Assembly: GCF_900112255.1 (NCBI RefSeq)
Contig: NZ_FOLE01000001.1
Location: 62,001-126,000, forward strand
Origin: Flexibacter flexilis DSM 6793
Lineage (GTDB): Bacteria; Bacteroidota; Bacteroidia; Cytophagales; Flexibacteraceae
Reading direction: 5' to 3'
Length of the DNA stretch: 64,000 nucleotides
The position numbers were made by a program, and so were the translations under genes. Each line of letters begins with the position of its first letter. The first letter of the stretch is position 1. Positions 1 to 64,000 of the stretch are shown in pieces. The notes below the pieces were generated by a model. That model had not been told where the DNA came from, did not search any database, and saw only the letters and a list, made by a program, of their open reading frames with translations.

Positions 1-1059
1 GGCCTTGCCTGTTCCCGCATACGTGGCCGACTCTACGACATTGTCATAAACTTCGTAATACGTGCGGAATCCGCAATTCGGACATTTTGTATATCTCGAA
101 AAACGCGTTTTGTACGAGAGAATCATTATATCGTTTGGCTCACCCGAAACCCATACGTCATAATCAACGGCTTTCACGCTTTCTTCGGCTATTTGACCCG
201 CTTGCAAATACACATCTTCTTCCTCTTCCGTGAGTTTGTGCATTGGCTTGCCTGTGGTTGGGCTGTTGCGCGGAGCATCGCGCCATTTTTTCATCAGGTA
301 TTTGGTAAAGAAAAACAGCCCCACAAATGGCACTGGGAACAGCACCCACCAAACGTACATGGAAAAGAACTTGAGGGTTTGGTATTTTTTATAAAAATCA
401 TGCGTAATCATAGCCCTAAACAACACGACAATATAAGCAAGCAACGTCAAGACGGTCAGGCCAATATAAATCTCTAAAGCCTTACTGCGCAATCGTATAA
501 AGCCGTGTCGTTTCACATACGCAAAACTCAACTCTTGGTCGGTATCCAAGAGCAAATCTTTATTTTCGTTTACAATATCCGACATTTTTTCTACGCCTTT
601 GATAAGCCCTTGTCCGTACTCTTTTTTGCGAATAGCAGGCATCATTTTTTCCTGCTGAATCTGCACGCAAAGGTCTTCGGGCAATACATAGCGTAGCCGC
701 GCCCCTACTTCAAATTCCATGCGTTGCAAATCGCGCACAAACAGAATAAGCATGGTATTATCCTCGCGCCCCATTCCCCAATAATCAAACAATTGGTTGG
801 CAAAAACTTTGGGCACTTCGTCGTTAATGGACATCACCACTGCCACCGTAATTTTAGACGATGTATTTTGTTCAATATCAGATAGAAGTGTGTTGAGTTT
901 GGCTACTTCCTCCGCTGACAAAAGACTGTCGGGGTTAGACACTGCCCACAAATTCCCATCTGGCGGCTTGGGCAACGTATTCACGCGCCAATCCCGCGCC
1001 CAAAGACTTGAATGACAGAGCAGCAGTAGCGCAATAATGTATTTTAGAATTATTTTCAT
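1..1059 (-). CDS. TPM-domain membrane protein, truncated by the window edge
   Basis: The reading frame is open from an ATG at 1059 to base 1, giving the first 353 residues of a protein whose C-terminus lies outside the window. It has an N-terminal signal-like hydrophobic stretch (MKIILKYIIALLLLC). A TPM_phosphatase-type domain follows at about residues 45-170, with a recognisable LLSAEEVAKLNTLL start and GMGREDNTMLILFV. Two transmembrane segments lie near 195-215 and 235-255. A CPNCG motif near the truncated end suggests a zinc-ribbon-like cytosolic tail. TPM (YgcG-type) proteins are envelope proteins of poorly defined role. The domain assignment is by family pattern; the specific function is unknown. 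Confidence 0.7.
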   Translation of the reverse strand, partial: MKIILKYIIALLLLCHSSLWARDWRVNTLPKPPDGNLWAVSNPDSLLSAEEVAKLNTLLSDIEQNTSSKITVAVVMSINDEVPKVFANQLFDYWGMGREDNTMLILFVRDLQRMEFEVGARLRYVLPEDLCVQIQQEKMMPAIRKKEYGQGLIKGVEKMSDIVNENKDLLLDTDQELSFAYVKRHGFIRLRSKALEIYIGLTVLTLLAYIVVLFRAMITHDFYKKYQTLKFFSMYVWWVLFPVPFVGLFFFTKYLMKKWRDAPRNSPTTGKPMHKLTEEEEDVYLQAGQIAEESVKAVDYDVWVSGEPNDIMILSYKTRFSRYTKCPNCGFRTYYEVYDNVVESATYAGTGKA

Positions 1060-1369
1060 AATACTTTTACGGTAAGAATAGTTGTTGAATAAATATCATG
1101 TATCAATTAACAATCTGGTCAATATTAGTGCATAAAATCAAATCTAACATTAAAAGGGGATTAACCTTGTTATTTTATCAAAAAAATAAGCATAATTCGT
1201 CGCACATCGTACAAAATACATTGTCTGGCGGCAAACAAAAATAATACTTATTCAAGATCTAGCATACTCCAAAAGTGCATTGGGCAAAATTGTTTTTAGC
1301 GCAAGTATTTGTAATTTATATACCCGAAAAACAAAGCACAAAAACATATTTATTCTTTGATAAACCCCA
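1060..1369. other. AT-rich intergenic region between TPM gene and flippase
   Basis: This 310 bp stretch holds no convincing ORF. On the minus strand a TAGATTTG (positions 1139-1146) matches the Bacteroidota -7 consensus TAnnTTTG and lies about 80 nt upstream of the TPM gene start, but no TTG sits at the usual -33 spacing. It is only a candidate promoter. Nothing else stands out. Confidence 0.4.
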
Positions 1370-2656
1370 CTACATTAGCTCTCCATTATTTCTGAAATGA
1401 TAACGATACAACGCATATAACGTACTGGTATAGAAGCAATAACGTATCAAATGCGAAAGCGCAATTCCTTCGATACCCCACGAAGGTGCAAGCGTAAAAA
1501 TACAAGATAAATACACGCTGACCGACAACAATTCCATGACCAACATCAAGCGCACACGCGCCTGCGCCACCACGATACTGGCAAAAAAATAACTGATGAC
1601 TTTCATAAAATCGCCTGCCATTTGGTATTTCATCAGGAAGGCGGCTTGCTCAAAACCCGCCGCATTGACCCACACCAACGCGTATTCTTTCACCAAAAAC
1701 ATTGCCCCAAAACCCAAAGCCGCCGCAGGCACAACCCAGCGCATCACCTCGCGCACATAGCTGCGTACCAAGGCTTTATCAGGTAAACTATTGGTTATTT
1801 TGGGATAAAAAATGCTGTTAATAATGGCCGTCGTGGGCAAAATATACAAGTCGCCGAGCCTGACCACCGCTTGCCACCAACCCGTTTGTTCCATGCCAAA
1901 CCGATGTATCACGTACTCTCGCACATGGAAATCCACCATGCGCCCAAACGTAACCACCGCCAAAGCCGTCAGTACGTAGCCCCCAATCGCCCGAAAAGGA
2001 GAATTGCGCCAAAAAAATTGATAAAATTTAGTAGAAAAAAGCCAGCGAATAGGCAACGAAAAACGCACCGTGCGCCACACGTACACCCACGAAAACAAGC
2101 CCACCAAGGTTGTTCCTATCCAGAAATAAATCAAAGCCCAACCCAACGAAGTATGCCATTGCCACACCAAAACGCCACAAATCAGCACTACGGCCACGCT
2201 GCCGCCAATATTGATGAACGTGTAAGGCAAAAGTTTTTGCTCAGAAAGCAGCACGCCCAAAAAGAAAAAATGTAAGGCGTAAAGCCAAAGCCCTCCGAAA
2301 AAGACAATCAGCCACGCCGACGTATTACTATATTCAAATTCTGCTAAAAAATAATCGCCAAAAAACCACAGCAGCAGCGTAATAACAATCATCACCAACG
2401 CTTGCCAACCCAAACCCGCCAGCCATGCCCTGCGCCGCACGGAAGCCTTGGGCGAAGAAGCGTATTTTATCATGCCGCGATTGATGCCATCGTTGGGTAA
2501 GGCTATCAAAATTCCCGTAAGATTCTGGAAATGAGAAAGCAAAGCTACGCCAGTTGCTCCAAAGTATAACGCAAAAAGTTTGTTGATGCTCAAAGCGGCC
2601 AACGCACGCGCCACCACCGAAAGCATGGTTATCATAGAAGATTTAAGAAAATTCAT
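1370..2656 (-). CDS. O-antigen/lipid-linked oligosaccharide flippase (WzxE-like)
   Basis: A polytopic membrane protein of 428 residues starting at MNFLKSSMITMLSVV. The N-terminal stretch ALSINKLFALYFGATGVALLSHFQNL and the following GINRGMIKYA resemble the enterobacterial WzxE/O-antigen translocase family of the MOP flippase superfamily. These flip undecaprenyl-linked glycans across the inner membrane. About a dozen hydrophobic segments are visible and the length suits the family. An in-frame ATG 48 bp upstream (2704) would add MRAMSLIFGFFEHLCR; the internal Met is preferred because it starts directly before the first membrane segment. The gene is divergent from the TauE-like gene. The substrate is unknown, and a partner glycosyltransferase cluster is not adjacent. 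Confidence 0.75.
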   Translation of the reverse strand: MNFLKSSMITMLSVVARALAALSINKLFALYFGATGVALLSHFQNLTGILIALPNDGINRGMIKYASSPKASVRRRAWLAGLGWQALVMIVITLLLWFFGDYFLAEFEYSNTSAWLIVFFGGLWLYALHFFFLGVLLSEQKLLPYTFINIGGSVAVVLICGVLVWQWHTSLGWALIYFWIGTTLVGLFSWVYVWRTVRFSLPIRWLFSTKFYQFFWRNSPFRAIGGYVLTALAVVTFGRMVDFHVREYVIHRFGMEQTGWWQAVVRLGDLYILPTTAIINSIFYPKITNSLPDKALVRSYVREVMRWVVPAAALGFGAMFLVKEYALVWVNAAGFEQAAFLMKYQMAGDFMKVISYFFASIVVAQARVRLMLVMELLSVSVYLSCIFTLAPSWGIEGIALSHLIRYCFYTSTLYALYRYHFRNNGELM

Positions 2657-2733
2657 GCGGCAAAGATGCTCAAAAAAGCCAAATATCAGCGACATAGCAC
2701 GCACACGAACCGCTCGGCGGCGGCGTTAGCATA

Positions 2734-2764
2734 TTGGATAAAAACCAAATCTATCTTACCTTTG
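2734..2764 (+). promoter_or_regulatory. Bacteroidota-type promoter for the TauE/SafE gene
   Basis: TTG at 2734-2736 and TACCTTTG at 2757-2764 are separated by 20 nt. They match the -33 TTG and -7 TAnnTTTG elements of the primary sigma factor of Bacteroidota. Transcription would begin near 2770, about 30 nt before the ATG at 2801. This placement also supports choosing 2801 over the upstream in-frame ATG at 2666, which would lie ahead of the promoter. Confidence 0.65.
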
Positions 2765-2800
2765 GTAAGGGAATATCTTTTGCTCAAAAACAGTGTAATT

Positions 2801-3850
2801 ATGCTTAGTAAAATCCTATTCATTTTTGTAATCGCAGTATTTGCTTTTGGTTTAAGTGCCATTTGCGGCGGCGGTGCGAGCCTTATTCTTATTCCCATGA
2901 TTGGCCTTTTGTTGCCTGTGGCAGCCATTCCGTTTACGCTTACGCTGGGCACGTTTAGTAGTTCGGTTTCGCGCATTGTTATTTTTCGTAAAAATATCAA
3001 CTGGCGACTTTTTTGGCTTTTTGTGCCCGCCTCCATTCCTGCGGTGATGGCTGGCGTTTGGCTGATTCGGTTTATTAACCCACTGTATTTGCAATTGGCG
3101 ATTGCCTTGTTTCTGCTATCCAACCTTTATGAATTTTTCAAACCCAAAAAAATAGCAACCAATTCATTATCAAGCAATAACAAAAAGCAAAGCCCAATAT
3201 CTGTGGTATTGATTGGCATACTGACGGGCTTGGTTTCGGGGATTACGGGTGCGGCGGGGCTGCTGTTCAATCGGTTTTATTTGAATTATGGCCTCAAAAA
3301 AGAAGAAATTATCGCCACACGTGCCGCCAATGAAGTGTTATTGCATTTCGTTAAAATAGCTTCTTATCTGTACGTCGGGGCTTATACGACCGACTCGTTT
3401 TATTTGGGTGTAGGCATTGCCTTGGCTTCTGTTCTGTCTTCGTGGGTGCTTAAATATTTGTTGCCTGTGATAAGCGAACGTACTTTCAGGGTGATTGGCT
3501 ATGCGGCTATGTCGGCTTCGGGCGTTTTTTTATTGCTCAAAACCTCACAAAATATTATTGTTCAGGATAATATCTTGGTGGAAAGTAAAGGCAATGAATC
3601 AGAAATTATGATGAATTGGCGCGACAAAAACGTAATTGTCGAATACGATTGGAACGAAGGGCTCGAAATCGAAAAAGACATTACGCAACAACAATTGCCC
3701 AATCACTTACAAGAAAAATATAAAAAACTACTAACGCAATACGACAAGATTGCCCTCGAACAAGTTTTTATCCTGAATTATTCGCGAGGTTATGAGTTTT
3801 ATTGCTACAAAAATAACACACTGACCAAGTTTGAATTTGATGAAAACTAA
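2801..3850 (+). CDS. TauE/SafE family permease with cytosolic C-terminal extension
   Basis: A 349-residue protein. The first 250 or so residues form several hydrophobic helices in two halves, with the family-typical glycine-rich first helix (FGLSAICGGGASLILIP) and its repeat in the second half (GLVSGITGAAGLLFNRF). TauE/SafE proteins (PF01925) export sulfite or organosulfonates or related anions. The start at 2801 (MLSKILFIFVIAVF) is chosen because a promoter lies just before it. The last 90 or so residues are charged and predicted soluble (EIMMNWRDKNVIVEYDWNEG onward); I do not recognise this tail. The gene ends 34 bp before the PorU2-like gene and may be co-transcribed with it. The substrate is unknown. 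Confidence 0.8.
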   Translation: MLSKILFIFVIAVFAFGLSAICGGGASLILIPMIGLLLPVAAIPFTLTLGTFSSSVSRIVIFRKNINWRLFWLFVPASIPAVMAGVWLIRFINPLYLQLAIALFLLSNLYEFFKPKKIATNSLSSNNKKQSPISVVLIGILTGLVSGITGAAGLLFNRFYLNYGLKKEEIIATRAANEVLLHFVKIASYLYVGAYTTDSFYLGVGIALASVLSSWVLKYLLPVISERTFRVIGYAAMSASGVFLLLKTSQNIIVQDNILVESKGNESEIMMNWRDKNVIVEYDWNEGLEIEKDITQQQLPNHLQEKYKKLLTQYDKIALEQVFILNYSRGYEFYCYKNNTLTKFEFDEN

Positions 3851-3884
3851 GATAGTTCACTACAAAATCCTTAACTTCTGTTTT

Positions 3885-6800
3885 ATGAAACTCCGTAGCC
3901 TTACTGCAATTTTCATATTGGCAACCATTCTGTTTTGTACCACAGCCCACGCCCAAAGCTATGGGAATGAGTGGATTAATTATGCACAATCGTATTACAA
4001 AATTCCGATTACAACCGAAGGTATTTACAGAATAGACCGCGCCACGCTCCAACAAGCAGGTGTACCTGTCGGCAGCTTTTCGCCGCGCAACTTGCAACTT
4101 TGGCACAGAGGCGTGGAGCAAGCCATTACGGTAGAAGGCGAAACAGACGGCATTTTCAATGACGGAGACTATATTTTGTTTTATGCCAAAGGTAATGACG
4201 GAAAATCAGATTTGCCGCTTTACAAGCCCGCGCATCCTCCCCAATCCTTCAAAAATATTTATTCGGACACGGCGGCCTATTTCCTGACTTGGACGTTTAG
4301 CCAAATGGGCAAGCGTATCAGCTATTACGGAACTATTCCCACCAACCTCACACCGCTGTCGTATCAGCTCACTGAATCGATGCAAGTATTCCAAAATCAG
4401 TACAGTTTGGGTCAAGGACATTTAGATAATTATGGCAAAGTACACACCTCTTGGAACGGAAATGGCGAAGGTTGGACAGGTGCTTTATTAGAAAATAATC
4501 AAGCTGTAACCTATACCCTACCACTCAAAAATGTAGTATTTACAGCCACTACCAAACCCATACTCAACGTATTTTTGGCAGGACAAAATGGCCTGACACA
4601 CCGCGTACAAATCTCGGTCTCCGCCAACAATGGGATAAGTTTTACACCCTTAGATACGGTTAGTTTTGCACAATATTACTGGGCGACTAGTTCGGTTACT
4701 GTTCCCAATGACCTAATGACAGGCAACACGTTACAAGTACGTATTACGGTACTAGGTTATGGCACTGGAGCAACCGACGCAGCGTCTGTGTCTGCCATTC
4801 AATTCACGTATGCCCAGAACTACAACCTCAATGGCCTACAGTCCCAAGCCATGATTATAGAACCGACCAATACAGGCAATGCGCTGTTGGCATGGCAAAA
4901 TATTCCGACGGGAACAACATTTTGGGACGTAACAACCGAGGGATATACACGCCGACTCCTACCCGACGCACTGAGTCGCACGGGCTTGGACTCGCTGCAA
5001 AGCACACGCCGTCTGTGGGTTACAACAAGCACTTCCAATATTACAGCCACTCAAATTCAGCCCATTACGTTCCGCAATATCAATCCATCAGCCCATAATT
5101 ATATTATCGTTAGCCACCCAAAACTAATGAAACCTGCAGGAGCTACTACCAATGCGGTAAAAGAATATGCCAGCTATCGGGCTTCGGCGGCAGGTGGTAG
5201 TTTTGATACGCTAATAGTAGATGTATCCCAAATATTTAACCAATTTGGATACGGCGAGCCTACGCCTTGGGCTATTCGCAAATTCGCCAGCTATATGCTT
5301 TCGGGTACACGTAAACCTGATTATCTGTTACTTATCGGCAAAGGGCAGGAAATTACAACCCGCTTTTCGAGTACCTACGCCCCCAACAACCTAATTCCTC
5401 CATTTGGATTGCCTGCCAGCGATGCCCTTTTTACATTTGGTTTAGACAACAATCTAACCAGCGTGGCCATTCCCGTTGGACGCATCGCAGCCACTACACC
5501 GCAGATGGTTTTGGATTATTTGGACAAAGTAAAATCCCAAGCGCAACTTGGCTATACTGACTTTTGGCGCAAAAACATGATACACATTAGCGGCGGTATT
5601 TCTACTGGTGAAATCAATCTTTTGCATAGCCTCATCGACCAACACAAAACCATTGCGGAAGGTGACTATTTTGGCGGCAACGTAACATTGATTAGCAAAA
5701 GCACTAGTGCCATCGTACAAACTATCAATATAGCCGAAGAAGCCAACAAAGGACTTTCCATGATTAATGTATTTGGCCATGCCTCCGTAGATGGCCCCGA
5801 TATGGATATGGGACGCGTTTCTAATGCGCAAGAAGGCTACAACAACAAAGACAAATATCCTTTCGTGCTTATCAATGGTTGTTTTGCAGGAAATATATTT
5901 ACAGAGCGTATGTCCCTCAACGAAGATTGGGTACTCGCCAAAGAAAAAGGTGCAGTAGCTTTTATGGCCAACACCGACGAAGGCATTATCAGCGTTTTGG
6001 ATAAATTCGCCAAAGGCCTATACACCAATATGTTTGCAGACAACACGCTTTTTGGTTCTTCTTTAGGAAAAATACAAAAAATCACCACCAAAAATGCAAT
6101 AACAGGTTCTTTTAGCATTTTGGATACCATTTCGGCCACCCAAACACTGCTGCACGGCGACCCCGCTATTGTGGTTTTTGGGGCAACCAAACCCGACTAC
6201 AAAACCTCCGACGCTGAAGTTTCGCTACTCACCAACAACATTTCGGCAGCTACCAATGTCATTGAGCTACAAGTAATTGTCAGCAATTTTGGTAAAATAA
6301 GCAAAAAAAACATGCAAATTGGCGTACGCCGTACTACAGGCAACGGCAGCGTATTAAATTTTGCTCCCCAAACATTTAATCCTGTATTAAGCAAAGATAC
6401 CTTAACGCTTAAGATTGAGGATTATCGCCCGAACCTTAGCGGCCTGAATACGTTTGAAATAAGAGTAGATGTAAATGACTCTATCAGTGAACTAAACGAA
6501 AACAACAATATTGGAATAGTTAAATATTTTGTACCAGAAACGGGGCTTGCAGCAATTTTTCCAAAACGATATTCAATTGTAAATCATGCCCCCGTAGAGC
6601 TAATCGCGCAGTCCACTAACTTGCTTTCAGCCAACAATAATTATATTTTTGAAATAGATACTTCGGCTCAATTTACCAGTTCGTTGCACCGAATCCAGCC
6701 CATTGCGGCAGGCAATATTGCCCGTTGGCAGGTCAATAACTTTCCTTTTTCGGACAGCACTGTTTACTATTGGCGTGTAAAATTCCAAAATGATACGGTA

Positions 6801-8882
6801 TGGCAAAACAGTTCGTTTATCTACATTTCGGGAAGTATGTCGGGCTGGTCGCAAAGTCATTTCTACCAATTCACTGAGAGCCAAGATATTGGCGTAGAAA
6901 AAATCACCTACCCATATCGCTACTGGACAATGCCTGTGATTAGCAAGCGATTACAAATCACTTCGGCGGGTATTGCCATCAACAATCCTAATTATGTTTT
7001 TAAATTTGATGGACTTGATTTGTTCCATAGTGCCGAACCCAATCGCCTTTGTTCTATTACGGACGCTCGTTGGGTAGGTCTCACACTCAACGGCAACGAC
7101 TTTTCTACAGAATTATATAACTATGCCAATACACCCAACTATTGGGAATATTCTTGTGGCCGTCAGCCCTCCGTACTTAATTTCTTTTATGGGCAAGATG
7201 CAAACTATCTGTCACCTTTAGTTTCTTATTATAAAGACTTTATGACTGCGCCGCAAAGAAAAGGATATTATACTATCCTGATGAAAGCAGGCAAAATCAA
7301 CCATAACATTTGGCCAGATCAATTACTTGATACTTTAGAAGCAAGCTACGGCCTGAACAGAGCTCAGTTTTCGAGTATTCCAAACGGCGCACCAATTATC
7401 CTGATTACACGGCGTGGAGCTGCTCCCAATTCGGCTCGTATTGTTACTTACGACCACACAAGCCCGAACCCTCCAGACACACAATACTCAAGTATAGATA
7501 CTATTTTGAATGCACAACCCGCCTTCGGAACTATTACTTCCAGCAGTATCGGACCTGCTACTTCGTGGGGAAAAATGTATTACAAAGTTGATAATCAAGG
7601 ATTTGACAAAAGTATTATTCAAGTAATTGGCGTAACCACCAGCGGCGCGGATACTGTACTCATCAGCAATGTACCTCATTCAGACTATGACCTTTCTGCC
7701 ATCAATGCCAGCATTTACCCGTACCTCAAATTGCGTGCTATCATGCGAGACACCGTAAATTTCACGCCGCCAACCCTCAAAAAATGGCAAGTGATTTACA
7801 ATGGCGTACCAGAAGGAACTATTAACACTGATTACATTGGCGTACAAAAATATAGTATCCCGACGCAGCAAGAAGGCGCAACATTCAACTTGCCGTTTAT
7901 GTTTGAGAATATCTCCAACCGCGATTTCACAGACTCGCTCAAGGTAGAATATACGCTTTTGTCGGGCAGTAATCCTGTGGTTAAATCATTTAATATCAAG
8001 CCATTGGTAGCCAATGATACGGTACGTTTCACCCTAAAAAATATCCCGACACTTGGCCACGTGGGTACTAATAACTTGCAGATTTTTGTCAATCCGAGAC
8101 TTTTGCCCGAAGAGTCGTATGCCAACAATTTTCTGTCGGTTACTTACGAGGTAGTGGCCGACCAAACAAACCCATTATTGGACGTGGCTTTTGACGGTGT
8201 GCGCATCATGAACGGCGACATTGTCTCTCCTACGCCGCTAATTTCCATCAACTTACGCGACGAAAACCAATATTTATTGCTCAACGATACCGCTTCCATG
8301 TCTGTTACGTTGTCCAAATGCGATGGCACAGCGGTCAAAACAATTAGCTCGGCACAAGCCGACGTACGCGTATATCCTGCCACCGCTTCCAACAACAACC
8401 AATACCGTTTGGAATACCAACCTGCTACGGCTTTGACCGACGGCTGCTATACCCTGACGGTTCGGGCGCGTGATATTTCGGAAAATGGCGTAGGCGTGCC
8501 GTACAAACTCAACTTTGAAGTAATTTCGGCCTCGTCTGTTACGCATTTTTACCCCTACCCTAACCCGTTTTCGACCTCGACGCGCTTTGTGTTTACGCTG
8601 ACGGGCAGCGAAATCCCTGAAGACATCAAAATTCAGATTATGACCGTTTCGGGAAAAGTGGTGCGCGAAATCACCAGACAAGAGTTAGGAAATATCCGAA
8701 TTGGCAATAACATTACTAATTTTGCATGGGACGGCACCGACGAGTACGGCGACAAACTCGCCAACGGCGTGTATCTGTATCGCGTGCAAATGCAGCACAA
8801 CGGCCAAGCACTTGACCACCGCCAGACTGCCGCCGACAACAATTTCAAACACGGTTTTGGCAAAATGTACATCATGCGCTAA
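3885..8882 (+). CDS. porU2: C25-family peptidase, PorU2-like type IX secretion sortase homologue
   Basis: A giant secreted protein of 1665 residues with a clean signal peptide (MKLRSLTAIFILATILFC..AHAQ); this fixes the start at 3885 rather than the in-frame ATG at 3831. A gingipain/PorU-type C25 peptidase domain occupies roughly residues 450-790. Its candidate dyad is His632 in VFGHAS and Cys666 in INGCFAG; the 34-residue spacing fits family C25. CARDB/Ig-like beta segments follow. The C-terminus has a FlgD-like fold signature (YPNPFSTSTRF ... WDGTDEYGDKLANGVYLYR), typical of PorU relatives, which use it to sit in the outer membrane machinery rather than as a cargo signal. PorU proper is usually shorter, so this is called PorU2-like. 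The role, cargo processing or anchoring for the type IX system, is inferred from the family. Confidence 0.75.
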   Translation: MKLRSLTAIFILATILFCTTAHAQSYGNEWINYAQSYYKIPITTEGIYRIDRATLQQAGVPVGSFSPRNLQLWHRGVEQAITVEGETDGIFNDGDYILFYAKGNDGKSDLPLYKPAHPPQSFKNIYSDTAAYFLTWTFSQMGKRISYYGTIPTNLTPLSYQLTESMQVFQNQYSLGQGHLDNYGKVHTSWNGNGEGWTGALLENNQAVTYTLPLKNVVFTATTKPILNVFLAGQNGLTHRVQISVSANNGISFTPLDTVSFAQYYWATSSVTVPNDLMTGNTLQVRITVLGYGTGATDAASVSAIQFTYAQNYNLNGLQSQAMIIEPTNTGNALLAWQNIPTGTTFWDVTTEGYTRRLLPDALSRTGLDSLQSTRRLWVTTSTSNITATQIQPITFRNINPSAHNYIIVSHPKLMKPAGATTNAVKEYASYRASAAGGSFDTLIVDVSQIFNQFGYGEPTPWAIRKFASYMLSGTRKPDYLLLIGKGQEITTRFSSTYAPNNLIPPFGLPASDALFTFGLDNNLTSVAIPVGRIAATTPQMVLDYLDKVKSQAQLGYTDFWRKNMIHISGGISTGEINLLHSLIDQHKTIAEGDYFGGNVTLISKSTSAIVQTINIAEEANKGLSMINVFGHASVDGPDMDMGRVSNAQEGYNNKDKYPFVLINGCFAGNIFTERMSLNEDWVLAKEKGAVAFMANTDEGIISVLDKFAKGLYTNMFADNTLFGSSLGKIQKITTKNAITGSFSILDTISATQTLLHGDPAIVVFGATKPDYKTSDAEVSLLTNNISAATNVIELQVIVSNFGKISKKNMQIGVRRTTGNGSVLNFAPQTFNPVLSKDTLTLKIEDYRPNLSGLNTFEIRVDVNDSISELNENNNIGIVKYFVPETGLAAIFPKRYSIVNHAPVELIAQSTNLLSANNNYIFEIDTSAQFTSSLHRIQPIAAGNIARWQVNNFPFSDSTVYYWRVKFQNDTVWQNSSFIYISGSMSGWSQSHFYQFTESQDIGVEKITYPYRYWTMPVISKRLQITSAGIAINNPNYVFKFDGLDLFHSAEPNRLCSITDARWVGLTLNGNDFSTELYNYANTPNYWEYSCGRQPSVLNFFYGQDANYLSPLVSYYKDFMTAPQRKGYYTILMKAGKINHNIWPDQLLDTLEASYGLNRAQFSSIPNGAPIILITRRGAAPNSARIVTYDHTSPNPPDTQYSSIDTILNAQPAFGTITSSSIGPATSWGKMYYKVDNQGFDKSIIQVIGVTTSGADTVLISNVPHSDYDLSAINASIYPYLKLRAIMRDTVNFTPPTLKKWQVIYNGVPEGTINTDYIGVQKYSIPTQQEGATFNLPFMFENISNRDFTDSLKVEYTLLSGSNPVVKSFNIKPLVANDTVRFTLKNIPTLGHVGTNNLQIFVNPRLLPEESYANNFLSVTYEVVADQTNPLLDVAFDGVRIMNGDIVSPTPLISINLRDENQYLLLNDTASMSVTLSKCDGTAVKTISSAQADVRVYPATASNNNQYRLEYQPATALTDGCYTLTVRARDISENGVGVPYKLNFEVISASSVTHFYPYPNPFSTSTRFVFTLTGSEIPEDIKIQIMTVSGKVVREITRQELGNIRIGNNITNFAWDGTDEYGDKLANGVYLYRVQMQHNGQALDHRQTAADNNFKHGFGKMYIMR

Positions 8883-8928
8883 AACCTTATTATTCAGCCA
8901 TTAAACTATTTAATTCAAGACAATATTT

Positions 8929-9342
8929 ATGCAAAAAATTGAACATCTCGGCATTGCCGTAAAGAGCTTGGAAGTTTCCAATCCGATTTTTGCCAGCCTT
9001 TTGGGCGTGGCACCGTACAAAGCCGAATCCGTTGCCTCTGAAGGTGTTACAACCTCTTTTTTCCAAATCGGAGAAAGTAAAATTGAGCTGTTGGAAGCCA
9101 CCAACCCCGACAGCCCTATCGCCAAATTCATTGAGAAAAAAGGAGAAGGAATACATCACATTGCTTTTGCGGTAACAGATATTTTGGCCGAAATGAAACG
9201 CCTACAAGCCGAAGGCTTCGTACTCCTCAATGAAACCCCAAAGCGTGGCGCAGACAATAAAATCGTTTGTTTTCTTCACCCAAAATCTACTAACGGCGTG
9301 CTCGTAGAACTTTGTCAAGAAGCACCCGCCGACAACCAATAA
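8929..9342 (+). CDS. mce: methylmalonyl-CoA epimerase
   Basis: A 137-residue vicinal-oxygen-chelate protein, the usual length for this enzyme. It opens with the family signature KIEHLGIAVKSLE and contains GIHHIAFAV and a C-terminal GVLVELCQ, which supply the metal-binding His and Glu residues of the two beta-alpha-beta-beta-beta modules. It interconverts (2S)- and (2R)-methylmalonyl-CoA in propionate/succinate metabolism, a cytosolic step common in Bacteroidota. The gene follows the PorU2-like gene by 46 bp and precedes the LysE gene by 21 bp, so it may belong to a longer transcript. The mutase is not in the window. Confidence 0.92.
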   Translation: MQKIEHLGIAVKSLEVSNPIFASLLGVAPYKAESVASEGVTTSFFQIGESKIELLEATNPDSPIAKFIEKKGEGIHHIAFAVTDILAEMKRLQAEGFVLLNETPKRGADNKIVCFLHPKSTNGVLVELCQEAPADNQ

Positions 9343-9363
9343 TTTGCCCGAAGACAAAAACGA

Positions 9364-10008
9364 ATGATTGAAGCGATTATCAAAGGGGTCATTCTGGGAC
9401 TGGGTTTAGCCCTCATGATTGGCCCCGTTTTTTTTATGATGCTCGAAACGAGTATCCAAAAAGGGGTGCGTGCTGCCTCTTTTGTTGCTTTGGGCGTGGC
9501 GTGCAGCGATACGATGTATATCGCCATGAACTACAACCTAATCAAGTATTTAAGTAATAATGTAGGCAATGATACGCGCGGATTTAACATTGCGCTGGGC
9601 GTGTTGGGCGGTGCACTCATGCTCATTTTTGGGATTGGGAGTTTGCTCAAAAAAGCCTCACGCGCTGCCGCCGATGCCGACCAAAGCATTTCCAAAAAAG
9701 AAATTTTCAGGTACTTTTTGCGCGGCTTTTTGCTCAACACCATCAACCCGTTTGTGTTTATTTTCTGGATTGCACCTGTGTCCGCTGCCGTGCGTGCGCA
9801 AGAAGGTTTCTCGCGCGACGTGATGTTTTTTGCAAGTATCATCGCCACTGTGCTCAGCACCGATTTGCTCAAAGTTTATTTAGCCCAACGCCTCAACCGC
9901 TTTTTGTCGGACACGGTGTTGCTTTGGTTCAATCGTGTGTCAGGAGTCGTACTGATAGGCTTTGGAATCAGGCTTTTATACTTTGCTTTTACCGAGTGGC
10001 AACAATAA
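9364..10008 (+). CDS. LysE family amino acid exporter
   Basis: A 214-residue integral membrane protein with about six hydrophobic segments. The N-terminal motif GLGLALMIGPVFFMMLETSIQKG is diagnostic of the LysE/RhtB superfamily. The second half carries LNTINPFVFIFWIAPVS, matching the conserved N-P-x(n)-FW element. Members export amino acids or related metabolites by proton exchange; the substrate cannot be read from sequence. It starts 21 bp after mce and ends 6 bp before the phosphopantetheinyl transferase gene, so the three are probably one operon. Confidence 0.87.
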   Translation: MIEAIIKGVILGLGLALMIGPVFFMMLETSIQKGVRAASFVALGVACSDTMYIAMNYNLIKYLSNNVGNDTRGFNIALGVLGGALMLIFGIGSLLKKASRAAADADQSISKKEIFRYFLRGFLLNTINPFVFIFWIAPVSAAVRAQEGFSRDVMFFASIIATVLSTDLLKVYLAQRLNRFLSDTVLLWFNRVSGVVLIGFGIRLLYFAFTEWQQ

Positions 10009-10014
10009 ATTTCT

Positions 10015-10665
10015 ATGGCTATTGTTCTAAAAAAATCTATCGGCGAGCAAATACAGTGGGCTTTGTGGGAAATAACAGAGTCCGAACAGACACTTTGTCA
10101 GGAGTTTACCAGTCATTGCGACGTAACCGACAAGTTAGCCCACATTACGCACCCGCTCAAACGTCGCGAATATTTGGCCAGTCGTGCCTTGCTCCGCCAA
10201 CTTTTGGTAGAGCAAGGCGTTGACCTGTGCAGCATTGCCAAAGACCAAAACGGCAAACCTTATTTTCCTGATTGTCAATGCAAATTTTCGCTTTCGCACA
10301 GTGCCCAATATGCCGCCGCAGTGCTTTCACAAGATGCAATTGGCATTGATTTAGAACCAATTACACCCAAAATTCTGCATCTTGCGCCGCGTTTTTTGTC
10401 CGAAAAAGAATTGCCTTACGCCTTGACTTCAGCCACGCACGCCACTGTATATTGGTGTGCCAAAGAAGCCATGTACAAGCTGTTCAACCAGACGGCCAGT
10501 TCACTACGCGACCATTTTTGGGTAGAAAATTTTGAGTTAGTCGGCAATACAGACGCTCCAAATTTCACTATAGGCCGCCTCCAAACACCTGATTTTGAGG
10601 GCAAAGCCCAACTTCAATTTCAAATTTGGGATAATCACGTAGTGGCCTTGGCTTGGCCAATCTGA
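10015..10665 (+). CDS. 4'-phosphopantetheinyl transferase (Sfp type)
   Basis: A 216-residue protein with the three Sfp-type signatures in order: CKFSLSHSAQYAAAVLS, then AIGIDLEPI with the magnesium-binding Asp and Glu, then YWCAKEAMYKLF (WxxKEA). These transfer phosphopantetheine from CoA to carrier proteins such as ACP or natural-product synthases. The size suits the single-domain Sfp/AcpT group rather than AcpS. It overlaps nothing and ends 1 bp from the stop of the convergent YigZ gene. No polyketide or peptide synthase is in the window, so the target could be the fatty-acid ACP. Confidence 0.9.
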   Translation: MAIVLKKSIGEQIQWALWEITESEQTLCQEFTSHCDVTDKLAHITHPLKRREYLASRALLRQLLVEQGVDLCSIAKDQNGKPYFPDCQCKFSLSHSAQYAAAVLSQDAIGIDLEPITPKILHLAPRFLSEKELPYALTSATHATVYWCAKEAMYKLFNQTASSLRDHFWVENFELVGNTDAPNFTIGRLQTPDFEGKAQLQFQIWDNHVVALAWPI

Positions 10666-10666
10666 T

Positions 10667-11290
10667 TTATTCGCCGTCCTCTTCGGCGGCAGGCTGCACC
10701 AACTGCACGCCGTCTATTTTTTCAAAGCGCGTTTGCGCCGTTTCGTATTGTTTTTGCCGAATTTCGAGCAATATTTCGCATTGATTATCAAATGTTTGCC
10801 CCAAAATCTGCAAATCTAATTCTTTGATAATGCGCATTACCTCGTTCATTTGCCCATAATCAAAATGCACTTGCAAATGCTGTGTTACGATTTTTTCAAT
10901 CACTTGCGCCACGTCTAAGGCTTCGGCAGTCGCCACTTTGTAGGCATGAATCAGGCCACTAACACCCAATTTTGTCCCGCCAAAATAACGCACCACCACC
11001 ACCAACGTATCCGACAAATTTCGGGATTTGATTTGCCCCAAAATCGGGTCACCCGCCGAATGATTGGGTTCTCCGTCGTCGTTGGCGCGAAAGCGTTCGC
11101 CCTTTGCCCCCAACCGATACGCGTAACAGTGATGTCGGGCATCAAAATAAGTTTTATGCAATTCCGCCAAACGTTGTTTTACATCCTCTTCCGTGCGCAC
11201 AGGATAAGCAAAGGCCAGAAATTTGCTGCCTTTTTCTTTGTAAATGCCTTCTGCTGGGGCTTCTATGCTCAAATAAGTATCTTCTGACAT
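10667..11290 (-). CDS. YigZ/IMPACT family protein
   Basis: A 207-residue protein of the YigZ (UPF0029/IMPACT) family. Recognisable are KGSKFLAFAYPV near the N-terminus, HHCYAYRLG, the hallmark DDGEPNHSAGDPIL and VVRYFGGTKLGVSGLI. The N-terminal domain resembles the ribosomal S5 fold and the C-terminal part a DUF1949 ferredoxin-like fold. The molecular function in bacteria is uncertain; eukaryotic IMPACT modulates Gcn2. It is convergent with the phosphopantetheinyl transferase gene and lies 27 bp downstream of lpxK on the same strand. Confidence 0.88.
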   Translation of the reverse strand: MSEDTYLSIEAPAEGIYKEKGSKFLAFAYPVRTEEDVKQRLAELHKTYFDARHHCYAYRLGAKGERFRANDDGEPNHSAGDPILGQIKSRNLSDTLVVVVRYFGGTKLGVSGLIHAYKVATAEALDVAQVIEKIVTQHLQVHFDYGQMNEVMRIIKELDLQILGQTFDNQCEILLEIRQKQYETAQTRFEKIDGVQLVQPAAEEDGE

Positions 11291-11317
11291 GAATTTGCTT
11301 TCTTCAAAAGCCGTCGT

Positions 11318-12373
11318 TTAGTTTTTGTTAAAAATGCTTTTTTCTAAAAAAAGTTCAAAACCTTCTTTGTCAAAAAAAGCCGTCCGAATAGGCCAATACG
11401 CCAACGGCACACCCGCAAAAAGTTGCTGCGTTTCTGCCGAAAGCAATTTTACCATGTCCTTTTCCGTACAAAGAATGACGGTTTGCGCGTCGGCCACTTG
11501 CCTGTATTTTTCCAAAATATTTTGCAAATCCGCGGGGCTATAACGGTGATGGTCGGCAAAGTCAAAATGATGTAAAAGCTCGTATTTTTCGCTTACGGCT
11601 TTGGCCAAAGGGGCAGCATTGGCAAGCCCCGAAAACAACACAACTTTCTGAAAATCAGCAGGAAACAACACATCAAAAACGGGCGTAGGCGCAGCGTAAG
11701 TAATGTAACTGAAAAAAACGGGCGTGTCGGGGCTGGCCGTATAAGCACGCACCCGCGCCGCGATTTGCTGCTGAGCAGCCACCGAAAGCGAGGGCGGACA
11801 TTTGGTAACAATGACGGCATGTGCGCGGCGTGCGCCTTTGCGTGCTTCGCGAAGGCGGCCCATCGGCAACAAAAAATCGTCGTAAAATGGCCTTGCAAAA
11901 TCGGTCAGCAACAAATTTACAGACGGACTAACGTAACGGTGCTGGAAAGCATCGTCCAGTACAATCGCCTGAACTTCAGGATTTTCTAAAAGAATGGAAG
12001 GAATAGCCAACACCCTATCTTCGCCGACAGCCACAGGCATTTGCGCCCCAAACGCCCTATAAAATTGCATCGGTTCGTCGCCCAGCGTCTCGGCGGTGTC
12101 GGCGGAAGTGGCCAGTCGGTAGCCTTTGGTTTTGCGGCCATAACCCCGACTCAGCAACGCAGGTTGGCAGTTTTTGGACAAAAGCCATTGCGCCAAATAC
12201 GCAGCGTGCGGCGTTTTGCCCGTGCCGCCCACCGCCAAATTTCCGACATTGATAACGGGCAAGTCGAATGTTACAGATTTTTTTGTCCCAATATCAAACA
12301 AATGATTTCGAAAACGCGTAACGGCATCGTAAAGCACAGCAAACGGAAAAAGTAAGTATTGAAATACAGACAT
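11318..12373 (-). CDS. lpxK: tetraacyldisaccharide 4'-kinase LpxK
   Basis: A 351-residue protein starting at MSVFQYLLFPFAVLYDAVTR, where a single hydrophobic segment anchors LpxK at the inner membrane. The P-loop-type motif NVGNLAVGGTGKTP is the family hallmark. Further matches are LSRGYGRKTKGY, GDEPMQFYRAF and VLDDAFQHRYV, containing the Asp/His catalytic region. It phosphorylates the 4' position of the lipid A disaccharide precursor. An in-frame upstream ATG at 12523 would add 50 non-conserved residues and overlap the SGNH gene, so the internal start is chosen. It is the last full envelope gene of a minus-strand run with the SGNH and MBOAT genes. Confidence 0.92.
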   Translation of the reverse strand: MSVFQYLLFPFAVLYDAVTRFRNHLFDIGTKKSVTFDLPVINVGNLAVGGTGKTPHAAYLAQWLLSKNCQPALLSRGYGRKTKGYRLATSADTAETLGDEPMQFYRAFGAQMPVAVGEDRVLAIPSILLENPEVQAIVLDDAFQHRYVSPSVNLLLTDFARPFYDDFLLPMGRLREARKGARRAHAVIVTKCPPSLSVAAQQQIAARVRAYTASPDTPVFFSYITYAAPTPVFDVLFPADFQKVVLFSGLANAAPLAKAVSEKYELLHHFDFADHHRYSPADLQNILEKYRQVADAQTVILCTEKDMVKLLSAETQQLFAGVPLAYWPIRTAFFDKEGFELFLEKSIFNKN

Positions 12374-12395
12374 ATTCTTCAAAATAAAGCTAATT

Positions 12396-13334
12396 TTATG
12401 GGCGATTTGGCTGATTTTTTTGATATAATTTTTCTTGCTGAAGCACCCATTCTGCCACTTTTTGAGAAACCATTCTACCCGAATTTTTCCATAAATGATT
12501 ACCATCTGTATAAATGCAATCATTACTATTTAGCTCAAAACTCAAGTAATTTACTCTATATTTTTGGCAAAGTGTATTGATTTTTTTATTAAAATCAGGC
12601 ATTAATTTATTATCAATTTCCAGCATTTTTTCATGCACAGGCAGCCGCACCAAATATACGTGTCCGTGCTTACTTAAGTACGAAATTATACGCGCTAAAT
12701 ACCTATACCGAACTTCTGAGTATTTGAATTTTGGTAGGTTTTGCGTTTCATATTCTTCAATTTTAGAGTCTAATCTATTTTTTTGAGACCCCTTGCCCAT
12801 TGCTACATTTACTTCCAACCAACCATCTTGATGCAATAACATATTGGTAGGTTCTTGATAAAATAAATCAACTAAAGGCCTATTATAATATTGTAATAAA
12901 TAAAAAATATTAGGATTTAAGTTTACAAATTTACATGCTAAAGCTAAATTTATTTCCTGAAAATTCGCCGAATCATTTGGATTTTTCAAGTCGCTAGAAA
13001 TACTCCAAGGATCGATGCAAACAATAAAAATTCCGTCTTTTGTATCTGATTTTAACTTCCGTTTAATGCTTTCATAATAGGTTTGTCCAAATGGACTTTG
13101 ACCTAAAGTAAAAGCATAATTAAACATATCTTCTCGGCCTAATATTTTATTAAATTCGGCTGGCTGTAATCCTTGTGCTGCCCGTGACGTGCCGATAATT
13201 AAAGACGTTTGGGAAGGTGTCGTAAATCGCAAATAAAATGGGTCTGTAAAGCCATTGGCTTGCAAGCTAATGACGTACAGAGATATAATAATTAATAGCG
13301 CAAATACACCACTAAAAAGCAATAATTTTTTCAT
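12396..13334 (-). CDS. membrane-anchored SGNH-type hydrolase/acyltransferase partner of MBOAT
   Basis: A 312-residue protein with an N-terminal membrane anchor (MKKLLLFSGVFALLIIISLYVISL) and a periplasmic domain. SLIIGTSRAAQGL has the position and context of an SGNH block I nucleophile Ser (G-T-S in place of G-D-S). YTDGNHLWKNSGR near the C-terminus supplies the block V Asp and His. Such AlgJ/AlgX/DltD-like proteins take acyl groups from an MBOAT partner and pass them to a glycan. It lies 3 bp downstream of an MBOAT gene on the same strand, which strongly supports that role. The target glycan is unknown. Confidence 0.65.
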   Translation of the reverse strand: MKKLLLFSGVFALLIIISLYVISLQANGFTDPFYLRFTTPSQTSLIIGTSRAAQGLQPAEFNKILGREDMFNYAFTLGQSPFGQTYYESIKRKLKSDTKDGIFIVCIDPWSISSDLKNPNDSANFQEINLALACKFVNLNPNIFYLLQYYNRPLVDLFYQEPTNMLLHQDGWLEVNVAMGKGSQKNRLDSKIEEYETQNLPKFKYSEVRYRYLARIISYLSKHGHVYLVRLPVHEKMLEIDNKLMPDFNKKINTLCQKYRVNYLSFELNSNDCIYTDGNHLWKNSGRMVSQKVAEWVLQQEKLYQKNQPNRP

Positions 13335-13337
13335 TTT

Positions 13338-14801
13338 TTAGAACTGAAAATAAATAAATTTTTGTTCTTTTCCTGTAAAAAGAAAAATAACCATGACGAT
13401 ACAATAATACAAGAATAAACGAAGCGGTTTTGGCCACGAAATTGCAAATTTGGCCAACGGATGATTTTGTTCTCGGCCTATCCATTCCACCACAAAAAAC
13501 AATACCGTAAATAAAGGTAGCGCAAAGCCAATCGTTTTAGTTACGAAAGTAGCAGCCTCTACTAATGAATTAACATTCAGAATATTAGTAAACATAGCGT
13601 CCAAATACTGAATGGCGTGGTGCAGGTCATTGGCCCTGAAAAATATCCAAGCAAGAACGGCCAAAATAAACGTAACACTCATATTAAATAACTCGCTCAG
13701 CGTCGGAAATAATCGGCCTTTCGCCACAATTTCAATATTATTTCGGTTGGTATTAAAAAGCAATGAAGGCAAGAAATAAAACGCATTTATCGCACCCCAA
13801 GCAATGAAAGTCCAGTTGGCACCATGCCAAAAACCACTGACCAAAAATATAATAAATGTATTGCGAATTTTCATTAATAATCCGCCCTTACTTCCGCCCA
13901 ACGGAATATACAAATAATCTTTAAACCACGAAGACAAAGAAATATGCCAACGTCGCCAAAATTCGGCTATATCTCTGGAAAAATATGGGTAAGCAAAATT
14001 GCGTAATAGCTCTATTCCGAACAAGCGCGAACAGCCCAACGCAATATCTGAATAGCCCGAAAAATCGCCGTAAATTTGGATAGTAAATAGCAATGCACCC
14101 AAAAATAAAGTCCAGCCGTTGTGCTGATCAGAATGATTAAAAATTTGGTTGGCGTATTCGGCGCAATTATCCGCAATAACTACTTTTTTGAAAAAACCCC
14201 AAAGCATTTGGCGCAAGCCATCTACGGATTTTTGATAATTAAAAATACGCGGCTTTTGAAGTTGTGGCAAAAGGTGTGTAGCCCGTTCTATTGGCCCTGC
14301 CACCAGCAACGGAAAATAGCTCACAAATAGTGAATAATTTACAAAATTACGTTCGGGTTTGATGCGGTCTTTGTAAATATCAATTACATACGAAAGCCCA
14401 TGAAACGTATAAAAAGAAATCCCGACAGGCAATATAATTTGCAGCGTAGTGAGGTGTCCATTTACACCAAAATTAGATAATAATTCCGCGAAAGAATTTG
14501 CAAAAAAATTATAATATTTAAAAACACCTAAAAAGCCTAAATTAACGGAGACGCTCAACCAAAACCAAAAATTTTTCTGTGCTTTTGTGGTGGATTCTGT
14601 TACTTTTATGCCCGTATAATAGTCTAAAAGTGTTGAAAATATTAATAGAAATAAAAAACGAAAATCCCAGCAAGCATAAAAATAATAACTTGCGGCCATA
14701 AGCAAAATATTTTGCCATTTCAAGTGCTTATTCGTTACAAACCAATACAGCAAAAAAACAATTGGCAAAAATATTGCGAAAGAAAGAGAATTAAATAACA
14801 T
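13338..14801 (-). CDS. MBOAT family O-acyltransferase (AlgI/PatA-like)
   Basis: A 487-residue polytopic protein beginning MLFNSLSFAIFLPIVFLLYW, the standard start of AlgI-type MBOAT proteins. Further hallmarks are YYFYACWDFRFLFLL, IYGDFSGYSDIALG, FWRRWHISLSSWFKDYLY and the catalytic-His region VSGFWHGANWTFIAWG. It moves an acyl (usually acetyl) group across the inner membrane for O-modification of a polysaccharide or wall glycan. An in-frame ATG at 14885 would add 28 residues containing no family sequence and is rejected. It is followed 3 bp later by an SGNH-type protein, forming a two-gene O-acylation module next to lpxK. Confidence 0.9.
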   Translation of the reverse strand: MLFNSLSFAIFLPIVFLLYWFVTNKHLKWQNILLMAASYYFYACWDFRFLFLLIFSTLLDYYTGIKVTESTTKAQKNFWFWLSVSVNLGFLGVFKYYNFFANSFAELLSNFGVNGHLTTLQIILPVGISFYTFHGLSYVIDIYKDRIKPERNFVNYSLFVSYFPLLVAGPIERATHLLPQLQKPRIFNYQKSVDGLRQMLWGFFKKVVIADNCAEYANQIFNHSDQHNGWTLFLGALLFTIQIYGDFSGYSDIALGCSRLFGIELLRNFAYPYFSRDIAEFWRRWHISLSSWFKDYLYIPLGGSKGGLLMKIRNTFIIFLVSGFWHGANWTFIAWGAINAFYFLPSLLFNTNRNNIEIVAKGRLFPTLSELFNMSVTFILAVLAWIFFRANDLHHAIQYLDAMFTNILNVNSLVEAATFVTKTIGFALPLFTVLFFVVEWIGREQNHPLAKFAISWPKPLRLFLYYCIVMVIFLFTGKEQKFIYFQF

Positions 14802-14914
14802 TTTTGAATAATAAAAATATTTTGGGGGGGAGCGTTCCTCGGGGCGAAGATAGAGAAAAAGCCGCATACTCGCGTATTCTGCCACAATTTGTAAAAGACA
14901 CGGCTAATATTTTT

Positions 14915-14922
14915 TATCTTTG
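14915..14922 (+). promoter_or_regulatory. -7 promoter box for the FAD-dependent protein gene
   Basis: TATCTTTG fits the TAnnTTTG element and lies 24 nt before the ATG at 14947. A TTG at 14889-14891 is 23 nt upstream of it, slightly longer than the usual spacing. The predicted transcript start near 14929 leaves a short leader and argues against the upstream TTG codon at 14935 being the main start. Confidence 0.5.
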
Positions 14923-14946
14923 CAGCCCTAATTTTTGACATTGCTC

Positions 14947-16533
14947 ATGTACCAGACCATAGATTTAGTATTGCCGCCCGAAATCGCCTTAGAAAACGAT
15001 GCGCTGGAGCAATACATTTTCCGCAAATTGGGTATTTCGGCCACCGAACCCAGTGCCGTTGTGCGCGTAACCAAACGCTCCATTGATGCCCGTAGCCGAC
15101 AACTCAAAGTAAATATTTCGGCAGAAGTATTTGTAAACGAGAAAGTTACGCCACGCATCAGTTACCGCCTCGAAGATTTGCCGTTTGTGGGCAATCGTCC
15201 GCAAGCCATTGTGGTCGGGGCTGGCCCTGCGGGACTTTTTGCGGCGTTGCGGCTGGTGGAACTGGGCATCAAACCCATCGTGTTGGAGCGCGGCAAGGAC
15301 GTGCGCAGCCGTCGGCGCGATTTGGCGGCCATCAATCAGGCGCAAATCGTGAATCCTGAGTCCAATTATTGCTTTGGTGAGGGCGGCGCAGGCACGTACT
15401 CGGACGGAAAATTGTACACTCGTTCCAAGAAACGCGGTGATATTCGGCGCGTGCTGGAAATTTTTGTGGCGCACGGCGCGAGCGAAAACATTTTGATAGA
15501 AGCACACCCGCACATCGGTACAAACAAGCTGCCTAACATCGTGGCGGCCTTGCGCGAGAGCATTATTAAGGCAGGCGGCGAAGTGCATTTTGATACAAAA
15601 GTTACTGATTTTGAGGTAGATAACAACCAATTGCGCGGCGTGGCCACTGCCGACGGAAAGCGTTTTGAGGGCATCGGGGTCATCTTGGCCACAGGCCATT
15701 CGGCGCGTGATATTTTTGAATTATTAGACCAAAAGTCTATTCTAATAGAGGCCAAACCCTACGCGATGGGCGTGCGCATTGAGCACCAACAATCGCTTAT
15801 CGACACGCTGCAATACCATAGGCCAGAGCGCGGCAAATACCTGCCTGCGGCCTCGTACAGCCTCGTAACACAGGTAAAGTACAAAGGTGAAGATAAAGGA
15901 GTTTTCTCGTTTTGTATGTGCCCTGGGGGGTTTATCGTGCCTGCGGCCACGGCACAAGGCGAAGTAGTCGTGAACGGAATGTCGCCATCGCGCCGCGATT
16001 CTAAGTACGCCAACTCAGGAATTGTGGTGTCTGTGGACGAAAAAGACTGGGCTAAGTATCTGGATTTGGGAGCATTAGCGGGTTTGGAACTACAAAAAGA
16101 AATGGAACAACGCGCCTGCCGCATCGCGGGCAACACGCAACAAGCTCCCGCCCAACTCATGCAGGATTTTGTGAGCGGAAAGGTTTCTAAAAGCCTCTTG
16201 GAAACGTCCTATCAACCGGGGTTGGTATCGGTGGATATGCGCGAGGTGCTTACCGAACCCATCGGCTACCGTTTGCAACACGGCTTTAAGGCTTTTGGGG
16301 AAAAAATGCGCGGCTACCTGACCAATAACGCGCAAATTGTGGGCGTGGAAAGTCGTACCTCCTCCCCTGTCAGGATTCCGCGCGACCGCGACAGCCTCGA
16401 ACACCCCGAAACCAAACGCCTCTACCCTTGCGGCGAAGGCGCAGGCTACGCGGGCGGCATTATGTCGGCGGCCATGGACGGCGAAAGATGCGCCGAACAA
16501 TTGGCCTTGCGTTATGGCGGAAGCAATGCGTAA
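14947..16533 (+). CDS. FAD-dependent dehydrogenase of the COG2509 type
   Basis: A 528-residue protein. An N-terminal domain of about 90 residues (with RVTKRSIDARSRQLKVNI) precedes a Rossmann FAD-binding motif AIVVGAGPAGLFAALRLVELG and an acidic strand end VLERG. NYCFGEGGAGTYSDGKLYTR is highly characteristic of the COG2509 FAD-utilising dehydrogenases. The C-terminus has RLYPCGEGAGYAGGIMSAAMDG, which closes the FAD site. The substrate is not known for this family. The ATG at 14947 is used because the family starts with a short MYQTIDL-type strand and a promoter box lies just ahead. A strong terminator follows within 15 bp. Confidence 0.82.
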   Translation: MYQTIDLVLPPEIALENDALEQYIFRKLGISATEPSAVVRVTKRSIDARSRQLKVNISAEVFVNEKVTPRISYRLEDLPFVGNRPQAIVVGAGPAGLFAALRLVELGIKPIVLERGKDVRSRRRDLAAINQAQIVNPESNYCFGEGGAGTYSDGKLYTRSKKRGDIRRVLEIFVAHGASENILIEAHPHIGTNKLPNIVAALRESIIKAGGEVHFDTKVTDFEVDNNQLRGVATADGKRFEGIGVILATGHSARDIFELLDQKSILIEAKPYAMGVRIEHQQSLIDTLQYHRPERGKYLPAASYSLVTQVKYKGEDKGVFSFCMCPGGFIVPAATAQGEVVVNGMSPSRRDSKYANSGIVVSVDEKDWAKYLDLGALAGLELQKEMEQRACRIAGNTQQAPAQLMQDFVSGKVSKSLLETSYQPGLVSVDMREVLTEPIGYRLQHGFKAFGEKMRGYLTNNAQIVGVESRTSSPVRIPRDRDSLEHPETKRLYPCGEGAGYAGGIMSAAMDGERCAEQLALRYGGSNA

Positions 16534-16546
16534 GTCTTTGGTTTAG

Positions 16547-16587
16547 AAAAAAAAAGCGAAGCTAAACATAATAGCTTCGCTTTTTTT
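16547..16587. terminator. bidirectional hairpin terminator
   Basis: Perfect 14-bp arms (16551-16564 and 16572-16585) around a 7-nt loop, with A- and T-runs on the two sides. It terminates the FAD gene on the plus strand and could serve leftward transcripts too. Confidence 0.85.
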
Positions 16588-16605
16588 GGGCTTATAAAAC
16601 CTATT

Positions 16606-16791
16606 TTACTTAACTTTTGGTTCATATTCTACACTTTCGACATATTGTCCAACCTTAGTATTACTTTTAGATGCGCAGGGGAAAAAAGATAACATATTTA
16701 AATACAAACCTGTTTCAAATTGTCCGTCAAAAGATGCTATGTTATGGCGTCCAAGTTCTAATATTTCTTTTTTATTTAAGATTCGCCCCAA
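16606..16791 (-). other. short unassigned open frame, possibly a decayed gene
   Basis: A 61-codon frame with no ATG; the only start is TTG at 16791. Upstream the frame stays open through the repeat at 16805-16848, reading KTFFGKHVTLFCAENGANA before LGRILNKKE. It is not similar to any protein I recognise. Because a second copy of the KTF-G-VTLF segment occurs near 26.35 kb, this may be the remainder of a degenerate coding or repeated element. The region up to 16898 contains nothing else. Confidence 0.25.
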
Positions 16792-16804
16792 AGCATTTGC
16801 ACCA

Positions 16805-16848
16805 TTCTCGGCGCAAAAAAGGGTGACATGCTTTCCAAAAAAAGTTTT
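16805..16848. repeat. 44-bp dispersed repeat, copy 1
   Basis: Aligns without gaps to 26338-26381 with 37 of 44 identities by eye; the shared core is AAAAAGGGTGACA. On the minus strand both copies are open in the same frame and encode KTF-x-G-x-x-VTLF. It lies in a gene-poor stretch between a terminator and the GNAT gene. Confidence 0.55.
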
Positions 16849-16898
16849 ATAAATCTAATAACACACTGATTATCAAACAAAAAAAATAACAACAAAGT

Positions 16899-17396
16899 CT
16901 ATTTCAAAGCCAATTCCATCTGAATATTGACCCGTTTGTAAGGCGACGAACGTTCTTTTATCTCCCGAAATCCGAGTTTATAATACAAATTAATGGAGGC
17001 CTTCAGCAGCGTATTTCCTTCCAAATAAAGCCACGAAGCACCCAGTTCTTTGGCCGTCCTGACGGCTTGCTGCCCCAACAACCAACCTATTTTTTTGCCT
17101 TGCGCTTTGGGCGAAACAGCCATTTTCGCCAATTCAAAATCATACACAGAATCGTTCATTTTGATAAGCGCACAAACGCCAACGGGTTCGCCTTCGTAGA
17201 GTGCCACAAAAACTTTTCCGCCTTTGTTGAGAATATGTTCTTCGGTGTTGTCTAAGGCTTTGTAATCGGCTTCTTCCATCTCAAAATATTGCGAAATCCA
17301 TTCCACATTCAGCGATTTGAAGGCCGATTGATACTTGGCCTCATACGCTACAATTTGTATGTCTTTGGTTTCCTGAAATTCGTCTTGTTCTTGCAT
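16899..17396 (-). CDS. GNAT family N-acetyltransferase
   Basis: A 165-residue GNAT-fold protein. Residues about 50-150 hold the fold: VFVALYEGEPVGVCALI (strands 2-4), then the acetyl-CoA loop AKMAVSPKAQGKKIGWLLG, the WLYLEGNTLL strand, and ASINLYYKLGFREI near the end. It transfers acetyl from acetyl-CoA to an unidentified amine. It resembles MarR-associated GNATs in its N-terminal LNVEWISQYF element. The gene is monocistronic and flanked by non-coding sequence, with the SRP RNA gene divergently placed upstream. Confidence 0.85.
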   Translation of the reverse strand: MQEQDEFQETKDIQIVAYEAKYQSAFKSLNVEWISQYFEMEEADYKALDNTEEHILNKGGKVFVALYEGEPVGVCALIKMNDSVYDFELAKMAVSPKAQGKKIGWLLGQQAVRTAKELGASWLYLEGNTLLKASINLYYKLGFREIKERSSPYKRVNIQMELALK

Positions 17397-17627
17397 TGTC
17401 GTAGTCTTTTATCCAAATAATCCGCCATTGTTCGGCCAGCAGTTTGCCCGCCATTCTGCTGCAAATTCCCAAAAGCACCGGCAAGTTGCAAACATTTTTT
17501 GCGTTTAGTGGGTCGCAACATATTACCAAAACACTGCTTACTAAGTTTATTTTCTGGTTAAAACAAAATTTAAGTAATTGATTTTGAGTAAAAAGCAAAT
17601 TTTATTTAGAAAAAAGTTACTTTTCAT

Positions 17628-17658
17628 TTGGAATTTAAAATCCAAATCCTCACTTTTG
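17628..17658 (+). promoter_or_regulatory. promoter of the SRP RNA gene
   Basis: TTG at 17628-17630 and CACTTTTG at 17651-17658, spaced by 20 nt, match the Bacteroidota -33/-7 pattern with one mismatch in the -7 box. The predicted start at about 17664 coincides with the GGCAAA that forms the 5' arm of the RNA. Confidence 0.65.
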
Positions 17659-17662
17659 TGAC

Positions 17663-17753
17663 GGCAAATCGGTACGACCAGCTCCTGTTGAATGCCCCAG
17701 GGTCGGAAGACAGCAAGGATGTGCGGTTGTAGCGGTGCGATACAGGTTTGCCT
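17663..17753 (+). ncRNA. ffs: small signal recognition particle RNA (4.5S type)
   Basis: The core CAGGGTCGGAAGACAGCA is the conserved SRP domain IV: a GTC/GAC stem capped by the GGAA tetraloop with the asymmetric CAGG/AGCA internal loop that binds Ffh. The 5' GGCAAA and 3' TTTGCC pair to close a hairpin of about 90 nt, the usual size of the small bacterial form, followed directly by a run of T. A good promoter lies just upstream. The RNA targets nascent membrane and secreted proteins with Ffh and FtsY. Confidence 0.88.
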
Positions 17754-17789
17754 TTTTTCTTTTTAAAGAAACCACAATTTAATATATAC

Positions 17790-17822
17790 AAAGCGATTTT
17801 GGACAACCAAAGTCGCTTTTTT
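17790..17822 (+). terminator. hairpin terminator downstream of ffs
   Basis: Arms AAAGCGATTTTGG and CCAAAGTCGCTTT flank a 4-nt loop and are followed by a T-run. It probably backs up the T-run directly after the SRP RNA. Confidence 0.7.
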
Positions 17823-17899
17823 GTTTTTGTCCCGAACCAAACCTCCCAGACTTTTGTAGTACAATAGATATAAAATTTTCTATCTAAATAAAAACAGCC

Positions 17900-18088
17900 A
17901 TGAATAAATACTTCATCATTGGGCTTGGCGTTGGGTTGGGACTGCTCGGCGGCTATGCGTATTGGAATTTTGTAGGCTGTGCATCAGGCACTTGCCCTAT
18001 TACTTCCAAACCCCTGAACAGCACGTTGTACGGCGGTTTGCTCGGTTATTTGTTCGTAAACGCCTTTGTGAGTTTCAAACAAAAATAA
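17900..18088 (+). CDS. DUF6132 family small membrane protein
   Basis: A 62-residue protein with two hydrophobic segments: IIGLGVGLGLLGGYAYWNFVG and a second near the end (YGGLLGYLFVNAFV). Between them is the Cys-containing signature GCASGTCPITSKPLNSTLYG, typical of a small Bacteroidota inner-membrane family (DUF6132) often found near rhodanese or redox genes. The two Cys residues could be redox active or bind metal; this is inference. It is preceded by an AT-rich leader and followed within 25 bp by a terminator, so it is probably monocistronic. Confidence 0.8.
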   Translation: MNKYFIIGLGVGLGLLGGYAYWNFVGCASGTCPITSKPLNSTLYGGLLGYLFVNAFVSFKQK

Positions 18089-18109
18089 GTCTAACTGACT
18101 TCATTTATG

Positions 18110-18150
18110 CACCCCAAAAATGGCACAAAACCATATTTTGGGTGTTTTTT
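18110..18150 (+). terminator. hairpin terminator after the DUF6132 gene
   Basis: CACCCCAAAAATGG pairs with CCATATTTTGGGTG (one mismatch) around a 7-nt loop and is followed by TTTTTT. Confidence 0.8.
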
Positions 18151-18258
18151 ATTGTAATTCACACATTGCAAACCAGTAAATTTATAATTATGTTTGAACT
18201 CAGTACTAAAAAACAAATAATTATAAATAAATAATGTAACATATATTAATCAGAAACA

Positions 18259-19110
18259 ATGAAAATCTATATTTTATCTTTTGCTTTTCTTTTATCTTTT
18301 CTATCAGAAAATACGCACGCACAACAGGCCAAAAAACCAAAAGAAGTGCTGCTTATTGGCACATTTCATTTTAATAATCCTGGGGCAGATTTGGCCAAAA
18401 CCGACAAATTTGACGTAATGTCCGAAAAGTCGCAAAAGGAATTGGAGGCCATTACTTCCAAAATAAAAGCCTTTGCGCCAGACAAAGTTTTTGTAGAATG
18501 GGATTATAACGAAGCTGCCGAATTGGATAGTTTATATGCGTTGTACATGGCAAATCAATACTTCGATTATGTGGCCAAGAAATATCCTAAAAACGCGTTT
18601 TTTAAGGAAAATGAAATATTTCAATTGGCTTTCCGAATCGCCAAATCGCGCCAACTTCCGAAAGTGTACGGCATTGACATCAAAACGGATTTTGCCTTTG
18701 ATAGTCTATTAGTTGCCCTCGAAAAAGCACAACAAACGACACTCAAAGACAAAATATTTGAACGCATAAAAGAGTTTGAGCAGCGCGACAATACGAACCG
18801 CAAAAAATACACGCTCACGCAACTTATTTTGGAAAGTAATAAGCAGAGCAACCGAAATTTTGACCTTGGCTCTTATATTACACTATTCAATCCTGCGGGG
18901 AAATTTACGGATTTGACGGGCGCGGATTTGGTGGCCAGTTGGTACAGACGCAATCTACTCATGTATTCCTTTGTACAGAAAATCACCGAACAAAAAGATG
19001 ATAAAATTGTAGTGCTGTTGGGCGCAAGTCATATTGCTTTATTCAAACAATTTATTGATTTGGATGAAAATTATAAAGTAGTCGAACTCAAAGACATTTT
19101 AGCGAAATAA
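18259..19110 (+). CDS. DUF5694 family exported protein (TraB/EreA-like pattern)
   Basis: A 283-residue protein with a signal peptide (MKIYILSFAFLLSFLSENTHAQ). Residues 30-45 read EVLLIGTFHFNNPG, and the C-terminal part has IVVLLGASHIALFKQFI. Paired G-T-F-H-F and G-A-S-H motifs with ERIKEF helices between them are typical of DUF5694 and recall the histidine motifs of TraB/ChaN/EreA-like enzymes. Function is unknown; a metal-dependent hydrolase role would be inference. The next gene starts 10 bp later, so this begins a small operon of three genes. Confidence 0.72.
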   Translation: MKIYILSFAFLLSFLSENTHAQQAKKPKEVLLIGTFHFNNPGADLAKTDKFDVMSEKSQKELEAITSKIKAFAPDKVFVEWDYNEAAELDSLYALYMANQYFDYVAKKYPKNAFFKENEIFQLAFRIAKSRQLPKVYGIDIKTDFAFDSLLVALEKAQQTTLKDKIFERIKEFEQRDNTNRKKYTLTQLILESNKQSNRNFDLGSYITLFNPAGKFTDLTGADLVASWYRRNLLMYSFVQKITEQKDDKIVVLLGASHIALFKQFIDLDENYKVVELKDILAK

Positions 19111-19120
19111 ACAGATAAAA

Positions 19121-19441
19121 ATGAAAAATATTTATTTGCTGCTGGCCGCCATCGGGACGCTATTGCCTCTCTCTCAATTTTATCAATTTTTGGCTGTAAA
19201 TGGTTTAGATATTCCGCTGTTTTTTGAACAATTATTTGCCAATAAAATATCCTCTTTTTTCGCAATGGACGTATTGGTTTCGGCGGCGGTTACTGTGTCT
19301 TTAATTGTCGTTGAAACCAAAAGAATCGGCATTAAAAATACTTGGATTTGTTATGTTGGCTTGTTTTTGGCGGGCGTGTCTTGTGGGCTGCCGTTATTTT
19401 TATTTCTGCGAGAAAAAAGTCTCGAAAAGCGAGCCAATTAA
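19121..19441 (+). CDS. DUF2834 membrane protein
   Basis: A 106-residue protein with three hydrophobic segments. [23 protein letters not shown] contains the ANxISSFFxxDxxVSA element characteristic of DUF2834, and [13 protein letters not shown] closes the last helix in the family manner. Function is unknown. It lies between the DUF5694 gene (10 bp) and a sugar transferase gene (17 bp) on the same strand. Confidence 0.78.
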
Positions 19442-19458
19442 TTGATAAGCCTTTGTGT

Positions 19459-20037
19459 ATGTATGTACATTTTTTCAAACCGTTGCTTGATAAAATAGCG
19501 ACCTTGTTGGGGCTGTTATTGCTGGGTTGGTTGCTGGTGATAGTGGCCGTAATTGTTTGGCTTAGAATGGGTAAACCTGTTTTTTTCTTACAAAAACGCA
19601 CCGCCCAACACGGACGTATTTTTGTATTGTATAAATTCCGAACCATGCTGCCCGACGGGCAAAGCATTACGGCATTAGGCCACTTTTTGCGCCGCACCAA
19701 TTTAGACGAGCTGCCGCAATTGCTCAACGTCCTGAAAGGCGATATTAGTTTGGTCGGGCCGCGTCCGTTGCTGCCCGAATACACGGCACACTACACGCCC
19801 AAGCAAGCCCAACGCCTTCGCGTGGCGCAGGGACTTACGGGACTTGCTCAACTCAAAGGCTACACGCAGCCGCTCACGTGGGCGCAAAAACTCGAATACG
19901 ACGCGCAGTATGCCAACACCCAAACATTTTTGCTGGATTTGCGGATTTTGGTGCTTACGGCGTGGGCGGTTTTCTTTAAAAAACGCTTAAATCATAGCGA
20001 CCTTTCGCGATTTGATGCACAAAATCCGCAGCCATAA
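19459..20037 (+). CDS. single-domain bacterial sugar transferase (PglC/WcaJ-C type)
   Basis: A 192-residue phosphoglycosyl transferase of PF02397. The N-terminal re-entrant hydrophobic segment ([17 protein letters not shown]) is followed by the family motifs [36 protein letters not shown] and [13 protein letters not shown]. It would transfer a sugar phosphate from a nucleotide sugar to undecaprenyl phosphate and start assembly of a surface glycan. The start at 19459 is preferred over an in-frame ATG at 19342 inside DUF2834, since the family begins at the membrane anchor. The rest of a glycan cluster is not adjacent. Confidence 0.88.
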
Positions 20038-20049
20038 CACTTGTTTTGC

Positions 20050-20057
20050 TACCTTTG
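20050..20057 (+). promoter_or_regulatory. -7 promoter box for the DUF2279 gene
   Basis: TACCTTTG matches TAnnTTTG 28 nt before the ATG at 20086. No properly spaced TTG is present. It supports the internal start over the ATG at 20041, which lies upstream of the box. Confidence 0.45.
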
Positions 20058-20085
20058 CGCACCAGCCAAGTACCCCGACGACCCA

Positions 20086-21027
20086 ATGAAAAAACTTTTT
20101 TTATGGTGGCTTAATGCCCTGATTTTGAGCACTGTTTTTTTTCAGAGTAAAGCCCAAACCCTTCCCGCCGACACGCTACTAATGCCTTTGCCAAATGCGC
20201 AATTTTCGCACAAAAAGCTACTGTACGGCGGCGGCGCGGCTTATACCTTGGGCATGGTGGGGCTGGACAGACTTTGGTACGCGAAAGAGCCTCGTAGCAA
20301 TTTTCATTTTTTCGACGACAGCGGCGAATGGCTACAAATCGACAAAGCAGGACATTTTTATACGAGCTACCAGATTAGCCGCGCAGCCACAGGGCTATTG
20401 CTCCAAACCAATATGCCGCGCCGTCGCGCCTTGTGGGTGGGTGGTGTTACGGGCTTGGTACTGATGACACCCATTGAGATTTTGGACGGATTTTCGTCGG
20501 CTTATGGCGCGTCGCTTTCCGATGAGTTGGCCAATGCGTCGGGGGCGGCTCTGCTGCTTTCCCAAACGCTGCTTTGGGGCGAGTTGCGCATACAACCGCG
20601 CTGGTCATACACGCCGACGGGTTGGGCAAAATACAGGCCTAATGTATTGGGTAGCAATGGAGTAGAACGCGCATTGAAAGATTATAACGGTCAAACTTAT
20701 TGGCTTTCGGTGAATGTGCGTAGTTTTGTGCCGCAGGCGCAATGGTGGCCAAAATGGTTGTGCTTGGCGGCGGGATACGGTGGAAATGGAATGTTAGGAG
20801 GCCACGATAACCACTGGACAGACGCGCAAAACCAAACGTTCAATTATGACCACGTGCGCCGCTACCGACAATATTACCTTTCGTTGGACGTGGATTTTAC
20901 TAAAATCCGTACGCGAAAAGCATGGGTGCGCACGCTGCTGTACAGCTTAGGGCATTTTCATGTGCCTGCGCCTGCGCTCTCTTTTAGCAAGCCGCAAGGC
21001 CTGCGAGGGCATTGGCTTTATTTCTAA
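20086..21027 (+). CDS. DUF2279 family exported protein
   Basis: A 313-residue protein with a signal peptide (MKKLFLWWLNALILSTVFFQSKAQ). The N-terminal half carries KLLYGGGAAYTLGMVGLDRLWY, DKAGHFYTSYQISR and MTPIEILDGFSSAYGASLSDELAN. These D-K-x-G-H and E-x-x-D-G-x-S motifs define the DUF2279/YfiM-like family. The remainder (LSVNVRSFVPQAQWWPKWL onward) is richer in aromatic residues. Function is unknown; envelope localisation follows from the signal peptide. It is the last plus-strand chromosomal gene before the cassette array and its stop codon abuts the array boundary. Confidence 0.75.
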   Translation: MKKLFLWWLNALILSTVFFQSKAQTLPADTLLMPLPNAQFSHKKLLYGGGAAYTLGMVGLDRLWYAKEPRSNFHFFDDSGEWLQIDKAGHFYTSYQISRAATGLLLQTNMPRRRALWVGGVTGLVLMTPIEILDGFSSAYGASLSDELANASGAALLLSQTLLWGELRIQPRWSYTPTGWAKYRPNVLGSNGVERALKDYNGQTYWLSVNVRSFVPQAQWWPKWLCLAAGYGGNGMLGGHDNHWTDAQNQTFNYDHVRRYRQYYLSLDVDFTKIRTRKAWVRTLLYSLGHFHVPAPALSFSKPQGLRGHWLYF

Positions 21028-21054
21028 CAATGAGCGTTAGAAGATTGTACCAAT

Positions 21055-21170
21055 GGTTACGAAACGGGTATTAGTAGGGTGGGATTTAGTCGTACTAAAC
21101 TTTCTATAAGTACAAAAAATCAAATTAGCACTTCTGCCCGCCTGAAATAAAACCCGTGTTAGCAGTAGTT
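21055..21170 (-). repeat. attC-like site A, following the DUF3885 gene
   Basis: On the minus strand the site opens with ACTGCTAAC and contains GGCGGGCAGAAGTGCTAA, an inner AT-rich loop, CCCACCC and an outer ACGGGT/ACCCGT stem, ending at TTTCGTAACC. The last element deviates from GTTAG, so this end may be a decayed or foreign junction. Just beyond it, 21023-21043 holds a small TTCTAAC/GTTAGAA inverted repeat overlapping the DUF2279 stop. Confidence 0.5.
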
Positions 21171-21186
21171 GTTCTTCTTTAGTTAG

Positions 21187-21783
21187 TCATAATCCGTCTT
21201 CTCGTTCTGAAAGCCATTGTTTATATTTCTCCTTATAGTTATCTCTCGTTTGATTGTCTTTCAATATAAAGTCCACGCCTCCGTCATAAGGAGCAACAAT
21301 TATGTTCTTGTCAAATGAAACGAAAAATGCTCTTGTATTGTCATTTGCAATTTCTCTTAAAAGCTTGTCGTGATAGTTTGGTTTCCAAATAGTCTGTGCA
21401 AATGCTGGGCTATAAATGTTGGGCTCATCATATTGTTCAGCGTCAATTTTATTCAGTTGAATTTTGTCGAGCCGTACAAATGAAAAAGACTTGAATATTT
21501 CTTCTTCGTCTGTTACGTGAATTTGTCGGTTGTCACCCCAATTATATTCACCTGTCACAGTTACAATTGGTGTTTCAAGTCCCAACAAGTCAGTAATTAT
21601 TTCGTTTTGTCTTGAAAGAAGAATTTCCCATTCGTTTTCATTCTCTGCATAACGTTTTGATGCTGGCAAACTATGAATTCTAAACCACCTGTCAGAATAG
21701 TCGTGTTTAAATAGATGCGAAATCGGCACTGTATTCGGGTAATTCAAATTCCATAAGTTTTGAAAATCTTCTTTTGTCATCAT
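21187..21783 (-). CDS. DUF3885 domain protein (cassette 3)
   Basis: A 198-residue soluble protein. SDRWFRIHSLPASKRYAENE is the hallmark of DUF3885, a family of unknown function; DNTRAFFVSFDKNIIVAPYDGGVDFIL fills the C-terminal part. There is no signal peptide or membrane segment. It is the only gene in its cassette and starts about 23 nt after the cassette boundary, so it depends on read-through or on a promoter I cannot see. A second Met is adjacent (ATGATG). DUF3885 genes are often scattered singly in accessory regions; a toxin-immunity or stress role would be speculation. Confidence 0.72.
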   Translation of the reverse strand: MMTKEDFQNLWNLNYPNTVPISHLFKHDYSDRWFRIHSLPASKRYAENENEWEILLSRQNEIITDLLGLETPIVTVTGEYNWGDNRQIHVTDEEEIFKSFSFVRLDKIQLNKIDAEQYDEPNIYSPAFAQTIWKPNYHDKLLREIANDNTRAFFVSFDKNIIVAPYDGGVDFILKDNQTRDNYKEKYKQWLSEREDGL

Positions 21784-21799
21784 TTCGTGTTACAATTAC

Positions 21800-21933
21800 A
21801 GCTAACGGATAGGGCTTTGCGTTCGGGTGGGTTTCGGAGCACAAAGCTTTAATTTATTACTAAAGTTCAATAAAAATACAAAGCTCCAAGTTTACACGTC
21901 CGCCCGCCTTGCCACCAATGCAATGTTAGGCAC
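21800..21933 (-). repeat. attC-like site B, following the PDDEXK_2 gene
   Basis: On the minus strand: GTGCCTAAC (fits R'' RYYYAAC), then GGCGGGCGGACGTG, TTGGAGC paired with GCTCCGAA, the shared block GCTCCGAAACCCACCC, and terminal CCGTTAGCT (fits GTTRRRY). About 134 bp long, within the known range of attC sites. Confidence 0.6.
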
Positions 21934-21938
21934 AGCTT

Positions 21939-22745
21939 TTAGTCTTTTTTGTTACGCAATGCCTCTATCTGTTCCACTGTTAAGCCTGTCAAATCTGCAA
22001 TGATTTCATTGCTGTAGCCTTTTGAAATGCCATTTTTCGCAATTTCAAGTTTTGTGTGTTGTTCTGTTTTAGCCAAAACAACTTTTGCAGCCTCTTTGTC
22101 TTTAGCCTTTGCCCGTTCTTCTGGGGTCAAATTATCAAAACTTATCAATTCAACTGCCTTTCTAATGCCTTCGTTTTTTGTATTCAAAACAGGCCTTTCA
22201 GGACTGTGAATAGACTGATAAATTAAGTCTAACCAATCTCTAATCTGCTGTGGTGTTTCATTGTTTGGGTGATTTGGATTTAAGCAAACAAATTGATGTC
22301 CATACAAATCCCTGATTTCGCCTTGTAGGGTTTGCGGATTGAGGTTAAGCAACAAAACCTCATCAAGAATGGGTTTGCCATTTTTCTCGCTAATCTTGTA
22401 AGGTGCAGTCAAAACCACAATCACATAAACGGTTCTTTCAATGTTATACTCTTTGCTATTTCTTTGCTGTTCGGCAATGAGCATCAAAAAATAGTGTAGA
22501 AATCTGTCAAAATGGTGGTCATATTCTATTCGCTGAATTTCAATACATATTCGTTTGTCTATGCTTTCGGCGAAAATGTCTAATTCAAAATCAACATAAC
22601 CAATTTTAGGCTCAAACTTCTTTTCGGTTTCTATTTTTTCCACTTCTACTTCAATGCCTAAAATATCGCGGACAAAAGCCTTAAATACGGTTTTATCCGT
22701 AAAGGCTTTTTTGAAAATTACTTCGTTGTCTAAGTTGCCAAGCAT
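21939..22745 (-). CDS. PD-(D/E)XK nuclease family transposase (Rpn/PDDEXK_2), cassette 2
   Basis: A 268-residue protein of the PDDEXK_2 group (PF12784). Near residue 50, KIGYVDFELDIFAESIDKRICIEIQR supplies the nuclease core: an acidic residue in the D-F-E-L-D-I strand and the E-I-Q motif replacing E-x-K. Flanking family elements are DNEVIFKKAFTDKTVFKAFVRDIL at the start and DRFLHYFLMLI after the core. The C-terminal helix ends with GYSNEIIADLTGLTVEQIEALR, a small helix-turn-helix-like tail common in the family. RpnA-like members cut DNA and promote RecA-independent recombination. It sits alone in a cassette with an unusually long 190 nt leader between cassette boundary and ATG. Confidence 0.85.
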   Translation of the reverse strand: MLGNLDNEVIFKKAFTDKTVFKAFVRDILGIEVEVEKIETEKKFEPKIGYVDFELDIFAESIDKRICIEIQRIEYDHHFDRFLHYFLMLIAEQQRNSKEYNIERTVYVIVVLTAPYKISEKNGKPILDEVLLLNLNPQTLQGEIRDLYGHQFVCLNPNHPNNETPQQIRDWLDLIYQSIHSPERPVLNTKNEGIRKAVELISFDNLTPEERAKAKDKEAAKVVLAKTEQHTKLEIAKNGISKGYSNEIIADLTGLTVEQIEALRNKKD

Positions 22746-22926
22746 ATTTCATTGGATTAAAGTTCTCTCTAAAGATACAAAATTAGTCCAAAAGTCCTTT
22801 GATTGCATTTTGTTGTACAACTTCAATCTGATTTTTATGGTATCTTTGCTATTGCCTCAGATTTTACGCTGTCTTAGGCATACCATTTGTTAAAAATACA
22901 TTTTGAGCCTGTTTATTTTTACTTTT

Positions 22927-23065
22927 GTGCCTAACGGAAAAGCATTTGTGCAGGGCGGGGTTTCGGAGTACAAAAGTTCAATCGAAGAACCAAAGTTGAA
23001 CCTTGCACAAATGTTTCATAGAAGCACTTCAGCCGCCATATTGCCAATACGATGTTAGCGGCTGC
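22927..23065 (-). repeat. attC-like site C, following hamB
   Basis: On the minus strand: GCAGCCGCTAAC, then GGCGGCTGAAGTGCT, CATTTGTGCAAGG paired with CCCTGCACAAATG, an inner GGTTCAA/TTGAAC stem, the shared block CTCCGAAACCCCGCCC, and terminal CCGTTAGGCAC (fits GTTRRRY). About 139 bp. It shares TTGAACTTT and CTCCGAAACCC with site B. Confidence 0.6.
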
Positions 23066-23073
23066 TGTTATTG

Positions 23074-25188
23074 TTATTCGTTTGTTTTAATTCCGTCATA
23101 AAAATATTCTAAGATGTACTTATCAAAGTCTGTAAGAGGAACTTTATCAAATACTAAATTTATTCCTATTTCATTAAATAAATTTAATGCACCGTGGATG
23201 TCCAACTCTTTGTCATAGAAGTTGATTAGTTTATATTCATGCATTTTTTTTGAAATCATTCTTGGCATTCCAAATTCTTCAAGTTGATAAACAACAGAAG
23301 GTAAAAATGCATGTGATGCTAATGATACAAAACTTGAAATATCATAGTTTTTGTCTTTTAATAACTCTTTTTGAAGAATATTTACATCACTTAAAAGTGA
23401 TGCAAGTTTAAATGTTACTTTCCTTTCAAGTTTGAAAAAATCATCTACACCAATTTCATATTGTTCTAGTTCTTTTAGCATTTGAGGTATAGATTTAAAC
23501 CAATTGTTTCGCAATATTTTTACAAATTCAACAAAAGGCTTATACTCCGATTCCCAACCACTTGGTTGTAGTTTTATTATTTTATACAACATTCTATCCC
23601 AATTTGATGGGTACATAGAGTTTAAATAACCTAAACCATTCCATTCATTGGGATTGAATTTCATATCATAAGCTATCTTTTTTATAAGTTCTGCATCGCT
23701 AGATTGGAAAATATTTTCGGCTTGTAGTCTTTCAAGTGTTCCTTGTCCGACAATTTCTGCCATTTCTTCTTTGTATAAAATAATTTTAGCTACTTGTTCT
23801 TTAGTTAAATCGTTCACAAATGTCTTTTCATCTAGGTCTCCTAAAATTTGTTCTGGAAAAGGAATGTCAAGTTGTGTTTTTTCTTCTGTTGGTGGTTTGT
23901 CAAGAATGTAAATTTTGCCAATGAAATGACGAAACATTCTACCCCCACGCCCCATAATATTTCTGTAAGTAAAATCATTAAGTCTTGCTCGACCTTTTCC
24001 ACTTCTATTAGCCCAAATAATTACATTTTCGGCAGATGTGTTAACTCCTTCAATAATTGAAGAAGTCGAAACTATTGTGTCAAGCCCTTGTTTTTCCTCA
24101 AATAATTTTACTTGTATTTGACTCAATGAACGATGTAGTCTTCCGTTGTGTATTCCTGCACCTCTTTTAACTAGTTTTGTTAAAGACCAATTGAAATCAT
24201 AATTTTCACTTAGCCAACCTGAAAAATCATTTAATAATTTTCTATCTTTTTCTTGAATACTTGAAAGAAGCAATGTAGAAACGCTTTCAATATTTGTGTA
24301 CGTTCCTGCATAAACAAGCGTTTTCGTTTGTTTGCTTTCAAGAATTTCTAAAAGGAATTTACTTTTAATACTATCATCATTGTTTATTTGATTGAAATAC
24401 TCAAATTTCTCAAGATACACTGTATTGAAGTCTAGTGGAAAAAACTCCATCCCTTCTGTAAATGGATTCTGTCCTAGATTGCTAATGTTCGGTGCTAAAA
24501 AATATCTTTGCTTTGCGACTTTCCCAAGTTTAAGAATAGCTTTTATTAAAGTAGGTGAACGGTCTGAATCAAATTTTGAACTTGCTTTGTAAAATTCATC
24601 AATGATTAAAATGTCAAGTTCTTTTATTTTATCTACATAATTGATGGCTCTTTCTTGTGGAAATATAAAAATGTTTTTTTCGGCAGGTTCTACTTCTGTT
24701 GTTGTTATAATCTTGTATTCAGAAGCAAATTTTTTATACAATCTTCTTCTTGTTTCGTCAGTCAATGCAATAGTTGGAACGATAATCAAAACATTTTTAG
24801 GCTTTTTGATTTTGATGAAAGCATCAATTACAAAACTTTTTCCAAAACTTGTTGGTGCACTTACCGCTATGTTGTTTCCCTCTAAAAGACGTTTGAGTAG
24901 AAAGGATTGTTCACGATGAAGAGTTAGAGGAATTTCTTCTCCTACATCAACCTTAAATGCTTCATAAATAAATCTTTCTTCCCAATTAGAAGTTTCGGGT
25001 TCAAGGTATGGGAAAAGACCTGTTTCACGGATTAAGTGATTTACAAGTGGTGTGTATTCAATTTTATGCTCCTCGTGGAAGTCAAGTAATTTTATAAGCT
25101 CTTGCCTTGCATCGTTTTCTTTATTCGCAATCAACAAGCCGTTTATGGTTTGACAATGTTCAAATACTGTATTTTCCATATTATTCAC
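23074..25188 (-). CDS. hamB: Hachiman anti-phage helicase HamB
   Basis: A 704-residue superfamily 2 helicase. Walker A SAPTSFGKS is at residues 110-118. Motif II is DEFY (197-200) after DILII, a variant of DEAD/DExH. TIVSTSSIIEGVNT precedes motif VI RNIMGRGGRM at about 409-418. After about residue 430 there is a long helical C-terminal domain without recognised motifs. Hachiman systems pair such a helicase with a DUF1837 protein; the helicase senses damaged or phage DNA and releases the nuclease. The gene overlaps the 3' end of hamA by 8 bp, so the two are translationally coupled, and both lie in one cassette. The overall similarity to HamB is judged by architecture and partner. Confidence 0.8.
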   Translation of the reverse strand: MNNMENTVFEHCQTINGLLIANKENDARQELIKLLDFHEEHKIEYTPLVNHLIRETGLFPYLEPETSNWEERFIYEAFKVDVGEEIPLTLHREQSFLLKRLLEGNNIAVSAPTSFGKSFVIDAFIKIKKPKNVLIIVPTIALTDETRRRLYKKFASEYKIITTTEVEPAEKNIFIFPQERAINYVDKIKELDILIIDEFYKASSKFDSDRSPTLIKAILKLGKVAKQRYFLAPNISNLGQNPFTEGMEFFPLDFNTVYLEKFEYFNQINNDDSIKSKFLLEILESKQTKTLVYAGTYTNIESVSTLLLSSIQEKDRKLLNDFSGWLSENYDFNWSLTKLVKRGAGIHNGRLHRSLSQIQVKLFEEKQGLDTIVSTSSIIEGVNTSAENVIIWANRSGKGRARLNDFTYRNIMGRGGRMFRHFIGKIYILDKPPTEEKTQLDIPFPEQILGDLDEKTFVNDLTKEQVAKIILYKEEMAEIVGQGTLERLQAENIFQSSDAELIKKIAYDMKFNPNEWNGLGYLNSMYPSNWDRMLYKIIKLQPSGWESEYKPFVEFVKILRNNWFKSIPQMLKELEQYEIGVDDFFKLERKVTFKLASLLSDVNILQKELLKDKNYDISSFVSLASHAFLPSVVYQLEEFGMPRMISKKMHEYKLINFYDKELDIHGALNLFNEIGINLVFDKVPLTDFDKYILEYFYDGIKTNE

Positions 25189-26101
25189 GGTGGGCTTTAG
25201 CTTTTAAAATAAAAGTATCTACAATTTTCTTTTTGTCAGCAACGGGAAATAAAATGATATGAAAGTTTATTTTCTCATATAGATGAATGCCTTTACATTT
25301 TTCAATTTGCTTTTTAAAATATGCAGTTGCTCTGTCTTTGTATGTGTTGATTATATCATTTTTGTATTCATCTGTTAATGTTGTTTGGCTTTTGGTTTGT
25401 TTACATTCGTATAAAAGTAAAATTGGGATATTTAAAATTGGTTTTAGATTATCAATACTCTCCTCTTGGGATAAACTTACCTTAATTTTTGCTCTTAATT
25501 CAGGTGAAACCTTGTCAAAGTCATTGATGTCGCTAAGATTAGTGATAATGCTGTTTTCCTTTTTTATTTTGTCTAAACTAATAGAGTCATTAACTGATTC
25601 TACAATTTTATCAAGTCGTGCATCCTCGATACTGCTGTAAAATTTTGATTCGCCAAACCACAATGAAAATTTGTCATCAGACTCAACAACTATATGAACG
25701 CTGTCTGAACCTTTTGCTTCGTCTTTTACGTTTTGCTTGTAAAAAATCTTAGGGACAATAGGCAAGGCTGAATAATAATCTTTCATTATTCCATAAAGAA
25801 CAATTTCGGCTATTTCACTACCACGTCCGAAAGCTTTTTCGCCTTCAACCAATCTTAATTTTTTAGCTGCTTGGGTTAAAACAGAACCTTCTCCTTTGTC
25901 AATTAGAGCTTTTCTTTCACTATGACTTAAAGCTGTTTCTTTTATGTTATCCCAAATGTAGTTTTGAAATTTGTCAAACCTCCAACTGCCATTTTCAAAG
26001 TCGTTCAATAACCCAAGAACAAATTTATTGTCCGTTGGTGTTAGGGTATTGTCTAATTTTGCGTTATCAAATATGTCTTTAACTAAAATTTCAAATGTCA
26101 T
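25181..26101 (-). CDS. hamA: Hachiman nuclease HamA (DUF1837)
   Basis: A 306-residue DUF1837 protein, starting at MTFEILVKDIFDN. The motif series matches the family: AFGRGSEIAEIVLYGIM, PKIFYKQN, GSDSVHIVV and SLWFGESKFY. Asp133 (G-S-D) and Glu151-Ser-Lys153 (GESK) are the likely PD-(D/E)xK metal-binding and catalytic residues. HamA is the effector nuclease held in check by HamB. An in-frame ATG at 26155 would add 18 residues encoded across the predicted cassette boundary at 26146/26147; those residues (MQMLAATVSK...) would derive from the upstream junction, so the internal start is chosen. It is the first gene of cassette 1, about 45 nt after the boundary. Confidence 0.85.
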   Translation of the reverse strand: MTFEILVKDIFDNAKLDNTLTPTDNKFVLGLLNDFENGSWRFDKFQNYIWDNIKETALSHSERKALIDKGEGSVLTQAAKKLRLVEGEKAFGRGSEIAEIVLYGIMKDYYSALPIVPKIFYKQNVKDEAKGSDSVHIVVESDDKFSLWFGESKFYSSIEDARLDKIVESVNDSISLDKIKKENSIITNLSDINDFDKVSPELRAKIKVSLSQEESIDNLKPILNIPILLLYECKQTKSQTTLTDEYKNDIINTYKDRATAYFKKQIEKCKGIHLYEKINFHIILFPVADKKKIVDTFILKAKAHRE

Positions 26102-26138
26102 TTGTTTGCTTGTTATTTCGGGGTGTTTGCTTACAGTT

Positions 26139-26215
26139 GCCGCTAACATCTGCATAAACGAACCTCATTGCGTTTATACATTTCTCCCGCAAAATCCTAA
26201 ACACTGCGAATATTT
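26139..26215 (-). repeat. partial attC/attI-like junction upstream of hamA
   Basis: On the minus strand this reads TTTTGCGGGAGAAATG, then an ATAAACG/CGTTTAT stem around a 10-nt loop (26154-26177), then GATGTTAGCGGC at the cassette 1 boundary. The GCGGGAGAAATG part recalls the conserved GGCGGGCAGAAGTG block of sites A-C. No R'' (YYYAAC) is seen further upstream, so it looks truncated or is a primary site. Confidence 0.4.
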
Positions 26216-26598
26216 GCAAATGTTTTTATATTTTATTTTCAAGATGTAATGCAAAAATGCAAAATCACCCTTACCCAAAATTTTCGGCCTTGGTGGGCTA
26301 TTTTCGGTTTAAACAAATCAGTACAAACACAAGACGTTTCTCGAAGCCAAAAAGGGTGACAAGCCTCCCAACAAAAGTTTTCCACAGAACGACATGCTAT
26401 TCAGACTTGCCAAGCAAGGTTGTTTTCCTATCAACGGAATTTTTCTTTTTTGTACTTTTGTGCAGTCTTGATGACGTACCGCTAAAATTTGCAGTATGTG
26501 ATATTTAGATGCAAAGTGTGGCAGAGGGTGTGGTAAATGTATTTAACTTGCCGCCTTCTAATAAGAACACCCGCCAAAGGGTTTGGAATTTTGATAAA
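26216..26598. other. intergenic region between cassette array and FAD oxidoreductase gene
   Basis: No convincing gene. It contains a copy of the 44-bp dispersed repeat (26338-26381) and a TACTTTTG (26453-26460) matching the -7 promoter consensus on the plus strand, 138 bp before the FAD gene start, without a well-spaced TTG. No integrase remnant was found in any frame. Confidence 0.4.
26338..26381. repeat. 44-bp dispersed repeat, copy 2
   Basis: Ungapped alignment to 16805-16848, 37 of 44 identical. On the minus strand the frame reads KTFVGRLVTLFGFEKR and continues to a stop after about a dozen more codons. Neither copy belongs to a recognisable intact gene. Confidence 0.55.
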
Positions 26599-27654
26599 AT
26601 GAGTAATACTTTTTTTGATTATATCATTGTAGGGCAAGGACTTGCAGGGACGACACTTGCGCATTTGTTGCTGGACGAAGGCAAAAAAATACTGGTGTTG
26701 GATGATGCGCCCGAACAGTCCTCGTCGTTGGTGGCGGGCGGCCTATACAATCCGCTGACTGGCCAACGCATTACCAAAACGTGGTTTGCCGATGAGATGT
26801 TTCCGCTCATTGAGCCATTTTATCAGGATTTGGAGCAAAAACTTCAGGCCAAATTACTGCATCAGTTGCCCATTTATAGGCCGTTTTTGAGCGAGGCGGC
26901 CAGCCAATTGGCTTACACACGTCTGCAACCCGCCGACATCGCTCAATACATTGCCCCCGAACCTGACCACGCGCATTTTGGCCAATGGATTAGCAACGAA
27001 TGGGGCGGCTTTGTTACCAAACATTGCGGCTACGTGGACATGGCTACGCTGATACTGGAAAGCAGACGTTATTTTGAGCAAAAACAATGTTTTCAGCAAG
27101 AATTTTTTGATTTTGAAAAATTAGAACTCACTGACAACCAAGTTCAATACAAAGATTGGCGAGCGGAGAAAATTATTTTTTGCGAAGGCTACCACACCCA
27201 ACAGAACAACCCATTTTTTAAGGATTTGCCCTTTTTGCCCGTGAAAGGCGAGCTGTTGTACATCGAAGCGGATTTGCCCCAAAATATCATTTGGAACAAC
27301 GGCGAAGTGTTCATTGCGCCACTAAGCAACGGAACTTTTCGGGTAGGAGCTACTTACGAATGGAATTTTCCGCACACACAACCCACAGCCGCCGCCCGCG
27401 AAAAGTTGGAAACAGGCTTGAATAATTTGCTGAAAGTACCTTATAAAGTGGTGGCGCATAAGGCAGGTATTCGGCCAGCTATCAAAGGCCGCCGCCCCGT
27501 GATGGGCTGCCACCGCGAGCAATCCAATGTACTTATTTTTAATGCGTTAGGCACAAAAGGCATTTCGCATGCGCCTTATTGGGGCAAACATTTTTGTCAA
27601 TATTTATCCGAAAACACACCGCTACACCCCGAAGTAAACGTACAGCGTTTCTAA
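26599..27654 (+). CDS. FAD-dependent oxidoreductase (DAO/glycine oxidase fold)
   Basis: A 351-residue protein starting at MSNTFFDYIIVGQGLAGTTLAHLLLDEG, a Rossmann FAD site followed by the acidic strand end KILVLDDAP. SLVAGGLYNPLTGQRITKTW recalls the second conserved region of DAO-type flavoenzymes. The C-terminal part KAGIRPAIKGRRPVMG and FNALGTKGISHAPYWG is the region where ThiO/MnmC-like proteins close over FAD. The substrate is unknown. The upstream in-frame ATG at 26509 is rejected since its 30 extra residues show no family character. Monocistronic by position. Confidence 0.8.
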   Translation: MSNTFFDYIIVGQGLAGTTLAHLLLDEGKKILVLDDAPEQSSSLVAGGLYNPLTGQRITKTWFADEMFPLIEPFYQDLEQKLQAKLLHQLPIYRPFLSEAASQLAYTRLQPADIAQYIAPEPDHAHFGQWISNEWGGFVTKHCGYVDMATLILESRRYFEQKQCFQQEFFDFEKLELTDNQVQYKDWRAEKIIFCEGYHTQQNNPFFKDLPFLPVKGELLYIEADLPQNIIWNNGEVFIAPLSNGTFRVGATYEWNFPHTQPTAAAREKLETGLNNLLKVPYKVVAHKAGIRPAIKGRRPVMGCHREQSNVLIFNALGTKGISHAPYWGKHFCQYLSENTPLHPEVNVQRF

Positions 27655-27750
27655 AGGTCGGGTAGCACTCAATACAATTTTCATATACAATTAACCTATT
27701 TTAATATCTGCTTCACAGTTAAATGTTTGATGGAATATTTGAATTAAGTA

Positions 27751-29877
27751 ATGAAAAAAGTAAAATGTCTGTGGCTTGTTATTGTATTGATAATAAGTCA
27801 GTTGCAAGTACAAGCACAAGTTTCTGGTATTTTTAAAGAAATCGTGTTGGAGTCCGACACTAACACCTTCACCAAAAGCCGCAATAGCATCGAGTGGCAA
27901 GACGAAAACTATTTGGCTTTTGCCTACACCGACCGCGACCAAACCGTAACCGTGCGGCTTATTCCGTTCAACAATGAAAGTATTGCGTATGTAAAGCTGT
28001 TGCCTTCGGCTGATTTTCAGGTAATTGACTCGCTGCGCCATTGGCCAGACGGCTACAAAGCCCGTATCCGATTCGTGGATTTGGCTCGCGCGAACACAAC
28101 GGCACTCAATTGGGCGTACAAGTTGCATAGCAACGAAAACGAAAATCTGGAAGAAACGAAATTGTTGCCCTATTGCCCAACGTTTTTAGTTTTTCAGCCC
28201 CGCGACGAGGATTTGTATGTAGGGGAAGAAAAAATATTTGAGTTGGCCTGCAACCATGCCTACAATGTCCGCGCCGATAACGTTTGGGCAAGTACAGAAT
28301 ATTTTGATTACAAATTGCGCGAAAGCAACAATAACATTTACTTGCATCTTGTGCCAAAAGAGGCTGGTTATAAGCCATTTAAAATAAAAGTGCACACGCA
28401 ACGCCCCTATGTAACGCGTGGCGGCAAGGTTTCTTACGATTTGCCGAGCTTGGACAAACGTTTTACCATCAAAACTGGCCGACTCACGTACCTAAACGCC
28501 GACCGCAAGGAAGTGAGCATGGAAAATCCGTTAGGTAAAGGCATTGAAATACAGTTGGATAATAACCGAAATTTGCAGATTCGCAAAACCTACCGCATCG
28601 AAGACCAACAAGAAAGCGGCGGTTCGTTTGTAGGCGAGTTGTACACGCGTAGCGTGCTGAGCAACGACCGTGTTTTGTGCTGGATTCGGCCTTACGCGCT
28701 GCACCGATTTTCGGACGGTTATTTGTACATCAAAGACGGCGACGACCCCAAATTTATTACCAACCTCAACATTCGGGACAAAACCCAAATCTCGAAAATA
28801 AGTGTGTTGCACGAAGGGGGCGACTGGACGGAAAACCTAAACGTAAATCCCACTGAAACCATTGACGTGAGACTGGAAGGCAAAGGCATGACGGCGGCGT
28901 ATTTTCAGTTTGGGGAATTGGAAGCCAAGCAAAATTCTTCGTTTGTGGCTGATAATATGCAGGTGTATCGCCTCAAAATTCCGTTGGGGTTGCTGCAACG
29001 CCGTATCCCGATTTTACTCAACAAAAAACCGACAGGTTTTGAGTTGCAAGTGCGTGAATTTCAGCGTCCTCACCCTTTGAGTTTTATTAAATTAAACTAT
29101 GGAGGGCAACAGCCTGTGGCTATCAATACATTGGACAAACCCATTATGCACGACAAAACTTTGCGCGACATGATTTTTTCGTTTAGCCCCGAAAAGCTCG
29201 ACGACGACGGCAAGATTTACGGCAAACAATATGTTACGCTGGAGGTGAATATTTACAACGTCAAAAAAGATTTGATAGAAACAAAACGCATTGATAATGT
29301 GGTAGTTTGCCCCGACGAAACCTCGCCGCGTTTTGCCTTTTACGACACAAAAGACTGCCGTAAAGAACCCCTCAACCTGAATAATTATTTGGCACACAAA
29401 ACCTACGATTTGCCCGACTGGAGTACGGTAGAAGTAATCGTAAAACACAATACGGGCAAGTACGGACAAGAAGGTTATAACCAAAACATTAGCTTGATTC
29501 TACAAAAGCATTATACTTTTGATGTGGAAGTTTCGTTTCCTGCGGGCTTGCTGGTGAAGCGGTTTGACGAGGGCGGCGTAGGCGGTTTGAGTGGCATTAG
29601 TACCGCGATTTTGGCGCAATTTAGCTTTTTCAAACCCGACAAAATTCAGAAACCTAAGCCCTTCAAGATTGGGGCGGGTGCGTTGGCCATCAACGCTTTT
29701 AACTTCAACGACAATGCCTCTATCAAACGCGATGTAGGATTGGTGGTGCTCGGGTCGGTGTTCCCCACACGCACGGGTTCTAAATTTTCCTTTCCGCTAT
29801 ACGCAGGTTTTGGGTATTTGCTCAATGCCGAACGTTGGTTTACGGTGGTCGGACCTGGTATCCAGATTTCATTTTAG
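27751..29877 (+). CDS. unrecognised secreted protein, 708 residues
   Basis: Begins with a signal peptide (MKKVKCLWLVIVLIISQLQVQAQ). I do not recognise a family. The N-terminal half is rich in beta-strand pattern with repeated charged segments, including YCPTFLVFQPRDEDLYVGEEKIFEL. The last 100 or so residues (FKIGAGALAINAFNFNDN, GLVVLGSVFPTR, FPLYAGFGYLL, ending GPGIQISF) alternate hydrophobic residues and end in Phe, as outer-membrane beta-barrel strands do. It may be an outer-membrane protein with a large periplasmic domain; that is inference. It is followed by a strong terminator and preceded by a 96 bp gap. Confidence 0.7.
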   Translation: MKKVKCLWLVIVLIISQLQVQAQVSGIFKEIVLESDTNTFTKSRNSIEWQDENYLAFAYTDRDQTVTVRLIPFNNESIAYVKLLPSADFQVIDSLRHWPDGYKARIRFVDLARANTTALNWAYKLHSNENENLEETKLLPYCPTFLVFQPRDEDLYVGEEKIFELACNHAYNVRADNVWASTEYFDYKLRESNNNIYLHLVPKEAGYKPFKIKVHTQRPYVTRGGKVSYDLPSLDKRFTIKTGRLTYLNADRKEVSMENPLGKGIEIQLDNNRNLQIRKTYRIEDQQESGGSFVGELYTRSVLSNDRVLCWIRPYALHRFSDGYLYIKDGDDPKFITNLNIRDKTQISKISVLHEGGDWTENLNVNPTETIDVRLEGKGMTAAYFQFGELEAKQNSSFVADNMQVYRLKIPLGLLQRRIPILLNKKPTGFELQVREFQRPHPLSFIKLNYGGQQPVAINTLDKPIMHDKTLRDMIFSFSPEKLDDDGKIYGKQYVTLEVNIYNVKKDLIETKRIDNVVVCPDETSPRFAFYDTKDCRKEPLNLNNYLAHKTYDLPDWSTVEVIVKHNTGKYGQEGYNQNISLILQKHYTFDVEVSFPAGLLVKRFDEGGVGGLSGISTAILAQFSFFKPDKIQKPKPFKIGAGALAINAFNFNDNASIKRDVGLVVLGSVFPTRTGSKFSFPLYAGFGYLLNAERWFTVVGPGIQISF

Positions 29878-29893
29878 TATTTGCTATCAATAC

Positions 29894-29947
29894 AAAAACG
29901 CGCCATTTCACAACCTGAAAAATTGTGAAATGGCGCGTTTATTTTTA
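29894..29947. terminator. hairpin terminator after the 708-residue secreted protein
   Basis: AAACGCGCCATTTCACAA pairs perfectly with TTGTGAAATGGCGCGTTT around an 8-9 nt loop and is followed by a T-rich tract. It shares the AACGCGCCATTT arm with the terminator at 32091. Confidence 0.85.
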
Positions 29948-30587
29948 TAAAATTTAATTGAGTGGGCTAAAATTTCATCGCCGTAATGCAGGCAAATAGT
30001 GCTGAATTTGAAAAGGATTGTGGTTTTTACTATTTTCAAATTTATTAAAATAAACCCCAAAAGAATACTTTTTTAGGAGCAAGAAATAAAAAAGCGTAGG
30101 CATATATACTAATAATATTTATGCCTGCGTTGTTTAATCGGATTGGGCGCAAACGCTAGCAACTGCATTCAATACAACACTTAAACCTTTATAAATATTC
30201 TATCCTCAGATGCCAAAATTTGGCATACAATATTCTTACTTATATCCACAACAACTGCATCAATGTCAGCTACTTATCTTTTATTTTATTTCGGTGTAGC
30301 ACACCAAAATAAAACATAACAAAAGCAAACAAACATTCCCCCACCCTTATCGAGTAAGCATTGCATTACAGCGTATTAAACCAAAAAAGATTGGGAAAAT
30401 ATCGCGTGATTGGCTATGGCTTTACTGTTCAAAAAGAAAAACAATTTAGTCCATTTAACGTAATTATTGACGGCTTTTATCTTGTTAATCCCTAAAAAAT
30501 TAACAGAAAATAAAAGCGGTGCACGCTGCGTATTGCCTAAAAAATGGCTCTTATTTTATGATTTTTAAACATTAAAATAACAACAAA
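29948..30587. other. 640 bp AT-rich intergenic region with inverted repeats
   Basis: No gene seen in any frame. Three inverted repeats stand out: a GCGTAGGCATA/TATGCCTGCG hairpin near 30095-30135, the 17-bp palindrome ATGCCAAAATTTGGCAT at 30210-30226, and TTTTATTT-GGTGT/ACACC-AAATAAAA near 30277-30312. The first and third could be terminators or RNA hairpins, the second an operator. No promoter box of the usual form is obvious before the CreD gene. Confidence 0.4.
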
Positions 30588-32045
30588 ATGTTCGTTTTAG
30601 GTAGTGCGTTTTTGACTATTTTTACGGTAATCACTGCGCTTTATGTCATTCTTCAATTCCTCAAAAAACCTTATTTATTAAATCACTTCACAATGGAACC
30701 CATCAAAGGAAAATTTCAACAATCCCTTAGTTTTAAAGGTGTTACGATTGTTTTGTTAACACTCTGTTTGCTTGTCCCAAGCACCATGATTCAGAATTTA
30801 ATAGAGGAACGCCAGCAGCGTAGCCACGAAACCATTGAAAAAATTAGCGACAAGTGGAGCCAGTCCCAAACGCTATGCGCACCGCTGCTGATTGTGCCAT
30901 ACACCACCACTCAACTGGACACAAAAAATAATCCTTATAAAGAAGAGCACGTTCTTTATGTTACACCCAAAAATCTGAAAATCACGGCGGCTTTAACCCC
31001 CGAAGAACGTCATTATGGCATTTTCAAAGCCATTTTATATAAAAGCAACCTTCATTTTTCGGGCAATTTTGGGGATTTAGATAAACTCAAAATAGAAAAA
31101 AGTCAGTTGCATTTTGATAAGGCATACATAGCCGTTGGCCTGACGGATTTGAGAGGCGTAACCCAAAACCCAAGCTTTACCGTAGGCAACAAAACACTGG
31201 AAACCACCGTCGGGAAAGGTTCGTTATTTTCGGTGGAAGGGAAAGATGAACGATTAACACCAACCAAAACATTGATTGTGGAGTTAAAAAATGCGTTGTT
31301 AGCCGATAGCCTCGCCCCTTCATTTAATTTCGATTATAATATGAAGCTGAACGGCAGTAGCTCGCTCAATTTTATTCCCATTGGCCAACAAACGAGCGTA
31401 GTAATTGATGGGCAATGGCAATCACCTTCATTTATTGGTAGTTTTTCGCCTGAATCCACGATTGAAAACGGGCATTTTAAAGCCACTTGGAATATATTAA
31501 GTTTCAATCGTGACATTCCGAATACTTGGTCAGACGATACGCCTTCTCTGAGAAATACCTCTTTCGGAGTGAATCTCATCGAAACTGTGAACCATTATCA
31601 GCAAAATATGCGTTCGGCCAAATATTCGCTCATGTTTATCATTCTTACATTTATTGTTTTCTTTTTTGTAGAACTTTTTACCTCCAAACCAATTCATTTT
31701 TTCCAATATGTGTTGGTCGGAATTGCTTTGGTGCTGTTTTATAGTTTGTTGCTTTCTTTTTCCGAACAAGTCGGATTTAGTTGGGCATATTTGGTAGCAA
31801 GTGCGGCTACTATTTCGCTTATTACGGTGTATTTATATTCTTTAATACATCAAAAAGTAGCGACTTTAATTCTGGCAGGCACCATGATTTTGTTGTATTC
31901 ATTCCTATACATCATTTTACAATTAGAAGATTTTGCTTTATTATTCGGAAGTATTTTCTTATTTGTCATTTTGGGAGTAATTATGTTTGTTTCCAACAAA
32001 ATAAAGTTGAACCAAACGACAGCAAATCCCGAAACTGAAGCATAA
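30588..32045 (+). CDS. CreD family inner membrane protein
   Basis: A 485-residue protein resembling CreD (PF06123). After an N-terminal segment it shows the family's first helix GVTIVLLTLCLLVPSTMIQNLIEERQQR, a large periplasmic domain (WSQSQTLCAPLLIVPY, RHYGIFKAILYKSNL) and a block of five to six C-terminal helices starting MFIILTFIVFFFVELF. CreD is tied to CreBC and beta-lactam or colicin phenotypes in Enterobacteria; the role in Bacteroidota is unknown. The start is uncertain: the ATG at 30588 adds an extra hydrophobic segment, while the ATG at 30693 (MEPIKGKFQQSL) matches the usual family start. No sensor kinase adjoins it. Confidence 0.8.
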   Translation: MFVLGSAFLTIFTVITALYVILQFLKKPYLLNHFTMEPIKGKFQQSLSFKGVTIVLLTLCLLVPSTMIQNLIEERQQRSHETIEKISDKWSQSQTLCAPLLIVPYTTTQLDTKNNPYKEEHVLYVTPKNLKITAALTPEERHYGIFKAILYKSNLHFSGNFGDLDKLKIEKSQLHFDKAYIAVGLTDLRGVTQNPSFTVGNKTLETTVGKGSLFSVEGKDERLTPTKTLIVELKNALLADSLAPSFNFDYNMKLNGSSSLNFIPIGQQTSVVIDGQWQSPSFIGSFSPESTIENGHFKATWNILSFNRDIPNTWSDDTPSLRNTSFGVNLIETVNHYQQNMRSAKYSLMFIILTFIVFFFVELFTSKPIHFFQYVLVGIALVLFYSLLLSFSEQVGFSWAYLVASAATISLITVYLYSLIHQKVATLILAGTMILLYSFLYIILQLEDFALLFGSIFLFVILGVIMFVSNKIKLNQTTANPETEA

Positions 32046-32090
32046 TTTAATTGAAATAAACCTTGAGTTTTGCAAGTAGATAATTAATTC

Positions 32091-32136
32091 AAAAACGCGC
32101 CATTTTTCAGAATTTGAACTGAAAAATGGCGCGTTT
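32091..32136. terminator. hairpin terminator after the CreD-like gene
   Basis: AAACGCGCCATTTTTCAG pairs perfectly with CTGAAAAATGGCGCGTTT around an 8-nt loop. The trailing T-run is short, so factor-dependent or leftward action is possible. Confidence 0.7.
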
Positions 32137-32488
32137 GGCTACATAACTTCGTAGGAGGATGTCTTTTTAGTATTAGTTGATGATATAGTTTTATTCATTT
32201 CTTGATAAATCAAGATGAGCAAATTTTAAAGTTTTGCAGACTTCTTTAGTAAAATAAATCAGCGCACCAAAATTGATTTTATCATGCTGATAATCAGTAT
32301 TTTTGCATTTCAGATAAATTTACTTTTCGGAGAGAATATCGCCCCAAAAGTACGACGGTTCAAAATTTTGCGTTCCTTTGTATGTCAAATTTGGCAAGTT
32401 TCGCGATACCCAACACAATGGGAAGTAGCGGAAATTATTTTTTTATTAAAATAAATTAAACCTTATCAATCAGTATTTTATACCCAAT
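32137..32488. other. AT-rich intergenic region before the TPR lipoprotein gene
   Basis: A 352 bp stretch without a supportable ORF. A TTCCTTTG near 32370 is one mismatch from the -7 consensus on the plus strand. No other structure noted. Confidence 0.35.
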
Positions 32489-33037
32489 ATGAGAAAAATA
32501 TTTGTAGCTTCTGTCTTGGTGTTTTTGGCGGCTTGTACCCTGACGGAAAAGCAACCAGCAGACCCACGCCAAAAAGCCTTGCAACGCATTGACAGTCTTG
32601 AAAATCAGATAAAAAAAGCCATTCAGGCCAAACCCACCGAAACCGATGTTACATTGGCCATGTACATGATAGACGCGTATCAGGTCTATGCCGAAACTTA
32701 TACGCAAGACACGCTTGCGCCTATTTTTTTGTTCAAAGGGGCACAAATCTACGAAGGTGCTTTGCACGATGTCCCCAAAGCGATGACGTGGTATCAGCAG
32801 GTATTTGCACAATACCCCAAAAGCTCGATTCGCCCGATGGCGTTGTTTCATAAGGCCAATGCAATGCAAACATTAGGCGATACAACCAATGCGATCAAAA
32901 ATTATGAGCGATTTATAAAAATGTATCCGAAGCATGCGTTTGCAGACGATGCGCAAGGGCTTATAACGCTGATCAGACACCCCAATCCTGTGCTAAAAGA
33001 CATCATGTCCGAAGAGCCTAAGAAAGCAACGAAATAA
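32489..33037 (+). CDS. TPR-containing lipoprotein
   Basis: A 182-residue lipoprotein: the signal peptide ends in the lipobox LVFLAAC (Cys16 as the lipidated residue). A short coiled segment (ALQRIDSLENQIKKAI) is followed by three TPR-like helical pairs: ALAPIFLF..GAQIYEGALHDVPKAMTWYQQVFAQYP, RPMALFHKANAMQTLGDTTNAIKNYERFIKMYP and HAFADDAQG. The pattern resembles the outer-membrane BamD/YbgF type of TPR lipoproteins but is too short to assign. It lies 43 bp upstream of lgt, the enzyme that would lipidate it. Confidence 0.75.
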   Translation: MRKIFVASVLVFLAACTLTEKQPADPRQKALQRIDSLENQIKKAIQAKPTETDVTLAMYMIDAYQVYAETYTQDTLAPIFLFKGAQIYEGALHDVPKAMTWYQQVFAQYPKSSIRPMALFHKANAMQTLGDTTNAIKNYERFIKMYPKHAFADDAQGLITLIRHPNPVLKDIMSEEPKKATK

Positions 33038-33080
33038 GTTTGACCTGCAACTATTCTACTATAAATCAATCAATTAAAAA

Positions 33081-34175
33081 ATGAATTTGGACTTTATTCT
33101 CTGGACTCCATCGCCCGAAATGTTTTCGCTTGGAGCTATTACAGTTCGCTGGTACGGGCTGTTATTTGCCTCTGGTTTTCTGATTGGTCAGTACATTTTG
33201 GCGCATATTTTTGCCAAAGAAGGCAAGCCTGAAGAAGACATTAACGCCGTAACAATGTACATGGTGATTGCCACAGTATTGGGCGCACGTTTGGGACATT
33301 GCTTTTTTTACGAACCAGATTATTTTTTGGCGCACCCCATCGAGATTTTCAAAGTATGGAATGGCGGTTTGGCCAGTCATGGCGCGACGGTTGGTATTAT
33401 TACGGCCTTGTATTTTTATTCGCGTAATCGCAAGGGACAGAGTTTTTTGTGGATTCTTGATCGGATCGTGATTGTGGTGGCTTTGGGTGGCGCATTGATT
33501 CGTATGGGCAACCTGATGAACTCTGAAATTGTAGGCCGTCCCAGCAACTCGCCAGTGGCGTTTGTATTCGGTTATGGCGGAAAAGATGTGCTAGAACAAC
33601 ATTTTGGGCAAGTAGTAGAGAAGGTTTCTATCCAAAAAAGCGGCATTTCGCAGGCGCACGCCAACGCGCAAGGCATTGAGCTAAAACCCTTGACCTTGAG
33701 TGTACAGTTTAAAGAGGGTGTGTCGCAAGCCCAAGCGCAAGAAGTGGTGAGTCAGATACCGCAGGTGTTAGCGGCTTATGAGGCTTCGCGCGAAGATATA
33801 GAAGTAGAAAGCTCCCCAAAAGTTCAGTTTACGCAGGCAGGTACGGCCACGATTGCCAACGTAGAAGCCTACGGCGTGCCTCGTTTGCCTTCGCAGTTGT
33901 TTGAGGCGATTTCTACATTTTTGTTGTTTGCGTTTCTGTATTTGATGTGGAACAAGAAAAAAGGCAATACGCCAGAAGGTAGTATTTTTGGATTGTTTGT
34001 CGTAATTCTCTTCTCATTACGCTTTATTTATGAATTTTATAAAGAAAATCAAGTCGCATTTGAAGATAAGATGCCATTAAATATGGGACAAATTTTAAGT
34101 ATTCCAATGGTGGCCATTGGTCTGATCGTATTGTACATGGCTTATACGGGCAAAACAAAGGTAAAAGTCCAATAA
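33081..34175 (+). CDS. lgt: prolipoprotein diacylglyceryl transferase
   Basis: A 364-residue polytopic protein. It has FSLGAITVRWYGLLFASGF at the start, WNGGLASHGATVGII and the Lgt signature ALIRMGNLMNSEIVGRPS, with the conserved Arg, Asn and Glu. Near the end are PSQLFEAI and LRFIYEFYKENQ. Lgt adds diacylglycerol from phosphatidylglycerol to the lipobox Cys at the inner membrane. It is longer than E. coli Lgt (291 residues) because of an insert of about 65-90 residues between the signature and PSQLFEA (GKDVLEQHFGQVVEKV onward), as is common in Bacteroidota. A strong terminator follows. Confidence 0.92.
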   Translation: MNLDFILWTPSPEMFSLGAITVRWYGLLFASGFLIGQYILAHIFAKEGKPEEDINAVTMYMVIATVLGARLGHCFFYEPDYFLAHPIEIFKVWNGGLASHGATVGIITALYFYSRNRKGQSFLWILDRIVIVVALGGALIRMGNLMNSEIVGRPSNSPVAFVFGYGGKDVLEQHFGQVVEKVSIQKSGISQAHANAQGIELKPLTLSVQFKEGVSQAQAQEVVSQIPQVLAAYEASREDIEVESSPKVQFTQAGTATIANVEAYGVPRLPSQLFEAISTFLLFAFLYLMWNKKKGNTPEGSIFGLFVVILFSLRFIYEFYKENQVAFEDKMPLNMGQILSIPMVAIGLIVLYMAYTGKTKVKVQ

Positions 34176-34200
34176 CATTCTGAACAATCTATATTTAATT

Positions 34201-34257
34201 CCCCCGATAATGTTTCTATTTTTTTGAATATAATAGAAAAACATTGTCGGGGGTTTT
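34201..34257 (+). terminator. hairpin terminator after lgt
   Basis: CCCCCGATAATGTTTCTATT pairs with AATAGAAAAACATTGTCGGGGG (small bulge) and is followed by TTTT. Confidence 0.85.
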
Positions 34258-34513
34258 GTGTTTTATGGCAGAAAAAGTTTGTGGGTCTTTATTGAAGAAT
34301 AATAACAATACAATTATTGTATCCACTGCAAACAAGTGTAACTTTTTTATATAAAAAAAATATTTTATTTGTACTATAAACTTATATCTTGCACATAGTT
34401 AGTCATATGACAATATCATTCAGTATTTTTTTGAGTGATAGATGCCCCTTGCCTCAAAACTATTTCTACCAAAGAACACAAATCAAGTAAAACCAAACAC
34501 ACCTCCATCTACT

Positions 34514-37500
34514 ATGAAATTACCTGTTACCTTCATTACACGTAAGCAATTAGTTGCATTTCAAGAAATCCTACAAGAGCGCGACCGTTTACAAGCTGAA
34601 ACGGAAAAGGCCTCTGAGTTTATACAAAACATCAAGCAAGGAAAATTAGATGGGTCTTTTGACATAGAAGACCAGCAGCTAGATAGTGGCTTGGCTGCTG
34701 CGCTCATCAGCATGCAAGAGCAGATGCGCGATATTGCGCAATCAGAAAAAGAACGTAACTGGGCTACGGAGGGTCTGGCTAAGTTCGTGGATATTCTGCG
34801 CTCCAACAACGAGAATATCGAAATGCTCTACGACAATATCTTGGATAGCCTTGTCAATTATATTGGGGCAAATCAAGGTGCCTTGTTTTTGGCATTGCAC
34901 GAATCCAAAAGAGCAAAAACTGCCGAAAGAAAAAACGAGGCGGCTGACTCAGACGAGGAACTAACCGAAATCGAAGACGATATTTATTTGGAGTTGGTGG
35001 CGTGCTATGCCTACAGCAAAAAGAAGTTTTTACACAAACGTTTTGATATAGGCGAGGGATTGGCTGGTCAATGTTATTTGGAAAAAGATGCCATTTTCTT
35101 GACCGACGTGCCGCCAAGCTACGTGAATATTACCTCTGGTTTGGGCGAGGCTACACCGCGTTGCGTGTTAATTGTGCCGCTCAAGCTCAACGAAAAAATC
35201 TTTGGGGTACTGGAACTGGCCAGTTTCGAGATATTACCAAAATTCAAACGAGAGTTTGTAGAAAAATTGGGCGAAAGTATCGCCTCTACGATTTCTAATG
35301 CGCAGACCAACGAACGCACACGCCAATTGCTGCATATATCGCAGAAGCAGGCCGCAGATATGCGTGCTTCCGAAGAGGAAATGCGCCAAAACATGGAGGA
35401 ACTAACTACCACTCAAGAAGATATGCGCCGCAAAGAAATGGAATTGGCGGGCATGTTATCAGCCGTAAATTCTACACTCTGCACCGCAGAATTTAATATG
35501 CAAGGCTATGTGCTGGAGAGTAATCGGGCTTTTATGGATTTGCTGGATTATTCTTTGGAAGAAATAAAAGGCAAACATCATCGAATCTTCTTATCTAAAA
35601 GCGAGGCGGCTTCCGCAGATTATGCGCATTTCTGGAAAGAATTAGCCGCAGGCCACCAACAACATGGCGACTTTGTAAGGGTAAGCAAATACGGGGAAAC
35701 TCGTTGGCTAAAAGCTTCTTATACGCCCGTTCCAGATACAAATGGGCACTATTATAAGGTAATTAAACTCGCACAAGACATTACAGAACGTAAACTGGCC
35801 GAAATCGAAAGCAAACGTCTTTCGCTGGTGGCCAATAACACGGACAACTCTGTTGTCATTAGCGATGCCGATGGCCGTATTGAATATGTTAATTCGGGTT
35901 TTGAGAAAATGACGGGCTATAAATTGGCCGACGTGATTGGTAAAAAACCTGGTGCTTTTTTGCAAGGCGAACTCACGGACAAGAGTACAGTGGCGCGTAT
36001 TCGTCAGAAAATTACAGCACGTGAGTCTTTTTATGAAGAAATATTAAACTACGATAAAAACGGTCAAACGTACTGGATTTCACTTTCGGTAAACCCTATT
36101 TTTGATGAAGAAGACAAGCTCGTTAATTTTGTAGCGGTACAGACCAATATCAACAAAACCAAACAACAAGCCTTAGATTATCGCGGAAAATTACAGGCCA
36201 TAGACCGTGCTTATGGCGTAATGGAATTTGACCCAGAAGGCTATATTCTGGATGCAAACGAATTGGTTTTGCAGTTGCTGGGCTACGACATTGTTGACCT
36301 GAAAGGCCGACACCACCGTATGCTTGTCAAAGAAAAAGAAGCCCGTTCGGAAGCCTATAAAATCTTTTGGGACGCATTAGGCAATCGGGGCGAATATATA
36401 TCGGGGGAATATTGCCGCCTTACCAAAAATGGTGAAGAAGTTTGGTTTAAGGCCACTTATAGTGCCATATTGGGCTTAGACGGCAAGCCTGCCAAAATTG
36501 TTAATTATGTGCAAGATATTACGGAAGCTAAGAAATTAGCCATTGATATTCAGCTCCAAAACGAGCAAATGAAGGCGCAAGAAGAAGAACTTCTCCAGAA
36601 TATGGAAGAAGTAAAAGCCATTAATGATGAGGTGAAACGCCAAAGTACGGAGCTTCGTGGTATCAATAACGCGCTTAACAAAAACTTGTGCATTATTGAA
36701 CTGGACTCTAATGGTATGATCATTAATGCCAACCCTAATTTCCTAATGCTATTTGGCTATTCTTTGGAGGAACTTAAAGGCAAGCACCACCGCACTATTG
36801 TGTTTCCTGATTATGCCAAAAGCGAAGAATACATTCAGTTTTGGGCAGATTTGGCACGCGGACAAGCACGCGTTGGCGAAATGAAACGCATGGCGCGTGA
36901 TGGCTCTGAAATTTGGGTGAGTGCTTCTTACAATGCCATTCTGGACGACAATGGCCGCGTAGTCAAAATCGTTAAGTTTGCGCAAGACATCACGCAACGC
37001 AAGCGCATGGATTTGGATACCTCCTGCAAACTGGATGCCGTACAACGTGCGTATTGTGTTATTGAATTTGACACAAAAGGGAATGTCCTGACAGCTAATG
37101 AGAATTTCCTGAATGCGATGGGGTACATGTTACACGAGATTCAAGGCAGACATCATAGTATGTTCCTCACCGAAAACGAGCGTAACGATGACCGTTATTT
37201 ATCTTTTTGGGAAAGATTAGGAGAAAAAGGACAGTTTGTAATAGGAGAGTTTCAGCGTGTAACCAAAAGCGGCGAACACGTTTGGCTCAAAGCTACTTAC
37301 AGCCCCATTCTTGACCTTGACAAAAAGCCTTATAAGGTCGTAAAATATGCGCAAGACATCACCGCCGCCAAGCTACTGGAGTTTGCCAATCATCAGCAGG
37401 TAGAAGAGATTCGGGCTCAAGAAGAAGAGTTGCGCCAGAACATGGAAGAGTTGCAGGCCATCAACGAAGACGTAGAACGTCAAACCCTAGAGCTACGTGC

Positions 37501-38701
37501 CTTATCTCAAGCACTGAATACAACCGTAGCTACGATAGAATTTACGCCAGAAGGAAAAGTACTGACAGCCAACGAAAACTTTCTACAACTCATGGGCTAT
37601 CGCCTCGAAGAGATACAAGGCAAGCCACATAAACTTTTTGTAGATGGAGATTATGCGCGTAGTGGCGAATATGCTAAATTTTGGGATGATTTGGGATTAG
37701 GAAAAGCTCAAATTGGGGAAATGCGACGCATCACAAAAAGTGGTGCGGAAGTTTGGCTCAGTGCTTCTTATACGCCCGTAACCAATGACGAAGGCCAGAC
37801 ATTAAAGGTTATTAAATTTGCTCAAAATATCACAGACAAGAAAAAAGAAGCCCTTGATGTAAGTTGCCAACTCTCGGCCATAGACCGCGCCTATGCCATT
37901 ATCGAATTTGATACGGATGGTAACATCCTGAAAGCCAACGAAAACTTCTTGGAGGTAATGGAATATAGCCCTGTGGAAATTCAAGGTCGCCACCACCGTA
38001 TGTTTATCAGCGAAGCAGAACGTAACTCAGAAGAATATCGTGCGTTTTGGGAGCGTTTGGGCAAACGTGGAGAATTTATAGAAGGAGAATTTAAGCGAAT
38101 CAAAAAAGCGGGAGAAGTAGTTTGGCTCAAAGCCACCTATAACCCGATTCTGGATTTAAAGGGACACCCCTACAAAGTGGTAAAATATGCACAAGATATC
38201 ACTGCTTCTAAGCAATTAGAAATACAAGCCCAACAGCAATTTGAGGAGCTACAAGCCCAAGAAGAAGAATTGCGCCAAAATCTCGAAGAATTGGAGGCGA
38301 TTCAGGAATCAGTGTTGGAAAAGCAACGTGAAGTTGAAAGCATTGCACGCAAGTACGAACAGATTTTGGAGGGTTGTGCCGATGCAGTGGTAATGATAGA
38401 CCAAATCGGCACTATATTGTTCTTCAACGCCTCCGCCGAAAGTCTGTGGGGCTACCAAAGACAAGAGGTGATAGGACAAAACGTGCGTATGCTGATGGGA
38501 ACAGAACATTCTATCAAGCACGATAGCTATTTGCAAAACTACCACCGCACAGGTCAAGCCAAAGTAATCGGCAAAGGTCGCAAGGTAGATGCTTTGCGCA
38601 AAGATGGTAGCAGCGTTCCAATTTTACTTACATTGAGTGAAGCTAAAATATCTGATAATGAGTCTATATTTACATCATTTATCAAAGATTTACGCGAGTA
38701 A
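34514..38701 (+). CDS. GAF plus eight-PAS sensory protein without an output domain
   Basis: A soluble protein of 1395 residues. A GAF domain spans about 100-265 (ANQGALFLALHE ... FDIGEGLAGQCYLEKDAIFLTDVP ... GVLELASF). Eight PAS domains follow from about 310 to the end, most ending in the PAC motif Y-K-V-V-K-Y-A-Q-D-I-T as in heme/FAD PAS proteins. QAQEEELRQN-type coiled segments separate some of them. Modules PAS4-PAS5 and PAS6-PAS7 are tandem duplicates with an exact 840-bp period (matching coil positions at 36575, 37415 and 38255). No kinase, GGDEF, EAL, HTH or methyl-accepting domain follows PAS8. It may be a scaffold or input subunit. An upstream ATG at 34442 would add 24 residues; the start is uncertain. 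Confidence 0.8.
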   Translation: MKLPVTFITRKQLVAFQEILQERDRLQAETEKASEFIQNIKQGKLDGSFDIEDQQLDSGLAAALISMQEQMRDIAQSEKERNWATEGLAKFVDILRSNNENIEMLYDNILDSLVNYIGANQGALFLALHESKRAKTAERKNEAADSDEELTEIEDDIYLELVACYAYSKKKFLHKRFDIGEGLAGQCYLEKDAIFLTDVPPSYVNITSGLGEATPRCVLIVPLKLNEKIFGVLELASFEILPKFKREFVEKLGESIASTISNAQTNERTRQLLHISQKQAADMRASEEEMRQNMEELTTTQEDMRRKEMELAGMLSAVNSTLCTAEFNMQGYVLESNRAFMDLLDYSLEEIKGKHHRIFLSKSEAASADYAHFWKELAAGHQQHGDFVRVSKYGETRWLKASYTPVPDTNGHYYKVIKLAQDITERKLAEIESKRLSLVANNTDNSVVISDADGRIEYVNSGFEKMTGYKLADVIGKKPGAFLQGELTDKSTVARIRQKITARESFYEEILNYDKNGQTYWISLSVNPIFDEEDKLVNFVAVQTNINKTKQQALDYRGKLQAIDRAYGVMEFDPEGYILDANELVLQLLGYDIVDLKGRHHRMLVKEKEARSEAYKIFWDALGNRGEYISGEYCRLTKNGEEVWFKATYSAILGLDGKPAKIVNYVQDITEAKKLAIDIQLQNEQMKAQEEELLQNMEEVKAINDEVKRQSTELRGINNALNKNLCIIELDSNGMIINANPNFLMLFGYSLEELKGKHHRTIVFPDYAKSEEYIQFWADLARGQARVGEMKRMARDGSEIWVSASYNAILDDNGRVVKIVKFAQDITQRKRMDLDTSCKLDAVQRAYCVIEFDTKGNVLTANENFLNAMGYMLHEIQGRHHSMFLTENERNDDRYLSFWERLGEKGQFVIGEFQRVTKSGEHVWLKATYSPILDLDKKPYKVVKYAQDITAAKLLEFANHQQVEEIRAQEEELRQNMEELQAINEDVERQTLELRALSQALNTTVATIEFTPEGKVLTANENFLQLMGYRLEEIQGKPHKLFVDGDYARSGEYAKFWDDLGLGKAQIGEMRRITKSGAEVWLSASYTPVTNDEGQTLKVIKFAQNITDKKKEALDVSCQLSAIDRAYAIIEFDTDGNILKANENFLEVMEYSPVEIQGRHHRMFISEAERNSEEYRAFWERLGKRGEFIEGEFKRIKKAGEVVWLKATYNPILDLKGHPYKVVKYAQDITASKQLEIQAQQQFEELQAQEEELRQNLEELEAIQESVLEKQREVESIARKYEQILEGCADAVVMIDQIGTILFFNASAESLWGYQRQEVIGQNVRMLMGTEHSIKHDSYLQNYHRTGQAKVIGKGRKVDALRKDGSSVPILLTLSEAKISDNESIFTSFIKDLRE

Positions 38702-38846
38702 TGACGCACCGTTTTAGTATTTTCTTGCCAAGAGCATACTTAAAAAAATAAAATTTTTCTTGAATTTTATGAGATTGCTCATTACTTTTGTAGCATTAGT
38801 GTTTGTTTAGTTGTTTTAAGTATTAGTAGTTAATTGTTTAACGAAT

Positions 38847-38882
38847 AACAATCCATCTTCCATGAAGGTGGATTGTTTTTTT
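38847..38882 (+). terminator. hairpin terminator after the eight-PAS gene
   Basis: AACAATCCATCTTC pairs with GAAGGTGGATTGTT around a CAT loop, followed by a T7 run. It lies 145 bp after the stop codon, with an AT-rich stretch between. Confidence 0.8.
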
Positions 38883-38989
38883 GTATAGCTCCCCAAATGC
38901 CTTGCTACCAGTAAAGAATATAATAGGCTTGGCAATTCAATTAACAATCCCTACCTTTCGCGGCATTCTGGTTATTTTTTGATGGTCTG

Positions 38990-39316
38990 ATGGCTCAAAA
39001 ACCTACATTTTCAATCTTACAGACCTTGCGTCAACGTTGGGGCGTATCTTCTGTCGGGCAAGTGCTTGTCATTTTGCTAGTGTTTGCGTGTACAGGCTTT
39101 TCGGTAATGTATTTGAAACGATGGGCTTTTGCTCAGTTGGCATTTAATGAGAATACCTTTTGGCTTTGGCGCGTGATAGCCTTTTTCGCAGTGCTAATGG
39201 CCTACCAAATTATTTTGTTAGCCTATGGCACATTATTTGGGCAATTTCAATTTTTTTGGAATTTTGAAAAGCGAATGGTGCGGCGTATTGCCTCATGGTT
39301 TGGCATAAAAAAATAA
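38990..39316 (+). CDS. DUF6787 family small membrane protein
   Basis: A 108-residue protein with two hydrophobic segments. LRQRWGVSSVGQVLVILLVFACTGFSVMYLKR and AYQIILLAYGTLFGQFQFFWNFEKRMVRR match a conserved Bacteroidota family of unknown function (DUF6787), with the F-G-Q-F-x-F-F-W-x-F-E-K motif at the end. It is 273 bp upstream of lnt; the gap holds only AT-rich sequence. Confidence 0.75.
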   Translation: MAQKPTFSILQTLRQRWGVSSVGQVLVILLVFACTGFSVMYLKRWAFAQLAFNENTFWLWRVIAFFAVLMAYQIILLAYGTLFGQFQFFWNFEKRMVRRIASWFGIKK

Positions 39317-39588
39317 CCCAAACAACTTCTTTTATTTCAGCAACTTACGGCATATTTCACCAATACAATTCACCTAGAAATAACACTTTTGTATTAGTTT
39401 TCTATGTGGCTATACCGCATTCGGCATATCCCAAAAATATTTTTTTGAGGCTCTCCCCTACCCAACGATATCACAACATTAGGAAGAATCTTTATTTTGT
39501 TTAAATTTTCAAACTAAAGTAATATTTTCGTCAAAAAACAAATTTCATTACAAGACCGCACCAAACAAACATTATAAATTGTAGTTTA

Positions 39589-41241
39589 GTGGGCTGCTTC
39601 AAGCTATTTTTTAACAAAATCAATACTAATAATAAATTTACAGTGCAAGTTTTAAATAAAATCCCGTTGTGGCTCTTGGCAGTGCTGGGAGCAGTGTTAT
39701 TGTGGGCTGGTTGGCCTATGTCGCCTTTGCCTATTTTTTTGGCCGTAGGCTGGATTCCATTACTCATGGCCGAACAGCGCATAGCCGAAAACGACTATCA
39801 AGGCCGCAAAGGTTGGCGATTTTGGCGCATTACTTATTTGTTTTTGTTGGTCTGGAACGCCCTTACTACGTGGTGGATTTGGCACGCTTCGGAGGCTGGC
39901 GGCGTGTTTGCGATTTTAGCGAATGCCGCTTTGCAAAGTATTCCCGTGGCGGCGGCGCGTTGGAGCAAGAACCGTTTGGGCAATCCTGATTGGGCGATTT
40001 GGTTGCTGCCAGCCTACTGGATTGCCTTTGAATATTTGCACTTGAATTGGGATTTGTCGTGGTCGTGGCTTACGCTCGGCAACGGTTTGGCCTATTGGCC
40101 AGTGTTGGCACAATGGTACGAATATACGGGAGCATTGGGCGGTTCGTTATGGATTTTGAGCCTTAATATCCTGATTTTCAAAATATTTTTTGCTAAAGAA
40201 AAACCCAAAACAAGCCATTGGCTGACGACGACGGCAGTATTAATCGTGCCTGTACTATTTTCTGCGTTTTTGTATTATTCTTACAAAACTCCTGAACAGC
40301 AAGCCGAAGTAGTGGTAATTCAACCAAACATTGACCCATACACCGAAAAGTTTGCAGACAGCCCTAATTTCATTCCGTTGGAAGAACAAATCGCGCGTTT
40401 TATTCAGCTTTCAGAAGAAAAAATAACGCTCCAAACGCAATGGGTACTTTGGCCCGAAACGGCAGTAGATGCATTGGTGGGAGAAGAAAATATTGAAAAT
40501 GAGGCGATTATTCAGCAAATACAGGAACAATTTTTAAAGCGTTACCCACACGTACATTTACTTACGGGCATCACCAGTTACAAGTTGTATGAAGATGCAT
40601 CGACCTCACCCACAGCGCGTTATAAAGCTGGTATCGGCCACTATGACGTATTCAATACGGCACTGCATTTGCAATACGGCAAACCGACACAGATTTACCA
40701 TAAATCCAAACTCGTGCCTGGGGTGGAACAAATGCCATATCCTGCGGTTTTTAAGTTTCTGATGAGTTTTGTAATAGATTTGGGTGGCACGTCGGGCGGC
40801 ATGGGCAGCCAAAGTACACGCACGGCCTTTGCTACGCCCGCTTCTGTGGTCGCGCCTGTGATTTGTTATGAATCCATTTACGGCGATTTTACGACGGGTT
40901 TTATGCGTGATGGGGCTAATTTTATTGGCATTATTACCAATGATGGTTGGTGGAAAAACTCACCAGGCCATCGCCAGCATTGGGCTTATGCTTCGCTGCG
41001 AGCCATCGAAAACCGCCGCGATATTGCGCGTTGTGCCAATACTGGTATTTCGGGGTTTGTAACGGGCAGAGGCGACCGCCAACAAGCAACAGCCTACTGG
41101 ACGCAAGCCGTACTTTCTAAGCAAATAAAATTAAACAACGATAAAACATTGTACACGCGTTTTGGAGACTACATTGGTATTCTGGCGGCAGTGGCTACAT
41201 TCGGATTATTTTTATTTTCTTTGGTCAAAACCAAACACTAA
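39589..41241 (+). CDS. lnt: apolipoprotein N-acyltransferase
   Basis: A 550-residue protein with an N-terminal block of about six to seven helices and a C-terminal nitrilase domain. The catalytic triad is visible: Glu290 in LWPETAVD, Lys372 in YHKSKLVPG and Cys426 in VICYESIYG. NDGWWKNSPGHRQHWAYASLRAIENRR is the following conserved region. Lnt adds the third acyl chain to mature lipoproteins on the periplasmic face of the inner membrane. No ATG is available; GTG at 39589 is used and GTG at 39643 is an alternative start. Together with lgt and local lipoproteins it points to a triacylated lipoprotein route. Confidence 0.92.
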   Translation: MGCFKLFFNKINTNNKFTVQVLNKIPLWLLAVLGAVLLWAGWPMSPLPIFLAVGWIPLLMAEQRIAENDYQGRKGWRFWRITYLFLLVWNALTTWWIWHASEAGGVFAILANAALQSIPVAAARWSKNRLGNPDWAIWLLPAYWIAFEYLHLNWDLSWSWLTLGNGLAYWPVLAQWYEYTGALGGSLWILSLNILIFKIFFAKEKPKTSHWLTTTAVLIVPVLFSAFLYYSYKTPEQQAEVVVIQPNIDPYTEKFADSPNFIPLEEQIARFIQLSEEKITLQTQWVLWPETAVDALVGEENIENEAIIQQIQEQFLKRYPHVHLLTGITSYKLYEDASTSPTARYKAGIGHYDVFNTALHLQYGKPTQIYHKSKLVPGVEQMPYPAVFKFLMSFVIDLGGTSGGMGSQSTRTAFATPASVVAPVICYESIYGDFTTGFMRDGANFIGIITNDGWWKNSPGHRQHWAYASLRAIENRRDIARCANTGISGFVTGRGDRQQATAYWTQAVLSKQIKLNNDKTLYTRFGDYIGILAAVATFGLFLFSLVKTKH

Positions 41242-41270
41242 CCAACCCAACTAAACCTTCTCTCCTTACA

Positions 41271-41657
41271 ATGAAAAAAGATACTTTGATTTTTGTAGCC
41301 GACGATGACAGGATCATACTTACAGCGATTACGCGTTATTTACACAAAAAAGGCTTCACGAATATCAAATCGTTTACAAATAAGCAAGATAGCCTTCTTT
41401 CTTTAGTGCAAGAGCAACCCCAATTATGTATTATTGATTATCTGCTAGGGGAAGAAAATGGCTGGGAGCTTTGCAAAGAAATACAACATATCGTCCCGAC
41501 GGCAACCATGGTACTGCTTAGTGGCCAAGACGATGTGAGGCTGACGTTTCAGTTTATCCGTGAAGGACTTCGGCACTACATTGCCAAAGATGAAACAATG
41601 TTTGATACGTTAGATGAGATTTTGCAACAACTCTGTTTTTACAATACACACAATTAA
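41271..41657 (+). CDS. single-domain response regulator
   Basis: A 128-residue receiver domain without an output domain. FVADDDRII gives the acidic pocket, Asp56 in CIIDYLLG is the phosphoacceptor, Ser in MVLLSGQDD and Lys in YIAKDE complete the active site. It lies 29 bp after lnt and 7 bp before the hybrid histidine kinase gene, so it is the likely phosphorelay partner of that kinase, receiving phosphate from its HPt domain. The output must be through protein contact (CheY/Spo0F-like). Confidence 0.88.
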   Translation: MKKDTLIFVADDDRIILTAITRYLHKKGFTNIKSFTNKQDSLLSLVQEQPQLCIIDYLLGEENGWELCKEIQHIVPTATMVLLSGQDDVRLTFQFIREGLRHYIAKDETMFDTLDEILQQLCFYNTHN

Positions 41658-41664
41658 CTAACCA

Positions 41665-44600
41665 ATGATCGAAGAACAACAATATTCACCGTCGAGCCGC
41701 ATAACCAGAGCGTATATTTTGAGCTTTCTGTTGATCGCTTTCTTTGCGCTATGTGGTTGGTGGTTGGTGGAGTATTTGTTGAGCAATACGGCACACGATA
41801 GCACTGTTATCAATATTGCGGGGCGGCAACGAATGTTAAGCCAAAGCATTACTAAAAATATTGTTTTATTAAGCCAAAATGCAGAAAATAATTTCCTCAT
41901 AACCAACGAACTAGCAACAAACACAAAGCAGTTTAGGAAAGCACATCAATTATTAACTCAAGATATGCCTCATTCCTCTGCAGAAATCCGTGATTTATTC
42001 AGGCAACTTGAGTCAAATTATCAGGTCATTAGTAAATGTGCCGAGCAATCAATACAAAATCCCAAGCAGGCAGGACAGGTTTTACAAAAAATATCGCAAG
42101 CCGAAAAACCTTTTTTGCGAACAATGGACTTGATTACGAACCAATTCGAGCGGGACAACAAAATAAAGTTAGAAAAGCTCGAACGTATCGAATTACTGTT
42201 ATTGGTCATTACATTGGTTACTATTGCCTTTGAGGTGGGCTATGTTTTTTATCCATTAACCAAAAAATTAGATATATATTGGAGAGAAATAATCTTATCC
42301 AACCACAAACTCAACAGCATCAATACGGAGTTGGAGGAAATGACCAACGCCCAAAAAGAAATGGAAGTGTATATCGAAAATACACTTTTACAACTTCAGG
42401 CCGTGTTGGATTCGGCTACCGAAACGCTGATTATCAGCACTAATTTGCGTGGGGAAATTATTTTTTTTAATAAAGGGGCTGAAAAAATATTGGGCTATGA
42501 GGCAGAGGAAATTATACGGAAACAAACGCCTCTTTTTTTCCATGACACCAAAGAAGTTGCCATTTATCGGCGTGAACTGGAAACTGAATTTGACAAAACC
42601 CTAACAGCCCTAGATACACTTACTTTTAAAGCCAAACAAGGCGTACCCGAAAGCCGTACATGGACATACAAAGCCAAAGGAGGACGCAACGTTTTGGTGA
42701 GGGCTAATATTACCTGTATTTATAACGCCCAAGGCAGACTGACGGGATTTTTGTGGAGTGGCTCGGACATCACCGACGACCACAAAACCAATATTGCTTT
42801 AGAAGCACAACAAAAACTTATTTCGGCCATTACCGAAACAATGCCCGACATTTTGTATGTATTTGACATTCAAACGAAATCAGCCATTTACATTAACCAA
42901 GAAGTAAAAAATATTTTGGGCTATGAGCCGAAGGATATTTTGGAAATGGGTTCTGCCATGACCGAAACCATTATCTATTCGCAGGACTTGTACCTGATGC
43001 TCAAGCATTACAGACTTTTGGGAAAAAACAGGCATATCAATACCAGAGGCTTTAATGTGCGAGCTGTCCATAAAAAAGGCGATGTAATTTGGTTGCATTT
43101 GCGCAGCGCGGTGTTTTCTAAAGATGTCAACGGCAACGTAACCCAAATTATTTGCATTGCCCAAGACATCAGCGAAATGCAATGGGCCGCCGAACGCCTC
43201 GCCGAGCGCGAACAACAATATCGTTTGGCTCTGTCTGCGGCAAATGATGGCATTTGGGATTATAACCTCAAAACCAGAGAGTTATATTTTTCTCCGCGTT
43301 GGAAAGAAATGTTGGGCTACACAGAATCCGAATTTCCGAATACTTATGAGGCTTGTTTTGCTGCGCTTTTGCCCGAAGATGCTGAATTTGCAATACAAAC
43401 ACTCACCGACTTTTTGAAAGGCAATAGCCCCGACTTTAAAATTATTACACGATTCAGACACAAAGACGGCTCTGTGCTGCATATTTTGGCGCGTGCCATT
43501 GCTATCCGCGACGAGAGTGGCCGCACGATTCGCGCCATCGGTGCTAACACAGATATTACGGAAGTAAAACGCACAGAAGAAGCACTCATTAAGGCCAAAG
43601 AAGAAGCTTTGCAACTAGCCAAAGCCAAACAAATGTTCCTCTCGACCATGAGCCACGAGATGCGAACGCCGATGAACGCCGTCATTGGGATTACGCATTT
43701 GCTCCAACAAGAAAACCCGCAACCCAACCAGATTGAAAATCTCAAAACATTACGTTTTGCGGCTGAAAATCTGCTGGTTATCATCAACGATATTTTGGAT
43801 TTTAGTAAAATTGAGGCAGGCAAAATCACCTTTGATTCTTCGCCATTCAATATTCACGAACTTATTTTGGGAATTAAAAAATCATTTGATTATCAGGCCA
43901 ACGCCAAAGGAATTGAGCTTAATTATTTGATTGACCCAATGATTCCGCCAATGCTATTGGGCGACTCCGTTCGGCTGGGACAAGTGATTACCAATTTAGT
44001 AGGTAACGCCATTAAGTTTACGCAAGAAGGAGCTGTAAACATGTTGCTTACCTGCCAAAACAAAACAGACGATACAATTAACATTGAATTTGCGATAAGC
44101 GATACAGGTATTGGCATTGCCGCAGACCAACTCGACCATATTTTTGATAGCTTTACACAGGCCAGTTCGGACACAACCCGTAAATTTGGCGGTACGGGTT
44201 TGGGCTTGGCCATTACGCGCCGCCTTTTACAACTTCAACACAGCGATATTCTGGTAACCAGTGAATTAGGTGCTGGTTCTGTTTTTTCATTCAAACTAAC
44301 ATTTAGCGTGCATCATCAAAAAGAAAACGAAGCCAACACCCCAAATACAGAAATAGAAATTCCGTTGGAGGGATTACAAATTTTGTTGGTAGAAGACAAC
44401 GAAGTAAACCGTATGATTGCCATTAAGTTTCTCTCGCGCTGGGGCGTACAAACCGACTCCGCCGAAAATGGCATGATTGGCGTAGAAAAAGCCCAACAAA
44501 AGAAATACGACATTATTCTGATGGATTTGCAAATGCCCGAAATGGACGGAATCGAAGCCACACAACACATTCGGCAAGACGCTAATTGCCCCAATCAACA

Positions 44601-45084
44601 AACGCCCATTATTGCGCTGTCTGCTGCATCCATTGACGAGATAGCCGAACAAGTACAATCTTCGGCCATGAACGATTATATCAGTAAGCCTTTCAACCCT
44701 AAGGATTTGCGTAGCAAAATAACCCTCTACGCCCAAATAGCCATGACCAAAAACGTAATAAATACCGAACGCCTCACCGAATTTTCGGTCGGAAATCCGC
44801 AGTTTGTGAAGCAGTTGCAGAAATTATATTTTGATACTTTCTCCGAATTTGAACAAAAACTTTCCGCCGTTGTGGCCGAAAAAGATGCCAAACAAATTCG
44901 ATTTATGGCACACAAAATAAAACCTTCGGTCAAAATGCTTCAGATAGAAGGCTTTGAAGAGTTGGAAGAAGCCTTAGCCAATGCCATCGAACAAAACCCA
45001 GATTCAGAATTGGTAGAGCAGAAACACAAAGAACTCTGCACGCTTTGCCAAAAAGTAGTACAAGAACTGAAAGAAAGTTTATAA
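41665..45084 (+). CDS. hybrid histidine kinase with PilJ-like sensor, PAS, receiver and HPt domains
   Basis: 1139 residues. A transmembrane segment near 12-35 is followed by a PilJ-type periplasmic sensor (VINIAGRQRMLSQSITKNIVLL) and a second segment near 175-195. Three PAS domains lie at about 245-375, 385-505 and 515-640. The HisKA motif STMSHEMRTPMNAVIG carries His664; the ATPase domain shows NLVGNAIKFTQEG, DTGIGIA and GTGLGLAIT. A receiver with Asp954 (MDLQMPEMDG) and a C-terminal HPt domain with His1083 (MAHKIKPSVKML) complete the phosphorelay. The PilJ-type input in related kinases binds nitrate or small ligands. It forms an operon with the receiver gene 7 bp upstream. Confidence 0.9.
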   Translation: MIEEQQYSPSSRITRAYILSFLLIAFFALCGWWLVEYLLSNTAHDSTVINIAGRQRMLSQSITKNIVLLSQNAENNFLITNELATNTKQFRKAHQLLTQDMPHSSAEIRDLFRQLESNYQVISKCAEQSIQNPKQAGQVLQKISQAEKPFLRTMDLITNQFERDNKIKLEKLERIELLLLVITLVTIAFEVGYVFYPLTKKLDIYWREIILSNHKLNSINTELEEMTNAQKEMEVYIENTLLQLQAVLDSATETLIISTNLRGEIIFFNKGAEKILGYEAEEIIRKQTPLFFHDTKEVAIYRRELETEFDKTLTALDTLTFKAKQGVPESRTWTYKAKGGRNVLVRANITCIYNAQGRLTGFLWSGSDITDDHKTNIALEAQQKLISAITETMPDILYVFDIQTKSAIYINQEVKNILGYEPKDILEMGSAMTETIIYSQDLYLMLKHYRLLGKNRHINTRGFNVRAVHKKGDVIWLHLRSAVFSKDVNGNVTQIICIAQDISEMQWAAERLAEREQQYRLALSAANDGIWDYNLKTRELYFSPRWKEMLGYTESEFPNTYEACFAALLPEDAEFAIQTLTDFLKGNSPDFKIITRFRHKDGSVLHILARAIAIRDESGRTIRAIGANTDITEVKRTEEALIKAKEEALQLAKAKQMFLSTMSHEMRTPMNAVIGITHLLQQENPQPNQIENLKTLRFAAENLLVIINDILDFSKIEAGKITFDSSPFNIHELILGIKKSFDYQANAKGIELNYLIDPMIPPMLLGDSVRLGQVITNLVGNAIKFTQEGAVNMLLTCQNKTDDTINIEFAISDTGIGIAADQLDHIFDSFTQASSDTTRKFGGTGLGLAITRRLLQLQHSDILVTSELGAGSVFSFKLTFSVHHQKENEANTPNTEIEIPLEGLQILLVEDNEVNRMIAIKFLSRWGVQTDSAENGMIGVEKAQQKKYDIILMDLQMPEMDGIEATQHIRQDANCPNQQTPIIALSAASIDEIAEQVQSSAMNDYISKPFNPKDLRSKITLYAQIAMTKNVINTERLTEFSVGNPQFVKQLQKLYFDTFSEFEQKLSAVVAEKDAKQIRFMAHKIKPSVKMLQIEGFEELEEALANAIEQNPDSELVEQKHKELCTLCQKVVQELKESL

Positions 45085-45099
45085 AAAATTGCCTTAACC

Positions 45100-45130
45100 A
45101 ACGCTTGTGAAAATTCACAGGCGTTTTTTT
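45100..45130 (+). terminator. hairpin terminator after the hybrid kinase gene
   Basis: AACGCTTGTGAA pairs with TTCACAGGCGTT (one wobble) around a 2-nt loop, then a run of seven T. Confidence 0.75.
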
Positions 45131-45255
45131 ATTTTGTAAATAATCCGTGCGGCAGTTCTTTCTACTCCACATAATTCGGAAAAACCGCTAAATTGCCGCC
45201 CAATTTATACACCACATTTTCAAAAACATCTCATTATTAAGACTTTAATTGCTAT

Positions 45256-47262
45256 ATGGAAACAGTAGCCGTAACGCCAGCCATGGCTTTTGATAGAAAA
45301 AATTATAGCGACGAAACGCTCTTGCACTTGTACAAAGAGTTGTTGTTGCCGCGCATGATAGAAGAAAAAATGCTCATTTTGCTGCGTCAAGGCAAAGTAA
45401 GCAAATGGTTTTCGGGCATCGGGCAAGAAGCCATCGCCGTAGGCCTTACCTGCGCTTTGCATTCAGACGAATATATTTTGCCATTGCACCGCAATTTGGG
45501 CGTGTTTACAGCTCGCCAAATGCCTTTGGCGCGTTTGTTTACGCAATGGCAAGGCAAACTTTCGGGATTCACCAAAGGCCGCGACCGTTCTTTTCACTTT
45601 GGGGCAAACGAATTTCATATCGTAGGCATGATTTCGCACTTAGGCCCGCAAATGTCGGTAGCTGATGGCATCGCTTTAGCCAACGTGTTGCGCAAAGAAC
45701 CTAAAGTAACGGCCGTTTTCAGTGGCGACGGCGGCAGCAGCGAAGGCGAATTTCACGAGGCCATCAACGTGGCGGCGGTTTGGGATTTGCCTGTTATCTT
45801 TTTGGTAGAAAACAATGGTTACGGACTTTCTACGCCAAGCAGCGAGCAATTCCGTTGCAAACAATTCATTGATAAAGGCATCGGCTACGGCATTGAAGCC
45901 GTGCAAGTGGACGGCAACAACATTTTGGAAGTTTACGACACTATTTCCAAACTGGCCGAAAGTATGCGCGAAAATCCGCGTCCGATTCTGCTCGAAGCCA
46001 TGACATTCCGTATGCGCGGCCACGAAGAAGCCTCTGGTACTAAATACGTTCCGAAAGAATTGTTTGAGATTTGGGAGAAAAAAGACCCCGTAAACAACTA
46101 CGAACAATATCTTTTGCAAGAAAAAGTGTTGGATGCGGCCAAAATCGAAGCCTTCCGCGCCGAAATCAAACACGCCATTGAAGCTGGTTTGGAAACGGCT
46201 GCCGCCGAATCTATGCCGACGGCCAGTGCCGACACCGAACTAACGGACATGTACCGCCCTTTTACGCCCGAAATCGTCGCACCCAAATCGGAAGCTAAAA
46301 GCGAACGCCGTTTCATTGATGCCATTTCCGACGGCCTACGCCAAAGCATGGAACGTTACCCAGAAATGGTGATTATGGGGCAAGACGTGGCCGAATACGG
46401 CGGCGTTTTCAAAATCACAGAAGGTTTTGTGAGCCAGTTCGGAAAAGCGCGTGTACGCAACACGCCACTTTGCGAGTCGGCCATCGTGGGTGCAGGCTTG
46501 GGTCTTTCTATCAAAGGTTATAAATCGGTGGTAGAAATGCAGTTTGCAGATTTCGTTACGTGCGGATTTAATCAGATAGTCAACAACTTAGCCAAAACAC
46601 ATTACCGTTGGGGACAAAATGCTGACGTGGTGGTTCGTATGCCTACGGGTGCGGGCACAGCCGCAGGGCCGTTTCACTCACAATCCAACGAAGCATGGTT
46701 TTTCCATACGCCAGGCCTCAAGATTGTGTATCCGTCCAACCCCTACGACGCGAAAGGCTTACTTTGTGCGGCCATCGAAGACCCGAACCCAGTCATGTAT
46801 TTTGAGCATAAATTACTGTACCGTTCCATTGCCGACCAAATCCCAGCCGACTATTACACGTTGCCAATCGGCAAGGCAGCTTTGGTGTCGGAAGGCTCGG
46901 ACATTTCGATTATTACCTACGGAATGGGCGTGCATTGGGCAAAAGAAATCATGAGTCAAATGCCTGACGTAAGTGCCGATATTTTGGATTTGCGCAGCCT
47001 TTTGCCTTGGGACAAAGAAGCCGTAGCGGCAACAGTTCGCAAAACAGGCCGCGTATTGGTAGCACACGAAGACACGCTTACGGGCGGCATCGGTGGCGAA
47101 ATCGCCGCATGGATTGCCGAAAACTGTTTCCAGATGCTTGATGCGCCAGTCTTGCGCGAAGGCGGTTTGGATACAGCCGTGCCATTTGCGCCGCCATTGG
47201 AAGCAGTATTCTTGCCAAAACAACGCATTCGCGAAAAAATAGAACAGCTTTTAGCCTACTAA
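45256..47262 (+). CDS. fused alpha/beta E1 of a 2-oxoacid dehydrogenase complex
   Basis: A 668-residue fusion. The alpha half (1-340) has SKWFSGIGQEAIAVGL, HRNLGVFTARQM, SHLGPQMSVADGIALA and the thiamine-diphosphate motif SGDGGSSEGEFHEAINVAAVWDLPVIFLVENNGYGLSTP. The beta half begins at RRFIDAISDGLRQSMERYPEMVIMGQDVAEYGGVFKITEG and includes RNTPLCESAIVGAGLGLSIKG and AHEDTLTGGIGGEIAAWIAEN. It decarboxylates a branched-chain 2-oxo acid or pyruvate and passes the acyl group to E2 lipoate. The fused layout is widespread in Bacteroidota, and the alpha part is closest by pattern to the branched-chain (BkdA) type. E2 and E3 are not in the window. A terminator follows. Confidence 0.9.
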   Translation: METVAVTPAMAFDRKNYSDETLLHLYKELLLPRMIEEKMLILLRQGKVSKWFSGIGQEAIAVGLTCALHSDEYILPLHRNLGVFTARQMPLARLFTQWQGKLSGFTKGRDRSFHFGANEFHIVGMISHLGPQMSVADGIALANVLRKEPKVTAVFSGDGGSSEGEFHEAINVAAVWDLPVIFLVENNGYGLSTPSSEQFRCKQFIDKGIGYGIEAVQVDGNNILEVYDTISKLAESMRENPRPILLEAMTFRMRGHEEASGTKYVPKELFEIWEKKDPVNNYEQYLLQEKVLDAAKIEAFRAEIKHAIEAGLETAAAESMPTASADTELTDMYRPFTPEIVAPKSEAKSERRFIDAISDGLRQSMERYPEMVIMGQDVAEYGGVFKITEGFVSQFGKARVRNTPLCESAIVGAGLGLSIKGYKSVVEMQFADFVTCGFNQIVNNLAKTHYRWGQNADVVVRMPTGAGTAAGPFHSQSNEAWFFHTPGLKIVYPSNPYDAKGLLCAAIEDPNPVMYFEHKLLYRSIADQIPADYYTLPIGKAALVSEGSDISIITYGMGVHWAKEIMSQMPDVSADILDLRSLLPWDKEAVAATVRKTGRVLVAHEDTLTGGIGGEIAAWIAENCFQMLDAPVLREGGLDTAVPFAPPLEAVFLPKQRIREKIEQLLAY

Positions 47263-47280
47263 TAAAAGGTTAAAGCAAAA

Positions 47281-47330
47281 CCAAACCCCCAGTCTGTCAA
47301 GTTTTCTTGCAGGCTGGGGGTTTGGCTTTT
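47281..47330 (+). terminator. hairpin terminator after the E1 gene
   Basis: CCAAACCCCCAG pairs with CTGGGGGTTTGG; a smaller inner CTG/CAG stem lies inside. TTTTT follows. Confidence 0.85.
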
Positions 47331-47431
47331 TAGCATACAACTATTACAAATAGCACTTTACATATATTATTTTCAGAGTTGGGCTCTAACAACAAATATT
47401 ATTTGAATATATTTTTTAATTATAATTAAGC

Positions 47432-47854
47432 TCACTCTCCTACCTTATTTATTTTCTCAAAATTCTTATATCCTATTGTAATTGCCACCAAAACAGGAAT
47501 ATGTAAGATATTCATAACAACCATTTCTGATATTTCAAATCTTCCATATCCAGACAAACGTATTAAGCTTTCCCACAGATAAGTACATATAGGTAGGCCA
47601 TAAAATGACAAAAATCTAAGAAATTTACGATCTCGGACAAACTTAAAACAATTAAAAAAAATAGTTAAAATTTGAAGATTATACAATAGTGCAAAGAGTA
47701 TAAAAAGAGTTATTGCCAGTGCTCTATATTCATCTTGGTTATCGTTATTTGATTTACACGAAATAATTACAATTAATATTGCAATAAAAACAAAACAAAT
47801 AGTTGTGGCAAGAATAAACATTTTTAAAAATAACCTTAAAATCTGTCTAAACAT
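47432..47854 (-). CDS. small hypothetical membrane protein
   Basis: A 140-residue protein with four hydrophobic segments (MFILATTICFVFIAILIVII, ALAITLFILFALLYNL, FLSFYGLPICTYLWE and VVMNILHIPVLVAITIGY) and no motif I recognise. It stands alone on the minus strand in an unusually AT-rich stretch between two plus-strand genes, which may mark a recent insertion. Function unknown; I treat it as a probable real gene because the membrane pattern is regular and the frame is undisturbed. Confidence 0.6.
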   Translation of the reverse strand: MFRQILRLFLKMFILATTICFVFIAILIVIISCKSNNDNQDEYRALAITLFILFALLYNLQILTIFFNCFKFVRDRKFLRFLSFYGLPICTYLWESLIRLSGYGRFEISEMVVMNILHIPVLVAITIGYKNFEKINKVGE

Positions 47855-47997
47855 TTTTTATATTAAATTAAAGTTTTGACATGAAATATATTATATTACT
47901 CACAAAAAAGCAAAAACACAAAATCCCACCCCTCAAACCCTTTTTGGGTATTTTCGTTTGATTTCATGATATTTGTATTCCAGTAACACAAGAAAAA

Positions 47998-48582
47998 ATG
48001 AACGAAGCGAATAGCTATTTTGCGCACCCAACCGCCATTATCGACGAGGGTTGCAGCATTGGCGCAGGTACCAAAATTTGGCATTTTGCACACATTATGC
48101 CACACTGCCAGATTGGCGAAAACTGTAATTTGGGTCAAAACGTAGTGATTTCGCCACAAGTAACATTGGGCAAAAACGTAAAAGTCCAAAACAATGTATC
48201 CATTTATACGGGTGTCATCTGCGAAGACGATGTTTTTCTTGGCCCTTCGATGGTTTTTACCAACGTCATTAACCCACGCAGTGCCGTAGTTCGCAAAAAC
48301 GAATATCGCCCCACGTGGGTACGGCAAGGCGCAAGCATCGGCGCGAATGCCACCATTGTTTGCGGCCACGAAATCGGCGCGTATGCCATGATTGGCGCGG
48401 GTGCTGTCGTTACGCACGATGTACCAGCCTACGCGCTGTTGGTCGGCAATCCTGCCCGCCAAATCGGCTGGGTAAGTGAGTACGGACATCGTCTGCATTT
48501 CGACACCGACGGCGCAGCCATTTGCCCCGAAACAGCCCAACAATACCGCCTGCAAGACGGAGCCGTGCGCCGCATTGCCTAA
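47998..48582 (+). CDS. hexapeptide-repeat N-acetyltransferase (WlbB/WbpD-like)
   Basis: A 194-residue left-handed beta-helix acetyltransferase. Hexapeptide turns run from YFAHPTAIIDEGCSIGAGTKIWHFAHI through NCNLGQNVVISPQVTLGKNVKVQNNVSIYTGV. The loop VFTNVINPRSAVVRKNEYRPTWVRQGASIGANATIVCG is the signature of WlbB/WbpD, which acetylates the 3-amino group of UDP-2-acetamido-3-amino-2,3-dideoxy-D-glucuronate for O-antigen sugars; FdtC-like enzymes for dTDP-sugars are an alternative. The partner aminotransferase is not adjacent. Its gene is followed 30 bp later by recR on the same strand. Confidence 0.82.
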   Translation: MNEANSYFAHPTAIIDEGCSIGAGTKIWHFAHIMPHCQIGENCNLGQNVVISPQVTLGKNVKVQNNVSIYTGVICEDDVFLGPSMVFTNVINPRSAVVRKNEYRPTWVRQGASIGANATIVCGHEIGAYAMIGAGAVVTHDVPAYALLVGNPARQIGWVSEYGHRLHFDTDGAAICPETAQQYRLQDGAVRRIA

Positions 48583-48612
48583 CTTTATTTTTCCCAAAAC
48601 GAACAAAACACT

Positions 48613-49218
48613 GTGAATAGTTATCCTTCCAAGCTCATCGAAAACGCCGTAAACGAAATTGCCAAACTGCCCGGCATTGGCCGCAAAACGGCCTTACGTT
48701 TGGCCTTGCATTTGCTCAAAAGCAAAGAAGAAAATACGTTTTCGCTTACCAATGCCCTGACCGATTTGCGCACCCAAACGCGCTATTGCAAGCAATGCCA
48801 CAACATTTCGGACGAAGAAATATGCGGCATTTGCCAAAGTGCACGCCGCGACCGCACGCTTTTGTGTGTGGTAGAAAATATCCCCGACGTAATGGCCATT
48901 GAGAATACAGGGCAATATTTCGGGCAATACCATGTGTTAGGCGGCATTATTTCGCCAATGGCGGGCATTTCGCCTTCCGACTTGCATATTGACTCGCTCA
49001 TTGAGCGCGTGCAGCACAATGAAATTAAAGAAGTGATTCTGGCACTTAGCTCCACGATGGAAGCCGACACCACGAGTTTTTATATTCAGAAAAAACTAAA
49101 GCCTTTGAATGTAAAAATTAGTGTGATTGCACGCGGCATCCCCGTAGGCGGCGAGCTGGAATACGCCGACGAAATCACGTTGGGGCGTAGCATACAAGGG
49201 CGCATCAGTGCCGAGTAA
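48613..49218 (+). CDS. recR: recombination protein RecR
   Basis: A 201-residue protein of standard RecR length. It has an N-terminal helix-hairpin-helix ([18 protein letters not shown]), a C4 zinc finger ([14 protein letters not shown]), a Toprim domain ([36 protein letters not shown]) and a C-terminal Walker-like segment ([23 protein letters not shown]). With RecFO it loads RecA at gaps. The start is GTG at 48613, with no nearby ATG in frame. A terminator lies 10 bp after the stop. Confidence 0.95.
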
Positions 49219-49228
49219 AGACAAAAAT

Positions 49229-49257
49229 AAAAGCGATACTTGGTTAGGTATCGCTTT
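49229..49257 (+). terminator. hairpin terminator after recR
   Basis: AAAAGCGATAC pairs with GTATCGCTTT around an 8-nt loop; the T-run is short. Confidence 0.75.
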
Positions 49258-49349
49258 AGATTATAAGTGGAGCGTGATAGAAATAAGTTGTTTTTTTGTG
49301 CAAGTAAAAAGGTTATTGTTACAATTCCTAAGAATTAACAAAGTTTTTT

Positions 49350-49973
49350 TTACTTAACAGCAATTTTCTTTACAACTCGCTGCGAACCCGCCATCAATTC
49401 GAGCAAATAAATGCCGTGTTGTAAGTTTTCTACCGAGAAATCAAGGCGATGACTACCCGCACCAAAACGAACTGGGCTTTCGTGACGAACCACACCACCC
49501 AACAAGTTATATATTTTCAATTGCACATCCGAAGATTGTGACAGCGCAAATTCTACTGTACCCGCAGTTGTAACAGGGCTTGGATAAACCGAAAAATTAG
49601 CCAAAGAAGCCATTTTTTCCGAAACGCCAGTCGTGGCATTTACAACAACTTTGCCTTTCATAGCCATACCCGCATGTGGCTTACATACATAATAAAAAGT
49701 GCCTGCTTCCGTAAATTTCACTTTGTTCGTACCTGCCGAAAAATCAAAACCACCTTGCAAAACAGTACTCCCATTAGCATTCCAAGTAGCTTCACTCACT
49801 TGAGAAGCAGTGTGATTACCTCCTACCACAAATTTAATAGTGTCACCAACATTAATGGTAGCAGTAGCAGGCGAAAAAGTAAACCCGCTTGTCGAAACTG
49901 TAACAGTTGTTTGGGCAATCAATCCCGAAATGCCCAAGCAAAAAAAGATAATAAGTAGTTGTAGTCGCTTCAT
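49350..49973 (-). CDS. secreted cupredoxin with C-terminal T9SS sorting domain
   Basis: 207 residues: a signal peptide (MKRLQLLIIFFCLGISGLIAQ), a plastocyanin-like domain (22-113) and a sorting-type C-terminal domain (about 125-207). Copper ligands are visible as His in GGNHTAS and Cys-x2-His-x4-Met in YYVCKPHAGMAMKGKVVV, the classical type I set. The tail VYPSPVTTAGTVEFALSQSS, LKIYNLLGGVV and GIYLLELMAGSQRVVKKIAVK is a type A T9SS sorting domain. It would be an exported electron carrier or copper protein on the cell surface. The PorU2-like protein in this window belongs to the same secretion pathway. Monocistronic. Confidence 0.88.
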   Translation of the reverse strand: MKRLQLLIIFFCLGISGLIAQTTVTVSTSGFTFSPATATINVGDTIKFVVGGNHTASQVSEATWNANGSTVLQGGFDFSAGTNKVKFTEAGTFYYVCKPHAGMAMKGKVVVNATTGVSEKMASLANFSVYPSPVTTAGTVEFALSQSSDVQLKIYNLLGGVVRHESPVRFGAGSHRLDFSVENLQHGIYLLELMAGSQRVVKKIAVK

Positions 49974-50058
49974 AAAACAATGTTTTTAATTGAATATCAA
50001 GCGAATATAAAAGCATAAAAATTAAAATACAATTTTTACAAAAAATATTTTAATAAAA

Positions 50059-50094
50059 AATCCTTTCCGAGTGCCAAAACACCCAGAAAGGATT
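50059..50094 (-). terminator. hairpin terminator after ahcY
   Basis: AATCCTTTC..GTG pairs with CAC..GAAAGGATT around a 6-nt loop, with one internal 3x3 mismatch. Read on the minus strand it is followed by TTTTTTATT. Confidence 0.8.
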
Positions 50095-50119
50095 GTATTT
50101 ATAATGCTAAAACGGCGAC

Positions 50120-51427
50120 TTAGTAACGGTACATTTCTGCTTTGAATGGGCCTTGTACGGCTACGCCAATGTATTCGGCTTGTTCCGTAGAAAGTTCGTC
50201 CAATTCTACACCGATTTTGCCCAAGTGCAAACGAGCTACTTTCTCATCAAGGTGCTTAGGCAATGTATAAACTTGGTTTTCGTACTTGTCAGTATTTGTC
50301 CAAAGTTCTAATTGCGCCAACGTTTGGTTACAGAACGAGTTAGACATTACAAACGAAGGGTGGCCAGTTGCGCAGCCCAAGTTTACCAAACGGCCTTCAG
50401 CCAATACGATTACTTCTTTGCCATCAACGTTGTAGATATCAACTTGTGGTTTTACTTCCACTTTCGTGCTACCGTAGTTGTTGTTCAACCAAGCCATATC
50501 AATTTCTGTATCGAAGTGGCCGATATTACAAACAATCGCTTTGTCACGCATTTTGCGGAAATGACGCTCTGTAATAATGTTCATGTTGCCAGTCGCTGTT
50601 ACGAAAATATCGCCAAGCTCAGCCGCTTTGTCCATTTTCATTACTTGATAACCTTCCATTGCTGCTTGAAGTGCGCAAATTGGATCGATTTCTGTTACAA
50701 TTACGCGTGCGCCTGCGCCTCTCAACGATTTTGCAGAACCTTTGCCCACGTCGCCGAAGCCAGCCACAACAGCCACTTTACCCGCCATCATTACGTCTGT
50801 AGCACGACGAATCGCGTCCACACAAGACTCTTTACAGCCGTACAAGTTATCGAACTTAGACTTTGTAACTGAGTCATTTACGTTGATTGCTGGCAAATAA
50901 AGCGTACCTTTTTTCATACGCTCATACAAACGATGTACGCCTGTTGTAGTTTCTTCCGATAAACCTTTGATAGCAGGGATAAGCTCTTTGTATTTGTCGA
51001 AAACCATGTTTGTAAGGTCTCCGCCGTCATCGAGAATCATGTTAAGTGGCTTGCGGTCTTCACCGAAGAACAATGTTTGCTCAATGCACCAGTCAAACTC
51101 TTCTGCGTTCATGCCTTTCCAAGCATAAACCGAAATACCAGCAGCAGCGATAGCAGCAGCGGCATGGTCTTGAGTCGAGAATATATTACAAGACGACCAA
51201 GTTACTTCCGCACCCAATTCGATAAGGGTTTCGATAAGTACCGCCGTCTGGATAGTCATGTGCAAACAACCCGCAATACGTGCACCTTTCAAAGGTTTCG
51301 ATGGGCCATACTCTGTACGCAAAGCCATCAAACCTGGCATTTCTGCTTCCGCCAAACGGATTTCTTTACGACCCCACTCGGCCAACGAAATATCTTTTAC
51401 TTTGTACTTTTGATAGGTCTGAACCAT
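50120..51427 (-). CDS. ahcY: adenosylhomocysteinase
   Basis: A 435-residue enzyme. [68 protein letters not shown] and the NAD-binding [22 protein letters not shown] are family hallmarks. It ends in [10 protein letters not shown], the C-terminus that contributes Lys and Tyr to the partner active site. The enzyme hydrolyses S-adenosylhomocysteine to adenosine and homocysteine and keeps methylation running. No SAH riboswitch was recognised in the 120 bp leader region. A 20-bp perfect palindrome overlaps the probable -7 box. Monocistronic with its own terminator. Confidence 0.97.
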
Positions 51428-51453
51428 AATCCTTAGAATAAATATGATAAGTG

Positions 51454-51473
51454 TTTAATTTTGCAAAATTAAA
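51454..51473 (-). promoter_or_regulatory. 20-bp perfect palindrome over the ahcY -7 box
   Basis: TTTAATTTTG followed by its exact reverse complement CAAAATTAAA, 27-46 bp upstream of the ahcY ATG. Its minus-strand TAATTTTG fits the -7 consensus TAnnTTTG. The overlap would let a dimeric regulator block ahcY transcription, but AT-rich palindromes also arise by chance. Confidence 0.4.
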
Positions 51474-51556
51474 TAAAATATCGTATCTAAAAACTAAAAC
51501 ACGTAGTTTTGAGTGCTAAGCGTAAGTTTTGATAGAAATTTCTTAAGTTTTTGAGA

Positions 51557-52087
51557 ATGAATATTGTTTTTAAAGAATTGTTCCCCAACGGGGTATATCT
51601 GATAGATGAAAATGTACACTTTCATCCGCCATTAGCGCAAGAACCTGCGCCGCTGCCAGAGGCTGCACCCACACAACCCGAAGTACAACCCAAAAGTTTA
51701 GTATTGGAAGGAAATTTTGGTAGAAAAATTTTGGTACTATTTCAATCGGCAACACCTTCGTTGCCCGAAGCGGATTTAGCCGTCCTGACCAAAATGTTTT
51801 CGGCACTTACACCCGCAGTAAGTTTGGCGGAAATGGCTTTGCTCAACTTGTCCCAAAACCCAGATTTTAGTTGGGCAGATGTCCAAAACGAACTTGCGCC
51901 GCAATACGTGTTGGTGATGGGACAAGAAGCCGCCGAGTTTTCAGCAACAACCCAACATACAGTTTATCAGCATTTTAAGCAAAAAGAAGTAAGCTACATT
52001 CGGGCGGCGATGCCTTCGGAATGGTCGGGCAATACCGTAGAAATTCGTCGGCAATTTTGGGAACAGCTCAAGCAAATTTTTAACTAA
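51557..52087 (+). CDS. hypothetical protein, conserved-looking alpha/beta domain
   Basis: A 176-residue protein starting at ATG 51557 (MNIVFKELFPNGVYLID); a TTG two codons upstream is less likely. A proline-rich linker (PPLAQEPAPLPEAAPTQPEV) joins a short N-terminus to a domain with KILVLFQS, FSALTPAVSLAEMALLNLSQ and YVLVMGQEAAEF strands and helices. I do not recognise the family. It is convergent with the metal-binding lipoprotein gene, 4 bp apart at the 3' ends, and divergent from ahcY. Confidence 0.55.
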   Translation: MNIVFKELFPNGVYLIDENVHFHPPLAQEPAPLPEAAPTQPEVQPKSLVLEGNFGRKILVLFQSATPSLPEADLAVLTKMFSALTPAVSLAEMALLNLSQNPDFSWADVQNELAPQYVLVMGQEAAEFSATTQHTVYQHFKQKEVSYIRAAMPSEWSGNTVEIRRQFWEQLKQIFN

Positions 52088-52091
52088 AAAA

Positions 52092-53009
52092 TTAGCGTAA
52101 AGCCTGCACGATAGTCCGCACATTGGCTTGCACCATGCCAATATACGTGCCTTCGGGCGTGCCTGCTGCGCCCATCGCGTCCGAAAACAATGTACCTCCT
52201 ACCCTTACTTCATGGCCTTTGTCGCGGCAACCTTCTATCACGGCCTCAATGGCGCGTGGTGGCACGGACGACTCCACGAAAACGGCTTTTATTTTTCTTT
52301 CACAAATAAAATTCACTAAATCGGCCACATCACGCAAGCCAAATTCCGAAACCGTCGAAATGCCTTGCAAGCCTTTCACTTCCACGCGATAGGCGCGACC
52401 AAAATAACCGAAAGCATCGTGCGCCGTAATCAAAACACGCGCCTGCGGCGGAATCCTGTTCATTTCTTGTTTTACCCAAGTGTCGAGGCTGTCGAGTTGG
52501 GCGAGATATTGAGCAGCATTGGCAGCATAAAAAGCGGCGTGCACGGTGTCGGTGCTTTGCAGTTTGCGGCTCATTTCCTGCACGGTCATGCGCCAAAGTT
52601 GCACGTCAAACCAAATATGCGGGTCGGGGTGGTCGCCGAAAGCCTCCGAATAGTTGAGCATTGGACGCGGAATGCCGTCGGAAACCGCTACCACCGTTTT
52701 TTGTCGGGCTAATTTTTCCAACACTTCGGCCATTTTTCCTTCCAAATGCAACCCGTTGTAAAGTACCACATCGGCGCGGGTGAGTTTGAGCAAATCGCTT
52801 TGCGTGGCCTTGTACAAATGCGGATCAACGCCTGCGCCCATCAAGGCCGCTACTTCGGCACTGTCGCGCACGATGTTTTTGGCCGCATCGGCAATCATGC
52901 CCGTAGTGGCCAAAACGCGTAGTTTTCCGTCGTGGGATTTGTGGCCAGACACATGGCAAGCCGCCAGCATGGACAATAATACAACCCAAAGTATATTTGA
53001 TTTCCGCAT
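52092..53009 (-). CDS. zinc/manganese-binding ABC transporter lipoprotein (cluster 9 SBP)
   Basis: A 305-residue lipoprotein (MRKSNILWVVLLSMLAAC lipobox) of the TroA/ZnuA/MntC family. Metal ligands are His in GVDPHLYKAT, His in HPDPHIWFD, His or Glu in LITAHDAFGYFGRAY and VEVKGLQGIST, and Asp in FSDAMGAAGTPEGTYIGM. The absence of a long His-rich loop points to the Mn/Fe-type subgroup rather than ZnuA proper. The permease and ATPase are not adjacent: the next gene downstream is convergent. It lies 27 bp after a histidine kinase gene and is probably the last gene of that operon. The start at 53009 rather than 53033 gives a clean lipoprotein signal. Confidence 0.85.
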   Translation of the reverse strand: MRKSNILWVVLLSMLAACHVSGHKSHDGKLRVLATTGMIADAAKNIVRDSAEVAALMGAGVDPHLYKATQSDLLKLTRADVVLYNGLHLEGKMAEVLEKLARQKTVVAVSDGIPRPMLNYSEAFGDHPDPHIWFDVQLWRMTVQEMSRKLQSTDTVHAAFYAANAAQYLAQLDSLDTWVKQEMNRIPPQARVLITAHDAFGYFGRAYRVEVKGLQGISTVSEFGLRDVADLVNFICERKIKAVFVESSVPPRAIEAVIEGCRDKGHEVRVGGTLFSDAMGAAGTPEGTYIGMVQANVRTIVQALR

Positions 53010-53036
53010 TTTTATATTCAATCTTCCTACCAATAT

Positions 53037-54590
53037 TTAAACCTTGCTGCTTCCCAGCGGCCAAGCAATCGTAAAAGTACTGCCTTTTTCTAAGCGGCTT
53101 TGTACGCCGATAATTGCGCCGTATGCCTGCGCGATAGTTCGTACATAGCTAAGCCCCAAACCAAAGCCTTTGACGTTGTGCAAATTGCCTGTTGGCACGC
53201 GATAGAATTTATCAAAAATCCGCTTTTGCGCCTCAGTACTCATGCCAATTCCATTATCGGAAACCTGCAAAACCCACGTTCCTTGCTCATTGTAAGTACG
53301 CACGACAATGTGCGGATTGCTCGGCGAATATTTGTTGGCATTATCCAAAAGATTTTGCAACACACTGACAAAGTGCATTTTATCTACATTTATCAAATAA
53401 TCAGTGGCTTGCAAATCGCTTTCTATTTGTCCATCGGCGGCCTGTACTTGCACGTTCATGTTCTGAATCACTTCGCGCAAAAGTTCGTGTGCGTCTATGA
53501 GTTCGGAACTAACAGGCCATTGGTCGCGGTCGAGACGAGCCGCTTGCAACACTTTTTCTATTTGCTGACTCATACGCTTGTTCTCATCGCTGATAATGTG
53601 TAAATAGCGTTGGCGAATCTGCAAATTGGCAACCATGTCGGGGTCTTGCAGTGCCTCGCAAGCCAACGAAATAGTAGCAACAGGCGTTTTAAACTCGTGC
53701 GTCATGTTATTGATGAAATCGTCTTTCATCTCCGAGAGTTTTTTCTGCTTAAGAATCGTATGAACCGACACACCAAAACCCGCAATCACTACGCCCACCA
53801 ACACCAACGACGACCAAAAAACATAAGCCGTCTTTTTCCAAATAATCGTGTTTTGTTCGGGAAAATAAACCAACAAAAAATGTAACGTTCCTGTCAAATC
53901 ATTGGGGAACAGTGCCGCACGCAATTTGGTTTGACGCAAAGCTTGTTCGTCATAATGCGGCTGCGTTACGAGCAAACCACCCGACGAAGGGTCTGTAATG
54001 GCAAATTCAAAAGGTTGGTCTATGCCCGCTTTACGCATTTCGATATGCAAAAGCGAATCCAATGCTTGCGGGTGTATGCGTTGCGAAATTTCGGGGGAAG
54101 AAAACACCATTTTGCGCAACAGATTCGTAACCACTTCTGTGCGACGAATTACTTTTTGGTCATCCACGCATTTGTCAGGAAAAACCGTATCCTTATACAC
54201 CAACTGCGTATCCTTGTCGTGAATATTGAGTTGTAATACTTGTCGGTGGTGCTTGTGTCTGCGGCGGCCTTTGAACGGAAATTTTTTACGGCCACCCATG
54301 CGCGGTTTTTCACCTTCAAAAAATGGCTGAAAAAACATGGAGTCTGGCGGCATCGGCGGCGGCATAAATAACATATTATTTTCCTGAAAATCAATTTCTT
54401 GTGCAGCCAGTTTCTTCATCTCGTCTTGTTCGAGTTTCTGCGAAACTTTATGTATGGCCGTCAGGGCTTCGCGCTCAAATTGCTGTTGGTTCAGGCTGAG
54501 GGCATCTTTTACCCAAAGTACCTGAAAAATCAGCAAGCCCAGTGTGGCCAAGCTCATCAGTACAACAATATATTTGAGATTGTTTTTCAT
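53037..54590 (-). CDS. membrane sensor histidine kinase
   Basis: A 517-residue kinase starting MKNNLKYIVVLMSLATLGLLIFQVLW. A periplasmic or extracytoplasmic domain of about 240 residues, with a basic segment rich in His and Lys (KKFPFKGRRRHKHHRQ), precedes a second membrane segment (TAYVFWSSLVLVGVVIAGFGVSV). HisKA is FINNMTHEFKTPVATIS with His298. HATPase_c has NLLDNANKYSP, DNGIGM and GFGLGLSYVRTI. The His-rich stretch near the metal-binding lipoprotein hints at metal sensing, which is inference. A TPR-type kinase gene ends 38 bp upstream of it, so both kinases may share an operon; no response regulator is adjacent. Confidence 0.85.
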   Translation of the reverse strand: MKNNLKYIVVLMSLATLGLLIFQVLWVKDALSLNQQQFEREALTAIHKVSQKLEQDEMKKLAAQEIDFQENNMLFMPPPMPPDSMFFQPFFEGEKPRMGGRKKFPFKGRRRHKHHRQVLQLNIHDKDTQLVYKDTVFPDKCVDDQKVIRRTEVVTNLLRKMVFSSPEISQRIHPQALDSLLHIEMRKAGIDQPFEFAITDPSSGGLLVTQPHYDEQALRQTKLRAALFPNDLTGTLHFLLVYFPEQNTIIWKKTAYVFWSSLVLVGVVIAGFGVSVHTILKQKKLSEMKDDFINNMTHEFKTPVATISLACEALQDPDMVANLQIRQRYLHIISDENKRMSQQIEKVLQAARLDRDQWPVSSELIDAHELLREVIQNMNVQVQAADGQIESDLQATDYLINVDKMHFVSVLQNLLDNANKYSPSNPHIVVRTYNEQGTWVLQVSDNGIGMSTEAQKRIFDKFYRVPTGNLHNVKGFGLGLSYVRTIAQAYGAIIGVQSRLEKGSTFTIAWPLGSSKV

Positions 54591-54628
54591 AGTCAATAAG
54601 TAACGAACATATTCTACCCAAATTGCAC

Positions 54629-56578
54629 TTAGGCAAGTGGTAAGGTGAAGGCAATAACAAAGCCGCCATCGGGGGCATTTTGTGCAGAAATTGTGCCACC
54701 ATTTGTCTGGGCAAAATCTTTGCACAAAATCAACCCCAAACCTGAAACTGTTTTTTGCCCTAATCTGGTTTGCTGTGCGTAATATTCTTTATCAAAAAGT
54801 TTATCTATCTGATTTTCAAGCAATCCTTCACCCGAATCTTGTATCAACACCTGACAGAAATTACCTTGTTTCTCGTGCCTAATTTTCACACGCTGCCCCG
54901 CTGGCGTATGCTTGAGCGCATTATAAATCAAATTTTGCAAAAGTAATACTGTCAGTTCTTCGTTGGCAACAACGGTAGTAGGCGACAAATTACTGTACAA
55001 AATTTCAACATTTTTCTTAGCAGCCTGCGGCTCTACGTTGGCAACAGCATCAGCAATCAACTTATTGATTTCCAATCGTATATACATTTTATATTCTGCC
55101 TGTTGCTGGCCTTTTGCCCACGCCAACATATTTTTGATGGAATAAGCCGTGTGATTGACGTGCAAATACATTCGTCCTATCAGTTCGCCACGCTCCTCAT
55201 CCGTCATGTTACTTTTGCAGGAATCAAGTATTTTTATCATGGTCTGAACGGGCGTATTCAAATCATGGGCAATCAGATAGAAAAGTCTGTCTTTTATATT
55301 ATTCGTCTGGGTTAATTCTTTGGTTTTTTGGGCTAACAGTTCTTTCTGCTGAATCATTTGCTCATTTTGCAACGAAAGTGTTTTGTGCAACAAATTGTAT
55401 TTTCGGCTCGATCGATACAACCAATACAACAAACCCGACACCAAAATCAGGGAAGGAATCGTCAACCACAATATCAATTCTCGTTTATTTAGTTGGTGTT
55501 GAATGGCCTGATTTTGGGTCGCATGCTCCTGTACCAACTTCTTTTCTTTGAGACGATACTGAAAATCAGCATCAATAAATAGACTTTGTTTGTGAATTTG
55601 CTCGTTGAGCAGCGAATCAGAAAATTGCTTGTGCAACACCGAAAAATAATAAGCACGCTTATAGTCTTTCATTGCCTCATAAATCAATTGCAAGGTATGT
55701 GCCGCCATATTCATTTCACTAGTAGCATTTATTTCTTTGACCAACTCCCATGCTTTTTGGCCGTAACTTGCCGCCTGCACATATTGTTTTTGTGCCAACT
55801 TCACTTTGGCCATCCCCTGCCAAGCGAATGAAATAGCACGTTTATCATCTACGATAGTTGCCTCTTTTTCAGCACTTTGAAAACTAGCAAATGCCTTCTC
55901 TAAATGATGTTGGGTCAAATAAATTTCAGCTACATTGTTATAGCCATAGGCCAACCCGCCATGGTCTTGTGTTGAGTCTATAAATAAAACAATGGCATCT
56001 TGCTGCACTTTTAGCGCATTATCGTACTGCTTTAGCCCGTGCCACACATTGGCCAAACCGTTCAGTGTTCGGGCTATGTTACTACTACTGTGGGGTATTT
56101 TTTTATAATGCTCCAAAGCCAATTCATAATAATTTCTGGCCTTGTCGTAATTTTGTTGAATATAGTAAATGTTGGCTACATTGCTTAGTACTACGCCTTG
56201 TCCGCGCTCGTCGGCAGCCTTTTCAAAAGCTTTGCTGGCTAACTGAAACGTGTGCATGGCTTTCGGATAATTTCCTGTATTAGAAGCAATTAAGGCTTTT
56301 ATATTCAGGGCGTTTCCTTGCCACTGCGGTTTGTTTTTTTGCTGCGCCAATCGCGCCAATCGTTCGGCATACACTCCTGCACTATCATAATTATTGCCCA
56401 TAAACGAAATAGCAATACTTCTCAACGTTTGGGCTTTTACAGAATCAGGGATGTTGGGTTGGCGGAGTTGGGCTTGCCATTGGGCTAGGTCTTGCCCCCA
56501 TGCAGATGGCTGTATTACACAGAAAATAATTAAAAAATAGAATCGGATAGACAAACTTTGTCTGGTACCTAAAATCAT
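54629..56578 (-). CDS. TPR-repeat sensor histidine kinase
   Basis: A 649-residue kinase of the tetratricopeptide sensor type common in Bacteroidota. A signal segment (MILGTRQSLSIRFYFLIIFCVIQPSAWGQ) precedes about seven TPR units at residues 40-330 (for example GNYPKAMHTFQLASKAFEKA, NYDKARNYYELALEHYKK, QYDNALKVQQDAIVLF). A single membrane segment lies near 375-395 (LILWLTIPSLILVSGLLYWL), then a coiled coil, a kinase motif LIAHDLNTPVQTMIK with His438 and an ATPase domain (QNLIYNALKHTPAG, DSGEGL, SGLGLILCKDF). It is the first gene of a minus-strand run ending in the metal-binding lipoprotein. No HTH output, so its partner lies elsewhere. Confidence 0.87.
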   Translation of the reverse strand: MILGTRQSLSIRFYFLIIFCVIQPSAWGQDLAQWQAQLRQPNIPDSVKAQTLRSIAISFMGNNYDSAGVYAERLARLAQQKNKPQWQGNALNIKALIASNTGNYPKAMHTFQLASKAFEKAADERGQGVVLSNVANIYYIQQNYDKARNYYELALEHYKKIPHSSSNIARTLNGLANVWHGLKQYDNALKVQQDAIVLFIDSTQDHGGLAYGYNNVAEIYLTQHHLEKAFASFQSAEKEATIVDDKRAISFAWQGMAKVKLAQKQYVQAASYGQKAWELVKEINATSEMNMAAHTLQLIYEAMKDYKRAYYFSVLHKQFSDSLLNEQIHKQSLFIDADFQYRLKEKKLVQEHATQNQAIQHQLNKRELILWLTIPSLILVSGLLYWLYRSSRKYNLLHKTLSLQNEQMIQQKELLAQKTKELTQTNNIKDRLFYLIAHDLNTPVQTMIKILDSCKSNMTDEERGELIGRMYLHVNHTAYSIKNMLAWAKGQQQAEYKMYIRLEINKLIADAVANVEPQAAKKNVEILYSNLSPTTVVANEELTVLLLQNLIYNALKHTPAGQRVKIRHEKQGNFCQVLIQDSGEGLLENQIDKLFDKEYYAQQTRLGQKTVSGLGLILCKDFAQTNGGTISAQNAPDGGFVIAFTLPLA

Positions 56579-56644
56579 TGTGTTATTGTTTGTTATGTAA
56601 GTTAGTAGTCATTCGCGCAAATTACGCAAAAAACACACTAAACC

Positions 56645-57421
56645 CTACACCCCAAAAGCAATTACTTCGCAACAGATTTTGAAACCCAAACGTTGGTACA
56701 TCGAAAGAGCAGCATCAGTGGCTTGCAAAACGCCTATTTTATAGCCTAATCCCTTTGCATAATGCAAGGCATGGCAAGTAAGCAGAGTAGCAAAACCCTT
56801 ATTTCGGAACGCAGGCAACGTGGAAACAGAGTAAATTCCCGCTGTTTGGCTGTATTTGTCCAGATACAAATACAAAGCCGATACGGGCTTTTCGTCTTGA
56901 TACCCCACCATCAAATTTATCTCCGTTTGGTTGGGGTGCAAAATAACTTGTGCCGCATTTTGGTAATATATTTGGGTCGCTTGGGGCTGATGAAAGGCAC
57001 TCACGACCGTTATAAAATCTGTCAATTGTAGTGCATTACTTACGCGCTGAATTTGCAAAGTCGGCGCATTTTCATGCCAAAGCGAAAGATTTTCTAAAGA
57101 AATACTCATGCCTAAAGTAATGTCTGTGCAGCGTAACCCATAATGGGTTAGTTGTTGGGGCAAATGTGCGGGCGTATCAGAAGGGCTTATCCACCAACCA
57201 AAAGGCCATTGATTTTCGGAAAAAACAGCAAGAGCTTTTTCGATGCTTGGAGGAGTAATATTGCGCGTATGCGTAACGAAGTTATAGGCAGCGTCGGCAA
57301 CACGGGCATTCATCAACCAAAATTCTTGGTTCTGAAGCAATTGTACTGTTTCTATTTGAGAGGGAATACAGGCCATGTAAGCCCACATATTAGCTTCCAT
57401 TAACCTAGTTTCAGAATTCAT
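56645..57421 (-). CDS. GNAT family N-acetyltransferase
   Basis: About 258 residues with a GNAT domain in the C-terminal half: EKPVSALYLYLDKYSQTAGIYSVSTLPAFRNKGFATLLTCHALHYAKGLGY holds the acetyl-CoA pyrophosphate loop (R-N-K-G-F-A), and LQATDAALSMYQRLGFKI completes the fold. The N-terminal half contains another conserved-looking stretch (MACIPSQIETVQLLQNQEFW). An ATG at 57448 is also possible; 57421 is preferred because a TATCTTCA -7-like box (57465-57472) leaves room only for the later start. The substrate is unknown. Confidence 0.75.
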   Translation of the reverse strand: MNSETRLMEANMWAYMACIPSQIETVQLLQNQEFWLMNARVADAAYNFVTHTRNITPPSIEKALAVFSENQWPFGWWISPSDTPAHLPQQLTHYGLRCTDITLGMSISLENLSLWHENAPTLQIQRVSNALQLTDFITVVSAFHQPQATQIYYQNAAQVILHPNQTEINLMVGYQDEKPVSALYLYLDKYSQTAGIYSVSTLPAFRNKGFATLLTCHALHYAKGLGYKIGVLQATDAALSMYQRLGFKICCEVIAFGV

Positions 57422-57477
57422 GAGTAACGGAGAGGTAGGTAGTAACATACACTTTTATGGGGACTGAAGATACAACA

Positions 57478-57513
57478 GAAAAAGCAGTCACAAAAATTTA
57501 TGACTGCTTTTTT
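57478..57513 (-). terminator. hairpin terminator after the GAF/PAS gene
   Basis: AAAAAGCAGTCA pairs with TGACTGCTTTTT around a roughly 10-nt AT-rich loop. It follows the stop codon of the minus-strand GAF/PAS gene by 14 bp. Confidence 0.8.
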
Positions 57514-57526
57514 AATAACAAAATAA

Positions 57527-59983
57527 TTAAGCTAACTTCTGTGCCGTGTTTTCTAATTCTACGTGAGAATTTACTTTAGCCAGCACAACTACAGACACTA
57601 CATTGTCTTGCTCATCAAATACAGGATTGTACTGAGTCAGATAAGAAAGTCCAAATGCTTGTTTTTCTACCTGGAATTTTTCGCCAGCAAAACACCTTTC
57701 ATAATAGCGTTTTTGTTCTTCTACAACATCTGACGAAAACACCGATAAAATATTCATTCCTTTTTCAATAGATTTGCGACGTTGCGCCAAAAAGATTTCA
57801 GTGTATTGGTTATAAACCTGCACTTTAAAATCTTTGTCAATGGCATAAATCACCTCGTCAATCACATTTACAATGCTATTTGTATAATGTACTTGACGAT
57901 GCATTTCTTCTTGTGTGGCGTGCAACTCTTCCATATTCTGGCGCAACTCTTCCTCTTGTGCGAGCATTTCTTCATTTTTTTGCTGCACATCTTGAAGTAA
58001 CTCCTGCGTTTGACGTTCCAACGCAGCCATTTGCGTAATATCTTTAGTCATAATCACGACATATTCCACTTTTTTGTTTCTACCAAAAATCGGATTGTAT
58101 TGCACCAAAAATGTGCTATCAAACCCTTCTTCTTTTTGCTGAAACGCCTCGCCTTCAAAAGCACGCACGTACAACTGACGATAACTGTCGTGCACTTCGG
58201 GCGGAAAACAATCAAAAATACTCATACCATTGGTGAGCGTAAGTCCCAAACCCATAAAAAAGTCAGAAGCCAATTGATTAAAGCGTTTTAACTGCAAATT
58301 AGGGTCAATCACAAAGATGCCATCGTTGAGCGCATTAAGTACACTATTCAAATATTTCGCTTGTTCAGTAGCTTCGTCTTGCGCTTTTTGCAAGTCATTG
58401 AACGTGTCGAGCATAGCTTCTTCTTGGGCTTTCATCATGGCGTTTTGCTCTTGCGATTCTACATAAAGTTTCTCTGCATTGGCCTTGGCTTTTACAATTT
58501 CTGTTACATTTTTGGCCAAAACCACCGCAGAAATAACTTGTCCATTTTTATTCAGAATCGGGTTGTATTGCACCTGATAATTATTACCAAAAATAGACTG
58601 AGCCATTTCATATTTTTCCCCCAAAAAACAACGCGTATAATATTGTCTATATTCGTTTTTATTTTCGGCAGGAAAGCAATCAATTACATCAGATCCTTTT
58701 TCAATATTTACACCCAAATTTTGAAAGAAATGCTTTGTATATTGGTTAAATATATCAATTTTAAGATCAGTATTTACCGTAAAAAGCACTTCGTCTATGG
58801 CATTAATAAGGTCTTCCATATAACGGCTTTGTCGGAACATTTCGTCTTGTGTAGCCTGCAATTCTTCCATATTTTGGCGCAATTCTTCCTCTTGCGCTTT
58901 CATTTCTTCGGACTGTTGTTGAGAAGTTTTTAGTAATTTTTGCGTTTGTACTGCTATTTTTGTAGAAGCAATCGAAGAAGCTATATTTTCAGCTACTTTT
59001 TCAATAAAAGCAATCTGATATGACTCAAATTTTTGAAATGCCGCTAACTCCAAAATGCCAATTACATTTTTGTCCATTTTGAGTGGCACCAATATCAAAC
59101 AAGTAGGCGTAGCCTGCCCCAAACCTGACGTAATGCGAACATAATCCGTGGGAATATCTGTCATCAAGATGGTGTCTTGTTCCAAAAAACATTGCCCTAC
59201 CAAGCCTTCACCAATTCCAATTTGCTTGCTAATGTACTTTTTTCGTTCATAAGCGTAGCAAGCCGTTAACTCTAAATATTTTTGTGAAATGTTATCATCG
59301 TTTAATATAAATAAAGCTCCTTGATTGGCTTTTACATATCGCACCAAATTCTGGATAATTGCGTCATTGAAAGCGGCAAAGTCTGTATAATGAGCACGCA
59401 AAATATCTGCAAATTTGGCCAAACCCTCTGTCGTCCAGTTTCTTTTGCGATCTTCTTCGGCCACTAGCATCAGTCTTTCGCGCATAAGCAAAAGTGCGTT
59501 TCCAAGTGTATCGGCTTGGCTACTAGGTTGGTATTGTGTTTGTAGTTGTCCTTGTCCAATAGCCGTAGCAAAATGGCTTGCATTGGCAATATTTTGGCCT
59601 AATTGGTTAGAAGCAGCGACAATTTCTACAAACTCATCTTGCTGTAATGGCAAGGGTTGGGTAACCGTTCCTTGTGCAAGTGTATTAAGATTATTGCTGA
59701 TACGCTGTATTGGTTGCCAATACTGACGGCTGCTCCAAATTAGTAACAAAAGAAGAGATGGGATGACAATAATTGTTAGTATAATCAAATAATTGTTAGT
59801 ATATTCGATATTACTTTTTGCCGTTTCCGAAAGGCCTAATTCTTGTTGTAATAAATCTGTATTTCTTATGTAAAAGAACGTAAGTAATACAAGCCAAATA
59901 AAAATAAAAGCAAACGCTAGTAAATTAAATCTACCTATTGAAGAACGTACATTAAAAAAATTAAACCACGATTTATTAGACAT
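57527..59983 (-). CDS. membrane HAMP-GAF-PAS sensory protein without output domain
   Basis: An 818-residue protein starting MSNKSWFNFFNVRSSIG. Two membrane segments near 22-40 and 66-86 enclose a short periplasmic loop. A HAMP-like region (QPIQRISNNLNTLAQGTV) follows, then a GAF domain (ANQGALFILNDD ... IGIGEGLVGQCFLEQDTILMTDIP ... GILELAAF) very like that of the eight-PAS protein at 34.5 kb. Three PAS-like repeats follow, each containing an I-D-E-V or L-N-D-G start and a V-Q-Y-N-P or T-Q-Y-N-P strand, with EEELRQNMEELQAT coils between. It ends without kinase, GGDEF or methyl-accepting domain. Upstream ATGs at 60043 and 60016 are possible but extend beyond the family pattern. Divergent from an S24 repressor gene. 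Confidence 0.78.
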   Translation of the reverse strand: MSNKSWFNFFNVRSSIGRFNLLAFAFIFIWLVLLTFFYIRNTDLLQQELGLSETAKSNIEYTNNYLIILTIIVIPSLLLLLIWSSRQYWQPIQRISNNLNTLAQGTVTQPLPLQQDEFVEIVAASNQLGQNIANASHFATAIGQGQLQTQYQPSSQADTLGNALLLMRERLMLVAEEDRKRNWTTEGLAKFADILRAHYTDFAAFNDAIIQNLVRYVKANQGALFILNDDNISQKYLELTACYAYERKKYISKQIGIGEGLVGQCFLEQDTILMTDIPTDYVRITSGLGQATPTCLILVPLKMDKNVIGILELAAFQKFESYQIAFIEKVAENIASSIASTKIAVQTQKLLKTSQQQSEEMKAQEEELRQNMEELQATQDEMFRQSRYMEDLINAIDEVLFTVNTDLKIDIFNQYTKHFFQNLGVNIEKGSDVIDCFPAENKNEYRQYYTRCFLGEKYEMAQSIFGNNYQVQYNPILNKNGQVISAVVLAKNVTEIVKAKANAEKLYVESQEQNAMMKAQEEAMLDTFNDLQKAQDEATEQAKYLNSVLNALNDGIFVIDPNLQLKRFNQLASDFFMGLGLTLTNGMSIFDCFPPEVHDSYRQLYVRAFEGEAFQQKEEGFDSTFLVQYNPIFGRNKKVEYVVIMTKDITQMAALERQTQELLQDVQQKNEEMLAQEEELRQNMEELHATQEEMHRQVHYTNSIVNVIDEVIYAIDKDFKVQVYNQYTEIFLAQRRKSIEKGMNILSVFSSDVVEEQKRYYERCFAGEKFQVEKQAFGLSYLTQYNPVFDEQDNVVSVVVLAKVNSHVELENTAQKLA

Positions 59984-60145
59984 CGTATTTTCAATTTTTA
60001 GTACATCTACTATCATAGTAGTATTGTTATAATCAGATTGCATATTTCAAGAAATAATATTTGATAGATTAAAATAAAAATTTAACAAAATGTCAATTAA
60101 AATAACAAGCGGAATCATTTTTTTTAATTCAGTACCCTTTGATTT

Positions 60146-60835
60146 ATGACCATCGGAAAACGCATACAAGAGCAGCGTAAAATTATAGGCTTATCGCAAC
60201 AAGAACTAGCACAAAAAACAGGTACATCGCGCAGTCTCGTTGCTCAAATTGAAACGGACAAAACTAATCCAAATTTAGAATTTCTAACAGAGATTGTTAA
60301 AATATTTAACACAACATTTGAATATCTTATCACAGGCCAGCAACAACGTCCCGTAAACGTTCATTTAACTAACAACACGATAAGCAGAATTGACGCGCCC
60401 CAGCAAATAGAACAGTTGATCGGTACTAATCACTCCGAACATCTCATTCCTTTCTATAACATTGATGCGCTGGAGGTATCGGTAGATGAGCTTGAACCCA
60501 ATAATATCATCCCTGATTTTTATTGGTCTATGCCTGGTTATAGAGGGTGTAAATCGTTGCCCGCTTGGGGAGAATCCATGACGAAGCTCATTTATCCTGG
60601 AGACATCATTGTATTTCGAGAAATACAAGACAAATCCATTATTAATTATGGCGATATCTATGTAATTATCACCCAAGACTACCGATTTATCAAATATATC
60701 CGAAAACACACTGATAAAAGTTATGTAATACTAGAAGCGGAAAACCGAGAATCGTATGAACCCTTCGAGCTTGAGCGCGATAAAATTATACACTTATTTC
60801 ATATTAAGGCTTGGTTTAAAAGACACTCCATGTAA
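60146..60835 (+). CDS. XRE-type repressor with S24/LexA-like C-terminal domain
   Basis: A 229-residue protein. Residues 3-62 form an XRE helix-turn-helix (IGKRIQEQRKIIGLSQQELAQKTGTSRSLVAQIETDKTNPN in outline). The C-terminal domain has the S24 signature PAWGESMTKLIYPGDIIVFRE, with Ser in G-E-S-M as the candidate nucleophile, and the matching strand YRFIKYIRK could supply the Lys. Such proteins are phage-type or stress repressors that may self-cleave. It lies alone, divergent from the GAF/PAS gene with 162 bp between the two starts, so it may regulate that gene or itself. There is no phage context. Confidence 0.85.
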   Translation: MTIGKRIQEQRKIIGLSQQELAQKTGTSRSLVAQIETDKTNPNLEFLTEIVKIFNTTFEYLITGQQQRPVNVHLTNNTISRIDAPQQIEQLIGTNHSEHLIPFYNIDALEVSVDELEPNNIIPDFYWSMPGYRGCKSLPAWGESMTKLIYPGDIIVFREIQDKSIINYGDIYVIITQDYRFIKYIRKHTDKSYVILEAENRESYEPFELERDKIIHLFHIKAWFKRHSM

Positions 60836-60840
60836 GCATA

Positions 60841-60887
60841 ACATCCAAAACGCGTCAAAGAATGTTTCTTTGACGCGTTTTGGATGT
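60841..60887 (+). terminator. hairpin terminator after the S24 repressor
   Basis: A 21-bp perfect inverted repeat (60841-60861 and 60867-60887) around a 5-nt loop. Its inner part AAACGCGTCA resembles the AAACGCGCCA arms at 29.9 and 32.1 kb. No strong T-run follows. Confidence 0.75.
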
Positions 60888-61085
60888 ATGGCAAACTCCT
60901 ATATTTACTCTTTTTACAATACAAAAAAAATGATAAATACAACAAAACAATGTTATATAACCAACCTTATATTGCATTCTGCCCTATTCCAACAAAGTAA
61001 TACAAACGTATGATTTTTCTAATAAATCATACAAAAAACGAATACGATACAAGAGGTAATCTTTCTCCAGCACAATATTTTGTTA

Positions 61086-61814
61086 TTACCAATTACCTTG
61101 CATTGGTAGCTCCATCAAAAGCACTTGGCTGTCTTCTTGCGCCTCTATACTTACCTGTGCTGGCAACTGCGTAAGGCCTGCGGCATCACGATTGGCCAAC
61201 ACGTTATCAGCTATCGTTACTTTACCAGCCATCACGAAAGCGTAAATTCCATGTGAACGGTCGCGCACAGCACAGTCAATGGTTTTTCCTGCCGAAATCT
61301 TGGCAATCGAAAAATAGGCATCTTGATTTATCCAAAGAGCGTCTTTATCTTTTTCTATATCTGCCGAAACAACGGTGGTTATCGTGTCAGGTTTAATTTG
61401 CTCCACAAAACTTTTTTGCTCGTAGCGTGGCTTAATATTCAGCTTTTTAGGAAACAACCAAATCTGTAAAGTGTTGGCAATGGTCGTTTTAGAAGCATTA
61501 AATTCAGAATGGTGCACGCCAGTTCCCGCCGACATTACTTGCACCTCGCCAGCCATTACGGCCTCCTCGTTGCCCATGCTGTCGCGGTGCGCCAAGCCCC
61601 CAGCAATCGGAATCGTGATAATCTCCATGTTGTCGTGGCCGTGTGCTCCGAAGCCCTGACCACCCGCAATAATATCGTCATTCAATACCCGCAAAGCCCC
61701 AAAATGAATAGATTCAGGATTATAATAAGAAGAAAAACTGAAAGAATAATTAGCTTTGAGCCAGCCATAATCCGCGTGTCCACGCGCAGAGGCCTTAAAT
61801 ATTTTTATATTCAT
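61086..61814 (-). CDS. pirin family protein (YhhW type)
   Basis: A 242-residue bicupin. HFGALRVLNDDIIAGGQGFGAHGHDNMEIITIP contains the first metal-binding His pair, GNEEAVMAGEVQVMSAGTGVHHSEFN the second His and Glu, as in pirin and E. coli YhhW, which shows quercetin 2,3-dioxygenase activity. The length fits YhhW rather than the longer pirins. The physiological substrate is unknown. Monocistronic; 55 bp downstream on the same strand is the end of no other gene, and the MFS gene upstream is transcribed the same way. Confidence 0.88.
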   Translation of the reverse strand: MNIKIFKASARGHADYGWLKANYSFSFSSYYNPESIHFGALRVLNDDIIAGGQGFGAHGHDNMEIITIPIAGGLAHRDSMGNEEAVMAGEVQVMSAGTGVHHSEFNASKTTIANTLQIWLFPKKLNIKPRYEQKSFVEQIKPDTITTVVSADIEKDKDALWINQDAYFSIAKISAGKTIDCAVRDRSHGIYAFVMAGKVTIADNVLANRDAAGLTQLPAQVSIEAQEDSQVLLMELPMQGNW

Positions 61815-61876
61815 AACGATTGAATTTTGTTGTTAATACATTTATTGTATAGACACTTTTTGTAATAAAAAAGTTT

Positions 61877-63121
61877 TCAAACGCTCGCTTCATTTCCGAC
61901 TATTTGGTGTTTGCGTTGAAAAGCATTGAGCATCACAAAGCCCATCAATGTTACGAGGCTAAAGACTATCAGCACATTCCAGAGCATCGCGAAGCCCACC
62001 CACTCCACCAACTGTGTACCCAAAATCGGGGAAATAATATGTGCCACCGAATACGCTACCGTATAAAGTGCCATATACTGGCCGCGTGTACTAGGACGCG
62101 ACCGCTCTACCACAAAAGAGCTCATAAATGGCATGGCGAGTATTTCGGAAAATGAAATGATCAATACATACGCCACAATCGCCCACAAGGCCTGCGCTTC
62201 CACCGCCAAAATCAGGTACGACAACAACATTAGCCCCACTCCTACCATGATGATGCGCGTAGGCTCTGATTTATGTTGAAGTTTGTAAACCACCACCATC
62301 TCCACCAACACAATTACCACACCGTTCAGGGACATGAGCAAGCCGATCGAAAATTCGTCTAAGCCACAATTGAGTTTGTAATGAAGCGGCAGCGTAGAAA
62401 AAAACTGAAAAAAGCCCGTCGCATACAAACTCACCAGCACCACAAAAACCACAAAAAACGTGTCTCTATACGGAGAATTTTTGCGCTTAAACTCCTTTTG
62501 ATCAGCTACATGCAATGTATCATGCGCATGCGTAGGAGGCACTTTTGGTAAAAATATTTGCAACAGAATACCTGCCGAAATGCAAGTAAGTCCATCGGCC
62601 ACAAAAAGCCATTCGTAACTATAATGTGCCATAATGCCGCCCAACGTAGGCCCTAGAGCAAACCCCAAATTATTGGACAATCTACTCAGCGAATAGGCTC
62701 TTGTACGCGTTTCGGGCGTACAAAAATTAGCAACAGAGGCTGCATTAGCAGGGCGCAAAGCCTCAGAAGCAATCGCAGTAATGACCACCATCACGGCAAC
62801 GGCTTCAAAGGTTTTGGCTAACACTAGCACCAGAAATAACATGCCACCCAAAACCAAACTACCCAATTGCACTTGCTTACAACCCCACGAGTCGGAAAGT
62901 TTGCCGCCAATGAGTGCGCCCACCACCGAACCCGCGCCAAACAAACTCAAAATAATACCTGATTGCACTACCGAAAAATGCAAATGGTGAGTCAGGTACA
63001 CACTCATGAACGGCAATACCATCGTTCCACTTCGGTTGATGAGCATAATAAAAGCCAGCAGCCAAATGTTGCGCGGCAAACCACTAAAAGCATTTTTGTA
63101 GAGCGTATATATAGATTTCAT
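61877..63121 (-). CDS. major facilitator superfamily transporter
   Basis: A 414-residue protein with 12 hydrophobic segments starting MKSIYTLYKNAFSGLPRNIWLLAFIMLINRSGTM. Loop 2-3 has the MFS motif GALIGGKLSDSWGCKQVQ, and the fourth to fifth segment includes RAYSLSRLSNNLGFALGPTLGG. The pattern fits the MFS drug/metabolite antiporter group; the substrate cannot be assigned. An in-frame ATG at 63187 would add 22 residues across the S41 terminator and is rejected. The gene is 62 bp upstream of pirin on the same strand. Confidence 0.87.
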   Translation of the reverse strand: MKSIYTLYKNAFSGLPRNIWLLAFIMLINRSGTMVLPFMSVYLTHHLHFSVVQSGIILSLFGAGSVVGALIGGKLSDSWGCKQVQLGSLVLGGMLFLVLVLAKTFEAVAVMVVITAIASEALRPANAASVANFCTPETRTRAYSLSRLSNNLGFALGPTLGGIMAHYSYEWLFVADGLTCISAGILLQIFLPKVPPTHAHDTLHVADQKEFKRKNSPYRDTFFVVFVVLVSLYATGFFQFFSTLPLHYKLNCGLDEFSIGLLMSLNGVVIVLVEMVVVYKLQHKSEPTRIIMVGVGLMLLSYLILAVEAQALWAIVAYVLIISFSEILAMPFMSSFVVERSRPSTRGQYMALYTVAYSVAHIISPILGTQLVEWVGFAMLWNVLIVFSLVTLMGFVMLNAFQRKHQIVGNEASV

Positions 63122-63149
63122 GTTAATACAGTGTACAATGTTAAAAATA

Positions 63150-63184
63150 AAAAAGGTGTTGGTTTGTCTGTACAAACCAACACC
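63150..63184 (-). terminator. hairpin terminator after the S41 protease gene
   Basis: GGTGTTGGTTTG (63155-63166) pairs perfectly with CAAACCAACACC (63173-63184) around a 6-nt loop, followed on the minus strand by TTTTTTATTTTT. Confidence 0.85.
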
Positions 63185-63216
63185 CAAAATATAAAATATC
63201 CTACGTTACAAGCGTT

Positions 63217-64000
63217 TTATTTTTTACCCTTCAAAATGTTTTGATATTCCGTTGGGCTTTGTAAAACCTTTAGAGCTGCTTGCAAATCTACGTCATTATC
63301 AAAAGAGGCTTCTTTTACACCTTTCTCATAATAATAACGCGAAACGATTTCTTGTTCGAGGTATTCTTTAATTTCCTCTTTGTTTTTTACCAAATCAAGT
63401 TCTTTGTTATGAGAAACACGTTTTTTGAGTTGGTCTATTTGCTCTTTGATATCGTCGTAATATTTTTCCTTTTTGGCGTTGGCCGTCAAGTCGTTGAGGT
63501 CTGTTTCTACTTTCGTGATGTAGTCGTATTCCTTACCGCTGAGCCATTTCATAAAATGCTCGTATTCAGCGTCAGAGACTTTAAATTTCTTAGCCGAAAC
63601 AATACTCTGATGCGCTGCTGCATATTCGGTGGCATAGTCAAACAACAAGCCTTTATTAAGCAAACTTATCGTAATTGGAGCAGTGTTAGGACGCTCTACA
63701 TCAACGTCTGGTGTTACGCCACCGCCATCATACACCACGCGGCCATTGCTTGTTTTGAATGCCACGCGCAAAGAATCCGCAATGCGGCTTGCCGCGCCAT
63801 CTTCATTTTTATGCGAATAATCAATGGCCTGAATGCAACGACCACTCGGAATATAATACTTCGCCGTCGTGATTTTGAGTTGCGAGTTATATGAAAGTGG
63901 GCGCGTAGCCTGCACCAACCCTTTACCAAAAGTACGTTGGCCAACCAAAACACCTCTATCGTAGTCTTGCATTACGCCCGCCACGATTTCGGAAGCCGAC
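63217..64000 (-). CDS. S41 family C-terminal processing peptidase, truncated by the window edge
   Basis: The frame runs off the right edge; only the C-terminal 260 residues are seen. The visible start SASEIVAGVMQDYDRGVLVGQRTFGKGLVQ is the catalytic region of CtpA/Prc-type S41 proteases: Ser in S-A-S-E-I and Lys in FGKG. LKITTAKYYIPSGRCIQ and GVTPDVDVERP follow. The last 150 residues form a charged helical tail (DYITKVETDLNDLTANAKKEKYYDDIKEQ). The PDZ domain and signal peptide would lie outside the window. The enzyme trims C-termini of envelope proteins. Confidence 0.9.
   Translation of the reverse strand, partial: SASEIVAGVMQDYDRGVLVGQRTFGKGLVQATRPLSYNSQLKITTAKYYIPSGRCIQAIDYSHKNEDGAASRIADSLRVAFKTSNGRVVYDGGGVTPDVDVERPNTAPITISLLNKGLLFDYATEYAAAHQSIVSAKKFKVSDAEYEHFMKWLSGKEYDYITKVETDLNDLTANAKKEKYYDDIKEQIDQLKKRVSHNKELDLVKNKEEIKEYLEQEIVSRYYYEKGVKEASFDNDVDLQAALKVLQSPTEYQNILKGKK

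Follow-up and report, generated by a model that had tools for sequence, protein, structure and literature searches.

What might a protein with eight PAS domains do when it has no output domain, and how did its repeats arise? The protein in question, of 1419 aa, is encoded by a single ORF at 34442-38701 (+) of the window, the whole stretch of 64,000 nucleotides of Flexibacter flexilis DNA that was analysed.

Domain layout of the 1419-aa protein

All eight PAS stretches were matched by both Pfam PAS_9 and TIGR00229. In agreement with the original prediction, no output domain was identified in the protein with Pfam or NCBIfam. Lacking also is any transmembrane stretch (the top 19-residue hydropathy is 1.39). 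The domain order is HAMP-like, GAF, coil-A-[LOV-like PAS2]-B, coil-A-B, coil-A-B, coil-PAS8 (Table 1). Here A (PAS1, 4, and 6) and B (PAS3, 5, and 7) are the two alternating PAS types already recognized in the original prediction, and assigned again here by eye. Overlooked earlier were the fourth coil and the LOV-split module, the HAMP-like/GAF N-terminus, and the terminal FixL-type PAS domain.

The protein has no Pfam HAMP match, and the HAMP-like region is a predicted helix-connector-helix only: in the AlphaFold model, a 17-residue connector links a helix spanning residues 37-65 (model residues 2-30) to one spanning 83-121 (48-86). A Pfam HAMP match was found in 29 of 59 selected relatives. 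The predicted helix that contains coil 0 corresponds to model residues 232-310. A Foldseek search returned mostly PAS/LOV and multi-domain sensor matches, and nothing on the coil.

Table 1. Features of the 1419-aa protein and of a second family member, in window coordinates.
Feature	Position	Strand	Basis or remark
HAMP-like helical region, residues 40-110	34559..34771	+	homologous region in family; no Pfam match
GAF domain, residues 125-284	34814..35293	+	Pfam GAF_2 2.6e-11
Coil 0, SEEEMRQNMEELTTTQED	35333..35440	+	within single predicted helix, residues 267-345
PAS1, type A	35441..35809	+	profile searches, PAS tree
PAS2, LOV-like, orthologous in relatives	35810..36178	+	PDB LOV matches; clade 99/99
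PAS3, type B	36179..36547	+	profile searches, PAS tree
Coil 1, QEEELLQNMEEVKAINDE	36548..36643	+	motif
PAS4, type A, module 1	36644..37012	+	profile searches, PAS tree
PAS5, type B, module 1	37013..37381	+	profile searches, PAS tree
Coil 2, QEEELRQNMEELQAINED	37388..37483	+	motif
PAS6, type A, module 2	37484..37852	+	profile searches, PAS tree
PAS7, type B, module 2	37853..38221	+	profile searches, PAS tree
Coil 3, QEEELRQNLEELEAIQES	38228..38323	+	motif
PAS8, FixL-type	38324..38698	+	PDB 1d06 4.8e-24, 1dp6 3.5e-21, with alignments
Second family member, 838 aa, GAF and two motif-bearing coils	57527..60043	-

An old coil-PAS repeat

At intervals of 840 bp the coil motif returns in register, at residues 713, 993, and 1273 (window positions 36578, 37418, and 38258), and the coil-A-B unit has a period of 280 codons without indels. 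The 840-bp module had been described as exact; this holds for its spacing but not for its sequence, as modules 1 and 2 are 56.4% identical in amino acids and 60.2% in nucleotides. When the full-length protein was compared with itself at successive lags, the strongest signal was at 280 aa, with 295 identities in 1139 comparisons (z of about 28 for a uniform expectation of 6%). Tandem Repeats Finder, for which the longest period covered was 500, reported no repeat. The fourth coil, at residue 310, lies a further 1209 bp upstream, equal to 840 bp plus one 369-bp PAS domain, and belongs to a third coil-A-B module interrupted by the LOV-like PAS2.

In a tree of 96 PAS domains the type-B copies form their own clade (support 94/92), and the type-A copies show no resolved grouping. 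Growth by duplication of a coil and PAS pair, as proposed earlier for the PAS pair, is supported by these sequence comparisons, and PAS1-2-3 are the older core common to relatives. The duplication had been thought recent. With Met and Trp excluded, modules 1 and 2 use the same codon at 66 of 150 identical residues, against 64.6 expected; codon choice at chance means that synonymous sites are saturated, which rules out a recent tandem duplication and makes the event old. The eight-PAS layout is absent from all 24 other proteins of the tree; L047 has eight PAS domains too, in another arrangement.

Tandem coil-PAS growth was also seen in L024 of the same genome (510-bp unit, 84.7% DNA identity) and in L140 of genome G013 (489-bp unit, 96.7%). 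Such growth elsewhere, like the missing output domain, would suit a stand-alone multi-PAS integrator or relic with repeats expanded by neutral drift and no link to CheR or CheB. We regard this as improbable given the intact 1419-aa frame, constraint at the protein level despite synonymous saturation, and the operon conservation of homologues described below. The earlier label of "multi-site signal integrator" we judge to be vague.

Putative sensing at PAS8 and PAS2

The redox or heme function suggested earlier for the K-Y-A-Q-D-I-T repeats finds a counterpart in a FixL-type heme signature, located not in those repeats but in PAS8. His1360 and Arg1380 of PAS8, 20 residues apart, pair in the alignment with the proximal His (H) and distal Arg (R) of FixL. 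Judged from this alignment, PAS8 is a putative FixL-type heme-binding domain. As in the FixL oxygen sensors, to which it aligns over nearly its full length, the His and Arg are kept; unlike them, the 1419-aa protein has no histidine kinase, and its FixL-type PAS domain is the last of eight. PAS2 resembles LOV and NifL-like flavin PAS domains in that its nearest PDB relatives are LOV domains. However, it has no adduct cysteine, and reads KKPGAFLQ where LOV domains have the NCRFLQ motif that contains it.

A conserved coil in a large receptor family

We identified 18 GAF proteins of the same family in the genome, 15 of them with the conserved coil (family consensus QEEEMRQNMEELQATQEEM), a short repeated element present in four copies in the 1419-aa protein. 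An enzyme domain (SpoIIE) occurs in one of the 18, and several stop at the coil. The family reaches 34 matches in one genome, among the matches listed. In the view of Pfam, its members are mostly GAF/PAS proteins.

Coil conservation was measured in 94 non-redundant members, with loci from whole-genome searches; dropping seven with <25 aa after the GAF domain left 87, and setting aside genome G025 left 82. Eighty named loci had been gathered with peptide patterns including EEEMRQNM, which bias the sample; for this reason the coil columns that are invariant in alignment A1 were not used as evidence. A1 comprises 59 of 102 members, and the absence of SpoIIE from it results from selection, as near-duplicates, small GAF proteins, and SpoIIE-type members were excluded. 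The structure alignment (A2) contains 42 hand-chosen sequences.

Glu/Gln pairs occupy heptad positions b-c of the coil (letters assigned from hydrophobic positions): three pairs, in successive heptads, in 47 of the 82 coils, two in 24, one in 6, and none in 5. The 1419-aa protein has two heptad-spaced pairs at each of residues 312, 715, 995, and 1275. If the coil were a mere signalling-helix linker that connects GAF to PAS domains within a dimer, these would be ordinary exposed coiled-coil residues. Its position between sensor domains in the 1419-aa protein, the placement of coil 0 within one continuous predicted helix, and the occurrence of the coil motif N-terminal of MCP domains, beside PAS, fit such a linker. 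Yet three-fold pairs are seen in 60 of 94 members of the family versus 18 of 694 other ORFs, and conservation is equally high in coils with at most 80 residues after them (17 versus 65, p = 0.58; the Fisher and Mann-Whitney tests used in our comparisons ignore relatedness), which makes a linker role quite doubtful.

The pairs also lie in the register of chemoreceptor methylation sites, given as position c of the pair in PMC6829392. By eye, the coil flanks fit the site consensus [ASTG][ASTG]xx[EQ][EQ]xx[ASTG][ASTG] on one side at most; the same paper reports methylation sites that depart from the full consensus. Some members count against methylation. EE-5-EE is missing after the GAF domain in 16 of 70 members (four of them small coil-less GAF proteins), 13 of the 82 coils (G025 set aside) have an identity of <0.55, and in G029 a member that adjoins CheR has a decayed coil (identity 0.32) with no pair.

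Strong conservation in the coil is not limited to Glu but extends to R315, N317, T324, Q325, and R330, as would suit a binding face. The coil may instead be an unmethylated docking surface for another conserved partner (for instance the SpoIIE-type sibling, X202 or a similar unannotated protein, or other receptors), with CheR and CheB acting elsewhere. Conservation of free C-terminal coils agrees with docking, as does the closest homologue, that of G026, which lies in a che operon and adjoins CheR. Its coil (identity 0.63) retains Q, N, L, T, and Q at their positions but has no in-register Glu/Gln pair, which also counts against methylation. We consider docking unlikely, as the Glu pairs occupy the methylation register and as the coils have decayed in G025, where CheR and CheB were lost too; docking must then add joint loss of the partner. 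G025 is the sole family-bearing genome without CheR and CheB, and four of its five coils are decayed (identities.32,.32,.21,.26, and.68, against a median of.84 in the others; p = 6e-4), a test that counts as one event because it is one genome. GAF identity in its five proteins is slightly lower (p = 0.058). The taxonomic family of G025 includes one other genome, 84% complete, with no matches.

Genomic links to CheR and CheB

At E 1e-5 we identified two CheR and two CheB proteins in the genome, among the matches listed (CheB was searched in 39 near relatives). The CheR and CheB of its C12 operon align with solved enzymes and have the conserved residues. No MCP exceeded the cut-off (E 1e-5) in this genome, where three weak matches fell below it, and CheW likewise gave no match at E 1e-5. 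A CheW domain is part of CheA, so CheA was rejected on the same ground; apart from the methylation enzymes, the chemotaxis machinery seems to have been lost from the genome. Strict membership among MCPs was rejected, as the protein has no PF00015 match and the genome none over the cut-off.

In relatives, orthologues are located in MCP-CheW-CheB-CheA-CheR operons. The partner kinase sought in the original prediction is present as CheA in the orthologue-bearing operons of relatives, and none was detected here, where no CheW-domain protein was found. The order X202-homologue-CheR occurs in L041, L042, L043, L141, and L154; the L145 homologue adjoins CheR, and that of L142 lies beside CheY-CheA-CheW-MCP (domains of L042 and L142 called by Pfam). 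Homologues of L041, L042, L141, and L142 fall in the PAS2 clade. Counting against the link are the che operons L170, L182, and L231, which show no family receptor over the stretch read, and the presence of CheR in many genomes without the family. Across genomes, CheR was found in 91 of 92 family-bearing genomes versus 168 of 250 others, among the matches listed, and a standalone CheR lies ≤10 kb from a listed family match in at least 14 of 35 cases (1.4 expected).

Another family branch adjoins CheR-CheB-SpoIIE-SiaB-SiaC. The order CheR-CheB-GAF-SpoIIE-SiaB-SiaC was seen at 10 loci, picked for showing it, including the C12 operon of this genome. The 1419-aa gene lies outside that operon and its neighbours are unrelated, family membership being the only tie. 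Rejected as local partners were a response regulator and a hybrid kinase (41271-45084), which lnt sets apart from the gene. This kinase was also the sole che-like match within the window (ORFs ≥90 aa, E 1e-8), to an MCP query.

Possible adaptation without CheA

We tentatively read the protein, at a little short of an even chance, as a chemosensory co-receptor, soluble and orphaned, with coils that would be methylation sites for CheR and CheB. It resembles PAS-type MCPs (PF00015) in its PAS sensors and coil with b-c Glu pairs, in the linkage of homologues to CheA, CheW, CheB, and CheR genes, and in the recurrence of its A and B PAS types in operon MCPs; unlike them, neither it nor the 59 selected relatives have the PF00015 signalling hairpin. 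Its Bacteroidota family (HAMP-like, GAF, coil, and variable PAS) would have its origin in a partner that was encoded in the operon of MCP/CheA arrays. This lineage would have retained the protein and enlarged it by duplication of the coil and PAS pair, with MCP, CheW, and CheA disappearing from the genome. Signals received by the GAF and PAS domains (for the FixL-type PAS8, oxygen or redox) may be read as changes in the coils. The coils, with their b-c Glu pairs, are probably what CheR and CheB, both free-standing here, act on, which would provide adjustable gain without an MCP.

Output would occur in trans via coil contacts, most likely with the sole enzyme-bearing sibling, the GAF-SpoIIE phosphatase, whose gene adjoins those of CheR, CheB, SiaB, and SiaC. 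With its SpoIIE-type phosphatase, DUF6272 (SiaB-like) protein, and SiaC, the C12 operon resembles SiaABC, a threonine-phosphorylation switch of Pseudomonas aeruginosa (PMC7647112). It differs from SiaABC in that CheR, CheB, and GAF proteins precede this set. The SpoIIE/Sia output is putative. Possible, though on the unlikely side, is CheA-free adaptation in which CheR and CheB reversibly methylate the short coil of hairpin-less receptors and tune a SpoIIE/Sia switch, not a chemotaxis kinase. Full-text searches of open-licence papers listed none that, judged by title and opening lines of the abstract, describes such a system; the text covered included PMC7390727, and PMC2577667 provided general background.

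Receptor methylation is a form of molecular memory, known from MCPs that feed CheA. If CheR and CheB do act on receptors without the MCP hairpin, adaptation would be a portable module, the role of stand-alone CheR and CheB in MCP-less genomes would become testable, and a large family would gain a function.

An old PAS-pair repeat of exact spacing

The PAS_9 and S-box models recognise eight PAS stretches in the 1419-aa protein, besides a GAF domain. Its Pfam matches include no domain of a kinase, cyclase, phosphatase, or MCP, in line with the original remark that an output domain is absent, and no NCBIfam equivalog came near its cut-off among the matches listed (the best 25 of 26). A lag scan of the protein peaks at 280 aa, and coil motifs lie at residues 713, 993, and 1273. 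The proposed 840-bp period is thus exact in length: the spacing that a coiled dimer would need has been kept. The exactness does not extend to sequence: the two full modules share only 60% nucleotide and 56% amino acid identity. They use the same codon in 66 of 150 identical residues (64.6 expected), so synonymous choice is at chance, and the duplication must be old rather than recent. The protein has a fourth coil 1209 bp further upstream, a distance equal to 840 bp plus one 369-bp PAS; the LOV-like PAS2 is inserted into the first PAS pair, splitting it. By itself, the repeat is ordinary PAS-module growth.

A tree of 96 PAS domains (25 proteins), which has few columns relative to rows, clusters PAS2 with single domains of Marivirga arenosa, a Bacteroidota MAG, and three other genomes (G013, G014, and G026; support 99/99), so the PAS1-2-3 core is old and shared with relatives. 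The type-B domains PAS3, PAS5, and PAS7 form one group (94/92). Extra pairs therefore arose in this lineage after its split from the sampled relatives, which bears out growth through PAS-pair duplication; the type-A copies have no resolved grouping. Comparable growth occurred in a paralogue (L024; 510-bp units, 84.7% DNA identity) and in the G013 orthologue (489-bp units, 96.7% DNA identity), where the unit pair is a very recent duplication of a FixL-type PAS.

PAS8 aligns to FixL (1d06, 4.8e-24) and resembles it in keeping the His and Arg, on which His1360 and Arg1380 fall, 20 residues apart. PAS2 is similar to LOV domains but lacks the cysteine. The cofactors of both domains are putative.

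Features of the window and of related loci
Location	Strand	Length	Feature
34442-38701	+	1419 aa	ORF for eight-PAS protein
41271-45084	+		Downstream of lnt: stand-alone response regulator, then hybrid histidine kinase (identified by eye)
57527-60043	-	838 aa	Second family member in window; two motif-bearing coils, PAS_4-type domains
L140:7388-11215	+		G013 orthologue; two coil-PAS units
L117:8397-12475	+		Type-II operon with two CheR genes, either side of coil receptor
L053:11989-13761	+		Type-II operon with two CheR genes
L026:3234-6434	-		Protein after SiaC; TerB and ABC-transporter domains (Pfam)
L042:9124-9732	+	~200 aa	Protein downstream of CheA
L141:10096-10722	-	~200 aa	Protein downstream of CheA
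L145:6219-6827	-	~200 aa	Protein downstream of CheA
L154:12525-13106	+	~200 aa	Protein downstream of CheA

A receptor family with a conserved coil

Within the stretches drawn from the F. flexilis genome, the GAF module occurs in 18 ORFs, the eight-PAS protein included, and 15 of these carry the coil (loose pattern). Pfam, applied to all 18, places SpoIIE at the end of one, in the CheR-CheB-GAF/SpoIIE-SiaB-SiaC cluster (C12 operon), and only sensor-type domains in the other 17. The genome has nine SpoIIE matches, two of them in ~593-aa ORFs (C5, C3) that also match the eight-PAS protein's PAS domains. A TM-like stretch lies ahead of the module in 85 of 94 collected members; none precedes it in the 1419-aa protein.

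The family coil has the consensus QEEEMRQNMEELQATQEEM. Among 87 members, Glu occupies position 312 in 75, 313 in 68, 319 in 69, 320 in 75, 326 in 77, and 327 in 73, and conservation drops beyond residue 330. With the register set by hydrophobic residues 314 (d), 318 (a), 321 (d), and 328 (d), the pairs 312/313, 319/320, and 326/327 fall at b-c. PMC6829392 gives the methylation consensus and assigns methylation to the residue at heptad c. Family coils match the small-residue flanks of this consensus on one side at most. With genome G025 set aside, Glu or Gln occupies all three pairs in 47 of 82, two in 24, one in 6, and none in 5. Three-fold pairs occur in 60/94 members versus 18/694 other ORFs. 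AlphaFold predicts residues 267-345 as one helix (model mean pLDDT 91, pTM 0.63).

Several members end 5-30 residues past the coil. The 17 coils followed by at most 80 residues are as conserved as the other 65 (p = 0.58), which argues against a mere linker. By pattern, 3 of 5 MCPs also have the motif ahead of their MCP domain, which is compatible with a site and with a PAS-associated coil alike.

Association with CheR and CheB

The F. flexilis genome encodes standalone CheR and CheB, two of each, with the CheB in frames of 199-209 aa, too short for a receiver. At E 1e-5 it has no CheW-domain match, and thus no CheA, and no MCP (three weak matches fall below the cut-off). The C12-operon enzymes match solved structures (CheR, 5ftw, 1.3e-29; CheB, 3sft, 7.2e-31), and their catalytic residues are conserved in the alignments.

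Across 342 genomes of the order, with relatedness ignored and fusion proteins counted as CheR, CheR occurs in 91/92 family-bearing genomes versus 168/250 others (Fisher 3e-12). The near-relative set (39 genomes) holds 43 standalone CheR, 35 of them in family-bearing genomes; among the matches listed, at least 14 of these 35 have a family match within 10 kb, versus 1.4 expected. In 9 of the 14 listed cases, the nearest match is a long, type-II-like ORF (873-1192 aa; type II is described below).

G025 is the sole family-bearing genome of the 92 without CheR, and CheB was not found in it. Of its five coils, four are decayed, with identities of 0.21-0.32 versus a median of 0.84 (Mann-Whitney 6e-4), while the drop in GAF identity is slight (p = 0.058); the comparison represents a single genome and hence a single event. 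The presence of CheR does not guarantee Glu pairs, however. The closest homologue, adjoining CheR in a che operon of G026, has the coil QEGETQQNLVELQRTQAEM (identity 0.63) without any in-register Glu/Gln pair. In G029, a member next to CheR has a decayed coil (0.32), again with no pair, and identity is below 0.55 in 13/82 coils outside G025. An operon member in G033 retains two pairs, and all three are retained in Marivirga-type operon members (L041-L043).

Operon contexts

Family receptors occur in two kinds of operon. Type I has the order MCP-CheW-(CheD)-CheY-CheB-CheA-X202-receptor-CheR (X202 is an unannotated gene) at L041, L042, L043, L141, and L154; CheR and receptor are swapped at L145, and at L142 the receptor comes first, then CheY-CheA-CheW-MCP. 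Several of these genes, CheA and MCP included, were confirmed by Pfam at L042 and L142. No receptor was found in the stretch read of che loci L170, L182, and L231, and no che genes accompany the receptor at L140 in G013. The ~200-aa protein downstream of CheA, without Pfam match in its L042 copy, may be CheC/CheX-like.

Type II has the order CheR-CheB-small GAF-GAF/SpoIIE-SiaB-SiaC at 10 loci, which were picked for showing that order (7 via the receptor family, 3 fetched for CheR). Pfam identifies SpoIIE in 10/10; SiaB and SiaC were identified by Pfam in the F. flexilis copy and by similarity elsewhere. A coil receptor lies directly upstream of CheR, within 1.3 kb, in six (L053, L062, L066, L093, L103, and L117). 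In five type-II operons (L026, L066, L093, L117, and L053), SiaC is followed by a protein of 1029-1066 aa, whose N-terminus is shared by all five copies.

Proposed role of the eight-PAS protein

The eight-PAS protein would be a soluble co-receptor: it lacks a TM stretch, as does the G013 orthologue, MCP and CheW matches are absent from both genomes, and the che-operon orthologues of G026 and G014 have TM-like stretches. In our view it is an orphan of the che pathway whose coils would be tuned by CheR/CheB and whose signal would pass in trans, with the GAF-SpoIIE/SiaBC switch as the most likely target. The interest lies in the family and its association with CheR/CheB, which may represent a variant of the chemosensory receptor, with methylation as a testable claim.
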